Of a stretch of 63,453 nucleotides of DNA, positions 1 to 63,453 are shown in pieces (position 1 is the first letter of the stretch; each line of letters opens with the position of its first letter). The stretch comes from Paenibacillaceae bacterium (lineage in GTDB: Bacteria; Bacillota; Clostridia; Lachnospirales; Lachnospiraceae), in assembly GCA_015057715.1 (NCBI GenBank), contig SVDS01000013.1, forward strand, positions 1 to 63,453. Direction: 5' to 3'. A model generated the notes under the pieces. It was not told the DNA's origin, did no database searches, and saw only the letters and a program-made list of their open reading frames with translations. Both the position numbers and the translations under genes were made by a program.

Positions 1-153
1 AAAAACTTCGACATATTTCAACAAAAATATAGCAGAAAGGAGATTTTGGGTGTCGATATAGAAAGGTACACCTTTTTAGCAATACTTTATGCTTGTCTCA
101 TTTTAAAATCTACTCTTTCTGCCATAATAGAAAAGACAGGAGGTAAATAATAT
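1..153. other. Leader region upstream of the recombinase
   Basis: No coding region is evident here. A ribosome binding site (AGGAGG) lies about 10 bases before the recombinase start at 154. A GGTGT/ACACC inverted repeat around 49-72 could be part of a recombinase recognition site, but nothing in the sequence proves it. Whatever gene precedes this lies outside the window. Confidence 0.4.
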
Positions 154-768
154 ATGAATAATTTCTATGGTTACGTCAGAGTATCTACGCTTGATCAGAA
201 CGTTGAACGGCAGCTGGTAGAGTTGATTAAATGGGGAGTTTTAGAGAAAAATATTTACTGTGATAAATTGTCGGGAAAAGATTTTAACCGTCCCCAGTAC
301 CAGAAATTAAAGCGCAAATTGAAAGAGGGCGATGTATTGGTAGTAAAAAGTCTGGACCGCCTTGGAAGAAATTATGAAGACATTCAGAAAGAATGGAGAG
401 ATATTGTTAAAATCACAAAAGCAGACATCGTGATTATTGACATGCCAATTCTCGATACACGGACCAATAAAGATTTAATTGGAACGCTGATCTCTGATAT
501 TGTCTTACAGCTGCTTTCTTATGTAGCCCAGGCGGAAAGAGAAAATATCAGACAAAGGCAGGCAGAAGGAATTGCCATAGCAAAAGCACAGGGAAAGCAT
601 CTTGGGAGATATCCCTCCCCCCTTCCGGATGAATTCTTTCCTGTATATGAAAAATGGCTGAACCGGGAGTACTCCTTACGATCCGCCAGCAAAGAACTGG
701 AAATTACCATTAGTCAGTTTCGTACCATGATAAAAAAGCATGAAAAAGGATTGGATAACCTGACTTGA
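154..768 (+). CDS. Serine recombinase, resolvase/invertase family
   Basis: This 204-aa protein is a small serine site-specific recombinase. The N-terminal catalytic domain (about residues 4-140) starts with YGYVRVST, which places the nucleophile at Ser11. The downstream SLDRLGRNYEDI segment carries the conserved Arg pair, and a long dimerisation helix (AQAERENIRQRQAEG) follows. The C-terminal 45 residues are a Hin-type helix-turn-helix. The length is that of ordinary resolvases and invertases, not of large serine integrases. AGGAGG precedes the ATG. No transposon ends, cargo or invertible segment were seen beside it, so it looks like an orphan chromosomal recombinase or the edge of an element that lies left of the window. 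Confidence 0.85.
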   Translation: MNNFYGYVRVSTLDQNVERQLVELIKWGVLEKNIYCDKLSGKDFNRPQYQKLKRKLKEGDVLVVKSLDRLGRNYEDIQKEWRDIVKITKADIVIIDMPILDTRTNKDLIGTLISDIVLQLLSYVAQAERENIRQRQAEGIAIAKAQGKHLGRYPSPLPDEFFPVYEKWLNREYSLRSASKELEITISQFRTMIKKHEKGLDNLT

Positions 769-814
769 AAATACAGGCCTGTTTGTGTTACAATAAACAG
801 ATACAAAAAGAACA

Positions 815-1207
815 TTGAAAGAAGGTGCTGTTACGAAAATACAGGAATCTGCTGAAAATTATCTGGAAGCAATTTTAATGCTGCATAAACGCAACGGATA
901 TGTACGCTCAATTGATATAGCCGGTGAGTTGGAATTTTCCAAACCCAGCGTCAGTGTGGCAATGAAGAATCTTCGCGAGAATGGTTTTATTGATATGGAT
1001 GAAAGTGGACATATAACGCTGTTGGAAAAGGGTCAGGAAATCGCAGAGCGGATGTACGAGCGCCACACCTTCCTTTCGGACTGGCTTATGACTCTGGGCG
1101 TCGAGCGTAAGATCGCATTAGAGGATGCCTGCCGGATTGAACATGTGATCAGTGCGGAAAGTTTTGCAGCAATTAAAGCCTTTGTAAACGGTAAACAAAA
1201 AGATTAA
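815..1207 (+). CDS. DtxR/MntR-family metal-dependent repressor
   Basis: This short metalloregulator has an N-terminal winged helix (SIDIAGELEFSKPSVSVAMK recognition region) and a metal-binding/dimerisation domain, without the SH3-like domain of long DtxR proteins. The ligand block reads DACRIEH, so the position that is Glu99 in Bacillus MntR is Cys, as in iron-sensing DtxR/IdeR. I infer iron or broader divalent-metal sensing. The start is odd. The only standard start in frame is TTG at 815, which has a weak ribosome site. A good AGAAGG site (819-824) sits 8 bases before an ACG at 833, exactly where family members begin with MKIQESAENYLE. True initiation may be at ACG 833. The gene converges on the P-type ATPase. 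Confidence 0.8.
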   Translation: MKEGAVTKIQESAENYLEAILMLHKRNGYVRSIDIAGELEFSKPSVSVAMKNLRENGFIDMDESGHITLLEKGQEIAERMYERHTFLSDWLMTLGVERKIALEDACRIEHVISAESFAAIKAFVNGKQKD

Positions 1208-1210
1208 CAG

Positions 1211-1258
1211 ATAAGCAGCATTGAAAAGTTAGGCTTTCCAATGCTGCTTATTTATTTT
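1211..1258 (+). terminator. Rho-independent terminator after the DtxR gene
   Basis: Thirteen-base perfect arms (1211-1223 and 1239-1251) are followed by a T-rich tract. The hairpin abuts the stop codon of the convergent P-type ATPase gene and probably ends transcription from both sides. Confidence 0.8.
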
Positions 1259-3120
1259 GTACTCCATTTCAGAAGAAACGCTGAGTTAATGATTACTGCC
1301 AGAGATCCTGCATTATGTACCAGTGCGCCTACCACCGGATTTAATATTCCGGTTACCGCCAGTATAATAGCCGTAAAGTTTAAGAACATGGAAAAGAACA
1401 GATTATAATGTATGGTACTCATCATCTTCTTTGACAGAGCCAGCAGATGGGGGATTTCTTTTATATCATCGCTTACCAGGGCAATGTCCGCGGCTTCCAC
1501 TGCTATATCACTGCCGATTCCGCCCATGGCTATCCCAACAAAAGCACGTTTTAAAGCCGGGGCATCATTGATACCATCACCGATCATGCAAACCCGTTTC
1601 TTTTCCTCCTCATAGGTATTCACCCAATTGAGTTTATCTTCAGGCAGACACTCTGCATGAATCTCCATAATACCAAGCTGACCCGCAATATGCATGGCAG
1701 CGCTTTTATGATCCCCTGTAAGCAGCACAGGTTCCGAACCAATTTCTTTAATTCGTTCAATCACCTCACCTGCCTCCTTTCTGATGGTATCCGATAATGC
1801 AAGAAAACCAGCAGGAATATTGCCTTCTGAAAGATAGATAACCGTGCAGCCCTGATTAAGATAAAATTCTGCCTCTCTTTTATGCCATTCTTCCATCAGA
1901 ATTCCGTTTTCAGACAAAAGCTCCGGGGTACCAGCCAGAATTTTCTTTCCCTTAACAACAGCCTTGACACCCCGTCCGGGAATCATCTCAAATTCATCTG
2001 CGGGCATTCCCTCCTTTTTCTTTTGCTCTTTCAATGAGCGGACTATGGCTTTTCCAAGCGGATGTTCCGAACGTGACTCTGCCGCTGCTGCCAGCTCAAA
2101 TATTTCATCTTCCCCATACTCTTTTGTAAAACTGACTGCGGACACCACCTGGGGAATCCCATAGGTTAAAGTGCCAGTCTTGTCAAAGGTCAGTTTCCTG
2201 ACTGCAGACAAACGTTCCAGTGCATCTCCCTCCCTGACCAGGAAGCCATGCTTTGTCGCATTGCCTATGGCCGCCATAATGGCTGTTGGGGTAGCCAGAA
2301 CAAGTGCGCAGGGACAAAATACAACCAGTATGGTAACAGCTCGCATTGGCTCGCCTGTAAAAAACCAGGTCAGTACAGCAGTTGCCAGGGCAATCACCAC
2401 AATCCACGTCGCCCATCGGTCTGCAACACCTACTATTTTAGCCTTTCGTGCATCTGCAGACTGAACCAGACGTATCATTCTCTGTATGGAACTGTCCTCT
2501 CCTACCCTGGTTGCCTCCATATCAAAAGAGCCAAACTGATTGACTGTACCACTGGAAACTTCATCTCCTGGTCCTTTGTCCACAGGAAGTGATTCCCCCG
2601 TCATAACAGCCTGATTTACAGAGGTTCTTCCAGTTGTGATGACTCCGTCTGCAGGAACCGTCTCTCCCGGTATTACTCGAAGAAGATCTCCCTTTAATAC
2701 CTCATCTGCCGGAATAATCGTTTCCAGCGCCCCATTAAGCCTCCTGGCTGTGCGGGGAGTTAAATGCACCAGTTTTTCAATCCCGTCTCTTGCCCGTTTC
2801 ACTGTAAAATCTTCAAGAAATGCCCCTAACTGCATAATGAAAGCAATTTCTCCTGCAGCAAATATCTCCCCAGTTATGACAGAAGCAATCAGTGCAATGG
2901 ATACCAGCAAATCTGCTTTTATATCAAATTCAGTAATTAAGCCAATTACTGCCTCCAGAACAATTGGAATGCCGCAAAGAAGAACTGCAATCCAGGCAGC
3001 ATCAAAGGGTATTGGTGCCAAATCAAAAAAGCTGATAATAAGGGCAATCACAGAAACTGCCAGACTCCCTTTTTCTTTCAAGGGGCCACCCCACTCTAAA
3101 AATTCATTGATACGATTCAT
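1252..3120 (-). CDS. Heavy-metal P1B-type ATPase, probable copper exporter
   Basis: This 622-aa inner-membrane cation pump has all the P-type landmarks: MTGES actuator loop (residues 173-177), CPC metal site in the membrane (269-271), DKTGT phosphorylation site (Asp313), SEHP nucleotide-binding motif and GDGINDAPAL hinge. It has no N-terminal heavy-metal-binding (HMA) domain, so it is shorter than typical CopA. The CPC-x6-P spacing resembles copper pumps, but the last helices (HNAGS, IINSA) do not match the usual Cu or Zn/Cd signatures. Metal specificity from the protein alone is therefore open. Two CsoR-type operators directly upstream and a CHC-type CsoR 2.4 kb away favour copper. The start is ATG at 3120. 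Confidence 0.9.
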   Translation of the reverse strand: MNRINEFLEWGGPLKEKGSLAVSVIALIISFFDLAPIPFDAAWIAVLLCGIPIVLEAVIGLITEFDIKADLLVSIALIASVITGEIFAAGEIAFIMQLGAFLEDFTVKRARDGIEKLVHLTPRTARRLNGALETIIPADEVLKGDLLRVIPGETVPADGVITTGRTSVNQAVMTGESLPVDKGPGDEVSSGTVNQFGSFDMEATRVGEDSSIQRMIRLVQSADARKAKIVGVADRWATWIVVIALATAVLTWFFTGEPMRAVTILVVFCPCALVLATPTAIMAAIGNATKHGFLVREGDALERLSAVRKLTFDKTGTLTYGIPQVVSAVSFTKEYGEDEIFELAAAAESRSEHPLGKAIVRSLKEQKKKEGMPADEFEMIPGRGVKAVVKGKKILAGTPELLSENGILMEEWHKREAEFYLNQGCTVIYLSEGNIPAGFLALSDTIRKEAGEVIERIKEIGSEPVLLTGDHKSAAMHIAGQLGIMEIHAECLPEDKLNWVNTYEEEKKRVCMIGDGINDAPALKRAFVGIAMGGIGSDIAVEAADIALVSDDIKEIPHLLALSKKMMSTIHYNLFFSMFLNFTAIILAVTGILNPVVGALVHNAGSLAVIINSAFLLKWSTK

Positions 3121-3137
3121 GATCTGCCTCCCTTTTA

Positions 3138-3155
3138 TATACCAATAGGGGTATA
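3138..3155 (-). promoter_or_regulatory. CsoR-type operator 1 upstream of the P1B ATPase
   Basis: TATACCAATAGGGGTATA is a G/C-tract palindrome of the CsoR operator type (TATACC...GGGTATA). It ends 18 bases before the ATPase start and matches the site in front of csoR at 5564-5581 in both half sites. Confidence 0.75.
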
Positions 3156-3174
3156 TGTACTAAACATAATCAAA

Positions 3175-3192
3175 TATACCCCCATGGGTATC
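3175..3192 (-). promoter_or_regulatory. CsoR-type operator 2 upstream of the P1B ATPase
   Basis: TATACCCCCATGGGTATC is a second CsoR-type palindrome, 37 bases (centre to centre) from the first. Two sites suggest tighter repression of the pump than of the regulator gene, which has one. Confidence 0.7.
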
Positions 3193-3366
3193 AATTGTCA
3201 AGCAGAAACATGCATTTTTACTACGATTGAAAAAAAACCATATTCTGATATACTGTACTATAGCTGCATATGACACCGCTCCGCACAAAATGTCAGGCAG
3301 TTAAGTCCGTTTTCCCGTATCATTGTAACTGTAATGGATTATTGAAGAAGAAAGCGGGGAAATGTC

Positions 3367-4338
3367 ATGAACCATGGTATTATTGGGTTAGAAAATATAA
3401 TTGCAGCAGATTACGATAATATAGCAGGTATCGTTGTACAAAAAAAGGGGGAAGTTGTTTATGAATGCTATTTTGACGGCTATACCTCAGTGGATGCTGT
3501 TCACGTAATGTCGGTAACCAAAAGCATTGTAGCCACGCTGATTGGTATTGCCATTGATCAGGGTTATATTAAAAGCCCCGATCAGAAAGTTCTGGATTTT
3601 TTCCCGGCTTACAAGCTTAAGCGCGGGGAACAGACCATAAAGCAGGTCACCATAAAAAATATGCTTACCATGACTGCACCATATAAATATAAGTCGGAAC
3701 CTTACACAAAGGTCTATTCCAGTGATGACTGGACTAAATCTGCCCTGGATTTATTGGGAGGTAAATCTGGTATAACAGGAGATTTTAAGTATTCCACCGT
3801 TGGTACACAGATTTTATCCGGAATTATAGTAAACTCCACAGGCAGATCCGTATTTGATTTTGCAGCAGAAAATCTGTTTACACCACTGGGCATAACAATT
3901 CCCGGTAATACAATAATCAGAAATAAAGAGGAGCATCTTGCCTTTCTATATAGCAGATCTGTAAACGGCTGGGTGGTGGATCCACAGGGCGTGAACACTG
4001 CTGGATGGGGACTTTGCCTTACTCCAAGGGATATGGCAAAAATCGGACAGCTTTATTTAAACGGCGGCAGCTATGAAGGCAGAGAAATTTTATCGCGGAA
4101 ATGGATTGAAGAATGTACGAAAGTAAGGAACCGTTGGGGAGATTTTTTATATGGCTATTTGTGGTGGATTACAGGCAGTGAGGGAGACCGTTGTTATGCA
4201 GCGATTGGTGATAGCGGAAACTTTATCTTTGTCGATCCTGAAAAAAGTATTGTTGTAGCAATTGCGTCCCGGTTTGTACCGAATTTCAAAATACAGACTA
4301 CGCTGATTACCAGAGATATCATTCCACTATTTGAATAA
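3367..4338 (+). CDS. Serine hydrolase of the beta-lactamase class C/penicillin-binding family
   Basis: This 323-aa protein carries the SxxK motif SVTK (residues 49-52), with Ser49 the expected nucleophile. It has a Tyr-Ser-x element (YST, 142-144) where class C enzymes have YxN, and a late Gly-rich AIGDSGN stretch in the third-motif position. No signal peptide is apparent, so it may be cytoplasmic. Such proteins are usually esterases, peptidases or amidases rather than true beta-lactamases. GGGGAAA lies just before the ATG. The gene runs directly into the AraC gene (19-base gap), so the two are probably co-transcribed. The substrate is unknown. Confidence 0.8.
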   Translation: MNHGIIGLENIIAADYDNIAGIVVQKKGEVVYECYFDGYTSVDAVHVMSVTKSIVATLIGIAIDQGYIKSPDQKVLDFFPAYKLKRGEQTIKQVTIKNMLTMTAPYKYKSEPYTKVYSSDDWTKSALDLLGGKSGITGDFKYSTVGTQILSGIIVNSTGRSVFDFAAENLFTPLGITIPGNTIIRNKEEHLAFLYSRSVNGWVVDPQGVNTAGWGLCLTPRDMAKIGQLYLNGGSYEGREILSRKWIEECTKVRNRWGDFLYGYLWWITGSEGDRCYAAIGDSGNFIFVDPEKSIVVAIASRFVPNFKIQTTLITRDIIPLFE

Positions 4339-4357
4339 AACAAGGGGAGAAACAAAG

Positions 4358-5233
4358 ATGGATTGGATAAGTGGCATTCAAAAAGCAGTGGATTACGTGG
4401 AAGATCATATAACCACTGAACTGGATTTTAGTGAGATTGCAAAGCAGGCATGTTCATCCAGCTTTCATTTTCAGCGGGTATTCGGAATACTCTGCGGATT
4501 TACTCTGGGAGAATATATCCGTATGCGAAAGCTGACTCTGGCAGGGTGTGATCTGGCAGACACTGACACACGCATTCTGGATATCGCCGTAAAATATGGT
4601 TACGACACCCAGGAAAGCTTCAGCCGCGCTTTTACACGCTTTCATGGCGTGTCCCCTACCCAGGTGCGTAATGGTGCCAGTCTGAAATCATTTTCCCGTC
4701 TTTCTGTTAAGCTGATACTGACTGGAGCCAATGTAACCGATTACAGGATTGAAAAGAGAAACAGCTTTCAAATGATTGGTAAGCCCATGGAGGTGTCCGG
4801 CAAAAATGAACTGACCTCTGCCCGAATATCTGACTTCTGGAAACAATGCCGCATGGATGGAACAATTGGCGTGCTTGCCAGGTATATTTCTTCTGATACG
4901 ATGTTTGGGAAAAACATAGCGGGAACCGGTTTTGGAAAAGATGCAGCAGATCCCGGCTGTCCTTATGCCATCGGTGTTTTCTATGACGGTACTCTGCCTG
5001 CAGAAAAAGATTTGGTGATATGGGAAGTTCCGGCTCATACGTATGCCGTATTTCCATGCATCGGTTCCATGCCAGATGCATTTACCAGACTGTATCAGCA
5101 AATCTACAGTGAGTTTTTCCCCGCCAGTGAATACAAGCCCTGCGGGGGTACGGACTTTGAAGTCTATCCATCCGATGATGTCAACAATCCAGACTATTCC
5201 TGCGAAATATGGGTAGCTGTGGAAAAAAAATAG
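4358..5233 (+). CDS. AraC-family regulator with GyrI-like effector domain
   Basis: The N-terminal 100 residues form two AraC helix-turn-helix motifs (SSSFHFQRVF and DTQESFSRAFTRFHGVSP). The C-terminal 160 residues resemble the GyrI/Rob small-molecule-binding fold. I chose ATG 4358, preceded by AAGGGGAG, over an in-frame TTG at 4331 that overlaps the preceding gene. It probably regulates the upstream serine hydrolase and itself in response to a hydrophobic or drug-like ligand (inferred). A paralogue of the same architecture lies at 30157-31056. Confidence 0.88.
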   Translation: MDWISGIQKAVDYVEDHITTELDFSEIAKQACSSSFHFQRVFGILCGFTLGEYIRMRKLTLAGCDLADTDTRILDIAVKYGYDTQESFSRAFTRFHGVSPTQVRNGASLKSFSRLSVKLILTGANVTDYRIEKRNSFQMIGKPMEVSGKNELTSARISDFWKQCRMDGTIGVLARYISSDTMFGKNIAGTGFGKDAADPGCPYAIGVFYDGTLPAEKDLVIWEVPAHTYAVFPCIGSMPDAFTRLYQQIYSEFFPASEYKPCGGTDFEVYPSDDVNNPDYSCEIWVAVEKK

Positions 5234-5263
5234 CAGGGCCTCCGCATTCACGGATGTCCTGCT
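5222..5263 (-). terminator. Terminator of csoR
   Basis: Read on the minus strand, an AGCAGG/CCTGCT hairpin with an inner TCCG/CGGA stem is followed by a run of eight T. It overlaps the last codons of the convergent AraC gene. Confidence 0.7.
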
Positions 5264-5275
5264 TCTACGTATCAA

Positions 5276-5551
5276 TTATGTCATGTTGGCGAAACGCTCG
5301 ACTGCTTTTGTAAAACTCTCTATGGTTTTATCGGCATCTCCATGCTCAATTCCATCTCTGACACAATGATTAATATGTCCCTCCAAAACTACCTGTCCAA
5401 CCCGGTGCAGCGCAGATTTTGCTGCATTGATCTGGGCAAGTACGTCCTCACAGGGGACATCTTCATCTACCATACGGTCAATCGCCTGAACCTGACCGAT
5501 GATCTTTTTTAAACGCCGATGCAGATTATCTGCATCCATACACTGTTTCAT
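5276..5551 (-). CDS. csoR: CsoR-family copper-sensing repressor
   Basis: This 91-aa all-helical repressor of the CsoR/RcnR/FrmR family is expected to bind DNA as a tetramer and release it on metal binding. The Cu(I) ligand set is intact: Cys34, His59 and Cys63 (IN-H-C in the second helix). This CHC pattern is typical of CsoR rather than RcnR or FrmR. GGAGGTG lies 4 bases before the ATG, and an operator sits immediately upstream, which indicates autoregulation. Its likely second target, the P1B ATPase, is separated from it by an unrelated two-gene unit. Confidence 0.88.
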   Translation of the reverse strand: MKQCMDADNLHRRLKKIIGQVQAIDRMVDEDVPCEDVLAQINAAKSALHRVGQVVLEGHINHCVRDGIEHGDADKTIESFTKAVERFANMT

Positions 5552-5563
5552 TTGGCACCTCCG

Positions 5564-5581
5564 GATACCATAAGGGGTATC
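5564..5581 (-). promoter_or_regulatory. CsoR-type operator upstream of csoR
   Basis: GATACCATAAGGGGTATC matches the two operators at 3138-3155 and 3175-3192. It touches the ribosome binding site of csoR, as expected for an autorepressed gene. Confidence 0.75.
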
Positions 5582-5639
5582 TGTATATTATGATAGATTC
5601 CATGGTCATTGTCAATATGGTACCAGGTGATTCTATTTA

Positions 5640-6545
5640 TCAATATAGATTCTTAATCCGTTCCAGCAGATTTAAAAAATCCTTCTGGTATTCCACTGGT
5701 TCAATAATCCGCACGCAATCCCGGAATCCAAGCAGCCAGCCAAATAAAGACTCCTGATCCGACCAGCCTATATTGATTAATAACCTGCCGTCTGCATTTT
5801 CGATGAAGCTGTTAATGCCGAATTCCTCTATAAGTCTCCATTTCATGGATTTATCAAATTCTGCTGTTACCTCCACACCATTGGTCCACGAAACTTTACG
5901 GGGATCCATATGGTAGAGAGGAATCTCCCTTTTTTCACAGTCCTCATTGGTGCATCGGATCTGATCCATCCGGTTTAATTTAAACATACGGAAATCATCT
6001 CTAAGCAGGCAATATCCCCAAACATACCAGGAAGACCATTCAAATATCAACAAACAGGGTTCTAATAACCTTGTGTTATCCCCACCAGGACCGTAATAAT
6101 GAAACTCAATCTTCTTTTTTCTCTCGATTGCATCCTTAATCAGTTCGAATTTAGGCGGAAGGGATGACTGGTACCAGGAACTTAAATTGATGACCACCGG
6201 ACCGCTGGCACCTACATAATCATTACTGCCACAGGAAAGCTTATCCATTAAAAGCTGATACCGGTTGCTTCCTGATACACTGTCCAGACTCTTTAACCCC
6301 GAAAGAATTGCCTGTATCTCCCCAGAGGTAAATAAAGTCTTATCTACCTTATAGCCCTCAGCGATAGAAATCCCACCATTTTTCCCCTGTTCTGTGACGA
6401 TTGGTATTCCAGCCTTACATAAATTCTCCACATCACGGTTTATGGTTCTTCTGGATACTTCAAACTTCTCAGCAAGATAAGGTGCTGTCACCTTTTCTTT
6501 TTGCAGCAATATGGAAATGATTCCGATCAGCCTGTCAATTTTCAC
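5640..6545 (-). CDS. YafY-type transcriptional regulator (HTH_11 plus WYL domain)
   Basis: This protein of about 301 residues starts with a DeoR-like winged helix (LAEKFEVSRRTINRDVENL). A central WYL domain follows at about residues 135-215, with the characteristic Trp-Tyr segment in SSWYVWGYCLLR, and then a WCX-like tail. WYL domains sense nucleic acids or small ligands. Two consecutive GTG codons (6548 and 6545) could start it. I prefer the second because AGGGGG is then 8 bases away and the protein begins MKIDRLIGI as in relatives. A TATAAT box lies at 6569-6574 on the minus strand. No partner gene identifies its target. Confidence 0.85.
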   Translation of the reverse strand: MKIDRLIGIISILLQKEKVTAPYLAEKFEVSRRTINRDVENLCKAGIPIVTEQGKNGGISIAEGYKVDKTLFTSGEIQAILSGLKSLDSVSGSNRYQLLMDKLSCGSNDYVGASGPVVINLSSWYQSSLPPKFELIKDAIERKKKIEFHYYGPGGDNTRLLEPCLLIFEWSSWYVWGYCLLRDDFRMFKLNRMDQIRCTNEDCEKREIPLYHMDPRKVSWTNGVEVTAEFDKSMKWRLIEEFGINSFIENADGRLLINIGWSDQESLFGWLLGFRDCVRIIEPVEYQKDFLNLLERIKNLY

Positions 6546-6596
6546 CACTAGGTCCCCCTTTTTTGCTATTATATCATGAACTCACCTGACGCAAAA

Positions 6597-6642
6597 CATA
6601 AAAGATCAGCCGCAACATGTTTTTCCATCTTGCGGCTGATCT
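6597..6642 (-). terminator. Terminator of the chemoreceptor gene
   Basis: Perfect 13-base arms (6603-6615 and 6630-6642) are followed on the minus strand by TTTTATGTTTT. It separates the chemoreceptor transcript from the WYL regulator promoter. Confidence 0.8.
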
Positions 6643-6648
6643 GATTAA

Positions 6649-8823
6649 TTAATATTTTGCTGAGTCATGTATATAGGAAACGGGTGATATAGTCTCTTCT
6701 TTTTGTGCTGTATATTCCTGGAATTCCCTATCATTCTGGAGCTCAGCTGTAGCTGCAGCTTCATAAAACACAGGTTCCTCTCTTTGCTGAGTACATTCAC
6801 CCTGAAGATTGAATCTTTCAACTTCCTGTTTTAATACCTGAGCCTGGGCATCTAACTCTTCACTGGAAGCGGAGCTTTCTTCCGCCGTTGCGGCATTGGT
6901 CTGTACTACGGAAGACACCTGATTAAGTCCCTGGTTAATCTGCTCGATTGCCTCTACCTGTTCATTGGAGGCTGCTGCAATCTCCTGAATGGTTCGTTCT
7001 ACCTGTCCGGACTTCTCGGCAGCTGATTTTAAAATCCGGGTGGTTTCATAGGCAATCTTTACGCCTTCTGATACAGTCTCAACTGAGTGACCAATGAGTT
7101 CTGCCGTCTGCTTGGCAGCCTCTGCCGATTTACCCGCAAGATTACGGACTTCATCTGCAACGACTGCAAATCCCTTACCTGCCTCTCCGGCTCTGGCTGA
7201 TTCAACTGCTGCATTGAGGGCCAGTATGTTGGTCTGGAATGCAATGTCCTCGATTACCTTGGTAATACTTGAAATTTTCTCTGAAGACAGTCCGATTTCT
7301 TTCATGGAATGATCCAGCTTTTCCATATAGGCGTTGCCTTCATCCATTCCGCTTACAGCCTGTCTTACGTATCCAGTTGCTTTCTGAACATTGTCCGCAT
7401 TCTCCTGGGCACGGGTTGATACACCGCTTACAGACGCACTTAATTCCTCAACTGTGGCCGCCTGCTCGGCTGCTCCTGATGCAAGAGCCTGGGAAGCATC
7501 GGAAATCTGCTTAGATCCGTCTGCTACTCTGTCGGAGGATTCCTTGATCTTTGTAAATACAGAATTTAAGTTGTATGTAATTCCGTTTAAAGAATCTTTA
7601 ATCTGTACAAAATCGCCTTTGTAATCCTGGGTTACCAAAACGGTACAATCTCCCTTTTCCAAACCGCTTAATACTGTGGAAATCTCATTAATATAATTAT
7701 TAAGTGTATTAACTGTTCCTGTAAATGACTGGGAGAGAGATTCAAGCTCATCTCCAGTCTTAATCTGAGGTACTTCGGAATGCAGATCTCCTTCATCAAG
7801 AGCTTTAATACGTTCTACCAGCTTTATAATTGGCTTAACGATCGGCCCCGCAATTCTGAATGCCATGTTTAAAGACGCCAGAATCATCAAAACCGCCAGT
7901 ATAATAGTTATTACAAGTGACTGATAGAAACCATTCATCATCTCCGACTGTTCTGCTACTACTGCAATGGACCAGCCGTCAGAATTAGTAATAGGCGTAT
8001 ATCCCATTACCAGCGTTTTACCCCTTAAACGGGATGAGCGGATAGAGGTATTGCCTGCAATCATATCCTTAATATTATCGGAAGTTGCCGCAAAGGTTTT
8101 ATCGGTTTTTCCCATCTCAATATAGTTTATTTCATTGGTAACGGTAGCTCTGTCCTTATGGGCAACTACCTTTCCTTCTTTATCTACGATAAATCCATAA
8201 CCTGATTTTCCAATGGATACACCGTCAATCATTTTGCTGAAGACATCCGCATCCAGAGTTCCGGTTACAACTCCATTGTATTGTCCGTTATTTATCTTAG
8301 CTGCAATCACCAGAACCGTTTTGCCCAGCTCCTCGTTTTTCATGGTGGTTGAAATGTAGGTTTCTCCCTTCATCGCCCGGTTAAAAAACTCCATCTGGCT
8401 CACATCTGTCCCATTTGCTGCTTTCCCGTTCACATCCGCAGTTGTGACCTCCAGAAAACCGTAATCCTGCGCCAGCTTATCCATCGCATCTTTTCTTTGA
8501 TCTGCATTCTTATTCTGATTTGTAATAGAGGTGTATTGTGCGATTGCCTCAATCTTTATCTTATAAATATCAATAGCATTTTGAACAGACTGACTATAAG
8601 CTTCTGCAGATTCCATCAGTCTCATATCAGTGCTTTTTTTTGCATCACGGTAGAAAAGATAACCATTAAAAAGTCCAAAGAGGACGGAAATTGCGACGCA
8701 CATGGTGATGATGCCAAATAGCAATCTTCCTTTTATGGATTTTTTCTTTCCTTCCGAATCATTACCCTCCTCTGTTTTTTTAATGATCCTCTGAAATGCC
8801 TTAATCCTTCCCGCCACAGCCAT
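6649..8823 (-). CDS. Methyl-accepting chemotaxis protein
   Basis: This 724-aa receptor has a transmembrane helix at about residues 32-55 and an extracellular dCache-type sensor (about 60-295, with DKEGKVVAHKD). A second membrane helix at about 300-325 is followed by HAMP, and a long cytoplasmic signalling domain contains the highly conserved hairpin tip (FQTNILALNAAVESARAGE). The Cache domain suggests sensing of small metabolites such as amino or organic acids. There is no C-terminal CheR/CheB pentapeptide. It is a single gene with no chemotaxis genes beside it, and TATCCTCC-type ribosome site complement precedes the start. Confidence 0.93.
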   Translation of the reverse strand: MAVAGRIKAFQRIIKKTEEGNDSEGKKKSIKGRLLFGIITMCVAISVLFGLFNGYLFYRDAKKSTDMRLMESAEAYSQSVQNAIDIYKIKIEAIAQYTSITNQNKNADQRKDAMDKLAQDYGFLEVTTADVNGKAANGTDVSQMEFFNRAMKGETYISTTMKNEELGKTVLVIAAKINNGQYNGVVTGTLDADVFSKMIDGVSIGKSGYGFIVDKEGKVVAHKDRATVTNEINYIEMGKTDKTFAATSDNIKDMIAGNTSIRSSRLRGKTLVMGYTPITNSDGWSIAVVAEQSEMMNGFYQSLVITIILAVLMILASLNMAFRIAGPIVKPIIKLVERIKALDEGDLHSEVPQIKTGDELESLSQSFTGTVNTLNNYINEISTVLSGLEKGDCTVLVTQDYKGDFVQIKDSLNGITYNLNSVFTKIKESSDRVADGSKQISDASQALASGAAEQAATVEELSASVSGVSTRAQENADNVQKATGYVRQAVSGMDEGNAYMEKLDHSMKEIGLSSEKISSITKVIEDIAFQTNILALNAAVESARAGEAGKGFAVVADEVRNLAGKSAEAAKQTAELIGHSVETVSEGVKIAYETTRILKSAAEKSGQVERTIQEIAAASNEQVEAIEQINQGLNQVSSVVQTNAATAEESSASSEELDAQAQVLKQEVERFNLQGECTQQREEPVFYEAAATAELQNDREFQEYTAQKEETISPVSYIHDSAKY

Positions 8824-8999
8824 ATCCTCCTACTCATCATTTGCATTCTGGAAATAAATTGTATTTTTTGTAAAATATTTACAGCATTTAATTAATCAAT
8901 ATTATATAACAATATGTAGATATTTGTCAATTGAGACAGAAAAAGGGAGAATGTTTATTTAATTTGTAACTGAAAATAAAAAAATATGTATTTTTCAAC

Positions 9000-10175
9000 C
9001 TACCTGGCATAGGAATCTTCCATAATTTCATAATTATTTTTTATTAACGATCCGCTCAAATCAGCATTCAGTTGATACATATCATTGAATTTTTCAATAG
9101 CAGCCTTTTTTTGTTCCATCAGAGAATGGGCATAGACATTTAAGGTAATGGATACACTGGAATGTCCAAGAAGCTCGCTGATCGTCTTAATATCCACTCC
9201 CAGTTCCAGTGCCCGTGTGGCAAAGGTATGGCGGATGGCATGGAATTTTCGGTCCTTAACGTGAGCTTCCTTTAAAAGCCGCTTATAAAGCTTCTGAAAA
9301 CACCTGGGGTCAAAAGGTACGCTTGTCTCTGTAAATATATAATTATCCTGATTTCTGCTCTTATATGTAGTCAGTACTGGCATATTAAGTAAAAACTGGG
9401 GAAGAGGAATCTTTCTCATGGATTTACGGCTTTTTGGTGCTCCCACAAAAAGCGCGGTCTTGTGTTCCTCCTCTTCAAAATGGCGGATTCGGGATACGGT
9501 TCTGCTAATGGATAAAGTTCCTGTTTCCATATCAATATCCCCCCATTTTAATGCGCATAGTTCTCCAAGACGGATACCGGTATAAAAACAAAGAAGAATC
9601 CCTATGGCTCTCCTGTCATTGTAATGAAAAGCTAACTGTTCAATCTGGCGCTGCTCTTTCATGGAGAAAACCTCAACTTCTTTATCATCCGGTTTTGGAT
9701 ATTTAATTAAATCCATAACCGCAAAGCAATCAGCAGAACCTTTTAATATCTCCTTGACTGCAATCTTAAAAATAGTAAGATTCTTCTTTTTAGATGAATC
9801 TGCCAGTTCCTCATTTTCATACATTTCCTTCACAAACCGTGCGACAGATCCCGTGGTAATACGCTGATCTTTCTCTTTTTCAAAAAATGGAATCACATAC
9901 TTATTTATGCAGCGATAATAGCTTTCAAAGGTTGAAGGCTTTACTCTTATAGAAACATCAATGAGCCATTCCTCAAAAAGCGCCGCCCCTCCCTTTATCT
10001 CATCAGATCTTTTTTCTTTGGCAGACACCTGGTTTTCTTTAAAATTTTTCATCTTTTCCTTAACGCCTTTATAGCTTTTGGAATAAAAATACTGATATTT
10101 CCCCGTTTGTTTTAATGTTCTTCCTTCCCATCTCCCATCTTTCCGTTTATAAATATTTTCTCCTCTTCTTGGCAT
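9000..10175 (-). CDS. Tyrosine site-specific integrase, Tn916/phage type
   Basis: This 391-aa recombinase has an N-terminal arm-type DNA-binding segment (residues 1-60, GRWEGRTLKQTGKYQYFYSK), a SAM-like core-binding domain (about 70-165) and a catalytic domain. The catalytic residues are visible: Arg in TGIRLGELCALKW, the HxxR box HAIRHTFATRA, His in LLGHSS and the nucleophile Tyr in LNVYAHSL. AAAGGAG precedes the ATG. It has no excisionase, relaxase or phage genes near it, and flanking genes are chromosomal, so it appears to be a relic of an element whose cargo is gone or lies elsewhere. Confidence 0.9.
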   Translation of the reverse strand: MPRRGENIYKRKDGRWEGRTLKQTGKYQYFYSKSYKGVKEKMKNFKENQVSAKEKRSDEIKGGAALFEEWLIDVSIRVKPSTFESYYRCINKYVIPFFEKEKDQRITTGSVARFVKEMYENEELADSSKKKNLTIFKIAVKEILKGSADCFAVMDLIKYPKPDDKEVEVFSMKEQRQIEQLAFHYNDRRAIGILLCFYTGIRLGELCALKWGDIDMETGTLSISRTVSRIRHFEEEEHKTALFVGAPKSRKSMRKIPLPQFLLNMPVLTTYKSRNQDNYIFTETSVPFDPRCFQKLYKRLLKEAHVKDRKFHAIRHTFATRALELGVDIKTISELLGHSSVSITLNVYAHSLMEQKKAAIEKFNDMYQLNADLSGSLIKNNYEIMEDSYAR

Positions 10176-10278
10176 GGTAAAAACTCCTTTGCTTATAATA
10201 TTTTATTATATGACGGTTTAATCTCTGGAAAATAATCCAAATATTTCCAGATTTTAAAAAGGGCCTTTTTAATTAACC

Positions 10279-10312
10279 AAAAAATGACGATCCAGCATAG
10301 CTCTGGGTCGCC
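10279..10312 (-). terminator. Terminator of the ArsR-like/MFS operon
   Basis: On the minus strand an approximately 10-base stem (GGCGACCCAG with CTGGATCGTC, one G-T pair, 7-base loop) is followed by ATTTTTT. The rest of 10176-10407 shows no convincing gene. Confidence 0.65.
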
Positions 10313-10407
10313 ATTTCTGATTCCGGTACCTTTTCTGGCATGAGAACCTGGTTATTCCGGAAATCCGCAAAAACAGCTTCTTTTCAATGCCTGTACCTTT
10401 ATTTATA

Positions 10408-11634
10408 TCAGGAGTTTTCAAATGATTCAATATCATATAAATTTATTTTCTTTTTTTGAGCCATTAAAAGCAAAGTAATTAAAAAGGTATATCCGATTAA
10501 AACTCCACCAGAGGTAAGCCAGAGACCTGTTACGTCGATGCGGCCCACCGTCAGGCTGCTGTAAACAGAACCGAGCATGGATCCTGTCTGTAAGAGAAAT
10601 GATCCCACCGACAAAACACTGGCTCTCAAAGGACCTGGCGTATACTGGTTGATTAAAGTATTTTCAGCCACACTGCCGGTTCCAAGTAGCATGTAAATAC
10701 CTCCATATAAAACAACAAATATCCAAGCCGATTGAAAAAGAGCCAGAATCAGTAAAGCGCTTCCACCTAAAACACGACTGATACTGTAGATTCTCCACTG
10801 TCTTCCAGGATATTTTAAGAGCAGCCTGCGGCAGAGTGAATTTCCTGCGGCTGCCAGAAAAAATCCCACAAAGGATAGTACTCCCAACATCCAGGTTCCC
10901 TGTGATGAATCAGAAAGTTTCAGATAAACCGGCTGCCAGTATGTCTCAATGGGAGTAATAAAAAATCCGGTGAAAATCATGCCAGCTAAAATAAATGGAA
11001 AATCCCTCCTTGAGAATACAGTAACAAATCCTTCCTTTAAATGGCTGACAAGGTTGGGGCGTTGTATTTCACTGCCAAATAACCGTTCTTCCTTTATTCC
11101 AAAGATACAAAGACCCATGGTTACCGCGGTTAATATAATGCGAAGCAGAATGTTGGCATTATAGGAATCTCCCAAACTGGAAAGAAAACCTCCAAGAATA
11201 CACCCCAGTGCCAGACCTGTCTGTTCCATGATAGCAAGACGGGAGGTCACATCAGGCAGACATTCCTCTCCTCTTTCGGCCAATGCCTGATCTACAATTA
11301 AGGCATCCAGGCTTCCGGAAGAAAAAGCCCTGCTGATTCCATTGAGAACGAGGCAGCAAAATAACCAGACCAGACTCTGTGAGAAAAAGAGCAGACCAAC
11401 CGATAAAAGCTGGGAGACTCCGGATATGAGAAAAACAGTTTTTCTCCCATACAAATCTGCACAGATTCCGCTGGGCAACTCAAAGCATAACACCGCAGCG
11501 GAATAACTGGCAATTAACAAAGGAAGGGTTTTAAGATCTGCTCCCTTTTTCAGAAGGATTAAAGTAAGCACTGGCAGAAGAATTCCCAGGGAAGCATAGT
11601 TTAAAAAAATTATCAGCTGTTTTATCCTACTCAT
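10408..11634 (-). CDS. Major facilitator superfamily transporter
   Basis: About 408 residues form twelve predicted membrane helices, with a loop-2 type motif (GICADLYGRKTVFLIS, after the second helix) typical of drug/proton antiporters. Many relatives are exporters. I take the ATG at 11634 as start: it overlaps the stop of the upstream regulator by 8 bases, the usual sign of translational coupling, and upstream in-frame codons would extend deep into that gene. Export of a compound sensed by the neighbouring ArsR-type protein is inferred; the substrate is unknown. Confidence 0.85.
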   Translation of the reverse strand: MSRIKQLIIFLNYASLGILLPVLTLILLKKGADLKTLPLLIASYSAAVLCFELPSGICADLYGRKTVFLISGVSQLLSVGLLFFSQSLVWLFCCLVLNGISRAFSSGSLDALIVDQALAERGEECLPDVTSRLAIMEQTGLALGCILGGFLSSLGDSYNANILLRIILTAVTMGLCIFGIKEERLFGSEIQRPNLVSHLKEGFVTVFSRRDFPFILAGMIFTGFFITPIETYWQPVYLKLSDSSQGTWMLGVLSFVGFFLAAAGNSLCRRLLLKYPGRQWRIYSISRVLGGSALLILALFQSAWIFVVLYGGIYMLLGTGSVAENTLINQYTPGPLRASVLSVGSFLLQTGSMLGSVYSSLTVGRIDVTGLWLTSGGVLIGYTFLITLLLMAQKKKINLYDIESFENS

Positions 11635-12202
11635 ACAGATTTTCCTCTGCATTATAAAGAATAAATGCATATTCCCACGGAGACTTCTCTTCAGAAGGGG
11701 TCGCATGGGCATCCAGAAACTCCCTGATAAGCTTCAATAATTCATCCCCTTCTAAAGGTGTCAGGTGGACCACTCCGGTCATAATATCTCCCAAATTCCA
11801 CCTTGATTCCAAATCCTCATTATTATACTGCTCTATAAATTTTTTCTTCTGTGTTAAAAAACCTTCATAGGTTCTTGCAATCTGCTCCTGAACCAGAACC
11901 TCTTTCTGGAGCTGAGTATCGTCGGGGTGGTCCAGGCCGATCCGGACATTGACATAAGTCGGACAATAATATCTGGCAGTGATTCCATTAATATTCTCTG
12001 TATGATCCAGCGCAATGACCCCAAGTGACTCCAGTTTTTTAATATGATGCTGAACACTGGAGGGGGAGATGTCCAACTTCTGTGAAAGCTGCTTTGGTGT
12101 CATGGGCAGTTTGGAACGCTCCAGTAACCGGAGAAGATTCTGCCTCACCGGGTTCATATAAATTTCCAGTTCCTTTTTGGTAGATAGTTTGATATGATCC
12201 AT
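11627..12202 (-). CDS. ArsR-type winged-helix regulator
   Basis: This 191-aa protein has a clear winged helix near the N terminus (MNPVRQNLLRLLERS, then TPKQLSQKLDISPSSVQHHI), followed by a longer C-terminal part than in small ArsR proteins. No clustered Cys metal site is seen, so metal sensing is unlikely. I chose ATG 12202 because AAGGAG is correctly placed; an upstream ATG at 12238 falls inside the operator-like repeats. It probably represses its own operon including the MFS gene. Confidence 0.82.
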   Translation of the reverse strand: MDHIKLSTKKELEIYMNPVRQNLLRLLERSKLPMTPKQLSQKLDISPSSVQHHIKKLESLGVIALDHTENINGITARYYCPTYVNVRIGLDHPDDTQLQKEVLVQEQIARTYEGFLTQKKKFIEQYNNEDLESRWNLGDIMTGVVHLTPLEGDELLKLIREFLDAHATPSEEKSPWEYAFILYNAEENLYE

Positions 12203-12227
12203 TTTCTTTCTCCTTGTTTCTCTCAAC

Positions 12228-12263
12228 GTTACACACATTGTAACATTTCACATTATGTAATGT
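12228..12263 (-). promoter_or_regulatory. Two inverted repeats upstream of the ArsR-like gene
   Basis: GTTACA-N5-TGTAAC (12228-12244) and ACATTA-N2-TAATGT (12250-12263) lie side by side just upstream of the regulator start. They are good candidates for its own operator. Binding is inferred from position and symmetry only. Confidence 0.55.
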
Positions 12264-12294
12264 CAAGTCAAAAAATAGGGGACAGACCGAGCAG

Positions 12295-13440
12295 TCACTC
12301 TGCGATCTTCATCCCCTTTTCATATACTCTTACGGAGTTACGGAATTTTTTGGCATCATATAAGGCATAATCAGATAGAACAAAAAGCCTGGATGCATTC
12401 AGCGGACTGGAATATGCGGACAATCCAAAACTGGCGGTAATGCGGATTTCTTTTTCTTCCTCAATCCTGATCTCTTCAGTCAGCCGTCTGATTTCCTCAC
12501 ACACCAGAACAGCTTCTTCCATTGATATATTGTGAAACAAAAGGCAGAATTCATCTCCGCCGTAACGATATGGTGTATAAGCACAGGAATGTTCCATCAA
12601 TACCCTGGCAAACTCTATTAAACATCTGTCACCCATAAAGTGTCCGAACCGGTCATTGATGCTTTTAAAATGATCAATATCAACAACAGCCAGTATATGG
12701 TCCTCACAGGGCTTTTCAATCTCCATAAGAGCCATTGCTTCATCTAGCGCCTTACGGTTAAAAATCCCTGTCAGTTCGTCTACCTGAATGCTCTGCTTTA
12801 ACAGGTGTCTCTCCAGGTCGGTTCTGATGCTGGCATCGTTTTTCTTTTGTTCGAACCGGATTACTACCATACTTGCAGCAGAAAAAATAACCAGTATTAC
12901 CATGGAAACAAGAAAATTTCCCATGCTTAAGCCGCTGTCAAAAATTCCAACTTTATCGGAATCCCATTTGATGAATATTTCAGAAAATGAGGCTGCTATA
13001 ATGCAGAACATGGCTGTAATTCCCGTCAGTCTCTGATCCGCATAAATAATCGTCATCATGATTGCCCCCGGAAAAATATAATAGGTGGCAGTAAAACCAC
13101 TGTGAACGGTAAATAGCACAAATGAAATCAGAACCAGCATCAGGGATACACTATATATTTTCTGTTTCTGAGAAAATACTCCTGATTTCATAATCAGAGT
13201 TTCTGCCAGAATACAGATCAGATTAAGCCCGGAAGGAATTATAATATATTTTAGCACATAGCGGTGTGTGCTGGTATGAATCAGACCGGTTCGGGCAAAG
13301 ACCACGCTCATCAGGCATTCTATAACCAGTGTGAAAATAACAATACTTACCGTCGTCTTATAATGCAGATTCAGCCAGTCGAAAACTATGGTCTGATATT
13401 GTTTCTCTATCTCTATATTGCGGATATCATCAGGTATCAT
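12295..13440 (-). CDS. Membrane-bound diguanylate cyclase (GGDEF)
   Basis: About 381 residues. The N-terminal 195 residues contain roughly six membrane helices. A GGDEF domain follows, with the intact active-site motif RYGGDEF (near residue 285) and the upstream DIDHFKSINDRFGH metal/nucleotide segment. It should make cyclic di-GMP. No RxxD inhibitory site is obvious before the motif. I prefer ATG 13440 over GTG 13452 because the GGGAGG site overlaps the latter. It is a monocistronic gene. Confidence 0.88.
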   Translation of the reverse strand: MIPDDIRNIEIEKQYQTIVFDWLNLHYKTTVSIVIFTLVIECLMSVVFARTGLIHTSTHRYVLKYIIIPSGLNLICILAETLIMKSGVFSQKQKIYSVSLMLVLISFVLFTVHSGFTATYYIFPGAIMMTIIYADQRLTGITAMFCIIAASFSEIFIKWDSDKVGIFDSGLSMGNFLVSMVILVIFSAASMVVIRFEQKKNDASIRTDLERHLLKQSIQVDELTGIFNRKALDEAMALMEIEKPCEDHILAVVDIDHFKSINDRFGHFMGDRCLIEFARVLMEHSCAYTPYRYGGDEFCLLFHNISMEEAVLVCEEIRRLTEEIRIEEEKEIRITASFGLSAYSSPLNASRLFVLSDYALYDAKKFRNSVRVYEKGMKIAE

Positions 13441-13567
13441 GATGGAATCCACCTCCCGTCCATATCAAACTTTACCGGATTGCCAAATCACCTGCTTATT
13501 CTAGAATATTCTTAAGTTTTTATGTCGTGAACAATTGAAAGAAACAAAAATCAGTATAGCATAACAA

Positions 13568-13614
13568 TAAAAAAAACGCACTTCATTTATACCGGATTAC
13601 GATATAAATGAAGT
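13568..13614 (-). terminator. Terminator of the PTS/AEC operon
   Basis: Twelve-base perfect arms (13580-13591 and 13603-13614) are followed by a run of T on the minus strand. This marks the end of a six-gene operon starting with the IIC gene. Confidence 0.8.
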
Positions 13615-13632
13615 ACGGTTTTCATACTCTTC

Positions 13633-13839
13633 TTATTGGGCCTGAACGGAAAAATAAATAGCTGCCAGTTCCTTTTCCCCCTTCAGTTTCTTCTTTAATA
13701 CCTCTGCTTTTTTCCCATCCTCTCCCTCTGGATTGTTAAAAAAAAGCTTCATTCCTGATTTCTTTATAAAAACAAGTCCTTCATCCTCTGCATACTTCTG
13801 AAACGTCTCCTGTTTCAACGGTGCGTTGACTATAATCAT
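13633..13839 (-). CDS. Small conserved-looking protein, function unknown
   Basis: This 68-aa, Lys- and Glu-rich soluble protein (MIIVNAPLKQETFQKYAEDE at the start) has a good AGGGGA ribosome site and is the last gene before the operon terminator. It has no signal peptide, membrane helix, Cys or recognisable motif. I do not recognise the family. Its position 14 bases after the AEC carrier gene suggests it is co-expressed with the PTS and carrier. Confidence 0.65.
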   Translation of the reverse strand: MIIVNAPLKQETFQKYAEDEGLVFIKKSGMKLFFNNPEGEDGKKAEVLKKKLKGEKELAAIYFSVQAQ

Positions 13840-13853
13840 TTCTATCCCCTTTA

Positions 13854-14780
13854 TTATAAAATTCCGCTGGCTGCCGCCATTATAGCAGGTATGGTAATTA
13901 AGGACAGCGCTGTTGTTATGGTTAAAAGATTTGACGCGTACTGACTGTTTCTTTTATATTGAAGAGCAAACATGGTACCCATGGCTCCGCTTGGACAGGC
14001 TGCCGCAGTTAAAATCGTAATGGATATGCTTCTGTCCGCTCCTGCTGCCATTAAAAGGAGCAGTGTCAGACCTGGAACTATTATCAGCTTTGACAGGCTG
14101 ACTATGTAGGTTCTTTTATTTTTTAATCCCCCCAGGAAATCACTTTGAGCCAGATTAATACCGGAAATCATCATAGCTGCCGGTGTATTCATACCACCGA
14201 TTAATCCAACGGGTTCCCTGATTATTTCAGGTAGCTTAATACCTGTTAAAAACAGGAATACTCCCAGAATAATAGCTGCATTAGAAGGGTTTATCAGGCT
14301 TCTTACCGTCTTTTTCACGCTTTCTGATTTTCCGCTCATTAACATGATTCCATGAGACCAGACAAATAGATTAAATACAGTCAGATAAGCAGTCATATAA
14401 AATACGCCTTCTCCGCCCAGTATTCCATCGATTAGAGGAATTCCGATAAAACCGCAATTGGAATAAACAATGGACATTCGTTCCACAGCCATATCCGTGC
14501 CTGTGTTCTTTGAAACTGTAATCTTAGAGACTGCAATGGCGATCACAAAGCTTGCGAAAGACAAGATGGCAGTAACTGCAAGACCATACAGACGCTCTTT
14601 GTCAAAATCAATCTGATAGGATAAAAGAATCACACAGGGAGAAATAATATTTAGCAGGATGCGGGTCAGCCTGCTGCCTGTCTCCTCATCAGCAATTCCC
14701 GCTTTATAAGCGCCTGCACCGATTAGCAGAATGATAAACATTTCTATTATTTTTGTTGCTGTAATGTAAGCCAGATCCAT
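13854..14780 (-). CDS. AEC-family (auxin efflux carrier-like) transporter
   Basis: This 308-aa membrane protein has about ten hydrophobic helices in the two-halved pattern of the Mem_trans/AEC family, including the conserved NCGFIGIPL segment and a C-terminal PSGAMGTMFALQY stretch. Family members export or exchange organic acids such as malate or lactate. AGAGGAG precedes the ATG. It sits after the IIB gene, so it might export a product of sugar fermentation or take up a companion metabolite (inferred). Confidence 0.85.
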   Translation of the reverse strand: MDLAYITATKIIEMFIILLIGAGAYKAGIADEETGSRLTRILLNIISPCVILLSYQIDFDKERLYGLAVTAILSFASFVIAIAVSKITVSKNTGTDMAVERMSIVYSNCGFIGIPLIDGILGGEGVFYMTAYLTVFNLFVWSHGIMLMSGKSESVKKTVRSLINPSNAAIILGVFLFLTGIKLPEIIREPVGLIGGMNTPAAMMISGINLAQSDFLGGLKNKRTYIVSLSKLIIVPGLTLLLLMAAGADRSISITILTAAACPSGAMGTMFALQYKRNSQYASNLLTITTALSLITIPAIMAAASGIL

Positions 14781-14832
14781 GTTTCTCCTCTGTCAGCTGC
14801 CTGTTACTGCATAAGTCTCCCTTATGTCTGAA

Positions 14833-15135
14833 CTAATCTCCAAGTGCCTTTTTTACCTGGGCAATCACTTTGGCTCCGTTCATGGTTCCATAAGCCTGCA
14901 TATCGATACATTCAACGATCTTTCCAGGGCATTCTTTTTCCACTTTTGCTTTCCCAAAACGGACCTGAGGTCCTAAGAGAATAATATCCGCATCCGGCCC
15001 TTTTTCTCTTGCGCTTGCCAGCGCATAGGCGTTAATCTGACATTCGTAATTTTCTTTTGCAGCTGCTTCTTTCATTTTATTTACTAAAAGGCTTGTTGAC
15101 ATGCCTGCGGCACAGAACAATACAATATTTCTCAT
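14833..15135 (-). CDS. PTS lactose/cellobiose-type IIB component
   Basis: This 100-aa cytoplasmic phosphocarrier has the phosphorylated Cys at position 8 in FCAAGMSTSLL, the P-loop signature of the lactose/cellobiose IIB family. It accepts phosphate from IIA and passes it to the sugar carried by IIC. The whole protein is at the normal family length. It lies between IIA and the AEC gene. Confidence 0.92.
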   Translation of the reverse strand: MRNIVLFCAAGMSTSLLVNKMKEAAAKENYECQINAYALASAREKGPDADIILLGPQVRFGKAKVEKECPGKIVECIDMQAYGTMNGAKVIAQVKKALGD

Positions 15136-15167
15136 ATTTGTAACTTCCCTTCTTGGAATATTTTAAC

Positions 15168-15467
15168 TTATTTTCTTAAAATATCAATCATTTCTTTACT
15201 TAAATCCATGACCGTCATGGCATTCATCAAATGATCCTGGGCATGAACCATTAAAAGCCCCACCTCCACCTTATTACCGTTTAATTCGTTCTGGATCATC
15301 TCTGTCTGTATCTCGTGAGCTTCCTTCAGTATGGTGTCTGCCTCTTCCATGAGTTCATCTGCTTTCTTAAAGTTACCCACTTTGGCCGCACGCAGGGCTT
15401 CAATTGCTGTACTTCTGGCATTCCCTCCGTTTACTACTAGTTTCATAACAATCATTTCAATATCCAT
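15168..15467 (-). CDS. PTS lactose/cellobiose-type IIA component
   Basis: This 99-aa helical protein has the active-site segment LLMVHAQDHLM, with His75 the likely phosphorylated residue. I use ATG 15467, preceded by GGAGAGAGAGG; the longer reading frame upstream overlaps the small membrane protein and is not conserved-looking. It is the usual partner of the IIB and IIC encoded in the same operon. Confidence 0.9.
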   Translation of the reverse strand: MDIEMIVMKLVVNGGNARSTAIEALRAAKVGNFKKADELMEEADTILKEAHEIQTEMIQNELNGNKVEVGLLMVHAQDHLMNAMTVMDLSKEMIDILRK

Positions 15468-15487
15468 CTCTTTGCTGCCTCTCTCTC

Positions 15488-15694
15488 CTAACCAGTAATG
15501 ATGAGTTTCACAAATGTAACCAGGGTACAGATGACAATCATGGTCCATACCCATTTTTCCGGTCTGCGAAATTCAGACGAAGGACTTAAAACACGGTAAA
15601 GTCCGTAGGGCGGACAAAAGACAATCCACAGATAAGTAAATATCCTTGATTTTGTAAATACATCCGTGACCAGAAGCTCCTGCTTTTCCTTCAT
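15488..15694 (-). CDS. Small two-helix membrane protein inside the PTS operon
   Basis: This 68-aa protein has two hydrophobic segments (about residues 17-35 and 48-66) separated by a polar, Pro-containing loop (SPSSEFRRPEKW). The ATG at 15694 has a strong AGGAGGA site. It lies between IIC and IIA with short gaps, so it is certainly co-transcribed. I do not recognise the family. Possible roles are an accessory subunit of the permease or a regulator of it (speculative). Confidence 0.7.
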   Translation of the reverse strand: MKEKQELLVTDVFTKSRIFTYLWIVFCPPYGLYRVLSPSSEFRRPEKWVWTMIVICTLVTFVKLIITG

Positions 15695-15753
15695 GTTAAG
15701 ATCTCCTCCTCTTTTTGTCAAACTCATAATCACCTCATTTATGTTTCATGCTG

Positions 15754-17064
15754 TTATTCTTCTGTTAAAACCTGCTGTTTGTTTGAAACCAGGACAAATG
15801 GGATATAAATAACAAACGCCAGGAGGATACAGACAATCTGTGTTACTGCTGCCCCTATATTTCCGCCGGAGCAAAGAAACGCCATAAGTCCCGGAGGTGT
15901 GGTCCACGGTGCATTTACCACCATTCTTCCGCAGAAACCAATTTTTGTCATGGCATAGGCAAAGGTAGCTGACACTGCCGGTGAAATCATAAATGGAATG
16001 GCAAGTACCGGATTCATTACAATCGGAAGTCCGAAGGTCAGCGGTTCATTGATGTTAAACAGAGCACAGGGAAGTGCCAGTTTTGCAATTGCTTTATAAT
16101 CTTCACGCTTGGAAAACAGCATAATGGCGATAATCAGTCCTCCCGTAATTCCAGCTCCGGTAACTGTTGAAAAACAGGACATGAAGGGAGTACTGATAAT
16201 ATTGGGGATTGCTGTTCCTGCTGCATATGCAGCCTCATTTTCTGCAAAGGCAGCAAGAAGAATGGGCTCGTATACCGCCTTTGTCACCTGAGTTCCGTGA
16301 ATACCAAAGGTCCATAAAACAGTGGTGATGAAAATCAGTGTAATGTATCCAGGAAAGCTGGTTAAGATATTGGACAATGGCTTCTGGATAAATGCTGTTA
16401 TTGCATTAAACAATGTCATTCCAGTCGCCATTTCAAATATCATTCCCACTGCGGAAATAATAACTACAGTAATCAAAGATGGAAACAGAATTGTAAAGGA
16501 TCTGGCTACATTTGATGGTACGCCGTCAGGCATATGGATTTCCAGTTTTCCGCTCTTCACCAGCCGGCAGTAAATTTCGGTAGCAGCTATGGAAGCAAAC
16601 ATACCTACAAATAATCCCTGGGCATTGGTATAGATTCTGGAAAGAACATTGGTAACCACCACTTCAGTTCCATCCGCTGCCTTTCCGCTTGCTGTAAAGG
16701 CACAGAGTGAGATATAGGCTCCCAGTGCCACAACCGGAAGTGCTTTATCGGTAATTCCGTAGTGTTCCCCCAGTTCCATTGCTATTAAGATTACACAGCC
16801 GATTGCTATAAAGTTCATGGTTCCGTAGTTGGCTGCTGTAAACATGGGATTTAATTTCCCCAGAAAGCTTAAACCCGGAATGTTTGCAAGACTGAAAAAT
16901 CCTGGTGTTGTGTTGCAGATAACATTGGAAAACAGTGTACAGAATGAGCCGATAATAATTATTGGCAGAAGGCTCATAAATGCATTCTTAATAGCTGCCA
17001 GATGTCTTTGTGTCTGCATCGCCCCTGCTGCAGACAGCATTCCGTTCATTAATTTGTCTTTCAT
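15754..17064 (-). CDS. PTS lactose/cellobiose-type IIC permease
   Basis: This 436-aa membrane permease of the CelB/LacE family has about ten hydrophobic helices. Family features include the conserved NINEPLTFGLPIVMNP segment near the C terminus. ATG 17064 follows GGAGG at the right distance; upstream in-frame codons lie in the promoter region. It imports and phosphorylates a beta-glucoside together with IIA and IIB. The divergent 6-phospho-beta-glucosidase supports cellobiose or an aryl-beta-glucoside as substrate (inferred). Confidence 0.92.
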   Translation of the reverse strand: MKDKLMNGMLSAAGAMQTQRHLAAIKNAFMSLLPIIIIGSFCTLFSNVICNTTPGFFSLANIPGLSFLGKLNPMFTAANYGTMNFIAIGCVILIAMELGEHYGITDKALPVVALGAYISLCAFTASGKAADGTEVVVTNVLSRIYTNAQGLFVGMFASIAATEIYCRLVKSGKLEIHMPDGVPSNVARSFTILFPSLITVVIISAVGMIFEMATGMTLFNAITAFIQKPLSNILTSFPGYITLIFITTVLWTFGIHGTQVTKAVYEPILLAAFAENEAAYAAGTAIPNIISTPFMSCFSTVTGAGITGGLIIAIMLFSKREDYKAIAKLALPCALFNINEPLTFGLPIVMNPVLAIPFMISPAVSATFAYAMTKIGFCGRMVVNAPWTTPPGLMAFLCSGGNIGAAVTQIVCILLAFVIYIPFVLVSNKQQVLTEE

Positions 17065-17225
17065 CTTTTCCTCCATCTCCACCGTATAAACGGTATTTGC
17101 ATTAAAACGTTTCGCATTTCCCCAAATTTTGTGCAATTCCCCCGTTTTACCATTTTTTTATCAGGTTTTCTTATGCGTATTGACATGTTATCATACTTGT
17201 TTTTTAAACTCCATGTTCAGTTTTT

Positions 17226-17240
17226 CCAATTTCATAATGG
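17226..17240. promoter_or_regulatory. Possible activator site for the PTS operon
   Basis: CCAATTTCATAATGG is an imperfect palindrome resembling the perfect 15-base palindrome at 21352-21366. It lies just upstream of a weak minus-strand promoter (TGAACA, 18 bases, TATGAT). A weak -35 next to such a site fits control by the PRD activator encoded at 19278-21185. Confidence 0.35.
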
Positions 17241-17298
17241 CATTTTCTTCTTCTCACAAAGGGAAACAGACACCACTACCAATTTGGAAAAAGTGTTC

Positions 17299-17328
17299 TT
17301 GGATATTGATTTTCAGCTCTGGTATAAT
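17299..17328 (+). promoter_or_regulatory. Promoter of the GH1 gene
   Basis: TTGGAT (17299-17304) and TATAAT (17323-17328) are 18 bases apart. A CCAATTTGG element (17279-17287) sits just upstream of the -35. Confidence 0.65.
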
Positions 17329-17338
17329 GATTGCATGA

Positions 17339-18853
<1,515 letters not shown>

Positions 18854-18949
18854 AAAGAAATATAGGTGCATAAGTACTACAATTTACAGAAAAGTATTAA
18901 GAAATATATTTTAACGTGTAAAATTACTTGGTATATATCAAACTATCTA

Positions 18950-18978
18950 TTGCAAGCAAACATAAGTTATGCTATATT
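18950..18978 (+). promoter_or_regulatory. Promoter of the antitoxin RNA
   Basis: TTGCAA (18950-18955) and TATATT (18973-18978) have the ideal 17-base spacing. No start codon or ribosome site follows, which suits a non-coding transcript. Confidence 0.65.
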
Positions 18979-18984
18979 AAAACT

Positions 18985-19085
18985 ATAAAAAGAGTAACCG
19001 CCACACAAGGTGGAAGCTCCCGTTGTAAGCAAATGTCCTAACGGACACCGCCTACCCTGGTTGCGTCAGGGTAGGCTATTTTTTT
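18985..19085 (+). ncRNA. Putative antisense RNA antitoxin
   Basis: A transcript of about 100 bases is expected, from the promoter at 18950-18978 to the terminator at 19050-19085. It would contain small hairpins (for example GTCC/GGAC at about 19026-19045) and no convincing reading frame. Its 3' end overlaps the stop codon of the convergent toxin gene, and the rest would pair with the toxin mRNA 3' region. This is the arrangement of TxpA/RatA and BsrG/SR4. Expression is inferred from sequence signals only. Confidence 0.6.
19050..19085 (+). terminator. Terminator of the antitoxin RNA
   Basis: A 10-base perfect stem (GCCTACCCTG with CAGGGTAGGC, 7-base loop) is followed by TATTTTTTT. The T-run contains the complement of the toxin stop codon. 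Confidence 0.85.
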
Positions 19086-19180
19086 AACTTGTGCCCGATG
19101 AAGCGGGGCACGCTGTCTATGTAAGTTAGCAATGCCAAGATAAATGTTGCAAATAACAGCACATCTGCAAATGAAAACAT
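19076..19180 (-). CDS. Small hydrophobic toxin of a type I system (holin-like)
   Basis: A 34-aa peptide beginning MFSFADVLLF, with one membrane helix (about residues 3-20), a short polar linker (YIDSVPRF) and a basic tail (GHKLKK). This is the layout of the holin-like toxins of Firmicutes type I systems. AGGAGG is present, though 12 bases from the ATG; an in-frame GTG at 19189 would be closer. The CCTCCC in its 5' leader (near 19234-19239) can pair with the ribosome site, which fits the translational self-masking known for such mRNAs. The gene is too short for ordinary gene callers. Confidence 0.65.
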   Translation of the reverse strand: MFSFADVLLFATFILALLTYIDSVPRFIGHKLKK

Positions 19181-19277
19181 ATCCGACACCACCTCCTCCC
19201 CTCTTATCATGACGTAAAGACATAAAAGCCGGGAGGTTCCACCCTGTATTCAGTTACTCCTTCATTGCTGACCCTAC

Positions 19278-21185
19278 TCACATCATTTGTGCTTCTTCCA
19301 TCTGAGTCATAGCCTTAATAAAAGCATCATAATCCTGCTTCTTCACTAATTCCTGAATCTGCTTCTGGCTTAACAGAAAAGATGCAGTCAGCTGATAAAA
19401 GTGCTGAAGTTCCACACTGGTATGATCTTTATCCGCAATACACACCAGGAAAATGGCCCGGATTTTCTGATCTCCCCACACAACCGGTTCGTCCAGAATT
19501 CCCACGCAGACAAAGGTCTCACTGCTCATTGCTTTATAGGCATGGGGCATTGCCACCTGATTGCCGAAGGCTGTTTTGGCCATACGCTCCCGCTGCAGCA
19601 CCGACTCATAAAATTCCTGGGGAAGATTCTTCTTTTCTATCACAAACTGGCACATAAAGCGAAGAACCTCTGTTTTTGTTTTAAACTTTAAATGGGGCAG
19701 AAACAGATCACGTTCATAGTAGTTTAATACAGAAGAAGTCTTCTGATCACAAAGAACTTTCTTTACATTTACAATGTCTTCATCACCCAGAAAATATTCC
19801 ACTTCCAGAATGGGAAGGGGAACCGATACGGTGATGGGGACAGTTGTAAAGATGTAATCATATCTGGAAAAATCCATTTTGTATAAACTTCCCACGTCAC
19901 AGGCTATGATCTCATCAATATAATCTTTGAACGAATTCTTATACTTATACTGCAAAAGCTGGGCGCTTCCTCTGCCGGAGGAGCAGACCAGAATGACATT
20001 CTTTTTTTTGATTTCGGTTTTCTTTCGTTCCAGCGCAAGTGCAAAAGCAAATGCAAAGTATGCCACCTCATCCTCTGACAGAGATACTTTAAAGTGTTCA
20101 TTCAGAACTGTGACCGCGTTACACGCCATGGTATAGGATAAACAAAATTTTTCCTTTACGTCACGGAGCATTGGATTTTTCATATCCATATCAAACCGGA
20201 TGCGGACACTTAATGGGACCAGATGCTGGCTTAAGATCATTCTCAGCTCTAAATCACTGCGAAAATCAAATTTAAACAAATCATAAACCCGTTCCAGCAT
20301 GGCAGTTACCAGATCACTGATTTCCTGGGTAATAATCACATTCTCTTCCGCATTTTCTTCCTCTAAAAACATTTTCTTACCCGCCAGATGAATGGCAATG
20401 TAGGTAACTTCATTTTCTGGGAAACTGATATGAAACCTTTCTTCCAGCTGTCTGGCTACCAATTGGGCTATCTGATATTCGTACCGCTCCCTGGGGTTTT
20501 CCAAAAGTCCTTCCGGCATGGGTACATAGTGGCATTCCATAATTCTGCTGATTGCAATGTAAAGGTGGACTACCAGATTCTGGTACGCCGCCCCGGTAAT
20601 CATAAAATCATTTTCCTTTAAAATTGTTGAAACAATGGCGGCAATTTCATCCATACTTTCATTTCCCTTATGAAATCTCTTACCGGAAAAGGATGCGATA
20701 CAAAGTCTGGTATCAAATTCTTTTCCTTCCAGGCGGATTCCATAATTAGGCTTGCGTATCACGCAAATATTGAATTTCTTTAAAAACTGTTCTACTTCTT
20801 TCAAATCTTCCGTCAGCGTCCGTTTGGAAATATACAGACTTTCACTTAATTTCTCCAGCTTTACATAGGATCCGCTGTTAATTAAGTACTCCAGCAGATA
20901 CTGGATCCGCTCTTCTGAGGTGGAAGGTAAGTATTCTTCTGAGCCATGTGCATGATCCTTGCGGCAGTAAGCCTCATATTTTTCATTGTCGTGAATATTA
21001 AGGAAGTAACCTACTCCATATTTAGACACAATCCCCGCCCCATGGGGTTCTATTTCCTGATTAATCTCTTTTAAGAGATTACGGACCGTTTTTGTCCCCG
21101 CATGAATTTCTTCTGCAAGCATCTCTGCCGTATAGTAATCTCTGTCTGATAAAATATCCAAGATCTGCTTCATTCGCCTGTCCAT
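19278..21185 (-). CDS. PRD-containing transcriptional activator with EIIB- and EIIA-like domains
   Basis: This 635-aa LicR/MtlR-type regulator starts with two helix-turn-helix domains (residues 5-60 and about 85-140), followed by two PTS regulation domains (about 170-390), an EIIB-like domain with Cys in LVCSSGRGSAQLL, and a C-terminal EIIA-like domain with the phosphorylatable His in AMPHAYKAM. Phosphorylation by HPr and by the IIB protein should switch activity according to sugar supply. It faces the GH1 gene across the toxin module and is the obvious candidate to control the PTS operon and GH1 gene. Confidence 0.9.
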   Translation of the reverse strand: MDRRMKQILDILSDRDYYTAEMLAEEIHAGTKTVRNLLKEINQEIEPHGAGIVSKYGVGYFLNIHDNEKYEAYCRKDHAHGSEEYLPSTSEERIQYLLEYLINSGSYVKLEKLSESLYISKRTLTEDLKEVEQFLKKFNICVIRKPNYGIRLEGKEFDTRLCIASFSGKRFHKGNESMDEIAAIVSTILKENDFMITGAAYQNLVVHLYIAISRIMECHYVPMPEGLLENPRERYEYQIAQLVARQLEERFHISFPENEVTYIAIHLAGKKMFLEEENAEENVIITQEISDLVTAMLERVYDLFKFDFRSDLELRMILSQHLVPLSVRIRFDMDMKNPMLRDVKEKFCLSYTMACNAVTVLNEHFKVSLSEDEVAYFAFAFALALERKKTEIKKKNVILVCSSGRGSAQLLQYKYKNSFKDYIDEIIACDVGSLYKMDFSRYDYIFTTVPITVSVPLPILEVEYFLGDEDIVNVKKVLCDQKTSSVLNYYERDLFLPHLKFKTKTEVLRFMCQFVIEKKNLPQEFYESVLQRERMAKTAFGNQVAMPHAYKAMSSETFVCVGILDEPVVWGDQKIRAIFLVCIADKDHTSVELQHFYQLTASFLLSQKQIQELVKKQDYDAFIKAMTQMEEAQMM

Positions 21186-21351
21186 TTTTCTTCACCCCTG
21201 TCAATCACGATCAGCATTGTTTTATCCAGATGGTCTACCATAACCAGCTTTATTTTGTTTGTTTTTTATCATTTCCCCGTGTCGATTATTGTTTTTTTAT
21301 GCATAATTACATATTAACATAAATCATCTTTTAACTGAATGAATCTTTTTT

Positions 21352-21366
21352 CCATTTTCAAAATGG
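21352..21366. promoter_or_regulatory. Perfect 15-base palindrome, possible PRD-regulator site
   Basis: CCATTTTCAAAATGG is a perfect palindrome between the divergent PRD regulator gene and the 200-aa gene. It lies upstream of a promoter with a good -10 (TATAAT, 21409-21414) but no clear -35, as expected for an activator site. A similar sequence occurs at 17226-17240. Confidence 0.45.
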
Positions 21367-21445
21367 TAATGTCTTCTTTATTTAATGAAATAAATATTAC
21401 TGTACGCATATAATGAAATAGAAACTTATTGTCAAGGGAGTCTTT

Positions 21446-22048
21446 ATGATCGGAGATAACGAGGACGTAAGAGGAATGATTACAATGAGCGGAAGTATTA
21501 TGGAGGTACAGAATGCACTTGTGGAGGAGATGTATACTTCCAACAGCAGGACGGGATATCTCCTTATCTCTTATGCTGATCCTGGTGAAAACGATATGAT
21601 AAACATTGAATTACTTCAATTAAATATTGGCTGGGAAACCATCCTCATTAATCAGTTCGGAGATAACATAAGTTTATGCAGCATTACAAAAGGATCCTAT
21701 GTCAATGCAACTTTTTCCACTATGATGACAAGAAGCATTCCCCCCCAGTCAAACGCCTATCGGGTGATTGCCATGGTAGATGCCTTATCCTACAGTATCA
21801 CAACAGACCGGATTCTGTTGGTTGATTCAAACAACAACTTTATCTATACCGGGAATCCCAATGATGAAACAGATCAGATGCGTTTTGTTATTACCAGTGC
21901 CACAGAAATTATAGATGAGAATGGGAATCCCCTGATTCTGGATGATCTAAAACCTGGGAAAATGGTCCGCATTAAACATGCCAATTTTCAGACTGCAAGC
22001 ATACCTCCCCAGACTACAGCATTTGTCATTGAACTGCTGTCTACTTAA
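21446..22048 (+). CDS. Protein with two repeated beta-rich units, function unknown
   Basis: This 200-aa protein has no signal peptide or membrane helix. It consists of two similar halves, each ending in a near-identical block: TRSIPPQSNAYRVIAM (about residues 94-109) and TASIPPQTTAFVIELL (about 182-197). The pattern of short alternating hydrophobic strands suggests two small beta-barrel or OB-like units. I do not recognise the family. It has a GGGAG ribosome site and is divergent from the PRD regulator, with which it shares an upstream palindrome. Confidence 0.75.
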   Translation: MIGDNEDVRGMITMSGSIMEVQNALVEEMYTSNSRTGYLLISYADPGENDMINIELLQLNIGWETILINQFGDNISLCSITKGSYVNATFSTMMTRSIPPQSNAYRVIAMVDALSYSITTDRILLVDSNNNFIYTGNPNDETDQMRFVITSATEIIDENGNPLILDDLKPGKMVRIKHANFQTASIPPQTTAFVIELLST

Positions 22049-22055
22049 AAAGAGA

Positions 22056-22112
22056 GCTGCCGGCAATTTTTTAATCCATTTCAGCAAATGGAATGAAAAA
22101 ACTGCCGGCAGC
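22056..22112. terminator. Bidirectional terminator between the 200-aa gene and yitT
   Basis: A long hairpin has outer arms GCTGCCGGCA/TGCCGGCAGC and inner complementary stretches including T-run/A-run and TCCATTT/AAATGGA. It ends two convergent genes. Confidence 0.75.
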
Positions 22113-22124
22113 CCTTTATTAAAT

Positions 22125-22949
22125 TTATTCTACATCAAATCCTCTGCCTATGATGTTGTTGCTTATGCTTGCGCAGATAAAGCTGTCATCATGAAAGGAC
22201 TTTACAAATTCTTTGATTGCAATTAACTCCTGCTGATTTACCACTGCCTGAATCAGCATCTTCTTTTTTACATTGGAAGTATCCATACCCTGAATAAAGG
22301 TGGCTCCTCTGTTTAAATCATTGCGGATAAACTGTGTTATCTCTAAATACTGATCTGACATAATATTAACATTATAATATTTCTCAAATCCGATGATCAG
22401 CTTATCTGTTACCACGCTCTGAACGAAGGTACAGATGAGGGAATAAACGATCATAGTCATATCTCCATAAATAATAGAGGAGAAAATAACTACCGTATTA
22501 ATAATTAAATAGTAGGATCCAATTGATAAACCCTTTTTTTCTTTCAGATACAATGCCACAATGGATTCTGGTCCGTTGGCAACTCTCTGTTTCATAATAA
22601 TACCGCCTGCGATTCCACCTACAACGCCGCCGCTGATGGCTGCAGCGATAGGATCTGTGAGAAACTGCGGCAGATACCGGTTAACAATACCTACATAAAA
22701 AGTAAACATAAAATAACTGAATCCAGCATAAAAAATCTGTTTCTTACTATAGCTGAAAAATGCCCAGACGAATATGGGCAATGCCATAATAATCAAAAGC
22801 AGCTGTACATCGGCGCCAGTCAGACGGTTAAATACCGTCGCCAGTCCCCCAAGTCCGGTAGCGACTAAATTGTTGGCATTTAGAATCTGGCAATATGCAC
22901 ATGCAGAGATAAACTGGCCTATTGCTATCCAAAAAAGCTTTTTCTTCAT
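22125..22949 (-). CDS. YitT-family membrane protein (DUF161 plus DUF2179)
   Basis: This 274-aa protein has five to six membrane helices with the Gly-rich NNLVATGLGGLATVFNRLTG region typical of YitT proteins, then a C-terminal cytoplasmic DUF2179 domain (about residues 185-270). The molecular role of the family is not settled. I use ATG 22949 because GAGGAG lies 6 bases upstream; the longer frame reads into the intergenic region. It is monocistronic. Confidence 0.88.
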   Translation of the reverse strand: MKKKLFWIAIGQFISACAYCQILNANNLVATGLGGLATVFNRLTGADVQLLLIIMALPIFVWAFFSYSKKQIFYAGFSYFMFTFYVGIVNRYLPQFLTDPIAAAISGGVVGGIAGGIIMKQRVANGPESIVALYLKEKKGLSIGSYYLIINTVVIFSSIIYGDMTMIVYSLICTFVQSVVTDKLIIGFEKYYNVNIMSDQYLEITQFIRNDLNRGATFIQGMDTSNVKKKMLIQAVVNQQELIAIKEFVKSFHDDSFICASISNNIIGRGFDVE

Positions 22950-23210
22950 TGTTGCTCTCCTCATTCCAGTAGGTGATTTTATAGTTTTTGCGGTTTGTTT
23001 TAATGCCTTTTCACCGACACCTATTATATAGATTTCACTCCTGTTAAGCAACAACATTAATTTGTTAATTTTTTGACTATTTTCTCTTATTATATGCTTA
23101 CATCGTTTTATTTTCCGAATATATCCTGCAAATACTCATCAATGTATCAAAACACCCCAACGCTATGGTGATATAAGTCCAGAAAATCAGCTCATCCAGT
23201 TAAAAGTTTG

Positions 23211-24251
23211 TTAAAATTCTACAAAGTCCCCTCTTTTTTCTACCACATTGTAACCAATTGAGGAAACACGGTTTCTCAGACAGACATTACACTCTGCTGC
23301 TTCTTCTCCTGTACAGATTTTATTATCATATAGCTCGTACTTTTTTCTCACACCAATGGGAGATAAATTAGGCATTAAAACATTGGAACCGGATAGGATT
23401 CCTTTCTCTCTTCCCTTGGGATCTATGGTTCCTAACGCAGTTGTAGCCGGAATTAAAGCATTGGGAAGCATGAGCCTGAGCATTCCAATGAGAAACAGGG
23501 TTAAATCCATGCTCCCAGCTGGAAAATCCTTAAACGGAGTTTCCTTATGTGGGATAAAAGGGCCGATTCCAACCATTTGAGGCGACAATTCTTTAATAAA
23601 TTCAAGATCTTCTGCCAGACACTCAGGGGTCTGGTATGGAGAACCCACCATAAATCCGGTTCCTACCTGATAACCGATTTTCTTTAAATTTCTTAAACAT
23701 TCCTTCCTGTTTTCAAGGGAAAGGGACTCTGGGTGAAGCTTTTTATAATGTTCTTCATTGGCAGTCTCATGGCGTAAAAGGAATCGATTGGCACCAGCTT
23801 CGTAATACGCCTGATACTGATCGTAGCTTTTTTCCCCAATGGAAAGGGTAATGGCACAATCCGGATATCCTTCTCTCATGTCTTTTATAATATCAATCAT
23901 AATTTCATCGGTAAATGCCGGATCTTCTCCGCCCTGGAGAACGAAGGTCCGAAAACCAAGTTCATAGCCGTTCTGACAGCAGGAAAGAATCTCCTCCTTA
24001 CTCAGGCGGTAACGGCTGACGTTTTTATTGCTCCTTCTGATCCCGCAGTAAAAACAGTCATTTTTACAGTAATTGGTAAATTCGATCAGTCCTCTAATGT
24101 AAACTTCCTTTTGAAAATGCTCCTGGCTGGTTATCTGCGCCAGGGAAAAAAGATATTCACTGGTATCTTTATCAAAATTTTCTATTAAATAGATAAACTC
24201 TTCTTTTTCCAGGTTGTGATTCTTATATAATTTATCAATCAGTTCTCTCAT
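23211..24251 (-). CDS. hydE: [FeFe]-hydrogenase maturation radical SAM protein HydE
   Basis: This 346-aa radical S-adenosylmethionine enzyme has the CX3CX2C cluster motif (Cys62, Cys66, Cys69 in CKNDCFYC) followed by the barrel with GGEDP and RHETA signatures seen in HydE. A second Cys group (CTGEEAAECNVC) near the C terminus matches the site of an extra Fe-S cluster in some HydE proteins. HydE acts early in building the dithiomethylamine-bearing H-cluster. BioB and PylB are related, but the RHETA/second-cluster pattern favours HydE. HydF, HydG and a hydrogenase are not in this window. Confidence 0.85.
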   Translation of the reverse strand: MRELIDKLYKNHNLEKEEFIYLIENFDKDTSEYLFSLAQITSQEHFQKEVYIRGLIEFTNYCKNDCFYCGIRRSNKNVSRYRLSKEEILSCCQNGYELGFRTFVLQGGEDPAFTDEIMIDIIKDMREGYPDCAITLSIGEKSYDQYQAYYEAGANRFLLRHETANEEHYKKLHPESLSLENRKECLRNLKKIGYQVGTGFMVGSPYQTPECLAEDLEFIKELSPQMVGIGPFIPHKETPFKDFPAGSMDLTLFLIGMLRLMLPNALIPATTALGTIDPKGREKGILSGSNVLMPNLSPIGVRKKYELYDNKICTGEEAAECNVCLRNRVSSIGYNVVEKRGDFVEF

Positions 24252-24554
24252 ATGCCTCTGCTCCTTCTCCTGAAACGGCTACGCATATCCGTGCCATATG
24301 TGTTTATTCTAACATGTTTCCCCTTAACTGCAAAAATGAATTTTCTGGCAGCGCCATGTACATTCATAGTATATTGGTATGTTTATACTATCATTTTCCT
24401 GGAGTTTGGGGAAGTGGGTTTTATCTTCTTGACGAAAAACCATACATTCGCTACAATTATACCATGAATGGACGTGTTTTTCTGTAGGTTTTCACAAAAA
24501 ACCCTTCCATTTTGGCTCCTATCACTCTCAAATTAATACTTAAGGAGACCATTT
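24252..24554. promoter_or_regulatory. Intergenic region with the GH105 promoter
   Basis: This 303-base divergent intergenic region contains a good plus-strand promoter: TTGACG (24429-24434), 17 bases, TACAAT (24452-24457). That leaves a leader of about 90 bases before the GH105 start at 24555. Nothing else coding is visible. Confidence 0.65.
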
Positions 24555-26693
24555 ATGAAATATTTTAATCAGGAAGACAGTGCTTACGCAGTTTATGGGG
24601 ACAGGGACAAAGATGTAATTGCACTGCTTGCCAACCGCTTCATCGGGGAAAATCCCCAGGTACCTTATCAGTACCGGCTGGATTTTACAACCGGTATCTT
24701 ATGTGACACAAAGGGATGGTATCTGTTTGATTTTTACAATCGCTTTCCCAATGCACAGATCGGGGATATCTGCTATGGTGCAGGTGACCTTTACAGTCAC
24801 GAGCAGACTCCTTCCCGCTTTGAGGTCCGCTGTCAGGGTCCCGTTGTATGTTATGTAAACGGGGAAGAGGTATACCGATCCCAGCCTGGAGATGAGAGTT
24901 TTAAGACCTCTGCTTTTTTCTCCATTACTCTTTTAGCAGGTCTGAATCACTTCGTTTTAATGACTGAAAAAACAGAAATCGGCTTTGGCTTCACTTTGCG
25001 GAATGCCAAACCACAATGGGAACCGCCTCATTTTCTCTCACCCATACCAGAGCGAAACGGGCAGGCAGGCTTTGTTTACAGTGAACCGGTTCAGTGGGAT
25101 ACGGATGGTTTAAAGTCCATACTTACCGGCCGCTATGATGATATTGCCTGGTATCCAAGCAATGAGTATGAGAAAACCCAGTCAGACTGCCCCATTACAC
25201 GAATCTTTGGCTCCTCAAGCCAGGGAACCGCTGTTTTAAAAAGTGGGTTCGTTCTTGATCAGGCAAAGATCGTCCATGTCACAGGCAAAAGCAAGACCCA
25301 GACCAGGCTTTTCATTAACGGTGAGTTAAGGGGAGAGTGGCAAAACGGAGCCTGGGAATCAGAAATTATGCTTCGGGGAGGCTCACATAACGTCCTTATA
25401 TTTTGTGAAAAAAAGGCTGGTGAAGAGACTGGATTAGAGCTTCAGCTGGAGGCTGACAACAGTGCCATTCCTCTGTCTGCAGGAGTAAAAGGATATGACG
25501 GCCCATGGCTTTATGCCGGTATGTTTGGTGATAGTATCCCGCCTGTCCCAGATCTTTTGTCTATGGAAAAGGTTTATGATGGATTAAACGGTACGTGCTA
25601 TTGGAAGGCTGATCTGCCAGATTCCTTTGTGAGAATGTTTGCAGAAGAAGAATTATACGGAAAATGGACTTATCCCTGCGGAGTTACCTTATATGGTCTA
25701 TTAACTGCCAGCCGTTATTTTAACCGCACTGACTGGCAGGAATATGCTTTGGAATATGCCCGTATGACAGCTGCAGTCTATGATTATTCCGTATATGACA
25801 AATCCGTTTTTGGCTATCCTGGAGTTAATACACAGCTTTGCTGGTTAAGCGAGCTGGACGACTGTGGATCTTTTGGTTCCTTTCTGTTAGAAGCCAACAA
25901 ATACCGGCCTGCCAGAGAGGCTGAAAAACTTTCTGATGTAATTGCTGATTTTATGAGAAACCATCAGAGAAGAGAACAGGACATGGTATTTTCCAGAAAC
26001 AACAATACCATGTGGATTGATGATATGTATATGAGTATCCCCTTCCTATGCCGGTACTATCAGCTCAGCAAAGACTCTGTGTATCTGGATGATGCGTGCC
26101 GACAGGCAAAGCTTTTTAAACAGTACTTCTTCATGACAGATAAAATGCTGATGTCCCATATCATTGATTTAAATTATGGTAAGATGAACCGGATTCCATG
26201 GAGCAGAGGAAACGGCTGGGTCGTTCTCGCCCTCTCCGAACTTCTTCTTATCCTGCCAAAGGAACATCCGGATTACGATGCCATCACTTCCTTCTTCCTT
26301 GAAATGACGGAAGGCATATTGCAGGTACAGGATGAAACAGGTATGTGGCATCAGATTCTTGATGATTCCACCACTTACGAGGAAGCTTCTTCCACCTCCA
26401 TGTTCATCTGCGCCTTTTCAAGAGGTATTCGGCTGGGTATTATAAAAGATACTTTGCAAAACCGGTGCATTGCTTCCATAGCAAAGGCATGGACTGGTAT
26501 GAAAAAAACAGTAATTAACCGGAAAGGCGACTTATATGGTGTCTGCCGTGGATCCGACTGTTCTTACAGCCGGTCCTATTACCGCCAGCTGGGGTGGCGC
26601 TTTAATGACCCTCACGGAATTGGTATTGCAGTACTGGCGGGAGTGGAGAAACTTCTGCTGGACGAATTCCTGCAGAATCCTTCTATCTCATAA
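24555..26693 (+). CDS. GH88/GH105-type unsaturated glycuronyl hydrolase
   Basis: This 712-aa protein lacks a signal peptide. The C-terminal half (about residues 350-700) is an (alpha/alpha)6 barrel with the family landmarks TMWIDDMYMSIPF, containing the catalytic Asp, and WSRGNGWVVLALSELL, matching YteR/YesR-type GH105 enzymes. The N-terminal 340 residues are a beta-rich extension, as in long GH105 proteins. The expected reaction removes unsaturated uronic acid from lyase products of pectin (rhamnogalacturonan) or related chains. AAGGAGA precedes the ATG. It is a single gene with a terminator and no transporter beside it. Confidence 0.82.
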   Translation: MKYFNQEDSAYAVYGDRDKDVIALLANRFIGENPQVPYQYRLDFTTGILCDTKGWYLFDFYNRFPNAQIGDICYGAGDLYSHEQTPSRFEVRCQGPVVCYVNGEEVYRSQPGDESFKTSAFFSITLLAGLNHFVLMTEKTEIGFGFTLRNAKPQWEPPHFLSPIPERNGQAGFVYSEPVQWDTDGLKSILTGRYDDIAWYPSNEYEKTQSDCPITRIFGSSSQGTAVLKSGFVLDQAKIVHVTGKSKTQTRLFINGELRGEWQNGAWESEIMLRGGSHNVLIFCEKKAGEETGLELQLEADNSAIPLSAGVKGYDGPWLYAGMFGDSIPPVPDLLSMEKVYDGLNGTCYWKADLPDSFVRMFAEEELYGKWTYPCGVTLYGLLTASRYFNRTDWQEYALEYARMTAAVYDYSVYDKSVFGYPGVNTQLCWLSELDDCGSFGSFLLEANKYRPAREAEKLSDVIADFMRNHQRREQDMVFSRNNNTMWIDDMYMSIPFLCRYYQLSKDSVYLDDACRQAKLFKQYFFMTDKMLMSHIIDLNYGKMNRIPWSRGNGWVVLALSELLLILPKEHPDYDAITSFFLEMTEGILQVQDETGMWHQILDDSTTYEEASSTSMFICAFSRGIRLGIIKDTLQNRCIASIAKAWTGMKKTVINRKGDLYGVCRGSDCSYSRSYYRQLGWRFNDPHGIGIAVLAGVEKLLLDEFLQNPSIS

Positions 26694-26697
26694 TCAT

Positions 26698-26728
26698 ACA
26701 GGGCGTTCCTTTTGGAACGCCCTGTTTT
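26698..26728 (+). terminator. Terminator of the GH105 gene
   Basis: A 12-base perfect stem (26698-26709 with 26714-26725) has a 4-base loop and a following T-run. It overlaps the end of the convergent tetR-type gene. Confidence 0.88.
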
Positions 26729-27354
26729 CAATTGCTGTCTTGTCTAATTAAATATTGATGAATGGCATCAACGCCTTCCTTTATAATTCTGGAATCATTA
26801 ACTGGATTATCCTGAAAAACAATCTGATCGACTAAGGAGCTCATTATATTAACCACCACAATGGAAGCCGCCTCTAAATCCTTTACTCTCAGCATATCAT
26901 AAAAGGCTTTTAAATAGTCCAGTGTCATTTGACGGACTGTCTCCTGCTGCTTTTCCATAACTGCACTCACCTCTGGCATGGAATGACTGAGGATTTTTAA
27001 TTCTTTGTTGAATTCTTTTGAAGCTCTGTGACTTTTTATCATTTCTTCCATAAGTCCCGTAATCCAGAGCTGGGGGTTTTCCCGGTACGATTCTAACTGA
27101 ACATTCATAGATTCATGTACTTTTAAAAACGATTCATTATAACGATCCAATATTTCTACCAGTATCATATCTTTATCCCGATAATAAAAATAAAGACTTC
27201 CGATAGAAACTTCCGCCACTTTGGCAATTTCGTTGGTAGTGGTCTTAAAATAACCTTTCTCACAAAAAAGCTGATAAGCCACATTTCTTATTTTTTCTTT
27301 TGTCTTAATACTGCGCGTCTGTTTTGGCTGCCGCGTTTCCTGATTGGATTCCAT
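26728..27354 (-). CDS. TetR-family repressor
   Basis: This 208-aa protein has a TetR N-terminal helix-turn-helix (TTTNEIAKVAEVSIGSLYFY) and an all-helical ligand-binding domain. GGGGAGG precedes the ATG. It is divergent from a small membrane-protein gene, and the shared 143-base region carries two similar inverted repeats over the latter's promoter. It most likely represses that gene and perhaps itself. Confidence 0.9.
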   Translation of the reverse strand: MESNQETRQPKQTRSIKTKEKIRNVAYQLFCEKGYFKTTTNEIAKVAEVSIGSLYFYYRDKDMILVEILDRYNESFLKVHESMNVQLESYRENPQLWITGLMEEMIKSHRASKEFNKELKILSHSMPEVSAVMEKQQETVRQMTLDYLKAFYDMLRVKDLEAASIVVVNIMSSLVDQIVFQDNPVNDSRIIKEGVDAIHQYLIRQDSN

Positions 27355-27409
27355 ATTAACGCCTCCCCATGTTGAATATATAGATCCATAATCTGTTTGT
27401 CAATAAATA

Positions 27410-27425
27410 TTGAGCAATTATTCAA
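27410..27425. promoter_or_regulatory. Upstream TetR half-site pair
   Basis: TTGAG-N6-TTCAA has the same arrangement as the stronger operator at 27455-27480 with one mismatch, and lies just before the -35 box. Confidence 0.45.
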
Positions 27426-27431
27426 ATTCAA

Positions 27432-27459
27432 TTGACATATTATGATCAGGGAGTATAAT
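27432..27459 (+). promoter_or_regulatory. Strong promoter of the DUF6790-like gene
   Basis: Consensus TTGACA (27432-27437) and TATAAT (27454-27459) are 16 bases apart. A promoter this strong needs the repressor for control. Confidence 0.8.
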
Positions 27460-27480
27460 TTGAGTAAATGCTCAAATTAT
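27455..27480. promoter_or_regulatory. TetR-type operator over the start site
   Basis: Ten-base perfect arms (ATAATTTGAG and CTCAAATTAT) with a 6-base spacer overlap the -10 box and transcription start, ideal for repression by the adjacent TetR protein. Confidence 0.7.
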
Positions 27481-27497
27481 TAGCAGGAGGTAATATT

Positions 27498-27968
27498 ATG
27501 ATTTTTTTAGTTATCTGGATTCTGGGACTATTAGTTGGAATTATCACGGCAGTTATAAACCCGGCAATGCACACATTTTCCTCCTTCTGCCAGAATCTGT
27601 TGTTTTACCAGCTTACAATCACACTTACACTGTCCGGTGCTGTCAGCTTTATGGGCCATGTATTCTGGTCTGACACGGTAGCTGAGTCAATTGGCTGGAG
27701 CAAGGGAAGCCCTTTTCAGAAAGAACTGGGATTTGCAGAAGCAGGATTTGCTCTGGCTGGACTATTCTGTATTTTTTATCACCGGGAATTCTGGTTGGCT
27801 GCAATCGTGCTGGCATCCCCTTTATATCTGCTGGCTGGGATTAACCACATCTGGGAAGTTGTTAAAAAAAAGAACTATGCGCCACATAATACCTGGACTA
27901 TTCTGCCTGATCTGCTGATGCCAATATCATGGATACTTTTGTTTGTATTTTCAGTTCCTAAAATGTGA
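27498..27968 (+). CDS. Four-helix membrane protein, DUF6790-like
   Basis: This 156-aa integral membrane protein has four hydrophobic segments and a conserved-looking polar block between helices 2 and 3 (SIGWSKGSPFQKELGFAEAG), which recalls DUF6790 proteins. I use ATG 27498 with AGGAGG 7 bases upstream. The TetR neighbour suggests it is induced by a small molecule, perhaps one acting on the membrane. The biochemical role is unknown. Confidence 0.72.
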   Translation: MIFLVIWILGLLVGIITAVINPAMHTFSSFCQNLLFYQLTITLTLSGAVSFMGHVFWSDTVAESIGWSKGSPFQKELGFAEAGFALAGLFCIFYHREFWLAAIVLASPLYLLAGINHIWEVVKKKNYAPHNTWTILPDLLMPISWILLFVFSVPKM

Positions 27969-27987
27969 TAAACACTAAAAATAAAGA

Positions 27988-28025
27988 AGATATCTTTAGC
28001 TCCTAACCTGCTGCCAAAGATATCT
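27988..28025. terminator. Bidirectional terminator
   Basis: Ten-base arms AGATATCTTT/AAAGATATCT are followed by T-rich tracts on both strands between two convergent genes. Confidence 0.7.
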
Positions 28026-28045
28026 CCCTTATTTTTATATACTAA

Positions 28046-28903
28046 TCATAACCCCAATTCAGCAGCTGCATCTTCCCAATACGTTTCAGGAAGCATGGAC
28101 CAGATACTGCTTCCTCCGTCGTTCTCCCATTTTTTAAGTGCAGTCGTAAGGCAAAGCATTGACTGATCAATCCCTGTAGTCAGTGTTTTCTCAACAATCC
28201 TCGTCCAGACCCTCGCCTTTTCATATAAATGACTTTCATATAGTTCCTTTACTGCCAGAGTTTTATCATAATCCAACTGGACCAGCTCTGGTTTCCAGAT
28301 TCCCTTATCTCCGTGAAGAATACAAAACTGCGCATCTCCGCCATAGTCCCAAGGAACACCTACAGATCCTGTATTGACGTGAGTCTTCCCTTTATAATGG
28401 AAGATCCCCTGTTTATGAGTGTGTCCGCAGATAATAAGATCAGCATCCAAATGGTTCAGCACTTCCTTTGCGCTTTCACTTCCCAGGTGGAACACACCCT
28501 TGGTATTCTCTAACGTTCCATGGCAATAATAAAAATCAGGATAACCTTCTATCTTCATTCTTCCTGACAGATCCATACTTTCAAAAAATTCCAGATCTGC
28601 TTTTGTAAGATGTTCGTAGGTATACAAAAGACTTCCGGAAGCAGAAGATGGTGAAACCCAGCCATCTTCCGCCCCGTTTTTATGATTTAATAAATAGTCC
28701 TCACGGTTTCCCCGTATAAAAGTACAGGGATACCTGTCTCTGATATGGTATAAAAGCTCCATTGTCTTTTCCGGGTATGCGCAGTCACTGACATAGTCTC
28801 CCAGAAACAGAAACTGATTCACCCCTCTTTTTACTGCTTCCTCGTAGCATGCATGAAACCCATGATAATTACTGTGAATATCGGAAAATACCCCTAATTT
28901 CAT
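28046..28903 (-). CDS. Calcineurin-like metallophosphoesterase
   Basis: This 285-aa protein has the metallophosphoesterase metal-ligand motifs in order: FSDIHSN near the N terminus, GDYVSD, RGNREDY, and the late CGHTHKQ with GSVG. The domain is of the YfcE/MJ0936 type, with an additional helical C-terminal 60 residues. ATG 28903 follows GGAGGAG; upstream frame extension is not real. It lies 16 bases after the AKR-type gene, so the two form an operon. Its phosphoester substrate is unknown. Confidence 0.87.
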   Translation of the reverse strand: MKLGVFSDIHSNYHGFHACYEEAVKRGVNQFLFLGDYVSDCAYPEKTMELLYHIRDRYPCTFIRGNREDYLLNHKNGAEDGWVSPSSASGSLLYTYEHLTKADLEFFESMDLSGRMKIEGYPDFYYCHGTLENTKGVFHLGSESAKEVLNHLDADLIICGHTHKQGIFHYKGKTHVNTGSVGVPWDYGGDAQFCILHGDKGIWKPELVQLDYDKTLAVKELYESHLYEKARVWTRIVEKTLTTGIDQSMLCLTTALKKWENDGGSSIWSMLPETYWEDAAAELGL

Positions 28904-28919
28904 CTGTCTCCTCCAACTT

Positions 28920-30062
28920 TTACCCCAACAAGACCCTGGCTTTCTCCATTCTTTCAACAATTGGCACCTCAAATGGGCAACGAGTCTCACAGGCCTTGCA
29001 GGCGATACAGTCAGAGGCATTGGATGAAAGGTTTTCATAATGGGCACGTACTGTCCCAGGAACTTCTTCCTGCATGGCAGCCAGGTCATACAGCTTATTT
29101 ACCATGGCAATATCGATGTGGGCAGGGCAGGGTGCGCAATGGCCACAATAAGTACACTGACCGGAATAGGCATGATGGGGGGCACTGGCAAGTACACTTG
29201 CATAATCCTTTTCCTGTTCTGTGGCAGTCTCGTAGGCAAGAGCCGCTTTTACTTCATCTGCTGTACTTAACCCCACCATTATGGAAGCGACTGCAGGACG
29301 GGTGAGGGCATAATGAATACACTGCACCGGAGTTAAAGCAATTCCGAAAGGAGAATTTTCCGCAGAAAACAGCCTGCCTCCCCCATATCCCTTCATTACA
29401 GTAATACCAACGCCTTCCCTGTCACAAAGCTTATAAAGTTCAGCCCGCTCAGGAGCTATGCCATTTAAATCTTCCTGATAATCCTTCTGGAACAATTCAG
29501 TCATATCCTCTGTTGGCGGAAGCAAATCAAATGCCGGGTTTAAACTAAAAAGAATCATCTCAATCTCTCCGCTTAAAGCAGCCAGTTTTGCAACAGCAGG
29601 ATTGTGAGTGCTCATACCAATATGGCGAATCACTCCTTTTTCCTTCAGCCCCCTAACGTATTCAATAAACTCTCCGTTCATAATTTTATAAAACTCAGCT
29701 GACTCATCTACAAAGTGTATCATTCCAAGATCCATGTAATCCGTCTGGAAACGGGTCAGCAGATCTTCAAATGCTTCCTTTACCTTTTCCATATCACGGG
29801 TTCTGACATACTGTCCATTCTGCCAGGTTGCGCCTAAATGTCCCTGTATGATCCATTGATCTCTGCAGTCTTTTATCGCTTCCCCCAGATTGGTTCTCAC
29901 ATTTGGCTCTGACATCCAGCAGTCTAAAATATTGACTCCCTGTTCTTTGCAAAGCCTTACCACTTCTTTTATATCATCATAATTTTTACGTTCCAGCCAT
30001 TCGCCTCCAAGGCCGATCTCGCTGACCATCAGCCCCGTTTTCCCCAGTTTTCGATATCTCAT
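28920..30062 (-). CDS. Aldo/keto reductase-like protein with 4Fe-4S domain
   Basis: This 380-aa protein has an N-terminal AKR barrel (residues 1-285) and a C-terminal ferredoxin-like part with two Cys groups, CTYCGHCAPCP and CIACKACETRCP, each suited to a 4Fe-4S cluster. The AKR tetrad looks incomplete: Asp47 and His116 are recognisable, but the usual Tyr after the Asp and the Lys of the next strand (position held by His75) are missing. It is therefore probably not a classical NADPH carbonyl reductase. I use ATG 30062 after GGAGGGG. It is co-transcribed with the phosphoesterase. Confidence 0.82.
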   Translation of the reverse strand: MRYRKLGKTGLMVSEIGLGGEWLERKNYDDIKEVVRLCKEQGVNILDCWMSEPNVRTNLGEAIKDCRDQWIIQGHLGATWQNGQYVRTRDMEKVKEAFEDLLTRFQTDYMDLGMIHFVDESAEFYKIMNGEFIEYVRGLKEKGVIRHIGMSTHNPAVAKLAALSGEIEMILFSLNPAFDLLPPTEDMTELFQKDYQEDLNGIAPERAELYKLCDREGVGITVMKGYGGGRLFSAENSPFGIALTPVQCIHYALTRPAVASIMVGLSTADEVKAALAYETATEQEKDYASVLASAPHHAYSGQCTYCGHCAPCPAHIDIAMVNKLYDLAAMQEEVPGTVRAHYENLSSNASDCIACKACETRCPFEVPIVERMEKARVLLG

Positions 30063-30156
30063 GTTACCCCTCCAATTAATTTTACATAGATCCAATAGTT
30101 ATCTGAAGTATAGCATATCTGCCATGCTTTATCCAGATCACCGGGGCAGCTTCTTA

Positions 30157-31056
30157 TTATACTTTCTTGCGCACTGTTACAGGTACCCAGAGTTCACAAA
30201 ACAATCCAGGAGCACCTTTCTCAAAATAAATCTCGAAATCCGTTTCATCCGTATGTTCATAGCCGGACTGTGGAAGAAATTCTTTGAAAAATCTTTCCCA
30301 CATCTCACTGATGCAGCCTCCATCTTCACCAAAACAGGAAAAAACGGCATACGTTGCAGGCCCGGTCTCCCAGATGCGGTATCCCCGGCCAAGTAACTCT
30401 TCCACTTTCTCATCCGGTGTTTCCTCATCAAGGATTACTCCGATACCATAGTCAAAAGTCCCCTCGTTTTCTCTGGTAGGGCTGCACAACCCGTAAATAT
30501 CTCTTTTCCCTTCCTGCCCCAGTGCATAAAGTTCATCAAAAATCTTTTCCTTCCTGCACGTAGTCCAGAAGTCAGGTATCTCATGATTTTCCCCGTCGTT
30601 AATCGTCTCATTTTTAAATGCTTTCACTTTTGCAGCAAATCTCATATTTCCCGTATCCACAATTCTGTAATCCATGTTTTTTCCACCTTCCAATGTGATT
30701 TTAATAACCAGGGCATTGAATAATGAAAGCCGGGTTCCCCTTAACTTTGCCGCTTTTGGAGTTACTCCGTGAAATCTGGAAAATGCCTTTGCAAAGCTTT
30801 CCGGAGTTTCATATCCGTATTTATAGGCTGCATCAATCACCTTTATATCCGTCATCTGAAGCTCCTGGCCAGCCAGAGACAGCCTGCGTTTCCTTATGTA
30901 CTCACTGGCTGTCATTCCTGCCATGAGACTAAAGGTTCTGTGAAAATTATAGCTGGACATATGGACCTTTCTGGCAACGTCCTCGTAGCTGATCTTCTCT
31001 AAAAGATGAGCCTCCATGTAGTCAAGCGCCGTTTGTAAAAGTTTCACCCATTCCAT
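30157..31056 (-). CDS. AraC-family regulator with GyrI-like effector domain (second copy)
   Basis: This protein of about 299 residues has two N-terminal AraC helix-turn-helix motifs (SSYNFHRTFSLMAGMT and YETPESFAKAFSRFHGVTP) and a C-terminal GyrI/Rob-like ligand domain. It is a clear paralogue of the protein at 4358-5233, with the same domain order, similar length and the same short linker beginning RL/S-LF. ATG 31056, with GGGGG 8 bases upstream, is preferred over GTG 31065. No obvious target gene is adjacent. Confidence 0.88.
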   Translation of the reverse strand: MEWVKLLQTALDYMEAHLLEKISYEDVARKVHMSSYNFHRTFSLMAGMTASEYIRKRRLSLAGQELQMTDIKVIDAAYKYGYETPESFAKAFSRFHGVTPKAAKLRGTRLSLFNALVIKITLEGGKNMDYRIVDTGNMRFAAKVKAFKNETINDGENHEIPDFWTTCRKEKIFDELYALGQEGKRDIYGLCSPTRENEGTFDYGIGVILDEETPDEKVEELLGRGYRIWETGPATYAVFSCFGEDGGCISEMWERFFKEFLPQSGYEHTDETDFEIYFEKGAPGLFCELWVPVTVRKKV

Positions 31057-31151
31057 TCTCTTCACCCCCTGTCACATATCATTATAAGATTTCAGATTGT
31101 TTTTTTCCTGTCTTCAATTGCCGCATATTGTCTGAGTAAAATCAGAAAACA

Positions 31152-32606
31152 TTAAAAGCAGATTCTGTCTCTTCCCCTCTCCTTTGCCTCATAAAGCTTT
31201 TTGTCTGCCCGTATCAGTGCCTCAGAGACTGTCTCTGTTCCTAACACATATTCAGAAATCCCAGCTGAAAATGTGACCTTGCTGCTCTGTGTTCCCATAT
31301 TATTTTTCTGTCTTAAAGATTCCACCCGCTTATAAGCCTCTCCCAAACTGGTTTCTGCCAGAAATATAGCAAACTCCTCCCCTCCGTAACGGCAGGAAAT
31401 ATGGTCTGGAAAGGTATGCTGAATCAATATTCCAAAATCACTTAAAACCCGGTCTCCCTCAAAATGTCCAAAGGTATCATTGATCATTTTAAAATGGTCT
31501 AAGTCCATGATTATGAACACACCGTCTAAACGGGACTGCTCCACCTGCTCCATAAAATATCTGCGGTTGTAAAGCCCGGTCAGAGAATCAATGGTCGCCA
31601 GTATCTCCAGCTGTTTTTTTGCATTTTCTGATTCTGTGATATCATTGGCAACGTAAATGCAGACTCTGTGAGTTTTCATTGCAATTGCCTTAAAACTGTA
31701 TTTCCTGCCACAAATCTCATGTACCGGATTTAACGAGTCCAGGTTATGATTTTTTAGCTCTTCAATCAACTCATAAGACTGTCCGATTTTCATTTTTGAG
31801 AGAGATGGGAAAAATTCTTTGGATACATTATTAAAACCTAACAGCATGCCATTGCTGTCTATTACAAGAACCGCTTCATTAATGCTTTGGAATATCATCT
31901 CATAGGTAATTGGATTAAGAACCAGCATATCATATCTGAATAGACCTACTGTAATGGAAATGCTCATGATGAAATAGGAAAATGGAGTAAGATCCAGATA
32001 AACAGGTCCCACACCCAACAGATAAAGCATCATCGTAATTACAGGTGCACTTACCCCTATTAACAGAAATAACACTTTATTCCTGTAACTGCCACTGGAT
32101 CTTTTCAGTTTTATTATTAATACCGCTATGCTGTATAAAATGGAAATGCTAAGAACGAGCACCTGAATATAATACCAGATTCCCTTTTGCAGTACCAGTA
32201 TGGGAAATCCAGGTGAATTATCCACGCCTATGGATGAGTAATATAGAAAATGATAATTATTGGTATAAACAAGAATTAATGTGATGACATTAACCATCAG
32301 GACAAGGGTTACCACAAATCTATTGGCGATCATTTTTTCTTCTGTATATTCTCTGGTAAACATCATAATTAAAAACGGATAAAATGACGCTCCAATATAT
32401 TCGACACGTGTCCAGATATACATGGTTCCTACTGTATCCGACAGCAGTTCAAATGCATACCCTATGCAGTGAAAAATCATTGCAGTCATTAAAAGACAAA
32501 AATAGAAAACACCAGGAATTTTTCTTCTGGCCAGACCATAAATAACAAAATTACCGATCAGTGCAGAAGAAATGATCAGTAATACGCTCATTGAAACATT
32601 ATTCAT
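31152..32606 (-). CDS. Diguanylate cyclase with seven-helix membrane sensor
   Basis: This 484-aa protein starts with about seven membrane helices of the histidine-kinase N-terminal 7TM type (residues 1-220), then a PAS-like segment (about 225-310) and a GGDEF domain with intact RYGGEEF motif (about residue 405) and DLDHFKMINDTFGHFEGD. It should make cyclic di-GMP in response to a membrane or extracellular signal. AGAGGAG precedes the ATG. Confidence 0.88.
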   Translation of the reverse strand: MNNVSMSVLLIISSALIGNFVIYGLARRKIPGVFYFCLLMTAMIFHCIGYAFELLSDTVGTMYIWTRVEYIGASFYPFLIMMFTREYTEEKMIANRFVVTLVLMVNVITLILVYTNNYHFLYYSSIGVDNSPGFPILVLQKGIWYYIQVLVLSISILYSIAVLIIKLKRSSGSYRNKVLFLLIGVSAPVITMMLYLLGVGPVYLDLTPFSYFIMSISITVGLFRYDMLVLNPITYEMIFQSINEAVLVIDSNGMLLGFNNVSKEFFPSLSKMKIGQSYELIEELKNHNLDSLNPVHEICGRKYSFKAIAMKTHRVCIYVANDITESENAKKQLEILATIDSLTGLYNRRYFMEQVEQSRLDGVFIIMDLDHFKMINDTFGHFEGDRVLSDFGILIQHTFPDHISCRYGGEEFAIFLAETSLGEAYKRVESLRQKNNMGTQSSKVTFSAGISEYVLGTETVSEALIRADKKLYEAKERGRDRICF

Positions 32607-32692
32607 ATGTATAACTCCTCTCCCGCTTGTTATTTTAGAGAATCAGCAGACAAATGTCAATGTCCTGCGGACAGGAATTAATAAAGTGGCAG

Positions 32693-32739
32693 AAAAAATG
32701 CCAAAGCACTTTGCTTATCTAAGCAGAGTGTTTTGGCAT
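32693..32739 (-). terminator. Terminator of the DUF4865-type gene
   Basis: A long hairpin (ATGCCAAA/TTTGGCAT outer arms with inner TGCTT/AAGCA) is followed by six T on the minus strand. Confidence 0.8.
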
Positions 32740-32771
32740 TAATAGCAAACATATTAACTGAATGTGAGATC

Positions 32772-33320
32772 TTAGCGACTCCTTCCCTCTGAAATATGAA
32801 GAATCTGATAAATTCTACAGCCTTCCTGGATTTGAGGGCGTTCTTTCATAAATAAAAAAACACTATATTTCCATTTATCAGGATTATAGATGCATACCTG
32901 CCCAGTGATCGCCTCATTCCTTTCTGTCATCAGCCTGATTTTCTGGGGAATTTTACTTAAAGACAATTCTGGAGAGATACTTCCGGTTATTTCCATTACA
33001 TAGCGGGAATTCAAAAACTGATCATCAAATTCGGCAAACAGAGGTATACCAATATTAACATGCTGCCAGCCAAACGATTTGATAATCTGATCATAATATC
33101 CGCCAAAGAGAAATTGATTCATGCCCTCTTCCTGATCCCATATATAAAGAGGCGCATATGCCTGCTCAAAACCATCCACACCTTTTTCACGTATCAGATA
33201 GCATTTATATTTCAATCCTGGAAATCCATCGGTTTTATTTCCGTTTTCCTCCACCCGTTTTCTGATAATATCCATATCGTAATCACCTGGAAGTGTTATT
33301 ACATACTGCATTCCTGTCAT
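32772..33320 (-). CDS. DUF4865-family protein
   Basis: This 182-aa soluble protein, with the opening MQYVITLPGDYDMDIIRKRV and a Trp-rich middle, matches the DUF4865 type. The family is small and uncharacterised, and is often encoded next to LysR-type regulators, as here. GGAGGGA precedes the ATG. No catalytic motif is recognised. Confidence 0.72.
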   Translation of the reverse strand: MTGMQYVITLPGDYDMDIIRKRVEENGNKTDGFPGLKYKCYLIREKGVDGFEQAYAPLYIWDQEEGMNQFLFGGYYDQIIKSFGWQHVNIGIPLFAEFDDQFLNSRYVMEITGSISPELSLSKIPQKIRLMTERNEAITGQVCIYNPDKWKYSVFLFMKERPQIQEGCRIYQILHISEGRSR

Positions 33321-33435
33321 TTTATAGATCCCTCCTCTTGTTTTTATAACTTTATTTTACATTACTATTTAATAATAGTATAATAACTAATAATGAATCC
33401 GAACATCATTCATAATGATAGATAGGAGAGAAAAT

Positions 33436-34236
33436 ATGGAAATAAATGACATTGCTATCTTTATGGAGTTATATAGAAACAGATCCATAACAAAAACGGC
33501 AGAACTCCTGCATTATACCCAATCCAATGTATCCACCCGTCTTATGAAACTTGAGAAAGAATTACATGGCACATTTTTTCTCCGTACCAGATCAGGGCTT
33601 AAAATACTTCCTGATGGAGAACGTTTTTACCAATATGCCGTTGTAATGGAAGATACACTTAAAAATCTGTACCAGGAATTTCAGTCGGAAAGCCAGGAAA
33701 TCCGTGTAGGCTCAACACAGCTTCTTTCCAGGCTCTACTTCCCATGGTTATATGAAAAAAGCAGTCATTTTACCATGCATACTGATGCTGTAAAAAAATT
33801 AAACCGTAACTTTAACAGTCAGATTTATGATATAATTATCACTCACATGGCCCAGTCTCCAGAAACTGGAATTTATCAGATTCAATACCCGGAAGTCCTT
33901 TTATGGACTGCCTCCTCCAGCCTGGAAATGAATCCGGACGAAGTTTTGCCAGTTATTGTCAGCCGGGATAAGTTATGCCCACTTCGCCATTTAACCTTAC
34001 AAGCCCTACGTCAGGGAAAAAGTGAATTGTCTTTGATCGAAGTGGACACGCTGGATTTACTCATTACTCTGCTGTCATCCAATCGGGCAATTGCATTGCT
34101 GCCTGAAAAATTAATAAAACAGGAGAGACGGTTAAAAGTTCTTCCATCTCTTTCACCAGTTACACTTCCTGTGTATGGATATTGCAGAAACAAGACGGAA
34201 GCTGATATCTTAAATCAACTATTCCAAAAAACTTAA
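33436..34236 (+). CDS. LysR-family regulator
   Basis: This 266-aa protein has the LysR winged helix at residues 1-60 (SITKTAELLHYTQSNVSTRL) and a periplasmic-binding-like effector domain. ATG 33436 has AGGAGAG at the right distance; the longer frame from 33415 contains the ribosome site itself. It is divergent from the DUF4865 gene, which it probably regulates from the shared 115-base region. Confidence 0.9.
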   Translation: MEINDIAIFMELYRNRSITKTAELLHYTQSNVSTRLMKLEKELHGTFFLRTRSGLKILPDGERFYQYAVVMEDTLKNLYQEFQSESQEIRVGSTQLLSRLYFPWLYEKSSHFTMHTDAVKKLNRNFNSQIYDIIITHMAQSPETGIYQIQYPEVLLWTASSSLEMNPDEVLPVIVSRDKLCPLRHLTLQALRQGKSELSLIEVDTLDLLITLLSSNRAIALLPEKLIKQERRLKVLPSLSPVTLPVYGYCRNKTEADILNQLFQKT

Positions 34237-34255
34237 GTGATAAATAGAAACTAGA

Positions 34256-34870
34256 CTACCACACATAAGGAATTAACCGATAGGTGCGTTTTTCATATTC
34301 CGTAAATTCGTTTCCAAAATGGTTTCTTAAAACTTTTTCTTCCACGTAAATCCTGGCTGAATAACATATTATGGAAAATATCAATACCATAGCCAGTGCA
34401 ATCCCACCCCTAAGTCCAAGCGCTGTCCCAACCAGACTGCACATACTGCCTGTATATGCCGGATTTCTAACTTTTTTATAGATCCCGGTAGTAATAAGAT
34501 GCTGCTCTTTGGAAGTCTGCACTGATAAAGTAAACGATCTTTTTAACGTCAATACCGCCCATAAACGGATTATAATTCCAGCCAGCATTAAAATAATTCC
34601 AGGATAAGTGACCACCACTGGCAATTTTGTATTGAGAACAGAGTCCAGGCCATTCTGGCCAACCATAAAAAAGCTCAAGTAAATACAGGCATAGAAATTA
34701 ATGATCAGCAGCCATTTAGTTCCATTGTCCCGCTTATTGGTTTTATCCGTCCTCCTGTCTTTTGGATGTGTATAGATAACTATAAAAGCTTCTGCTGCTA
34801 TTATAAGTAATAAAGCAATATGATACATATAAAATGATGCTGAATCAGGAAATTTCCATCTATCACACAT
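34256..34870 (-). CDS. Isoprenylcysteine methyltransferase-like membrane protein
   Basis: This 204-aa membrane protein has about five helices and the C-terminal SAM-binding signature of the ICMT/PEMT family: GIYKKVRNPAYTGS followed by an Arg/Glu-rich end (EEKVLRNHFGNEFTEYEKRTYRLIP). Such bacterial proteins methylate lipids or small molecules; the substrate here is unknown. Its ATG overlaps the stop of the DUF3021 gene by 8 bases, so it is the third gene of the LytTR operon. Confidence 0.82.
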   Translation of the reverse strand: MCDRWKFPDSASFYMYHIALLLIIAAEAFIVIYTHPKDRRTDKTNKRDNGTKWLLIINFYACIYLSFFMVGQNGLDSVLNTKLPVVVTYPGIILMLAGIIIRLWAVLTLKRSFTLSVQTSKEQHLITTGIYKKVRNPAYTGSMCSLVGTALGLRGGIALAMVLIFSIICYSARIYVEEKVLRNHFGNEFTEYEKRTYRLIPYVW

Positions 34871-35285
34871 TCCTGTCTCTCCAATCTTCTAATAATCGGT
34901 TTATTTCTTCTGCGCTGCTTTTTTCCATATAGTAAAAATACAAATGAATTGCCGCCATTACAAAAATATACACGATTGAGCATAGTATAATTGAACTTGT
35001 ATTGATGCCGATCCAATTAAAATTTACTGCAAAGAACAGGTTAACTGGATACAACAATGCTGCTTCTGCAAAAAAATGTCCCAGATAGGTCTTAAAATTT
35101 ATCCTCCCAATAAGTTCATCCAAAATGCAGGTAAGAACTAAATAGCCCACCAATTCAAAGGCAAACCCAATAAAGAGGTTTGTTTTCCCTTCAGTAACTA
35201 AATTAATAATACCTGCCAGCAATAGAATGACTGTAAAACACATTGAAATCGCAGGTATATATGTTTTCAAAACCTTATACACCAT
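34863..35285 (-). CDS. DUF3021-family membrane protein
   Basis: This 140-aa protein has four membrane helices and is of the DUF3021 type, which is very commonly paired with a LytTR DNA-binding protein. The partner probably holds the regulator in check at the membrane. It starts one base after the LytTR stop and overlaps the next gene. Confidence 0.82.
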   Translation of the reverse strand: MVYKVLKTYIPAISMCFTVILLLAGIINLVTEGKTNLFIGFAFELVGYLVLTCILDELIGRINFKTYLGHFFAEAALLYPVNLFFAVNFNWIGINTSSIILCSIVYIFVMAAIHLYFYYMEKSSAEEINRLLEDWRDRNV

Positions 35286-35286
35286 A

Positions 35287-35724
35287 TTATCTCCTTATCT
35301 TTTCTTTTAAGTTTGTTATGTACTTTCTTGAAACAAGAAGATGCTCACCGTTATTAAGTTCTACCATAATCCTGTGATTTGGATAGGATTTCACATTGTT
35401 GACAGCAGTAATATTTAGTAATTGTGATTTAGAAATCCGGACAATCGTTGTTTCCTCCAGCTCCGACTCCATTACCTGAATGGTCTTCCTGGTCTCATAA
35501 ATATTCCTGTCTGAATAGATAAATGTTTTCCTGTCTATTGTTTCGATGTAACAAACCTGATCCAAAGGAATCTGATAAACCTTATCTTCTTTAAGACCTT
35601 CCAGCATAAAATCATATTGCCTGATGTGCTGAATCAGCCTTGTAATCCGTTCCGTCATGTTTGGATATCTGATTTCTATCTCTGTTTCCTGTATCTCTTT
35701 TCTATGCTGCAGCAATAATTTCAA
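35287..35724 (-). CDS. LytTR DNA-binding regulator
   Basis: This 145-aa protein has a C-terminal LytTR domain (about residues 45-145, with ISKSQLLNITAVNNVKSYPN and a final VSRKYITNLK). The N-terminal 40 residues are short and lack a receiver domain, so it belongs to the single-domain LytTR regulators paired with DUF3021. The start is a TTG at 35724, 6 bases after AGGAGG. It likely autoregulates this operon. Confidence 0.85.
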   Translation of the reverse strand: MKLLLQHRKEIQETEIEIRYPNMTERITRLIQHIRQYDFMLEGLKEDKVYQIPLDQVCYIETIDRKTFIYSDRNIYETRKTIQVMESELEETTIVRISKSQLLNITAVNNVKSYPNHRIMVELNNGEHLLVSRKYITNLKEKIRR

Positions 35725-35860
35725 AGAAACACCTCCTGACACGATAAATATAAATCATTCAATCTGTTTACTCAAGTAAATCTGTTTAAAATACCCTGTT
35801 GAAGGTATATAATACCTGTAATGTGTTTCATTACTTATTTTATTGGAAGGATTGATTCTT

Positions 35861-36577
35861 ATGAAAAGGTTGTTAAAAAAGACTGCAGCAATATTTCTGA
35901 CAATCATGATCCTCTTTATCACTGCATTTTTTATTTATACATCCATCTACTATAAAGCGGATGATGTTGCTGTAAACGCACTGAATCAGGATATAAAAAG
36001 CGGACGCGCAAAAGAGGAAAAGCAGTATATCCTTTTATCTTCCAAAACCCAGACCGATTCGGCTCTTATTTTTTATCCGGGAGGGAAAGTGGAAACTGCA
36101 GCCTACTATCCGCTTCTGTCAAAAATCTCCAGCCAGGGGATTACCTGTATCCTTGTAAAAATGCCATTTCATCTCGCTGTATTTAACCCCGCTGCCGCAG
36201 ATAAAATCATAAAGGAGTTTCCGGATATAAAAAACTGGTACATTGGCGGACATTCTCTGGGCGGAGCCATGGCAAGCAGTTATATGGCATCCCACCCTGA
36301 CTCCTTAAATGGACTGATCCTTCTTGGGGCTTATCCTTATGGGGATATTGACACGCAAAAGGCACTTGTTCTATATGGGACCATGGATGGCGTATTGAAC
36401 CGGGAAAAAATAAAAGGAGCTGTAAATGTGATTCCCATAGAGGGCGGAAATCACGCCGGCTTTGGAAGTTATGGAAGTCAGAACGGGGATGGAATTGCTC
36501 GTATCCCGGGAGAAGAACAGCAGGAAATTGCGGTAAAAACTATTCTTGAATTTATACAAAAAAAACAGGATCCGTAA
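35861..36577 (+). CDS. Membrane-anchored alpha/beta hydrolase
   Basis: This 238-aa protein has an N-terminal uncleaved signal-anchor (residues 7-27) and an extracytoplasmic alpha/beta hydrolase domain. The nucleophile is in GGHSLGGAM, an acidic residue follows LYGTMDGV, and the late His is in GGNHAGFG. It resembles the abhydrolase_5 group of unknown esterases. ATG 35861 is preceded by GGAAGG. It is divergent from the LytTR operon and could belong to its regulon (inferred). Confidence 0.82.
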   Translation: MKRLLKKTAAIFLTIMILFITAFFIYTSIYYKADDVAVNALNQDIKSGRAKEEKQYILLSSKTQTDSALIFYPGGKVETAAYYPLLSKISSQGITCILVKMPFHLAVFNPAAADKIIKEFPDIKNWYIGGHSLGGAMASSYMASHPDSLNGLILLGAYPYGDIDTQKALVLYGTMDGVLNREKIKGAVNVIPIEGGNHAGFGSYGSQNGDGIARIPGEEQQEIAVKTILEFIQKKQDP

Positions 36578-36629
36578 TCTTACTAATTGCCAGCATAGCT
36601 GCTGTCATGCATTTATAAGAATTCTAAAA

Positions 36630-36668
36630 GAGCAGGAGAAAAGCTAATAAGGTGCTTTTCTCCTGCTC
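36630..36668 (-). terminator. Terminator of the XDH operon
   Basis: Fifteen-base perfect arms (36630-36644 and 36654-36668) are followed by TTTTAGAATT on the minus strand; it can also end the convergent hydrolase transcript. Confidence 0.85.
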
Positions 36669-36686
36669 CGTGTCAATACCCACTCA

Positions 36687-39011
36687 CTACTTTTTATTCC
36701 GCTCTATCACTCTCCAGATTTTCTCCGGAGTTGCCGGAATACTTAATTCATCCGGATAACTTCCCAGAGAGCAGAGCGCATCTGTAATAGCAAAAAATAC
36801 GGATTCTCCATAGATAAAAGGCGGCTCTCCAATGGCCTTTGACCGCTTAATGCCAAGTTCATTCATGCAGCCTTCCATCAGTTCAATATGAAATTCCTCC
36901 GGAATATCGCCAATGGTTGGAATCTTATAGGTAGCCGGTGAACTGCTTAAAAGTCTTCCTTTCTCCTGATACACCAGTTCTTCCGTTGTAACCCAGCCCA
37001 CGCCCTGGATAAAAGCGCCCTGAATCTGTCCGATATCTACCATAGGGTTAATACTGCTTGCACAGTCATGAAGGATATGGGCTGAATCAAGGGTGGTTCG
37101 GCCGGTAAGCAAATCAACGGTTACTTCTGTGACTGCAGCTCCAAATACATAGTATAAAAATGGATGCCCTTCTCCTTTCTCCCTGTCAAAATAGATGCCA
37201 GGAGTTGCATAATATCCGTGATCGCATAAATCAATCCGCTCAACATATGCCTTTTGTACCAGCTCCTTAAACGAAATAAGAGGATTCTCATAATCTGTTT
37301 TCCCCTCATGTACCCCATAGACATATCCGTTTTCAAAAACTCCATCTTCTCCGGGATATAGCTTTGATACCAGTTCTTTCAGCCTTCCAAGAATCTTAAG
37401 TGCGGCATTCTCCACCGCATGACCATTTAGATCGCATCCGGAAGATGCTGCAGTTGCCGAGGTGTTAGCAACCCGTTTGGTATTATTGCTTTCTATTCTG
37501 ATTGTTCCAATGGGAACCCCCAGGGTAGTTGCCGCAATCTGAGCGATCTTTGTGTTAACTTCCTGACCCATCTCGATGGCTCCGTGGGTAACGGAAACTG
37601 ATCCATCTGTATATACCTGAATCAGGGCACTTCCCTGATTTAAATGGGCTGCTGTAAAGGAAATGCCAAACTTCACCGGGGTGATCCCAAGTCCTTTTTT
37701 CTCGTACCGGTTTTTCTGATTGAACGCAGCAATCTCTTTTTTCCGTTCATCCCACCGGCTGTCTGTTCTCAGTTTTTCTAAAATTCTTTCGATGTCTTCC
37801 CCATGATGGATTTCCTGCCCGTAAGGAGCCAGATCCCCTTTGTGATACATGTTCTTCATTCTCACATCATACGGATCCAGTGCCAGGGTATATGCAATTC
37901 TATCAATTACACTTTCAATTGCGAAAATTCCCTGAGGTCCGCCAAATCCCCGGAATGCAGTAGCCGGGTGTAAGTTAGTCTTACAGGGTCTTCCAATAAT
38001 TTTAATATTTTCAATGTGGTAGCTGTTTTCAGCATGGAGCATTGCCCGTTCCAAAACGGAAGTGCTTACATCGGCAACCGCTCCACAGTTGGAATTAAGC
38101 TCTACGGAATATGCAAGAATCTTTCCTTCTTTATCAAATGCCACCCGGTAATCGCTTTCAAATGCATGGCGCTTTCCGGTTGAGAGCATATCCTCATCTC
38201 TGGTCAGGCGAATCAGAGCAGGGCGCCCGGTATGACAGGCTGTAAGAGCAGCAAGGCAGGCCCAGGAGGTTGCCTGAGATTCCTTTCCTCCGAATCCTCC
38301 GCCCAGTCTTTTAATATCTACTGTAACCATATTTTGAGGCAGCCCCAGAACTCCTGATGCCATCTTCTGAATCTCGTTGGGATTCTGAGAAGAGGAATAC
38401 AGGGTTATACCGCCGTTGTCTTCCGGCACGGCAAGGGCACTCTGAGTTTCCAGATAAAAATGTTCCTGTCCCTCATTTCTGATTACACCCTCCATATAAC
38501 AGGGGCAGTCAGCAAAAACAGACTCCACATCACCACGTTCAATCTTCCGCACAGGGCCCACATACTGATCCCTTTTTATGGCTTCCCTTACAGTCAGCAC
38601 AGGAGTCTCTTCTTCAACCTCAAACAGGATCTGTTCCATGGCTGCTTCCGCTTCCTTTATGCTTTCTGCAGCAATGACTGCAACAGGTTCACCCACAAAC
38701 TGTACATGTTCCTGAGCCAGACATACCTCATCTTTAATGATTCCACCGATCTGGTTCTCACCCGGAATATCCTTTGCGGTCAGAACAGCAGCCACTCCCG
38801 GCATCTCGCTGGCCTTTTGTGTATCCAGTTTTACAATCCGTCCGTTTGCAACCGGGCTGACCATGACTTTTACATATAGCAGGTTTCCGGGTTTTGGAAT
38901 ATCGTCAATAAACTGGGAACGGCCCATTACGTGATCGCGCCCGCTTACGTGTAAGGGTGAGGTTCCTGCCTGCCCCCAATGATTATTTTGTCTCATCTGT
39001 TCATTCTTCAT
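36687..39011 (-). CDS. Xanthine dehydrogenase, molybdenum-cofactor subunit
   Basis: This 774-aa catalytic subunit of the xanthine oxidase family oxidises hydroxylated purines at the molybdenum site. The Ald_Xan a/b-hammerhead domain (residues 20-130) is followed by the two-part MoCo domain with RLGGGFGGKE, AFRGFGGPQG and the catalytic Glu in IGEPPFIYGE. Several aldehyde and nicotinate hydroxylases share this fold, but the neighbour subunit and leader RNA favour a purine substrate. ATG 39011, 9 bases after AGGAGG, overlaps the upstream stop by 11 bases. Confidence 0.9.
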   Translation of the reverse strand: MKNEQMRQNNHWGQAGTSPLHVSGRDHVMGRSQFIDDIPKPGNLLYVKVMVSPVANGRIVKLDTQKASEMPGVAAVLTAKDIPGENQIGGIIKDEVCLAQEHVQFVGEPVAVIAAESIKEAEAAMEQILFEVEEETPVLTVREAIKRDQYVGPVRKIERGDVESVFADCPCYMEGVIRNEGQEHFYLETQSALAVPEDNGGITLYSSSQNPNEIQKMASGVLGLPQNMVTVDIKRLGGGFGGKESQATSWACLAALTACHTGRPALIRLTRDEDMLSTGKRHAFESDYRVAFDKEGKILAYSVELNSNCGAVADVSTSVLERAMLHAENSYHIENIKIIGRPCKTNLHPATAFRGFGGPQGIFAIESVIDRIAYTLALDPYDVRMKNMYHKGDLAPYGQEIHHGEDIERILEKLRTDSRWDERKKEIAAFNQKNRYEKKGLGITPVKFGISFTAAHLNQGSALIQVYTDGSVSVTHGAIEMGQEVNTKIAQIAATTLGVPIGTIRIESNNTKRVANTSATAASSGCDLNGHAVENAALKILGRLKELVSKLYPGEDGVFENGYVYGVHEGKTDYENPLISFKELVQKAYVERIDLCDHGYYATPGIYFDREKGEGHPFLYYVFGAAVTEVTVDLLTGRTTLDSAHILHDCASSINPMVDIGQIQGAFIQGVGWVTTEELVYQEKGRLLSSSPATYKIPTIGDIPEEFHIELMEGCMNELGIKRSKAIGEPPFIYGESVFFAITDALCSLGSYPDELSIPATPEKIWRVIERNKK

Positions 39012-40458
39012 GACCATCTGCCTCCTGACTGCTTTCATAAGCCAGATAATGTTTCATTAAAAGATTTTCCATTACAGCTTTCCGGTAATCTGCACTCCCT
39101 CTCACATCGCCGATGGGTGATGCCTCTCCGCTAATTATGTCATAAGCCTCTAAAAAAGTTTCCTCTGTCATAGGCTTTCCCTCCAGGTAATGAGAGGTCT
39201 TTGGCATATAAAGTGTAGTAGGACCCACACCTCCACAGGCCATGGACGCTTTTTTAATCATACCCTCTGATATCTGTAAGGCTATGGCAGAATTAACTGC
39301 GGATATGTCCACTTCTTTTCTCTTGCTGACCTTTTCAAAGTGGATAAAATCATACTCACCCACTGGAATGGTAATGGAAGCAACCCACTCGTCTGATTTG
39401 TTCTCTGTCTGTTTATAGCCATGATAAAATTCACGGACAGGAATGCTTCTTGTTCCGTCACAGCCCTTTAAATGTACCACCGCGTTTACAGCCATCAAAA
39501 GAGGAACGGTATCTGCTACTGGTGAAGCATTAACAAGATTACCTGCCAGGGTAGCTGACGATCTTACCTGCTCTGAACACATGCCTGAAACTGCATCGGA
39601 AAACTGCGGGAAAAATGAATTTACCTGATCAATAATTTCCGACAATGTAACTCCGCCTCCAATGGTCAGCTGATTATCCCTGCATGAAATATTTTGCAAA
39701 GATAAAATTCTGCTGATATCCACAAGAAGTCTGTAATGCTGGTTTCTTTTCTTGATTCCCACTACTACATCGCTTCCGCCATTTAAAAATCTTAAATTCT
39801 GTCCGGAAACAAGCTCTTCATGGTCTCTTATAAAAGCTTCCAGGTTATCTTCTGAAACAGGAGAATAATATGCATGAACCCCATCATCAATAAAAATATC
39901 TTCATGGACAAAAGCCAGCTGTTTTTCTTCTGTCTCCTCCAGATAAGCGGGGCGGATTTCTTCAGAATGAATGGTTAAATCCTCTAAGTATTCAGGCACC
40001 TTCCGAATGGAAGCATATCCCGTGCACCGGCAGAGATTTCCCTCTAAATATCTGCGAAATTCTTCTTTTCCGGGATTGGGTCTCTCCAGATAAAGAGCCA
40101 GTATAGATAAAATTACTCCAGGTGTACAAAATCCACACTGGGTCGCATGTGCATTTAAAACAGCTTCCTGTATGGGGTGAAGCTTTTCTTTTTGTGCAAG
40201 CCCCTCAATGGTTATAAGATGTTTCCCCTCCAGCTTTGCTGCCAGATACAAACAGCCCGCAACGGACTTATAATGTACCTTTCCTTCTCTTACCTCCCCA
40301 ATTACTACCGTGCATGCTCCGCAGTCCCCCTCTCCGCAGCCTTCCTTGATTCCATTTAACTGAAACCGGCTGCGGAGAAGCTCCAATACGGTTGTTTCCC
40401 CATTGACTGAAATCTCTTTCAATTTTCCATTCAGAAAGAAGCGAATCGTTTTTTTCAT
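39001..40458 (-). CDS. Xanthine dehydrogenase, fused 2Fe-2S and FAD subunit
   Basis: This 485-aa electron-transfer subunit has a plant-type 2Fe-2S domain at the N terminus (CGEGDCGACTV), the second helical 2Fe-2S domain (CGFCTPGVI, CRCTGY; to about residue 150), and then the CO-dehydrogenase-type FAD domain (about 185-470). It passes electrons from the MoCo subunit to NAD+ or another acceptor. In many bacteria the Fe-S and FAD parts are separate genes; here they are fused as in XdhA. It is the first gene of the operon, behind a long structured leader. Confidence 0.9.
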   Translation of the reverse strand: MKKTIRFFLNGKLKEISVNGETTVLELLRSRFQLNGIKEGCGEGDCGACTVVIGEVREGKVHYKSVAGCLYLAAKLEGKHLITIEGLAQKEKLHPIQEAVLNAHATQCGFCTPGVILSILALYLERPNPGKEEFRRYLEGNLCRCTGYASIRKVPEYLEDLTIHSEEIRPAYLEETEEKQLAFVHEDIFIDDGVHAYYSPVSEDNLEAFIRDHEELVSGQNLRFLNGGSDVVVGIKKRNQHYRLLVDISRILSLQNISCRDNQLTIGGGVTLSEIIDQVNSFFPQFSDAVSGMCSEQVRSSATLAGNLVNASPVADTVPLLMAVNAVVHLKGCDGTRSIPVREFYHGYKQTENKSDEWVASITIPVGEYDFIHFEKVSKRKEVDISAVNSAIALQISEGMIKKASMACGGVGPTTLYMPKTSHYLEGKPMTEETFLEAYDIISGEASPIGDVRGSADYRKAVMENLLMKHYLAYESSQEADGHEE

Positions 40459-40522
40459 ACCTTTCCTTACTCCTTTTCATACCTGTTTTTGCCGCTGGTC
40501 TGCATGCATTTCTTCGGGCAAT

Positions 40523-40614
40523 TGAATAAAAAAAGCCCCAGGCACACGAAACACACACAAAACAACTGCTTCCTGTGAAGCGGCAGTTCAGTCTGTGCTC
40601 ATGTAGCCTAGGGC
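40523..40614 (-). terminator. Terminator hairpin of the XDH leader (expression platform)
   Basis: On the minus strand, GCCCTAGGC (40606-40614) pairs over nine bases with GCCTGGGGC (40535-40543), immediately followed by seven T (40528-40534). The left arm includes the 3' end of the aptamer-like element. A folded aptamer and this terminator therefore exclude each other, which is the logic of a switch turned on by ligand. Confidence 0.65.
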
Positions 40615-40675
40615 AATTTAAGGTCGCCTGGTCGAGACGCTCAAACCATATTAATGAGCTTATACAAGAAGCAGT
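40597..40675 (-). ncRNA. Purine-riboswitch-like aptamer upstream of the XDH operon
   Basis: Read in RNA sense on the minus strand, the element has most landmarks of the purine aptamer: AUAA before P2 (40660-40663), a P2 stem GCUCA/UGAGC closing an AAUAUGG loop (40646-40652), a junction GUCUCGACC (40630-40638), and a P3 stem closing a CCUUAAA loop (40617-40623). P1 is short and imperfect (about 40665-40671 with 40599-40605). Two core differences stand out: the junction base that is U51 in the classical guanine aptamer is G (40633), and the last junction reads CUAGGCU rather than GACUAU. Ligand and function are inferred, and the alignment was made by eye. Confidence 0.6.
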
Positions 40676-40710
40676 CCATATTCAAATACTTCTTTGTATC
40701 TTTACAAATA

Positions 40711-40738
40711 ATTATAACGGATTATACCAGATAGTCAA
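40711..40738 (-). promoter_or_regulatory. Promoter of the XDH operon
   Basis: On the minus strand, TTGACT (40733-40738), 16 bases, TATAAT (40711-40716). Transcription would begin near 40704, giving a leader of about 245 bases that contains the whole switch. Confidence 0.75.
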
Positions 40739-40754
40739 TAATATTTTCTGTTTT

Positions 40755-41087
40755 CTAGTATTTTCCTAACTTCATATGACCTGCAAGCTCTGTTTTGGAT
40801 CTCTGCTTAATAACCCATGCTTCATCCTTGGCCTGAGTGAATGCAGATACACATTTGGGATCTAAGTTATCCTCAATTCCTTCCTTGCATAATGCGATTA
40901 TCTTCTCAGCTAATGTAATCACTTCCATGTGAATGGCGTTGGTACGATCAGAACGGTATATTTTTTCAGCATCTTCTTCGCCGAGTTCTTCAAACTTCTC
41001 TGCTCCCACTTTACATTTCGGGCAAACTTCCGGAGCGGTCTCTCCCTCATGAACATAGCCGCATACAGTACATTTAAATAATTTCAT
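40755..41087 (-). CDS. Rubredoxin-like domain protein with helical tail
   Basis: This 110-aa protein has an N-terminal iron site of the rubrerythrin/rubredoxin type: Cys6, Cys9, Cys22 and Cys25 (CTVCGY and CPKC). A helical, charged tail of about 75 residues follows, with no ferritin-like iron ligands that I can identify. It is probably a small electron carrier in oxidative-stress or anaerobic redox chemistry. The tail may be a truncated or divergent rubrerythrin part. It is upstream of the XDH promoter on the same strand, as a separate unit. Confidence 0.78.
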   Translation of the reverse strand: MKLFKCTVCGYVHEGETAPEVCPKCKVGAEKFEELGEEDAEKIYRSDRTNAIHMEVITLAEKIIALCKEGIEDNLDPKCVSAFTQAKDEAWVIKQRSKTELAGHMKLGKY

Positions 41088-41219
41088 ATAACATGCCTCC
41101 TAATTGAATTATTTTTATCAATACTTTAAGATTACTATTAGTATCTCTCATACAATCTCATTTGTCAACCAATGAGAAAATTTTCACATTAATATTAAAA
41201 CTAAGCTGGCAAAACCTGA

Positions 41220-41360
41220 AGTATTTCCGTTATCGAATCCGGTGCAAACGCCCATTCCAAGCAATTGACGGCTCTTATGAAAGCAGCCATTGAGTATCCG
41301 GGGTATGCCTATGTGGATATTATGCAGCCCTGTATGGATTTCTACCCTGACTTTAACTGA
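41220..41360 (+). pseudogene. Remnant of a 2-oxoacid:ferredoxin oxidoreductase beta subunit
   Basis: A 46-codon open stretch reads HSKQLTALMKAAIEYPGYAY, then VDIMQPCMDF, and ends at a stop. This matches the C-terminal part of the beta subunit of 2-oxoacid:ferredoxin oxidoreductases, where a KxLT..KAIEHPGFA..D.LQPC block is conserved. There is no start codon or upstream domain; a stop (41217-41219) precedes it. It is a decayed fragment whose 3' end overlaps the sensor kinase gene on the other strand. Confidence 0.55.
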
Positions 41361-42625
41361 AACCAGAACACACTCCCCTTATTCTGACTGGATTTTGTAC
41401 CGCAGGTACCCCCGTGGAGATGGATGATTTTTTTTACAATGGAAAGCCCCAATCCACTCCCTGTGATCCCTCGTTTATGAACTTTATCTACTTTATAATA
41501 TCGGTCCCAGATATAAGGAAGGTCCTCAGTAGCAATTCCGCAACCGTGGTCTTCAATTTCGATCCGAACAAAGCCTTTGTGAGATATCTGGCGTATCACG
41601 ATATCTTTTTCAAGTACGCTATAGTGAATGGCATTAATCAGGAGATTATAAAAAGCTTGTGTAATTTTTATCTCATCAGCATTGACATAGACCTCTTCCT
41701 GGTAATCAAAAGAAAGCTTATACCCATCCTTTCGGACAAGCTCTGCTATCCGTTCAATGGTCTGGCTTATGCTTTTGGTGATGGAATAAGTTCTTTTGTT
41801 TATTTCCATAGTCCCGGTTTCCAGTCGTGATACATCAAATACGTCATTGACCAGTGAGCTTAGCCGCTTCGTTTCATCCATAATAATCTGAGTCTGATCT
41901 TGTGATATTTCATCAGGGAAATCATGCATCACTTCGGCATAGCTGTAAATTAGCGCAAGAGGAGTCCGCAGATCATGGGAAATGTTGGCCATTAATTCAC
42001 GCCGGAGATTTTCCGTTTTGCGAAGTTCTGCCGCTGCGGTATTAAGTGTATCAGAAAGCTCCATAATTTCAAGGAACCCATGGCCTTTAAAACTGACGTT
42101 GTAATTGCCGGAGGCCAGTGCCTTTGCACTCTTATTGGTTTCAGCTATGGGGGTTGAAACCTTTTTTGCGATCAGCAGCGCAAGAAACACGGATAGAATG
42201 ATCATGATACCGGTAACGATATAAAGCTGCAGCTTCAGGGTAGTCAGAGTTGCATTTACAGGGGTGATTACTGCATTAAACATCAACGTTATGGTCTTCC
42301 CGTCTTCCAGGGTAAAACTTCTCACCTGAGTTATTTCCATTTTATGCTTACTATTAGGTCTTCTCTTTGGCCATGGAGTTTTCTCATCGGCAAGGGATAC
42401 GGTAATTTCTTTTGTATCCTTCAGTGTAACAAGTACGTTTTGTAGATCAGGGCTGTTGATACTTCGTTCCACCGTTTCTATTGCTTGTTTCATTTCTAAT
42501 CTTCGGACCATTTTGTACATGCTGTTTAATAAAACAGTTTGCATCAACCAAAGCACTACCAGTAGAAGCGTACAAAAACCCAGCAAAAACGCAAACATTC
42601 TCCATTGTAATTTTATCTTATCCAT
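41342..42625 (-). CDS. Sensor histidine kinase
   Basis: This membrane kinase of about 427 residues has a transmembrane helix at about residues 10-32, an extracytoplasmic sensor of about 110 residues, a second helix (about 143-166) and a HAMP domain. The HisKA dimerisation domain has the phospho-accepting His in SHDLRTPLALIYSYAE, and the HATPase domain has YNLLINAIHYS, DHGCGI and GSGLGLSIVKK. ATG 42625 overlaps the regulator's stop; ATG 42640 is the alternative. It is paired with the response regulator upstream and is divergent from the secreted repeat protein. Confidence 0.88.
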   Translation of the reverse strand: MDKIKLQWRMFAFLLGFCTLLLVVLWLMQTVLLNSMYKMVRRLEMKQAIETVERSINSPDLQNVLVTLKDTKEITVSLADEKTPWPKRRPNSKHKMEITQVRSFTLEDGKTITLMFNAVITPVNATLTTLKLQLYIVTGIMIILSVFLALLIAKKVSTPIAETNKSAKALASGNYNVSFKGHGFLEIMELSDTLNTAAAELRKTENLRRELMANISHDLRTPLALIYSYAEVMHDFPDEISQDQTQIIMDETKRLSSLVNDVFDVSRLETGTMEINKRTYSITKSISQTIERIAELVRKDGYKLSFDYQEEVYVNADEIKITQAFYNLLINAIHYSVLEKDIVIRQISHKGFVRIEIEDHGCGIATEDLPYIWDRYYKVDKVHKRGITGSGLGLSIVKKIIHLHGGTCGTKSSQNKGSVFWFQLKSG

Positions 42626-43304
42626 CAAACCGGTACCCATATCCCCTCAAGGTAGTAATAAATTTGGCGTAAGGACCAAGAGATTTTCTCAATAATTTCA
42701 CATGAGTGTCCAAAGTTCGGTCATCACCAAAGTAATCATACCCCCATACTTTTGACAGAATCCTCTCCCTTGGAACAGCAATATTTTTATTGTGTATGAG
42801 AAAGAAGAGAAGATCATATTCCTTAGCAGCCATCTCTGCCAGATTACCATCAATAAATACCTTGTAGGCAGTGATATCAACCCGAAGTCCTTCCTTTTCA
42901 TATATAATATGGTTCATATCCTCAAGTACAGTGGCAGTGCTTATTAAGGTGCGGCGTAAAATAGCGTTTACACGCAGCATAATTTCTTTTGAAGAAAAAG
43001 GTTTTACCACATAATCGTCGATTCCCAGTTCAAAGCCAAGTATCTTATCATATTCCTCGCCCCTTGCAGAAAGCATGAGGACTGGGGTCTTGCATGTTTT
43101 ACGTATTTCTTTCACGGCAGAAAAGCCGTCCATCACTGGCATCATAACATCCATAATAATAATATCAAAGGACTCCTTTTGGCACAGTAAAATTGCTTCC
43201 ATACCATTTGCTGCCTCCACCACATCATAATTTTCAAAAATTGCATAACGTTTAAGGACAGCACGCAGCGCAGCCTCATCGTCACATAGTAATAATTTTG
43301 CCAT
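42618..43304 (-). CDS. OmpR-family response regulator
   Basis: This 228-aa protein has a receiver domain (residues 1-120; acidic pair in CDDE, phospho-accepting Asp in IIIMDVMMPVMDG, Lys in VVKPFSS) and a winged-helix output domain (about 130-228, VWGYDYFGDDRTLDTHV). ATG 43304 follows GAGGAG. It is the first gene of the two-component operon. CTGAAA repeats with about 11-13 base spacing upstream are a plausible binding site. Confidence 0.9.
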   Translation of the reverse strand: MAKLLLCDDEAALRAVLKRYAIFENYDVVEAANGMEAILLCQKESFDIIIMDVMMPVMDGFSAVKEIRKTCKTPVLMLSARGEEYDKILGFELGIDDYVVKPFSSKEIMLRVNAILRRTLISTATVLEDMNHIIYEKEGLRVDITAYKVFIDGNLAEMAAKEYDLLFFLIHNKNIAVPRERILSKVWGYDYFGDDRTLDTHVKLLRKSLGPYAKFITTLRGYGYRFDG

Positions 43305-43372
43305 AATTAAACTCCTCATTCCAACAACATCCATTTATTATATAACATAGAAATGATGTTATTTTGTCTTCC

Positions 43373-43404
43373 ACCTGAAAATAAACTGAAATTTTTACCT
43401 GAAA
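43373..43404. promoter_or_regulatory. Direct repeats, candidate response-regulator site
   Basis: CTGAAA occurs at 43375, 43386 and 43399, in nearly helical phase, with the outer two embedded in ACCTGAAA. OmpR-type regulators bind such direct repeats. The site lies between the regulator gene and the divergent secreted-protein gene and could serve both. Confidence 0.4.
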
Positions 43405-43566
43405 TATAAAAGACAGGAAGATACCTTAAAAATTCAGATAAAAAACAGATTGCGAACATAAGTCCGTCAAATTTACCGGGTATGATATGAGAAGAGTACA
43501 CGAAAGGAGGTAGTATCTGAATAAGTAAAAGCAACTGTTGACTATTATATGTAAGGAGATGATTAT

Positions 43567-44367
43567 ATGAGGAAAAACATTAGAAATTATTCATTATTAG
43601 CCTTTGCATTAGCATCTATAACAATTGGTAGCAGCGCTATCGTATATGCAGAGACGACTGCATCATCTGCAGATTCTTCACAGACGGATTCAAAAGCAGC
43701 CGAAACAAAAGATGGCAGGCGTGATCATAAGGGCGGCTTTGGATTAGACCAGAGCAGTCTGGAAAGCTTTGTAGCAAACGGAACCTTGGATCAGGCAACT
43801 GCCGATAAGGTGATTGCTTATTTGAAAGCCCAGGAAGCAATCCGGGAAGAGGAAAAAGCAAAGACGGATGCTATGACAAAGGAGGAAAGAAAAGAATACT
43901 TCTCTGCAAATAAGGGAAAAAAGAAAGGTAATATATTCTCAAATTTAGTGAGTGAGGGAATCATTACCCAGACCCAGGCTGATGCAATGAAGGCAGCTAT
44001 GCCGGAACGCAAGAAGGAAGATGGAGAAGGAAAGCGAGGCTCCCGATCCGGATACGGCAACCTTGAAAACAACCTTGCCAGTCTTGTAGCTGCCGGAACC
44101 ATAGACCAGGATGCATCTGATAAGATTACAGCTTATTTAAACAATCTTGAATCCGAAAGAAAAGCCGAGAGAGCCAAAGTGGAAGCTATGACCGAAACAG
44201 AAAAACAGGAATATTTTTCTTCGAATAACAAGAAAGAAAGGATTGATCTGTTTACGGATATGGTGAACAAGGGTATTATCACACAAACAGAGGCTGATGC
44301 CATTAAGGCAGCTATGCCTGAAAAAACTCGTGGTAATCATACCGCAACCACTGACTCAGAATCATAG
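43567..44367 (+). CDS. Secreted protein with duplicated helical repeats (DUF2680-like)
   Basis: This 266-aa protein has a signal peptide (residues 1-28, ending VYAET). The mature part contains two copies of an approximately 95-residue unit. Each has a Leu/Val-rich helix pair (SLESFVANGTLDQATADKVI; SLVAAGTIDQDASDKITAYL), a charged coiled-coil-like segment with EKAK/ERAK, YFS.N, and a closing block GIITQTQADAMKAAMPE or GIITQTEADAIKAAMPE. The sequence is extremely charged and hydrophilic. Such domains are found in extracellular proteins of Firmicutes with unknown role. It is divergent from the two-component system, which probably controls it. The ATG has AAGGAG. Confidence 0.8.
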   Translation: MRKNIRNYSLLAFALASITIGSSAIVYAETTASSADSSQTDSKAAETKDGRRDHKGGFGLDQSSLESFVANGTLDQATADKVIAYLKAQEAIREEEKAKTDAMTKEERKEYFSANKGKKKGNIFSNLVSEGIITQTQADAMKAAMPERKKEDGEGKRGSRSGYGNLENNLASLVAAGTIDQDASDKITAYLNNLESERKAERAKVEAMTETEKQEYFSSNNKKERIDLFTDMVNKGIITQTEADAIKAAMPEKTRGNHTATTDSES

Positions 44368-44487
44368 AATCATTAAAGCGCAAAAGGGATAAAGCCTATG
44401 TTTCACTGTTAGAGGACTCTCCTTATAACCATACCCATAAGTTTGGTATGTAGTATTGCTCAGTTGATAAAATAGAGATTTTTAATT

Positions 44488-44530
44488 AAAAAATGCCGGA
44501 GAAAAGACAGCCAGTGTCATTTTCTCCGGT
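44488..44530 (-). terminator. Terminator of the mur operon
   Basis: A hairpin with CCGGAGAAAA/TTTTCTCCGG arms and an inner GACA/TGTC stem is followed by ATTTTTT on the minus strand. Confidence 0.85.
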
Positions 44531-44550
44531 CTGATTATTTATGAGATTCC

Positions 44551-45609
44551 TTAATCCAACATCAGCTTTACTCCAAAGCCTTTCTGAACGTAGGTTAGAA
44601 ATTTTAAATCCTTTTCCTTTATCTGCCCAATTACATTCAAACGTTCATCCATGGGAAGATCCACACGGGCAATTTCAAGCTCCCCCATATACCTTAAATA
44701 TTTTTTATTGGATATGGAGATGCTTCCTGCTTTTCTGATCAGCATCCCGTCTTCTCTTTCTTCCGCTTCAATCACCTGCTGATACAATCTGGATTCCTGG
44801 GAGCGGAACAGATATTCACTGGAATCGGGCCTGTCATGATGAATCTGATCTCTTACAAATTCATAACCTGGTAATAAGTCAGCCCTCAGCTCCACATAAC
44901 CCTGGCTGATGCATTTCACCGCTTCCCAGTCCTTCTCTCTGATGTCCACATCTCCAACCAGCACCACATCACAGCCTCCCTCCATGGAAAGCTCCAGCAT
45001 GTTATAAGCCACCTCATCCATACGGCTTCTGTGGTTTTCCACGGTTGGTAATCCTTCAAAAAGCGGCCCCCTGAGCGTTAAGTTACCCGGCACAAATGCC
45101 ATGGTTGTAAATCCCAGATACTTTAATCGGTTGTTGATTTCTCTCACCTGTTTTAAGGACAAGGCGGTAAACTGTTTTGGATAAAAGTTATGGCAGGCTG
45201 CAAATTTAGTAAAATCTGCCCCACACTGCTTCCATTCCAAAAGTTCCTCCTCCATAATGGTGGAGGCATTAAAAACAACATAAAAGTGTTTGGAGATTTC
45301 AACTACTTCCCTGGGGGAAAAGCCATAATCCAGCCTAACATGGGTAATTCCTAAAGATTTTAATTCTTCCATGCTGGCAACACCCAGCTTTTCATAGGTT
45401 TCCGGCCCAACATCTGCAATCAGGTTTAATTTTTCTTTCCTGCAGCAGTCTAAAAGCTGCCTGATACTCCTGCTATAATCCACCCCTGTCTCTTCCGGTA
45501 TGTGAAGAGAGGTAAATGCATAGGTGACTCCGTTTTTTACCGCCTTTTTAATCAGCGCCTCATTCTTCTCCATTCCACTGGAGAAGTAAATGGAAATTCC
45601 AGTTTTCAT
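44551..45609 (-). CDS. mupG: 6-phospho-N-acetylmuramidase (DUF871/MupG family)
   Basis: This 352-aa cytoplasmic protein has an N-terminal TIM-barrel (residues 1-230, MKTGISIYFSSG) and a C-terminal cyclophilin-like domain, the DUF871 layout. In Staphylococcus aureus the member MupG splits 6-phospho-MurNAc-GlcNAc, releasing MurNAc-6-phosphate. The operon order murR-murQ-murP-mupG supports this function. Its ATG shares one base with the murP stop (TAATG), indicating coupling. Confidence 0.85.
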   Translation of the reverse strand: MKTGISIYFSSGMEKNEALIKKAVKNGVTYAFTSLHIPEETGVDYSRSIRQLLDCCRKEKLNLIADVGPETYEKLGVASMEELKSLGITHVRLDYGFSPREVVEISKHFYVVFNASTIMEEELLEWKQCGADFTKFAACHNFYPKQFTALSLKQVREINNRLKYLGFTTMAFVPGNLTLRGPLFEGLPTVENHRSRMDEVAYNMLELSMEGGCDVVLVGDVDIREKDWEAVKCISQGYVELRADLLPGYEFVRDQIHHDRPDSSEYLFRSQESRLYQQVIEAEEREDGMLIRKAGSISISNKKYLRYMGELEIARVDLPMDERLNVIGQIKEKDLKFLTYVQKGFGVKLMLD

Positions 45610-47045
45610 TATTCCTCTCCGTATACCTCATTGATTCTGTTTTCATCTACGCCAAAGAAGTAAGTTACTAAAAATCCGCCTGCGTAAGCTACCAGCATTG
45701 CCAGTATAAAGGACAGCTGCTGACCTGGTTTTACAATGAGAAGCCCGAACAGACCGGAAACACCCTGGGAAACAGTTCCTAGATGAAGGAGAGCTGCCAG
45801 CGCTCCTCCGAAGCCGCTGCCGATACAGGCAGTTAAGAATGATCTGCCAAGAGGCAGGGTAACTGCGTACATCATCGGTTCTCCGATTCCAAGAATTCCT
45901 ACTGGTATGGAGTCTCTTATGTATCTTTTTAATTTCTTATTTTTTGTTTTCACATAAAGAGCAATTCCGGCTCCAACCTGGCCGCCGCCTGCCATCATTA
46001 AGATCGGAAGCAGATAATTGATTCCGCCTGTGGCACCAGCCGGGTCATTTAACATGGCATGAATGGGCGTCAGTGCCTGATGGAGTCCAACTGCTACCAG
46101 AGGCAGGAAGCCCGCAGAAAGAATATAACCGCCTACAACTCCCATTTTCTCATATGCAAAGCTTAATACTGCAAAGATCACCTTGGTCAGTCCGGCTCCC
46201 AGAGGCTGAATAACTAACAAAGCAACAATTCCGCCGATGATCAGTACCAGAAGAGGACTGATAAAGGTATCGATTAAATCCGGCATGTGCTTTCTGATCC
46301 GTTTCTCCAGTTCTGCAAAGAACATACCCGCAATTAACGCTGCCAAAAGACCTCCGGAAGCAGGGTTAAACGGGGCGTTGGTAATCGGCAGAAGAATCTG
46401 CTTTTCATTAATGGTTGCAAGAAGCGGCATGCCTGCATTGGCTATGGACATAGCTCCTGCAATGGCGCCCAGTGCTCCTGATCCTCCAAACTCTCTTGCT
46501 GCATTGTAACCGACCAGAATAGGTAGGTAGGCAAACAAAGCCCAGCCCATGGTTCTGATGCAGGCGAACCACCAGACTCCTGCCAGCGCACCGTGTGTAG
46601 AAACATTGATAACATTGCAGATACCGTTAATTAAACCTGCTGCGATAATTCCCGGTAAAAGTGCCACGAAAATATTGGCAATCTTCTTTAAGAATCGCTG
46701 GACTGGCTTGTCGTATTTTGCCTTTTGCAGTTCTTTGTTTTCTCTTGTAACTGTATTAATATCTGCACCATTTTCCCCATCATCTGCCTGACCTTTGGGA
46801 AGTCCTGTAAGTTTATAAAATTCTTCTAACACTTTGTTTACCTTGCCAGGACCAAATACGATCTGAAGGGTATTGCTTTCTACTACGCCAAGGACTCCTT
46901 CCACCTTCTTTAACTGCTCTAAGTCCACTTTTGATAAATCTTTCACCCCAATGCGAAGCCTTGTCATACATGCAGCATTGGATGTAATGTTGGTTTTTCC
47001 TCCCAACAGTGATAACAGTTCTTCACTGACTTGCTTGTAATCCAT
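45609..47045 (-). CDS. murP: PTS IIBC permease for N-acetylmuramic acid or its disaccharide
   Basis: This 478-aa protein has a glucose-family EIIB domain (residues 1-85, phosphorylated Cys26 in SNAACMTRLRIGV) and then about ten membrane helices of the IIC domain (110-470, with GIGEPMMYAVTLP). It has no IIA domain, so it must borrow a soluble IIA. Context assigns the substrate: MurQ, MupG and an RpiR regulator surround it. A strong AGGAGGAG site precedes the ATG. Confidence 0.88.
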   Translation of the reverse strand: MDYKQVSEELLSLLGGKTNITSNAACMTRLRIGVKDLSKVDLEQLKKVEGVLGVVESNTLQIVFGPGKVNKVLEEFYKLTGLPKGQADDGENGADINTVTRENKELQKAKYDKPVQRFLKKIANIFVALLPGIIAAGLINGICNVINVSTHGALAGVWWFACIRTMGWALFAYLPILVGYNAAREFGGSGALGAIAGAMSIANAGMPLLATINEKQILLPITNAPFNPASGGLLAALIAGMFFAELEKRIRKHMPDLIDTFISPLLVLIIGGIVALLVIQPLGAGLTKVIFAVLSFAYEKMGVVGGYILSAGFLPLVAVGLHQALTPIHAMLNDPAGATGGINYLLPILMMAGGGQVGAGIALYVKTKNKKLKRYIRDSIPVGILGIGEPMMYAVTLPLGRSFLTACIGSGFGGALAALLHLGTVSQGVSGLFGLLIVKPGQQLSFILAMLVAYAGGFLVTYFFGVDENRINEVYGEE

Positions 47046-47114
47046 TGTTCTCCTCCTTTAATGATAATTTTATAGTTCCGGCTTAGCTGGTAAACCAAAG
47101 CCCCCTTTCTTATT

Positions 47115-48008
47115 CTATTTCAAAGCCTGACGGACATTCCCGCCAGCTTTTAACAGCTTTTCTCTCGCTTCGCTGGCACCACAATCAGACAAAATCATAA
47201 TCACTGCTGTTTTCACATGACCGTCTGCCTGTTCCAGTACCTCTTTTGCTTCCGCTCTCTCGCACCCGGTTGCAGTCATCACGATATTTTGTGATCTCAC
47301 TACCAGCTTTTCATTGCTCTGTCTGACATCCACCATTAAATTCTGATAGACTTTCCCGATTCCGATCATACTTCCGGTTGATATCATGTTTAAAACCATT
47401 TTCTGAGCAGTACCTGCCTTCAATCTGGTGGAGCCCGTAAGTACCTCCGGTCCGGTGACCGGTTCAATGGCTAACATTGCTTCCTTTCCAATGTCAGAAT
47501 TCCTGTTGCATGAAATGGCTACGGTTTTACAGCCAATGGAACGTGCATACCGGAGTCCATGAATTACATAAGGCGTTCTGCCGGAGGCAGCCAGACCAAT
47601 TACGATATCTTCTTTCGTCAGCCAGATGGATTTTAATTCCTCTTTGCACAGGGTTTCACTGTCTTCCGCGCCTTCCACTGCCTCCACAAATGCCTTCTCA
47701 CCTCCTGCAATCAGACCCACAACCATCTGTGGCGGTACACCAAAAGTAGGAGGACATTCCACTGCATCAAGTACTCCCAGGCGGCCTGATGTTCCCGCTC
47801 CCACATAGATGATTCTGCCTCCTGATTTCAGGCTTTCCGTCGCCCATTCAATTGCCTGTGCGATCTGCGGGATTACTTCCCCGATTGCCTTAATAACAGC
47901 GCCATCCTCCTGGTTCATAATCCGGGCAATTTCAGTGGGAGTCATCTCGTCTAACCCCATCGTATCCGGATTTCTTGACTCCGTTGTCAGTTTTGATAAA
48001 TCAATCAT
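47115..48008 (-). CDS. murQ: N-acetylmuramic acid 6-phosphate etherase
   Basis: This 297-aa SIS-domain enzyme cleaves the lactyl ether of MurNAc-6-phosphate to give GlcNAc-6-phosphate and D-lactate. Signatures are complete: ESRNPDTMGLDEM at the N terminus, IYVGAGTSGRLGVLDAVECPPTFG, the catalytic Glu in VEGAEDSE, and GSTRLKAGTAQKMVLNM. A small helical C-terminal domain follows. It starts 3 bases after the murR stop and is the second gene of the operon. Confidence 0.95.
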   Translation of the reverse strand: MIDLSKLTTESRNPDTMGLDEMTPTEIARIMNQEDGAVIKAIGEVIPQIAQAIEWATESLKSGGRIIYVGAGTSGRLGVLDAVECPPTFGVPPQMVVGLIAGGEKAFVEAVEGAEDSETLCKEELKSIWLTKEDIVIGLAASGRTPYVIHGLRYARSIGCKTVAISCNRNSDIGKEAMLAIEPVTGPEVLTGSTRLKAGTAQKMVLNMISTGSMIGIGKVYQNLMVDVRQSNEKLVVRSQNIVMTATGCERAEAKEVLEQADGHVKTAVIMILSDCGASEAREKLLKAGGNVRQALK

Positions 48009-48011
48009 CTT

Positions 48012-48860
48012 TTATGTTCCTCCGTCCTTCTGTATATGGGTTCTGCCAAACTGGTTCATGCAGAACTCGTAATTCCGATTTACGTAAGCAGTAAACAGCA
48101 CATCCACCACATTCAGCTGTGATATTCTGGAAGACATGGCTCCACTTCTGTGAATGAGCTCCGTCGCAGCTACAGGCAAAACGTAATCTGCTTCTGCCGC
48201 AAGCTTTGACTCTACCGCTCTTGTAATGGCTATAACCTTTGCACCGTTAGCCTTAGCTTCTTTGGCGCACTGAAGCATCTCTTCTGTCAGACCGGAATAA
48301 CTGATGACAATTGCCACATCTCCGGCTCGTAAATTTCTTGCTGTTAAAAACTGGGCATGCCAGTCATCACATAAATTGCAGATCACATCTGCCCTTAAAA
48401 GCTTAAGATATAAATCCCTTGCCACCAGAAGGGAGGTGCCAAGTCCAAACAGGGAAACGGTTCTGCTGGTTTCCAAAAGTTTCACACAGGAAGTGATTGT
48501 CTTAGGTTCCAGAAGCTTTCTTGTGGTTTCCATTGATTCGATGTTTTTCTTTGTTACCTTGTAGATAATGTCTTCCACCGTGTCCTTCTGGGTAATCTTC
48601 TGAAATGCGATATCCCTGCTTTCCCGAAATAAAGCCACCTCGTAGGCAAGCGTACTTTGAAAGTCCTTATAACCTTTGCAGCCCAGCTTTTTACACAGCC
48701 GGACAATGGTAGCGGGGGAAGTATAGGTTTCTTTTGCAATCTCCTTAATGGTCTTTCTTAACACAGATTCCGGATTTCTCTGAAGCCGGCTTATCAGTTG
48801 TTTTTCTGCCTCTCCGGCATTTTGAACATAGTCATCAATTCTTACAAGAAGACCTTTCAT
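48012..48860 (-). CDS. murR: RpiR-family regulator of MurNAc metabolism
   Basis: This 282-aa protein has an N-terminal RpiR helix-turn-helix (residues 1-77, ETYTSPATIVRLCKKLGCKGY) and a C-terminal SIS sugar-phosphate-binding domain (about 120-260). In known MurR proteins MurNAc-6-phosphate relieves repression. As first gene of the operon it is likely autoregulated; inverted repeats cover its putative promoter. GAACAGAGAATG gives the start at 48860. Confidence 0.85.
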   Translation of the reverse strand: MKGLLVRIDDYVQNAGEAEKQLISRLQRNPESVLRKTIKEIAKETYTSPATIVRLCKKLGCKGYKDFQSTLAYEVALFRESRDIAFQKITQKDTVEDIIYKVTKKNIESMETTRKLLEPKTITSCVKLLETSRTVSLFGLGTSLLVARDLYLKLLRADVICNLCDDWHAQFLTARNLRAGDVAIVISYSGLTEEMLQCAKEAKANGAKVIAITRAVESKLAAEADYVLPVAATELIHRSGAMSSRISQLNVVDVLFTAYVNRNYEFCMNQFGRTHIQKDGGT

Positions 48861-48938
48861 TCTCTGTTCCTTTCTAAAAAGCCTGAAGGGATTCCATGCG
48901 CTTTGCAGTTGTATTGAATCTCATTCTAGCGGGTTTGT

Positions 48939-48973
48939 ATTATAGTTTCAATATGAGTGGAAAACTATGAAAC
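48939..48973 (-). promoter_or_regulatory. Promoter and candidate operator of the mur operon
   Basis: A minus-strand -10 box TATAAT (48939-48944) is covered by the inverted repeats ATAGTTT/AAACTAT (48942-48948, 48962-48968) and GTTTCA/TGAAAC (48945-48950, 48968-48973). No good -35 is visible. The symmetry fits MurR binding over the promoter. Confidence 0.5.
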
Positions 48974-49033
48974 TTATTTTCATTATATGATGCTTTCAAA
49001 GGGATTAACAGAAGGCATTTTTCTTAAGACATG

Positions 49034-49078
49034 CAAAAAAATCCGGTTCCATTTCAGAAGCCCTGAAAATGGAACCGG
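49034..49078 (-). terminator. Terminator of the rhodanese gene
   Basis: CCGGTTCCATTT pairs with AAATGGAACCGG and is followed on the minus strand by a T-run. Confidence 0.8.
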
Positions 49079-49090
49079 AAGCTGACATTT

Positions 49091-49411
49091 TTATTTTCTC
49101 TTTGTACCAACATAGGAGCCCATTCCGCCCGCCACATTTACTACATCAAATCCCTTTTTCAAAAGAGAACTGCAGGTACGTTTGCTCCTTGCACCGGACT
49201 GGCACATAATATAGTAGGTTTTGTCCTTTATTAAATATTTTTCCGGGTTATTCATTAAATTACCCATAGGGATATTTTTTGCTGTTCTCATGGTTCCGCT
49301 TTTAAATTCAAAAGGTTCCCGAATATCAATTAGTTCAATATTGCCAATAAGCGGGTCCAGATCATTTACATGAATTACTTTCCCGGTGCTTTTTTTTAAA
49401 AATTCAAACAT
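49091..49411 (-). CDS. Single-domain rhodanese
   Basis: This 106-aa cytoplasmic protein has the rhodanese fold, with the active Cys in the loop MCQSGARSKR (residue about 69) and the IDIREPFEFKSG entry motif. The Cys would carry a persulfide. The location next to a TusA/YeeE cluster fits sulfur relay from thiosulfate. GAGGAG precedes the ATG. A gap of 171 bases with a terminator separates it from the flavoprotein, so it may have its own promoter. Confidence 0.85.
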   Translation of the reverse strand: MFEFLKKSTGKVIHVNDLDPLIGNIELIDIREPFEFKSGTMRTAKNIPMGNLMNNPEKYLIKDKTYYIMCQSGARSKRTCSSLLKKGFDVVNVAGGMGSYVGTKRK

Positions 49412-49513
49412 ATTTTCATCTCCTCTAATAGTTCCAGATATTTATGAAGCTTATTTTTATTATAAAACCTATTTTATTATTATCCGTGACTAACTCACAT
49501 ATACCGTGGGATA

Positions 49514-49561
49514 AACCAGAAAATCCCCTGACAGGCACCAGATAGCACCTGACCGGGGATC
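49514..49561 (-). terminator. Probable terminator of the YeeE/TusA operon
   Basis: An ATCCCC/GGGGAT outer stem with an inner CAGG/CCTG stem is followed by TTTTCTGG on the minus strand, after the flavoprotein stop. Confidence 0.5.
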
Positions 49562-49581
49562 ATACTTATGAATTTATTAGC

Positions 49582-50802
49582 CTATTTACAAATACGCTCA
49601 ATCTGTTCCTTTGTAATTTTGCTGTCAATCTTCTCCTGTATCTTACAATCCTTAATCCACACTGCGCATGGACCATTTGAAATACCAAGGCGCTTTGCAA
49701 GTCCGTCCGATTTATAGATGTCAATACAGGATACCCGTATATCACTGTGGCTCTGCTCAAATTCTTTGAATACAGATAAAAGCTCTCTGGAATCTGCATC
49801 AACTGCATTGTAGATATAGACCAGAGAAGGCTTTCCTTCATTCATAATCTGCTGCTCAAATATCTCACACTCAGAAAGGTATTTTTCTGCTCCATATCCT
49901 GCTACAGCTCCGTCTCCCACTGCTGTTGCAACCTGCTTTAAGAATTTATCCCGGACATCACCTACCGCATAAACTCCGGGTATATTGGTTTCCATCCGCT
50001 CATTGGTTATTAAATAACCACCGCGGTTCATATCCAGCATTCCCTTAAATATCTCGGTATTGGGCAGATAGCCGATAAATAAAAAGCAGCTGTCAACGGT
50101 AACAGGAATGGTTTCTTCCGTCTTTACATTTTTTAAGACAACCGTGCCAAGTCTTTCCTCTCCCTCAAAGCTGTCCACAACTGTATTCCACATAAATTCC
50201 ATTTTGGGATTGGCAAGTGCCTGAGCCTTTGCTATTTCATTGCAGTCCATCTTTCCGTTCTCATGCATGACGGAAACAATCACCTTATCAGCAAATTTTG
50301 TTAAAAACATCCCCTCTTCGATGGCTGCATCTCCGCTGCCGATTACCATAACGGTTTTTCCGGTGTTGGCTGCTGCATCACAGGTAGCACAGAAAGAGAT
50401 CCCTTTGTCATAAAGATACAGTTCCTCATTCTTTGCACCAGTCAGACGGGGCTTTCCGCCACTTGCAATAACCACTGCCTTTGCCTCAAAAATATTGCGG
50501 AAGGTTTCCACTTTTTTTATATCTCCCTCAAGAGATACGCTTCTTACATCGGTTAATTTAAAGTCCACTCCAAATTTTTTAGCCTGTTTATGAAACAGAT
50601 CCATCAGTCCAAGACCGGTGGCTCCTTCCGGGAAACCAGGATAGTTTTCAATCTCATTGGTATACGTTGCCAGTCCTCCCACCAGAGTCTTTTCAATAAT
50701 CAGTGTCTTTAATTTTGCCCTGCCGCAATAAATACCGGCAGTTAAACCGGCTGCACCGCCGCCAATGATGACTACATCATACTGTATTGTCTTCTTTTCC
50801 AT
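49582..50802 (-). CDS. Thioredoxin-reductase-like flavoprotein with C-terminal thioredoxin-like domain
   Basis: This 406-aa protein has the TrxB fold at residues 1-310: FAD motif GGGAAGLTAGIYCGRA, redox pair CATC (Cys138, Cys141) and GVYAVGDVRD. Two features differ from standard TrxB. The redox motif continues CDA rather than CDG. The NADPH-phosphate motif HRRxxxR is absent (VSVMHENGKMDCN at 177-189), so the electron donor may be NADH, ferredoxin or something else. Residues 325-406 form a thioredoxin-like domain with no CxxC. ATG 50802 is used. It is last in the YeeE-TusA-YeeE operon and may reduce a persulfide or disulfide there. Confidence 0.82.
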   Translation of the reverse strand: MEKKTIQYDVVIIGGGAAGLTAGIYCGRAKLKTLIIEKTLVGGLATYTNEIENYPGFPEGATGLGLMDLFHKQAKKFGVDFKLTDVRSVSLEGDIKKVETFRNIFEAKAVVIASGGKPRLTGAKNEELYLYDKGISFCATCDAAANTGKTVMVIGSGDAAIEEGMFLTKFADKVIVSVMHENGKMDCNEIAKAQALANPKMEFMWNTVVDSFEGEERLGTVVLKNVKTEETIPVTVDSCFLFIGYLPNTEIFKGMLDMNRGGYLITNERMETNIPGVYAVGDVRDKFLKQVATAVGDGAVAGYGAEKYLSECEIFEQQIMNEGKPSLVYIYNAVDADSRELLSVFKEFEQSHSDIRVSCIDIYKSDGLAKRLGISNGPCAVWIKDCKIQEKIDSKITKEQIERICK

Positions 50803-50857
50803 GGTAATAAGATCCTTTCTAAAGGATTGGAGCAATCATTTCTGATTGCTCCATCCA

Positions 50858-51415
50858 TTACATAAAATATTTTGCCAGTAATTTGCTTCCGATAAATGCT
50901 CCCACCAGAAGGAACGCTCCAAATACCCAGCCGGATAAGGAAAACGATGCAATTGCGGTAAATAAAGCTCCGATGTTACAACCGTTTGCAAGTCTTGCTC
51001 CGTATCCCATAAGCAGACCGCCCAGGATCGCTGCCACTACCTGACGCAGGGTTTTAATCTTCTTTATTTTAAACTGTGATGCAAATAAGGTCGCCGCCAA
51101 TGCTCCGAAGATGATGCCAAGATTTCGGATGGAGCCGCCGTCTGCCAGAAAGCTGGTATGAAGCTCCTGCTGCATCTTTTCTGATGCATAATAGGCCCAG
51201 CTGCCAGCATCTCCGCCCAATGCGTTATAAACCCAGGTTCCCCAGACAGCAAATGTACTGGTTACTCCCCAGCCTTTTTGAAATACTGTGAAATGAGCAA
51301 TCTGGAAAACGGAAAGTAAAACAGCTCCCGCCACATAGGTTAAAGGTTCCTTTAACAGTTTTTTGTAAATCGGATGATCACCCAGTTTAATAAAAAACTC
51401 TTTCAATTCATTCAC
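50858..51415 (-). CDS. YeeE/YedE half-transporter, second half
   Basis: This 185-aa membrane protein has about four to five helices and the signature ANGCNIGALFTAIASFSLSGWVFG, matching the Cys-Gly motif of YeeE/YedE thiosulfate (or selenium-related) importers. Full-length importers such as TsuA contain two such units; here the other unit is encoded separately at 51688-52380 with TusA in between. The ATG is preceded by GTAGGTG. Confidence 0.85.
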   Translation of the reverse strand: MNELKEFFIKLGDHPIYKKLLKEPLTYVAGAVLLSVFQIAHFTVFQKGWGVTSTFAVWGTWVYNALGGDAGSWAYYASEKMQQELHTSFLADGGSIRNLGIIFGALAATLFASQFKIKKIKTLRQVVAAILGGLLMGYGARLANGCNIGALFTAIASFSLSGWVFGAFLLVGAFIGSKLLAKYFM

Positions 51416-51432
51416 CTACTTTCAAAGCGGTT

Positions 51433-51660
51433 TTATTTTGCTTTCTCAATAACGATTTCCCATTCACCGTCATCTACTTCTTCAATTTCAACATTGTGTC
51501 CCTGTTTTCTAGCCCATTCAGGAACGTTCTTCATTGCACAGCTGTGGTCGATGGAAACAACCAGCACATCTCCTACAGATAACTCACTCATCTTTTTTTC
51601 TGTTTTCATTAACGGTACAGGACAAGCCTCGCCTAAACAATCCAGTGTAAATTCAGCCAT
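51433..51660 (-). CDS. TusA-like sulfur carrier
   Basis: This 75-aa protein has the TusA/SirA fold, with the conserved Cys in DCLGEACPVPLMKTEKKM (residues 8-25) and a C-terminal beta-strand block. CPxP marks sulfur carriers that hold a persulfide. Encoded between two YeeE halves, it is well placed to receive sulfur from the transporter, as TsuB does for TsuA. AAAGGAG precedes the ATG. Confidence 0.9.
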   Translation of the reverse strand: MAEFTLDCLGEACPVPLMKTEKKMSELSVGDVLVVSIDHSCAMKNVPEWARKQGHNVEIEEVDDGEWEIVIEKAK

Positions 51661-51687
51661 TTTTTTATCTCCTTTAAACGATATAAT

Positions 51688-52380
51688 TTATTCAATACTT
51701 CCCATTTTCTTCTGCTGCCATTTCACAGCAGCTATGTAGAGCAATACAATAATCAGTCCCTGAACAACGATTGCTCCAAACCAGCCAAACACGTCAGGTA
51801 AAAACACTTTCGGAGCATTGGCATTTAATTTACCCCAGAATCCCATGTCATGAGCACCCCAGACGGAACCTGCGATAAAAAATACCAGTGACAGCATTTG
51901 CATAAGGAAGCCCTCTCCTACACGCATTAATGTTCCGGAAGCACAGCCTCCTGCAATTACCATGCCGATTCCAAACAAAACGGCCCCAAGCATTAAGGGA
52001 AGCCCGATGGGAGATACCCCCGCCATGTTTAAATTGGTATCTGCGCCTCCCATGGCGCTGGCATACTTAATTGCCACAAATCCCACGCTGGATACAGCTA
52101 CTGCCACCAGGACAGCTCTTGTTACTGACGTGCTCCCTGTTATGCAGGGATCACGAAACGCTGCCGTAAAACAGAATCTGGAACGCTGCAGAATATAGCC
52201 AAATGCGATACCAAAGATCCAGTAAACCGGAAGCTTATTACTCCCCTGCCCCAAATAGAATCCAAAAGCGATAATCAGTGCAGTAAGCAACAGAGCAAAT
52301 GGAATCTGACTCTTTTTGGGCTTTCTTGGCTTACGCACTCTTTGTGTTTCTGTTTCAGTACTTGAATTAGTCTCTGACAC
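51688..52380 (-). CDS. YeeE/YedE half-transporter, first half
   Basis: This 230-aa membrane protein has a basic cytoplasmic N-terminal tail of 22 residues and about five helices, with the YeeE Cys motif AGGCASGTLMRVGEG. It is the probable partner of the 185-aa half-transporter. Start is GTG at 52380 with GGGAGG upstream. It is the first gene of the operon and divergent from a LysR regulator. Substrate could be thiosulfate or a selenium compound. Confidence 0.85.
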   Translation of the reverse strand: MSETNSSTETETQRVRKPRKPKKSQIPFALLLTALIIAFGFYLGQGSNKLPVYWIFGIAFGYILQRSRFCFTAAFRDPCITGSTSVTRAVLVAVAVSSVGFVAIKYASAMGGADTNLNMAGVSPIGLPLMLGAVLFGIGMVIAGGCASGTLMRVGEGFLMQMLSLVFFIAGSVWGAHDMGFWGKLNANAPKVFLPDVFGWFGAIVVQGLIIVLLYIAAVKWQQKKMGSIE

Positions 52381-52601
52381 TTGAATCCTCCCTTCTACAT
52401 TGATAATTATATAACAATCTTTACTGTTAAATTATATCATAATAAATGAAAAGCTGTTAATCAAGATTTTTATATGGTATAAGATATCCTTATACCCAAA
52501 CAAATCTTGCCACTAGTCATAATGCCGTATATTTGTTATAATTGGCCAAGGGGAAACGTACAGAATTTTAACAGTTAACAGTTTTAAGAAGGGGGATTCT
52601 T

Positions 52602-53501
52602 ATGAACGTTCTAAATCTGAAGATGTTTATTAAAATAGTGGAAACAGGAAGTATCTCAAAGGCTGCAGAATTAATGAACATCAGCCAGTCTGCACTAAGT
52701 CAGCAGCTTCGTGCCATGGAGTTAGAAATCGGGACCCGGCTTTTTGAGCGCAATTATAACGGGGTTGTTCCTACGGATACAGGTAAAATCGTATCCCATT
52801 ATGCCACGGAAATTACATCTTCTTATGACCGAATGTTTCTTGATATCTCCAACTCTCAAAACCAGAATAAAACCATACATATTATGGCCAACCCCTGTGT
52901 CTATTCCTATGCCCTGCCCTGTACCCTTTATCATGTAAAGAACAATTATCCCCAATATACCCTTCAGATGGAGGTCATGTCCAGCCAGAACATTGAAGAA
53001 AAAATAACAAAAGGTCAGGCAGATATGGGGATTATCATCGGCAAACCAAAGGATAAAAATCTTTCCTCTAAAAAGGTATTTACCGACCGGTTTTGTCTGG
53101 TTGCCGGAGAAAAGATGGAGGTTCCAGATCAGCTGTCCTCTGAGGAACTTTATCATTATCCTCTGCTGATGCTTGTAAAGAACCAGAAAACCAGGCAGCT
53201 TCTTGACAAATCGTTGGTAAAAAGCGGAATTCAGATCGGAAGACTTCATATTCCCTACACACTGGAATCCACGGAATCCATTAAGCTGTCGGCAATTAAC
53301 GGCTTCGGTCTGGCCTTTTTGCCCTATATGGCAATAAAAAAAGAGCTTTACCATAAGCAGCTTCACATCATTGAATGTCCCGGGCTGGAGTTTGAGAATG
53401 ATTACTACTCCATCAAACGTTCTGGTGATGTTCCTGCTTCTCCTGAATCGGCAAAGCTCATAAAATATATTGAAAAAATATTAAAAGATACAATTTGCTA
53501 A
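52602..53501 (+). CDS. LysR-family regulator of the YeeE/TusA cluster
   Basis: This 299-aa protein has an N-terminal LysR winged helix (SISKAAELMNISQSALSQQL) and a substrate-binding domain from about residue 90. GGGGGA precedes the ATG. It is divergent from the sulfur operon, so it most likely controls it, in the manner of sulfur regulators such as CysL or CysB (inferred from position). Confidence 0.88.
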   Translation: MNVLNLKMFIKIVETGSISKAAELMNISQSALSQQLRAMELEIGTRLFERNYNGVVPTDTGKIVSHYATEITSSYDRMFLDISNSQNQNKTIHIMANPCVYSYALPCTLYHVKNNYPQYTLQMEVMSSQNIEEKITKGQADMGIIIGKPKDKNLSSKKVFTDRFCLVAGEKMEVPDQLSSEELYHYPLLMLVKNQKTRQLLDKSLVKSGIQIGRLHIPYTLESTESIKLSAINGFGLAFLPYMAIKKELYHKQLHIIECPGLEFENDYYSIKRSGDVPASPESAKLIKYIEKILKDTIC

Positions 53502-53518
53502 TCTTTTCGTTAAGTAAC

Positions 53519-54865
53519 TTATTTTGTATTCATTGACCTTGCAATCATAATCTCACCCACAATTTGCGTAATAATCAAACTTACCAGAATAACAACTGTA
53601 CCAATCATTCCACCCCCCTGGGGAAAGAGGAATGATATGCAAGATCCGATTAAAATAAGCATATGGTAGACTGCACATGCAATGGCAAACTTACTTCCCG
53701 GTACCTTAAATGGTCTTTCTTTATCTGGATCTGATTTACGCAGTTTAATAAATGCAAGAGACAGCAAAACATAAGGTGCCAGGTAAACAACTCCTGTAAA
53801 TGCAAGAATTGACCAGAATAATCCCTCATTTGATGTTGCAATCATTCCATAGAACACGATCAATGCTGTGGCTGCTATTCCTAAAGTGACGGAAGCCCCA
53901 ACAGGTGAACCATATTTATTCTTAACCGCAAATACTTTTGGAAATTCTCCAGCTTCTGCTGCCTCAAGAATAACTTTGTTTGCCGCCAATGGCCATGCAA
54001 ATGCGTTGCTGAAAAATAAGAGTGCAAGACAGATTGCGATGACAATTACAAATATTCTGCTGCCTCCATAGATGACCATGATTGCATCGATCAAACCTGT
54101 TGTTCCATCAATTGCATCTGCTGGAAGAATGAATTCTACTGCCATTGTAGAAAATATATAAAGCCCAACTGATATAAGTGAGGAGATAATCAATGCCTTT
54201 GGCATATCTTTCTTTGGATTCTTCATTTCTTCTGACGCACATCCTACGGCATCCATTCCTGTAAGACCATATACAAATACCGGAATCAAAGCAACCAGTG
54301 TCAAATCAAATTTCGGTACCATAGTGACGGAATTAAAGGATACAACTGCATTTCCTTTTACCGCATAGTAAATACCTCCAGCGATTAAGGACAGACAGAA
54401 TAATATTTTTGCTACTGTACCAATGTTATTTAAATGCTTGGAATCCTTAAGAGGAATAATATTAAATAGCACAATCAGCCAGGTTCCTGCCACACTTAAA
54501 AGGATTGTCATTGTGAGTGTCATGTCCGGCCAGAATAACTGCTTAAAAATTGCAACAAACGGAATCATAACCGATGGAACAAACCCGACACAGTTTACCC
54601 AATACCACCAGTTTGTTCTTCCTGCCCACTTTGGCCCCAATGCTTTTTTCACCCAGGAATAAATACCGCCCTGCTCCGGGTAGGTACTTCCAAGTTCCGC
54701 ACAAAGCACACAGTGTGTGTACAAATAGGAGCCGCCTAAAATAATAAATGATATTATGACAGATGGTCCAATTTTTGCCATTGATGCAATCAGCTCCATG
54801 GAGACAAAAGCGGATAATGTCATACCGATCATGTCAACCAACGTCAGCGTTTTTTCTCTTTCCAT
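53519..54865 (-). CDS. APC-family amino acid/amine permease
   Basis: This 448-aa protein has about twelve membrane helices of the APC superfamily, with the N-terminal VDMIGMTLSAFVSMELIAS helix. As the last gene of the agmatine operon it is probably the agmatine/putrescine exchanger. ATG 54865 is used, with TGGGGA upstream, over a TTG at 54880. Arginine/ornithine exchange is an alternative. Confidence 0.85.
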   Translation of the reverse strand: MEREKTLTLVDMIGMTLSAFVSMELIASMAKIGPSVIISFIILGGSYLYTHCVLCAELGSTYPEQGGIYSWVKKALGPKWAGRTNWWYWVNCVGFVPSVMIPFVAIFKQLFWPDMTLTMTILLSVAGTWLIVLFNIIPLKDSKHLNNIGTVAKILFCLSLIAGGIYYAVKGNAVVSFNSVTMVPKFDLTLVALIPVFVYGLTGMDAVGCASEEMKNPKKDMPKALIISSLISVGLYIFSTMAVEFILPADAIDGTTGLIDAIMVIYGGSRIFVIVIAICLALLFFSNAFAWPLAANKVILEAAEAGEFPKVFAVKNKYGSPVGASVTLGIAATALIVFYGMIATSNEGLFWSILAFTGVVYLAPYVLLSLAFIKLRKSDPDKERPFKVPGSKFAIACAVYHMLILIGSCISFLFPQGGGMIGTVVILVSLIITQIVGEIMIARSMNTK

Positions 54866-54920
54866 ATGTATTTTCCCCAATCTTTCTCAATGTGCCTTTC
54901 CTACTCCCCCTAATTACAAT

Positions 54921-55862
54921 CTAGGCAAATGTAATAACTGTTCCCGTCTCTCCATTCAATGCATCAATTGCATGCTCAAGGCTTGTGATAATTGCCTTCT
55001 TCTGTGGATATGCACGAACAAATTTCATTGCTGCTTCAACTTTAGGAAGCATACTTCCTGGTGCAAACTGCCCCTCTTCGATGTACTGAGTTGCTTTCTT
55101 TAAGCTCATAGATGGAATGCTTTCCTGGTTTTCTTTTCCCCAATTGACTGCCACCTTATCTACTTCTGTAAGAATCATAAGAATATCAGCCTCTACCTCC
55201 TCCGATAACAATTCTGCCGCAAAATCTTTATCGATGACTGCTGCAACCCCCTCAAGATTTCCATCCATATTTTCTACAATAGGAATTCCGCCGCCACCGC
55301 ATGAAATCACGACTGAAGAATCCCAAAGTTTTTTTATAGCGTCAATTTCTACGATTTTCTTTGGTATTGGGGATGCTACTACCCGTCTCCAGCCACGTCC
55401 TGCATCCTCTTTCATGGTGTAGCCTTTTGTTTTTTCTAATTCTTTCGCCTCTTCTTCTGTATAGAAAGCTCCTATTGGTTTTGTAGGATTTTTAAATCCA
55501 GGATCATCTTTGTCTACTACCATCTGTGTTGCAACTGTAAGTACCGGACAATTGATATTTTTAAGCCTTAGTGCATAGCGTAGTGCCTGTTGGATTTGAT
55601 ATCCAATGTATCCTTGTGACATAGCACCGCATACATCAAACGGCATTGCAGGTGTGACATCTTTTGCAGTTTCAGATGCAAGAAGAATTCGCCCTACCTG
55701 TGGCCCGTTTCCGTGCACAATTGCAATTTCGTGTCCATCTGCACAAATCTGTGCCAATGACTCACATGTTTTACGAACAACTTCCAGCTGTCCCTCTGCG
55801 GTCGGTGCGCTATTCTTTGACTGAAGCGCATTTCCTCCTAATGCAATTACAATTTTTGACAT
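54921..55862 (-). CDS. arcC: Carbamate kinase
   Basis: This 313-aa enzyme converts carbamoyl phosphate and ADP to ATP, ammonia and CO2. Signatures are IALGGNAL near the N terminus, HGNGPQVG, SCGGGGIPIV and DKDFAAELL. Start at ATG 55862 after GAGAGGG. As third gene in the agmatine operon it makes ATP from the carbamoyl phosphate released by the upstream carbamoyltransferase. Confidence 0.95.
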   Translation of the reverse strand: MSKIVIALGGNALQSKNSAPTAEGQLEVVRKTCESLAQICADGHEIAIVHGNGPQVGRILLASETAKDVTPAMPFDVCGAMSQGYIGYQIQQALRYALRLKNINCPVLTVATQMVVDKDDPGFKNPTKPIGAFYTEEEAKELEKTKGYTMKEDAGRGWRRVVASPIPKKIVEIDAIKKLWDSSVVISCGGGGIPIVENMDGNLEGVAAVIDKDFAAELLSEEVEADILMILTEVDKVAVNWGKENQESIPSMSLKKATQYIEEGQFAPGSMLPKVEAAMKFVRAYPQKKAIITSLEHAIDALNGETGTVITFA

Positions 55863-55906
55863 TCTGCTTTCCCTCTCAATCAGAAATAATCTCCTAAAAA
55901 GGATTT

Positions 55907-55928
55907 CCCGGAATTGTGAAATTCCGGG
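55907..55928. other. Intercistronic hairpin between ptcA and arcC
   Basis: CCCGGAATT pairs with AATTCCGGG over nine bases with a 4-base loop, followed on the minus strand by AAATCCTTTTT. It could be a partial terminator or an mRNA-stabilising or processing element within the operon. Confidence 0.4.
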
Positions 55929-55971
55929 ATCTTCCAATAAACTTTTCAATATTCTAATATATCTGTTTTAA

Positions 55972-57012
55972 TTATTCGATTTCGCTGTCAGCCATAAATT
56001 TCACTAAGGACTCTTTTGCGGCAGCGATTGAAAGTTCTGTTGGAGCCTGCTTTCTCATGTACTGTGTCAGATATACAAGAAGACCTCTCATTGCTGTCAG
56101 TCTGTTTCCAGCTTCCAGCCAGCAAAGGGAAGAATCTGAATCAAGAACTTCATCTGTAACATCTTCGTTTCTTGTTGCTGGAAGTGGATGCATAAACTTG
56201 CATCCGATATTTCCCTGTGCCATAAGTTCACGGTTAACCTGATATTTACCAAAGATTGAAACACGAACATCCTTTGGAGTTTCATTTTCATACAGACCAT
56301 ACCATACGTCTGTGTAAATAACATCGGTTCCTGCTAAAGCAGCTTTGTCCTCTGTTGCAAGGAAGGTTGCACCAGATTCTTTGCAGTTTTCAAGAATATG
56401 TGGAAGCGCATCTGCCGATGGGCTGTGCTCCAGCCAGTATGCCTTCGGACCAAGGTGTACAAATGTCATACCTATCTTTGTACAGATTGTAGCTAGAGAA
56501 GCGGCTGTCTGTGTTCCGTCACCAACATAAACAACTTTCATATCTTCAATTTTCTTACCCTGGGGAAGGTGCTCAACCATTGTGATAACATCAGCAATCG
56601 CCTGTGTTGGATGGCTATAGTCTGACATTCCGTTTAATACTGGAATCGTACAGGCATTTCCAAGCTCAACGATTGTCTTATGGTCAACCACACGTGCCAT
56701 AACAATATCAATTAACTGGGAAAGAACTTTTCCTGTATCGCCGATTGTCTCATGACCGCCAAGCTGAATCATGCCAGGTCCCAGATATTGAGCATGTCCG
56801 CCAAGCTGCTGCATAGCGGTTTCAAAGGATACTCTTGTTCTTGTTGATGACTGCTGAAAGATCATTCCAAGTGTTTTTCCTTTTAATAATGGGGGATAGT
56901 ATCCTGCTTTGATGCATTTTTTGATTTCAATGGAAAGGTTCACAATCTCCATAATTTCTTTTTTAGAATAGTCCTGAATGTTGATAAAATGTCTTACTCC
57001 GTTTGCGTACAT
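55972..57012 (-). CDS. ptcA: Putrescine carbamoyltransferase
   Basis: This 346-aa enzyme of the aspartate/ornithine carbamoyltransferase family has the carbamoyl-phosphate motif SSTRTRVSFE, HPTQ in DYSHPTQAIAD, and HPLP. The segment DVWYGLYENE and the extended C-terminal helix are typical of putrescine carbamoyltransferase rather than ornithine transcarbamylase. It converts N-carbamoylputrescine and phosphate to putrescine and carbamoyl phosphate. ATG 57012 follows AAGGAGA. It lies 22 bases after aguA. Confidence 0.93.
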   Translation of the reverse strand: MYANGVRHFINIQDYSKKEIMEIVNLSIEIKKCIKAGYYPPLLKGKTLGMIFQQSSTRTRVSFETAMQQLGGHAQYLGPGMIQLGGHETIGDTGKVLSQLIDIVMARVVDHKTIVELGNACTIPVLNGMSDYSHPTQAIADVITMVEHLPQGKKIEDMKVVYVGDGTQTAASLATICTKIGMTFVHLGPKAYWLEHSPSADALPHILENCKESGATFLATEDKAALAGTDVIYTDVWYGLYENETPKDVRVSIFGKYQVNRELMAQGNIGCKFMHPLPATRNEDVTDEVLDSDSSLCWLEAGNRLTAMRGLLVYLTQYMRKQAPTELSIAAAKESLVKFMADSEIE

Positions 57013-57034
57013 AATTATATTCTCCTTAATAAAA

Positions 57035-58168
57035 TCATTTTGCTTTTGGCTGCTGCTGTGTAATACAGTGAATATTTCCACCGCCATATGCGATTTCTGA
57101 TGTGAGTACTCCTACCACCTTACGGTCCGGGAATGCTGCCTGAACCTGCTCCATTGCCAGTGCATCATTCTCATCTCCATACTGTGGAAGAATGACTGCG
57201 CCATTTACAATCAGATAATTCAAATAAGAAGCAATGGATATTTCTCCCTCTACACGTGGGATTGCACCTTCTGAAAAGTCAATGGTGTCTGCATCTTTCA
57301 AATAACATGGTTCCTTTGTTACACATAATTTGTGCACTTTGAGCTTCCGTCCTTTTGCATCGGTCTGCCCGGAAAGAAAATGATAAGCTGCCTGTGCTTC
57401 TTGATAGAATGGGTGATTTTCGTCGTCTGTGTAAATACACATAACCTCACCTGGACGGACGAAACAGGCGACATCGTCAATATGGCCATTTGTCTCGTAT
57501 GGATCAATCCCATCTTTTACCCATAGAACCTTTTCTACATTCAAATACTCTTTTAATTTCTCTTCAATCTGCGCCTTACTCATCTCTGGATTCCGTGATT
57601 CATGTAAGAGACACATCTCTGTTACAATGCAGGTTCCCTCTCCATCAACATGAATGGATCCGCCTTCCAGGATAAAGTCTTTCTCCTCAACTACTGTATT
57701 CTTGGGTTTATAAGAATCCACATTTGCAATTTCACAGACTTTACGGGCAATCAGCTCATCTTCATGCCATGGGAAATACAATCCGTCCATTAAACCGCCA
57801 TATGCATTGAATCCCCAGTCTACTGCACGAATACCACCCTTATCATTTACCAGAAATGTAGGACCTGTATCACGAATCCAGGCGTCATCATTTGTCATCT
57901 CAATGATATTGATATTTCCGTTGTTAATTGGGGCAATACGAGCCAATGCGTTCTCATACTGGATTGGTGGAACAAGCATATTTACCATTTCAAATTCACT
58001 AATGGCTCTCGCCACATCAACGTAAGCTGCCTGTGCCGGTTTTGCTCCAAGTCTGTAATTATCATTACGCCATGGCCAAAGTATCCAGATACATTCCTGC
58101 TCTTCAAATTCTGCAGGCATTCTGTATCCATCAGCTTTAGGAGTTGAACCTTCAATTCTTCTTGCCAT
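57035..58168 (-). CDS. aguA: Agmatine deiminase
   Basis: This 377-aa enzyme of the guanidine-group-modifying superfamily hydrolyses agmatine to N-carbamoylputrescine and ammonia. Visible motifs are WILWPWRNDNYR, NDDAWIRDTGPTF, EGGSIHVDGEGT, NGHIDDVACFV and the catalytic Cys in YGGGNIHCITQQQP at the C terminus. GGAGG is 7 bases before ATG 58168 (a GTG sits just ahead). It is first in the operon. Confidence 0.96.
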   Translation of the reverse strand: MARRIEGSTPKADGYRMPAEFEEQECIWILWPWRNDNYRLGAKPAQAAYVDVARAISEFEMVNMLVPPIQYENALARIAPINNGNINIIEMTNDDAWIRDTGPTFLVNDKGGIRAVDWGFNAYGGLMDGLYFPWHEDELIARKVCEIANVDSYKPKNTVVEEKDFILEGGSIHVDGEGTCIVTEMCLLHESRNPEMSKAQIEEKLKEYLNVEKVLWVKDGIDPYETNGHIDDVACFVRPGEVMCIYTDDENHPFYQEAQAAYHFLSGQTDAKGRKLKVHKLCVTKEPCYLKDADTIDFSEGAIPRVEGEISIASYLNYLIVNGAVILPQYGDENDALAMEQVQAAFPDRKVVGVLTSEIAYGGGNIHCITQQQPKAK

Positions 58169-58212
58169 CACTTTTCCTCCTTTGACAGTTCCAAATCATT
58201 TATTGTGAGCTC

Positions 58213-58242
58213 ATTATATACGCCTCATTTCATAACCTTCAA
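58213..58242 (-). promoter_or_regulatory. Promoter of the agmatine operon
   Basis: On the minus strand, TTGAAG (58237-58242), 18 bases, TATAAT (58213-58218). The imperfect -35 fits activator control. Confidence 0.65.
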
Positions 58243-58300
58243 TTACCCCACTAATGCATATCTGTTATTAATCCCTCAGATGTAACCCCATACTACCTTC

Positions 58301-58316
58301 TAGAACCTTATAGAAC
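58301..58316. promoter_or_regulatory. TAGAAC direct repeats, candidate activator site
   Basis: TAGAAC occurs at 58301-58306 and 58311-58316 with a one-helix-turn spacing. It lies about 60 bases upstream of the aguA -35 and just upstream of the divergent LuxR-type gene's promoter. It could be the binding site of that regulator. Confidence 0.4.
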
Positions 58317-58328
58317 TCATAGTATTCA

Positions 58329-58357
58329 TTGCTTTTCTATACCGCCCATTGTATAAT
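58329..58357 (+). promoter_or_regulatory. Promoter of the LuxR-type regulator gene
   Basis: TTGCTT (58329-58334), 17 bases, TATAAT (58352-58357). The gene start at 58379 leaves a short leader. Confidence 0.65.
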
Positions 58358-58378
58358 AATGAACAAGGAGAAAATGCT

Positions 58379-59179
58379 ATGAATACAAATAAAGAGGCAG
58401 AATCAACAATGATTTCAACGGAAGACTGGGGTATTATCAACGAAATTACGGCATCCATTTATACCACCCAGCCATACCCTGATTTAAGTCAGATTATTGA
58501 GAAATTGAAGGAAATCATCCCTTATTCCCATTCATTCAGTTGTCTGATTAGTGACGATAATAAAAACATTGAATTTTTCTCATATCAGAGTAAGGATATC
58601 CCTCCTGCTCATATCGAGCTTTACCGCACACAATATATTAATTACGATTTCATCCTATGGTACAGTGTGTCACCCAAGGAGATGACCTTCCGTGAATCGG
58701 ACATAGTGGTCGAAAAGTACATGGCTGAATCCATCTTTATGAAGGAATGGCTGGAACCAATTAACGCATATTATGGTGCCGTATCCAACATCGTGGCCGA
58801 TAACTACAGCTACGGTAATATCTGTCTCTATCGTTCAAAAGAAGAAGGCAATTTTTCTGACCGTGAGATGGCAATTCTTAAGACCATCAACCATCATCTC
58901 TGCCTGCGTTTCAAAGATATTTTCCCAAAGGGGATCCAGAGAAGTTCTTTTGATCAGAGCAAAAGTTTATATAAGTCAACCTATCATCTGACAGACCGGG
59001 AATTTGAAATTGTGCAGCTCATCTGTGATGGTGTCACACGAAAAGATCTGGCAGAACGGCTTTTTATTTCAGGAAACACATTAAAAAAACATTTGAACAA
59101 TATTTATTCCAAAATAAATATCAAGAATTTTGAGGAATTATTGATGACGGTTCGACCAGGAATTAAATATATAAAATAA
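58379..59179 (+). CDS. LuxR-type regulator, probable agmatine-operon activator
   Basis: This 266-aa protein has an N-terminal sensory part (about residues 20-190, GAF/autoinducer-domain-like by length and pattern) and a C-terminal LuxR helix-turn-helix (LTDREFEIVQLICDGVTRKDLAERLFISGNTLKKHLN). There are no membrane helices, unlike the AguR proteins of lactic acid bacteria. ATG 58379 follows AAGGAG. Its divergent position suggests it senses agmatine or a related signal and activates aguA. Confidence 0.85.
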   Translation: MNTNKEAESTMISTEDWGIINEITASIYTTQPYPDLSQIIEKLKEIIPYSHSFSCLISDDNKNIEFFSYQSKDIPPAHIELYRTQYINYDFILWYSVSPKEMTFRESDIVVEKYMAESIFMKEWLEPINAYYGAVSNIVADNYSYGNICLYRSKEEGNFSDREMAILKTINHHLCLRFKDIFPKGIQRSSFDQSKSLYKSTYHLTDREFEIVQLICDGVTRKDLAERLFISGNTLKKHLNNIYSKINIKNFEELLMTVRPGIKYIK

Positions 59180-59187
59180 ATCAAAAA

Positions 59188-59235
59188 AAATCCTTATAAA
59201 GCCTATATTTTAGCTTTACAAGGATTTGTTTTTTT
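59188..59235 (+). terminator. Terminator of the LuxR-type gene
   Basis: AAATCCTTATAAAGC pairs with GCTTTACAAGGATTT (one mismatch) and is followed by a run of seven T. Confidence 0.85.
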
Positions 59236-59274
59236 GTTGCAGGATACCTGTATGATATCCGGATTGCCCGGGCA

Positions 59275-59496
59275 CTATCTGCCAGCTGTTATGGTAATCT
59301 CCCATACGCCGTTCATTACCTCATCCAACTGGTAACTTAATTTATTGGCTTTGCAAAAGGATTCCAGATTGGAAATGGTGCAGCTGTGATCTGTAACCAG
59401 CAGATAATCTTCGCCTTTTTGTATAGAATCCATAACTGCCTGTAGTTTCATTACTGGTACCGGGCAGATCTCGCCCAGACAGTCTATTTTTTTCAT
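59275..59496 (-). CDS. Second TusA-like sulfur carrier
   Basis: This 73-aa protein has the TusA motif DCLGEICPVPVMKLQ (Cys11, CPxP) and the family's C-terminal strands. Its ATG overlaps the stop of the upstream 4Fe-4S gene (ATGA), so the two are translationally coupled. It is distinct from the TusA at 51433-51660. No transporter is adjacent, so it probably serves the 4Fe-4S protein rather than import. Confidence 0.88.
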   Translation of the reverse strand: MKKIDCLGEICPVPVMKLQAVMDSIQKGEDYLLVTDHSCTISNLESFCKANKLSYQLDEVMNGVWEITITAGR

Positions 59497-60185
59497 ACTT
59501 TTTCCTTTCCTTTTCTGATTCCGAAACCCATGGGACAGACAGTTCTGCATCGATTACATTCCACTGTTTCAAAGCCCCGTTTTGTCTTGCCATAGCTAAA
59601 TAGTCTGCATGGCTTCTGCTCCACATAACCTGACTTAATAGCCCCCTGAGGGCAATTTTCAATACACAGCCGGCAATTGTCCGGACAGATAGAAACCGCC
59701 GGTTCATCCGGCTCAATATCCAGATCGGAGAGAACACAGCCCACGACCAGGCGGTTTCCATAGTCTTTATTTAATAGCAGAGTATTCTTACCTAATGTAC
59801 CAAGGCCCGCAAGACATGCCGCATGCTTCATGGATATAAGTCCCCGCCCCTCCATCTTCTCTTCATCCCAGTATTCATAGGGGGAATCACATGGCAGCGG
59901 AACTGCGCAGGCTTCAAACCTGTCTTCTAACAGCCTGGCTGCCTGCAGGGCAATTTTGTCTGCCTGGGGACAGGCAAAACTGTTATAATGGGAATAGGCA
60001 AAACGGGAATCAACCTCATATAGCCCGCGGGGTAACGCTATTCCAAATACTATAACACTTTTACAGCGTTTAAAAATACTGCCAGGCCGAAAGCCCTCCG
60101 GTGCCTGATCAAACTCTTTTGCACTTGCAAATCCGCATACATCCGCCCCCAGCTGAAGGACCGCACTTCGAATCTTCTCCTTCAT
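59493..60185 (-). CDS. 4Fe-4S double-cluster protein related to epoxyqueuosine reductase
   Basis: This 230-aa protein has an N-terminal domain like the QueG/reductive dehalogenase group (LGADVCGFASAKEF; SMKHAACLAGLGTLGKNTLL) and a C-terminal ferredoxin part with two Cys clusters (CPDNCRLCIENCP and CNRCRTVCP). It is shorter than QueG (about 310-380 aa) and lacks much of the C-terminal region, so queuosine synthesis is not assured. GAGGAGG precedes the ATG. Coupling to TusA suggests a redox reaction that involves sulfur transfer (inferred). Confidence 0.78.
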   Translation of the reverse strand: MKEKIRSAVLQLGADVCGFASAKEFDQAPEGFRPGSIFKRCKSVIVFGIALPRGLYEVDSRFAYSHYNSFACPQADKIALQAARLLEDRFEACAVPLPCDSPYEYWDEEKMEGRGLISMKHAACLAGLGTLGKNTLLLNKDYGNRLVVGCVLSDLDIEPDEPAVSICPDNCRLCIENCPQGAIKSGYVEQKPCRLFSYGKTKRGFETVECNRCRTVCPMGFGIRKGKEKV

Positions 60186-60207
60186 CTTAAACCTCCTCAG
60201 CTTAACC

Positions 60208-60975
60208 CTACTCTTTCACCCAGTAGAAAGTACCATCGTTCGTCCGATCCATAAAGCCATATTCAATAAGCGCTCTTCGAATGGCGGCATTATCTTCATA
60301 AATTCGTTTTAAGATACGGTTTAACTCCTTCTCTTCATATTGCTTACCCGGGACGAAATTCTTTACAATCTCGCTTAACACAACCAGCTTCTTCTTTTCC
60401 CTGGCAGGTATGCTCTTTAAGCCGCCTTTCTCATTAAAATAGGTTTTTCTGATACTCTCAACCTCTTTATCTGTTATATTATAGCGGTCATCCACCATGG
60501 TGGCAGAGTTGTGCGCGTCCTGCAGAACACTTCCTTCCAGCCGGCTGATCTCCTTTTGCGTCTGCTCAGACAGCAGTTCCATCATAGCAAGAAAAACCTT
60601 AGCCTGCTTTTCTTTTTCCCTTAATTTATACTTGTGGTTTCGAATGGTTGAATCAGCAACGCCCAGTGCAGAAGCTACCTCCTTATCTGACATCCCCTGT
60701 GCTATAAGCTGGAGCACCTTCTGCTGCGCCTGGGTGATTCCAGTATTCCCATAGCTCATATTCAGGACATAGGATAACATAGACCCATGTTTTTCTTTTA
60801 TATGCTCTTTCATTGATTTTTCTGCGTCATAGAAAAGCCCATCCTTTTCATAGATCCGTCCTTCCAGATAGCTTTCCCCGCAGACAACACAGGTATATGT
60901 TTCCCCCTCTTTGATATACCCGTTTTTAAGTTCATCCTTTGATGCGTCCCAAAAAATAGTATCATCTCCTTTCAA
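60208..60975 (-). CDS. LuxR-type HTH regulator with DUF2087 domain and zinc-finger-like N terminus
   Basis: This protein of up to 255 residues has an N-terminal CVVCGESY...HIKEKH segment that looks like a C2H2-type zinc site, a helix-turn-helix of the LuxR class (GMSDKEVASALGVADSTIRNH), and a C-terminal DUF2087 domain (KQYEEKELNRILKRIYEDNAAIRRALIEYGFM) that often accompanies transcription factors. The start is uncertain: the only standard start in frame is TTG 60975 without a ribosome site, while AAAGGAG sits 8 bases before an ATT codon (60957). It is 22 bases upstream of the 4Fe-4S/TusA pair on the same strand. Confidence 0.75.
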   Translation of the reverse strand: MKGDDTIFWDASKDELKNGYIKEGETYTCVVCGESYLEGRIYEKDGLFYDAEKSMKEHIKEKHGSMLSYVLNMSYGNTGITQAQQKVLQLIAQGMSDKEVASALGVADSTIRNHKYKLREKEKQAKVFLAMMELLSEQTQKEISRLEGSVLQDAHNSATMVDDRYNITDKEVESIRKTYFNEKGGLKSIPAREKKKLVVLSEIVKNFVPGKQYEEKELNRILKRIYEDNAAIRRALIEYGFMDRTNDGTFYWVKE

Positions 60976-61069
60976 TCTTATATATTGGGTATAATAACAC
61001 CTTTATTATATTATGTCTATATATTTATGGTTATTTTAAATATATGTTTACGTTTTATACTTTTCGCGC

Positions 61070-61103
61070 AAAAAAACCACTGCATGTTTTGTCTCTGCAG
61101 TGG
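61070..61103 (-). terminator. Terminator of the aspartase gene
   Basis: CCACTGCA/TGCAGTGG arms are followed by seven T on the minus strand. Confidence 0.85.
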
Positions 61104-61111
61104 CTTTAAAA

Positions 61112-62542
61112 CTAACAACTCTTTTTTGCAATTCCCGGTCGTGTCATATTCATGGGATTCAGAACTATATTAACATCAGCCGGAGACAGCAATCCTTTTT
61201 TTATAATAAGCTCCCTTACCGGTCTTCCTGTCCGTATGGCCTCTTTCGCAATTTCCGCAGAATCTCTGTAACCGATGTGAGGACATAACGCAGTAATGAC
61301 TCCCACACTGTTTTCTACTAATTGACGACATCTCTCCTCATTAGCAGTAATGCCGGTGATACAGTGATCTACAAATGTCTGTACCGCATATGCCAACGTA
61401 TCAAGGGATTGAAACAGAGTATAAAACACAATGGGTTCAAAGGCGTTTAACTCCAGCTGTCCCGCTTCAGCGGCTAATGTTATGGTCAGATCATTTCCGA
61501 TAATATGAAAAGCCACCTGATTGACTACCTCGGGAATTACCGGATTTACTTTTCCTGGCATAATGGAAGAGCCGTTCTGTCTTGCCGGAAGGTTGATTTC
61601 TCCAAATCCCGTTCTTGGTCCTGAAGACATCAGCCGTAAATCACTGGCTATCTTTGAGAGGGTAACTGCACAGGCCTTAACAGCCCCGGATACTGCTACG
61701 AAGGAATCCAGGCTCTGTGTTGCATCAAAAAGATCGGAGGCCTGCATCACATCTATGCCAGATATTTCTTTTAACTTTGGCACAATTCGCTTCATGTAAT
61801 GTTCATCTGCATTAATTCCGGTACCTATGGCGGTTCCGCCTAAATTGACATACCTTATTTCTTCAAATACTTTCTCAATACGGATTATATCTCTTTTGAC
61901 AGCCGTTGCATATGCGTGGAATTCCTGACCCAGACGAATGGGTACTGCATCCTGTAACTGGGTTCTTCCCATTTTAATCACATGATCAAATTCCTTTGAT
62001 TTTTCCTCAAATGCCTGCTTAAGACGTTCCAGCTGAATTAATGCTTTCTTTAAAAGAACGTAACATGTCATTTTGCCTGCTGTAGGAATTACATCATTGG
62101 TGGATTGTCCGCAGTTTACATGATCATTGGGATTAACCAGACTATAGTCCCCTTTTTCTCCACCCAGGATCTCTATGGCTCTGTTTGCAATGACTTCATT
62201 GGCATTCATATTCAGGGAAGTCCCTGCTCCGCCCTGTATGGGATCTACGATAAAATATTCCAGAAACTTTCCTTTCAGTAATTCGTCGCATGCCTGTACA
62301 ATTGCCAGTGAGATTGCTTCATCAAGAAGTCCCGCTTCAAAATTGGTAATTGCAGCAGCTTTTTTAATGTAAGCTACATTTTTAATAATCTCTGGATGCA
62401 TGTTAAGTCCTGTAATATGAAAATTTTCTTTTGCTCTTAAAGATTGACTCCCATAGTAGGCACTTTTTAAAACCTTCAGCTCACCAATGATGTCTTTTTC
62501 CACACGATACTCTTCCTCTTTATCAGTTAACCTGTATTCCAT
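61112..62542 (-). CDS. aspA: Aspartate ammonia-lyase
   Basis: This 476-aa enzyme of the fumarase/aspartase superfamily converts L-aspartate to fumarate and ammonia. The superfamily signature GSSIMPGKVNP (flexible catalytic loop with its Ser), GGTAIGTGIN, and NCGQSTNDVIPTA are all present, and the length fits aspartase rather than class II fumarase (about 460). GAGGG precedes the ATG. Single gene, divergent from a LysR regulator that probably controls it. Confidence 0.93.
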   Translation of the reverse strand: MEYRLTDKEEEYRVEKDIIGELKVLKSAYYGSQSLRAKENFHITGLNMHPEIIKNVAYIKKAAAITNFEAGLLDEAISLAIVQACDELLKGKFLEYFIVDPIQGGAGTSLNMNANEVIANRAIEILGGEKGDYSLVNPNDHVNCGQSTNDVIPTAGKMTCYVLLKKALIQLERLKQAFEEKSKEFDHVIKMGRTQLQDAVPIRLGQEFHAYATAVKRDIIRIEKVFEEIRYVNLGGTAIGTGINADEHYMKRIVPKLKEISGIDVMQASDLFDATQSLDSFVAVSGAVKACAVTLSKIASDLRLMSSGPRTGFGEINLPARQNGSSIMPGKVNPVIPEVVNQVAFHIIGNDLTITLAAEAGQLELNAFEPIVFYTLFQSLDTLAYAVQTFVDHCITGITANEERCRQLVENSVGVITALCPHIGYRDSAEIAKEAIRTGRPVRELIIKKGLLSPADVNIVLNPMNMTRPGIAKKSC

Positions 62543-62670
62543 AGGGTGCCCTCACTTTTTATAATAGTTTGATATGTAATTCTTGTAATAAGTATATATT
62601 CCATTTATACTATAATCAAATATCAATTGATTTATAATTATCATAACTCTACATTTATATGGAGGCTACC

Positions 62671-63453
62671 ATGTTTACCGGAAAAGAATACGTTTATGAG
62701 GTCTACAAAGAAAAGAGCTTCTCAAAAGCAGCAAACAATCTCTATATTTCACAACCCTCGTTAAGTTCCACCATTAAAAGGATTGAAACTAAAATCGGTA
62801 TGCCAATTTTTGACCGAAGCATAACACCTGTGGGGCTGACGGAATGTGGTCTTAAATACATACAGGCAGCCGAATCTATCATGGCCATTGAACAGGATTT
62901 TCGTAATTATCTCGATGATGCCAGGAACTTACAGACTGGAACGCTGACCATTGGAGGCAGCAATTTATTTACTTCCTATGTCATTCCCCCTCTTATCTCC
63001 AGCCTGCACCAGCAGTTTCCAGGGATTAACGTAACGATCATCGAAGACAACACCAGCAACCTTGAATCCCAGCTTTTGCTGGGGTCACTGGATTTTATAG
63101 TTGATAACAGCGCACTGTGCGAAACCAAGTTTGATTCTTTTTTATACCGGGAAGAACATTTAATGATCGCCGTTCCTAAAAAATACCAGATTAATCAAAA
63201 CCTTCAGGAATATCAGGTTTCTCTGGAACAGATTCGTTCAAATGCATGTCAGGATCCCAAAGTTCCTGTGGTGCCTTTGATGGAATTTAAGGATTATCCC
63301 TTCATCATGCTGAAACCAAATAATGATACCATGCAAAGGGGAAACTATTTATGTAAAGCAAATGGTTTTAAGCCTCATATCCTGTTTGAACTGGATCAGC
63401 AGTCAACCGCATATCACATTGCCTGCTCCGGTATGGGGATCTGTTTTGTCAGC
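62671..63453 (+). CDS. LysR-family regulator, cut by the window end
   Basis: The 261 visible residues contain the LysR winged helix (residues 1-60; SFSKAANNLYISQPSLSSTI) and most of the substrate-binding domain (from about residue 88, GTLTIGGSNLF). The stop lies beyond 63453. ATG 62671 is preceded by GGAGG. Divergent position makes it the likely regulator of the aspartase gene. Confidence 0.88.
   Translation, partial: MFTGKEYVYEVYKEKSFSKAANNLYISQPSLSSTIKRIETKIGMPIFDRSITPVGLTECGLKYIQAAESIMAIEQDFRNYLDDARNLQTGTLTIGGSNLFTSYVIPPLISSLHQQFPGINVTIIEDNTSNLESQLLLGSLDFIVDNSALCETKFDSFLYREEHLMIAVPKKYQINQNLQEYQVSLEQIRSNACQDPKVPVVPLMEFKDYPFIMLKPNNDTMQRGNYLCKANGFKPHILFELDQQSTAYHIACSGMGICFVS

Follow-up and report, generated by a model that had tools for sequence, protein, structure and literature searches.

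The leader of a xanthine dehydrogenase operon on the minus strand of the window, by which we mean the whole 63,453-nucleotide stretch of DNA that was analysed, is very probably a member of the xanthine-II riboswitch class, in which bound xanthine would block a terminator and turn the operon on. The leader does not represent a new class, since xanthine-II itself, the ligand it binds and its association with xanthine dehydrogenase have all been published (PMC9295807). A preliminary description of this DNA had recognized a purine-type aptamer with an altered core, and our results agree, with the landmarks on the minus strand, G at the position of U51 in guanine riboswitches (G51, 40633), CUAGGC in the last junction and 54.2 bits against the Rfam Purine model. 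The novelty that it implied does not hold, as G51 and the junction changes are those of xanthine-II, a class reported in 2022 together with evidence that it binds xanthine (PMC9295807). In the direction of transcription, the order of elements is a promoter-like site, the aptamer, a long hairpin with seven T (40614-40528), and the two xanthine dehydrogenase genes (Table 1).

Table 1. Features of the leader and of the genes that follow it; positions are those of the window.
Feature	Position	Strand	Basis or remark
Promoter-like site, TTGACT - 16 nt - TATAAT	40711..40738	-	11/12 consensus matches
Aptamer, probably xanthine-II type	40598..40670	-	Purine match and covariation on 21 aptamers
P1	40670-40663 with 40605-40598	-	part of aptamer
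TATAA landmark of aptamer	40664-40660	-	sequence
P2	40659-40653 with 40645-40639	-	part of aptamer
L2 loop AAUAUGG (DNA AATATGG)	40646..40652	-	GG invariant in 21/21 (alignment A4)
J2-3, GUCUCGACCA	40629..40638	-	guanine-I has two nt fewer, counting P3 from G40628
G at U51 position of guanine riboswitches	40633	-	Rfam alignment; invariant in the 21 A4 sequences, chosen for such a core
P3	40628-40624 with 40616-40612	-	part of aptamer
L3 loop CCUUAAA (DNA CCTTAAA)	40617..40623	-	CC invariant in 21/21 (alignment A4)
J3-1, CUAGGC, enlarged	40606..40611	-	Purine consensus has AC after the pair closing P3
Intrinsic terminator hairpin	40535..40614	-	left arm reuses part of P3 3' side, J3-1 and P1 3' side
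Terminator T run, seven T	40528..40534	-	sequence
Xanthine dehydrogenase Fe-S plus FAD subunit, 485 aa	39001..40458	-	TIGR02963 best, 402 bits, below the 467 cut-off
Xanthine dehydrogenase molybdopterin subunit, 783 aa	36687..39038	-	TIGR02965 901 bits, above the 849.5 cut-off

The match to Purine (RF00167) runs over 40687..40584 and covers model positions 1-102 of 102 (E 1.8e-6 for the whole window), and Purine alone rose above threshold when the whole window was searched with Rfam. Its score of 54.2 bits, against a gathering threshold of 37, cannot tell xanthine-II from guanine-I, and we used the junction letters and the gene neighbors instead. This covariance search had been put forward in the preliminary description as a check, and a full-model match is what it returned. 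Guanine-I riboswitches commonly lower the expression of genes for purine synthesis, salvage or uptake (PMC9295807). The window copy shares with them the three-stem junction, the loops (here predicted to kiss) and most conserved positions, whereas they have U51 and a short J3-1 with GAC before P1 where the window has G51 and CUAGGC; the Rfam alignment shows a UA insertion in the J3-1 of the window copy. That the leader is an ordinary guanine riboswitch with neutral core changes would fit a score above the general Purine cut-off, but we consider it highly improbable: G51 together with the enlarged J3-1 persists in distant genera (in a set selected for that core), both of the other Purine matches in this genome carry U51 with a short J3-1, and by our reasoning a guanine-controlled ON switch makes less sense for xanthine dehydrogenase.

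Xanthine-II, once called the U,G,C variant (Hamal Dhakal et al. 2022), is described as having U51G, two extra nucleotides in J2-3 and a J3-1 that also carries an insertion; it looks like an ON switch, its genes include those for dioxygenase, allantoinase and xanthine dehydrogenase, and a terminator overlapping the aptamer is published for some examples (PMC9295807). The tested member, a Paenibacillus RNA located before allB, responded to xanthine alone among the purines tried, with a KD of ~36.5 uM (PMC9295807), and a crystal structure of the class (PDB 9IWF) is cited in PMC12776560. The window copy has the U51G change, the enlarged J3-1, the three-stem scaffold, the ON-type terminator overlap and the xanthine dehydrogenase genes of the class so described, and, with P3 counted from G40628, the enlarged J2-3 as well. 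It differs in its host, apparently a Lacrimispora, and in a U-U mismatch in P1. Unnamed Clostridium species are among the hosts of the variants in that paper (PMC9295807), and therefore the window copy may already be in the published set. Our literature search found no paper combining Lacrimispora and xanthine dehydrogenase.

Two other published classes were compared. Guanine-II has the same scaffold, most of the other xanthine-II variations and ON-type control, but keeps U51, has a single-nucleotide insertion in J2-3 (one less than xanthine-II) and precedes phosphoribosyltransferase genes (PMC9295807), unlike the window with its G51 and xanthine dehydrogenase. Xanthine-I, the NMT1 motif (PMC7373994), has the same ligand as xanthine-II and controls the same type of genes, but according to PMC9295807 its architecture is entirely different.

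We collected relatives of the leader by pattern and model searches, and found the same core in 26 other leaders of distinct sequence. Alignments A2 and A3 contain 35 G51 matches; comparing the aptamer plus the 100 nt after it leaves 27 distinct leaders, several of them near-identical Lacrimispora copies. Alignment A4 holds 21 distinct aptamers, the other six of the 27 repeating an included aptamer. In A4, two-sided change was seen in 10 of the 22 pairs, a value reached in 0/500 shuffles, which ignore relatedness, and 89.4% of cells were paired, as opposed to 34.6-54.2% when partners were slid by one to three columns. A three-stem junction of P1, P2 and P3 is thus borne out by covariation in related leaders, as the preliminary description had required, with the GG of L2 and the CC of L3 invariant; by analogy with the known purine scaffold, these would kiss. 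The G of column 44 is found in all 21 sequences, which were selected for such a core. J3-1 ends in a conserved YAGGC, and the J2-3 sequence GUYUCGACC is the same before allantoinase and Rieske oxygenase genes. The window's L2 is AAUAUGG, as against changed or shorter loops in the 13 A4 copies from family f33 (described below).

The length counted for J2-3 depends on where P3 is taken to start. We set the start at G40628 because the pair outside it (columns 48/67) fails in 20 of the 21 A4 sequences; the Rfam alignment counts this outer pair into P3 and so shows no two-nucleotide insertion in J2-3. The J2-3 of the window is one nucleotide longer than that of the U51 leaders of phosphoribosyltransferase genes, which agrees with the published difference. 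Both J2-3 and J3-1 of the window are those of the G51 set, and the leader is therefore xanthine-II on the features that can be tested here, the J2-3 count being subject to the start of P3. The P1 mismatch (40667 with 40601 in the window, columns 10/77) is common to the Lacrimispora, Herbinix, Clostridiales MAG and Desulfosporosinus copies; these columns are unpaired in 5/21 A4 sequences and U-A in the other 16.

Folding energies were computed for the aptamer and for the leader. The 94-nt aptamer alone folds no better than its shuffles (z +0.60, 141/200 at least as good), which gives no folding support, and the nested native fold reaches at best -12.2 kcal/mol, 4.8 kcal/mol above the minimum of -17.0 kcal/mol; kissing loops and ligand are absent from the energy model used for this fold and its shuffles. 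This result, and the P1 mismatch, would suit a decayed aptamer, in which case the leader would do no more than terminate or attenuate transcription constitutively. We give that reading very little credence, given that leaders of xanthine dehydrogenase genes in Lacrimispora, Herbinix and Desulfosporosinus have nearly the same core and that the paired columns of A4 vary in step.

The 168-nt leader as a whole folds at -61.9 kcal/mol (z -4.85, 0/200 shuffles as good). The preliminary description saw a nine-base-pair terminator whose left arm reuses the 3' part of the aptamer, as expected for an ON switch. The reuse is clearly present, and the nine pairs are exact for the outer stem, GCCCUAGGC/GCCUGGGGC, which uses part of the P3 3' side and all of J3-1, but the full terminator is longer: its inner pairs take in the P1 3' side too, giving 17 pairs between the last 25 nt of the aptamer and the 32 nt preceding the T run. 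A consensus terminator scan, which allows only loops of 3-8 nt, gave just a 5-pair hairpin within it. The same overlap of aptamer 3' side and terminator occurs in 25 of the 27 distinct G51 leaders; the two without an overlapping terminator by the rule applied to all 27 are L093 and L135, the latter missed for want of a T run, with a hairpin on its aptamer 3' side visible by eye. The promoter reported earlier is there as a promoter-like site with 11 of 12 consensus positions, but as one site of this type was found against 0.8 expected in shuffles, it is weak evidence by itself.

A model of regulation follows from the anatomy of the leader and the published tests of the class. Transcription would start just upstream, and the aptamer would form first. 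With xanthine bound, P1, P3 and J3-1 would stay in the aptamer, the terminator would not form, and the xanthine dehydrogenase operon would be transcribed; without xanthine, GCCCUAGGCUACAUGAGCAC would pair with the downstream arm and transcription would stop at the T run. Binding of xanthine by the window copy, and the switching on of the operon by that binding, are thus predicted from its sequence and by analogy.

The genes downstream are those of a xanthine dehydrogenase, as the preliminary description had it. The 783-aa subunit scores 901 bits with TIGR02965 and has MoCoBD_1, MoCoBD_2 and Ald_Xan_dh_C domains, and the 485-aa subunit has Fer2, Fer2_2, FAD_binding_5 and CO_deh_flav_C, as expected for an Fe-S and FAD subunit. 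The 8-oxoguanine riboswitch has core changes of its own and is linked to 8-oxoguanine deaminase genes; the genes here match xanthine dehydrogenase models, not a deaminase. Genes of purine oxidation downstream, as in xanthine-II, are found in the window, with its xanthine dehydrogenase, and in relatives.

The genus of the window appears to be Lacrimispora, and near-identical leaders occur in Lacrimispora amygdalina records. Three more are found under other labels, in a Hungatella MAG (L045) and two Paenibacillaceae MAGs (L057, L058); we take these labels to be wrong and these leaders to be distinct from the f33 copies. Within the genus, the 9 of 25 genomes that have the leader are also the 9 that have the large subunit, with about 1.5 kb between the two on one contig; the leader was told by a 104-nt Purine match and the large subunit by an E-value of at most 1e-100; the leader letters were read in 5 of the 9. 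In one of the nine, G322, two separate matches make up the large subunit (contig C1, 2309475-2311824).

For searches beyond the genus, we built a covariance model, R1, from seven G51 leaders including that of the window. Homologous leaders before xanthine dehydrogenase genes, which the preliminary description had suggested looking for in Lachnospiraceae, do keep G51 and the junction (in a set chosen for that core), but over 299 genomes of this wider family, one per genus, only the window's own genome (G000) exceeded 57 bits with R1. The next match had 56.7 bits, and the weaker ones were not read singly. This scattered occurrence with the same genes suggests that the leader may have spread together with the operon. 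A BLASTN search of the leader against plasmids gave no match.

Scanning a collection of about 85,000 species with a DNA pattern yielded 27 stretches. Of these, 13 fit GTNTCGACC, and 14 were set aside because by eye their letters looked like chance hits or unrelated DNA. Since the pattern demanded NATATGG in the L2 loop, the f33 copies escaped it and were picked up later by the covariance model. Among the more distant relatives, by eye, the leaders in Herbinix (L042), a Clostridiales MAG (L043) and Desulfosporosinus (L046) precede xanthine dehydrogenase genes. The leader of a Bacillota MAG (L036, same sequence as L089 of genome G447) precedes a Bmp-type lipoprotein gene, and that of a MAG labelled Deltaproteobacteria (L044) an NCS2 permease gene, whose best subfamily, PbuX, is below cut-off. 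Between the first terminator and the permease gene of the latter lies a second, degraded-looking aptamer (L044:2395-2474, minus strand, 29.6 bits with R1), with by eye a hairpin-like stretch of its own, and a tandem arrangement is possible.

R1 was run over 398 genomes of the phylum and then over 197 genomes (3-9 Mb) of family f33; above 40 genomes per search the filters become stricter, and weak matches may be lost. We infer that f33 is Paenibacillaceae because both of its leader and gene sets are those published for Paenibacillus. Fifteen distinct G51 leaders read in f33, with GUYUCGACCAGGC, precede allantoinase (6) or Rieske oxygenase (9) genes, and 16 U51 leaders, with a J2-3 one nucleotide shorter, precede phosphoribosyltransferase genes; these counts leave out the 79-81 bit matches G740:C1:3295004, G763:C78 and G844:C1:3390106, and nearly all R1 matches below 65 bits in the phylum and f33 runs were left out of reading. 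L138 and L139, with U51 and a short J3-1, fall outside both sets. Family models confirmed one allantoinase, two Rieske proteins and one phosphoribosyltransferase (loci L119, L122, L118 and L126), and the rest were assigned by eye. The split of genes between G51 and U51 leaders in f33 equals that published for xanthine-II and guanine-II (PMC9295807). At one locus (L118:1501-3080), a xanthine-II type leader lies directly before a phosphoribosyltransferase gene followed by a Rieske oxygenase gene, placing both gene kinds behind one switch.

Some aptamers read in these runs have other combinations of core letters. Eight (L094, L097, L098, L106, L107, L111, L112 and L154) have U51 together with an enlarged, xanthine-II-like J3-1; L094 precedes a xanthine dehydrogenase-like gene and the other seven, by eye, NCS2-type permease genes. 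They are possible intermediates between guanine-I and xanthine-II. Another U51 aptamer (L092:1501-1580), with J3-1 AUAGCC, stands before what by eye is a permease-like gene. A purine-type aptamer of neither the U51 nor the G51 type, with a strongly divergent J2-3 (GUGCAGUACC) and J3-1 CCCAGGCUA, occurs once among the loci read (L156:2501-2581, minus strand, the same element as L180, genome G447). By eye it has an arm resembling a terminator, and the gene behind it encodes a glutamate formimidoyltransferase (343 bits with TIGR02024, cut-off 221).

The ligand named here is one of several listed in the preliminary description. Xanthine was on that list; hypoxanthine, urate and oxidised purines are less likely, as the tested member, located before allB, was exclusive to xanthine among the purines tried (PMC9295807). 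A xanthine-II-like aptamer might have been retuned here to another ligand of purine oxidation, such as urate or hypoxanthine, and the P1 mismatch, a host outside the clade we assign to Paenibacillaceae and the control of xanthine dehydrogenase rather than allantoinase would be in keeping with this. We think it very unlikely, since GUYUCGACC in J2-3 and YAGGC in J3-1 are as in the leaders before allantoinase and Rieske oxygenase, and there is correspondingly only a slim chance that the Lacrimispora copy keeps the xanthine-II core and senses a different oxidised purine, for example urate. If it did, one core would serve two ligands in different bacteria.

With xanthine as the probable ligand, a rare riboswitch class that was tested in print with a Paenibacillus RNA (PMC9295807) is placed in what appears to be Lacrimispora, where it would have a clear metabolic role. 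Herbinix, Desulfosporosinus and other lineages also carry this core, before genes for xanthine dehydrogenase, an NCS2 permease and a Bmp-type transporter, which provides a wider and more varied set of sequences for structure work.
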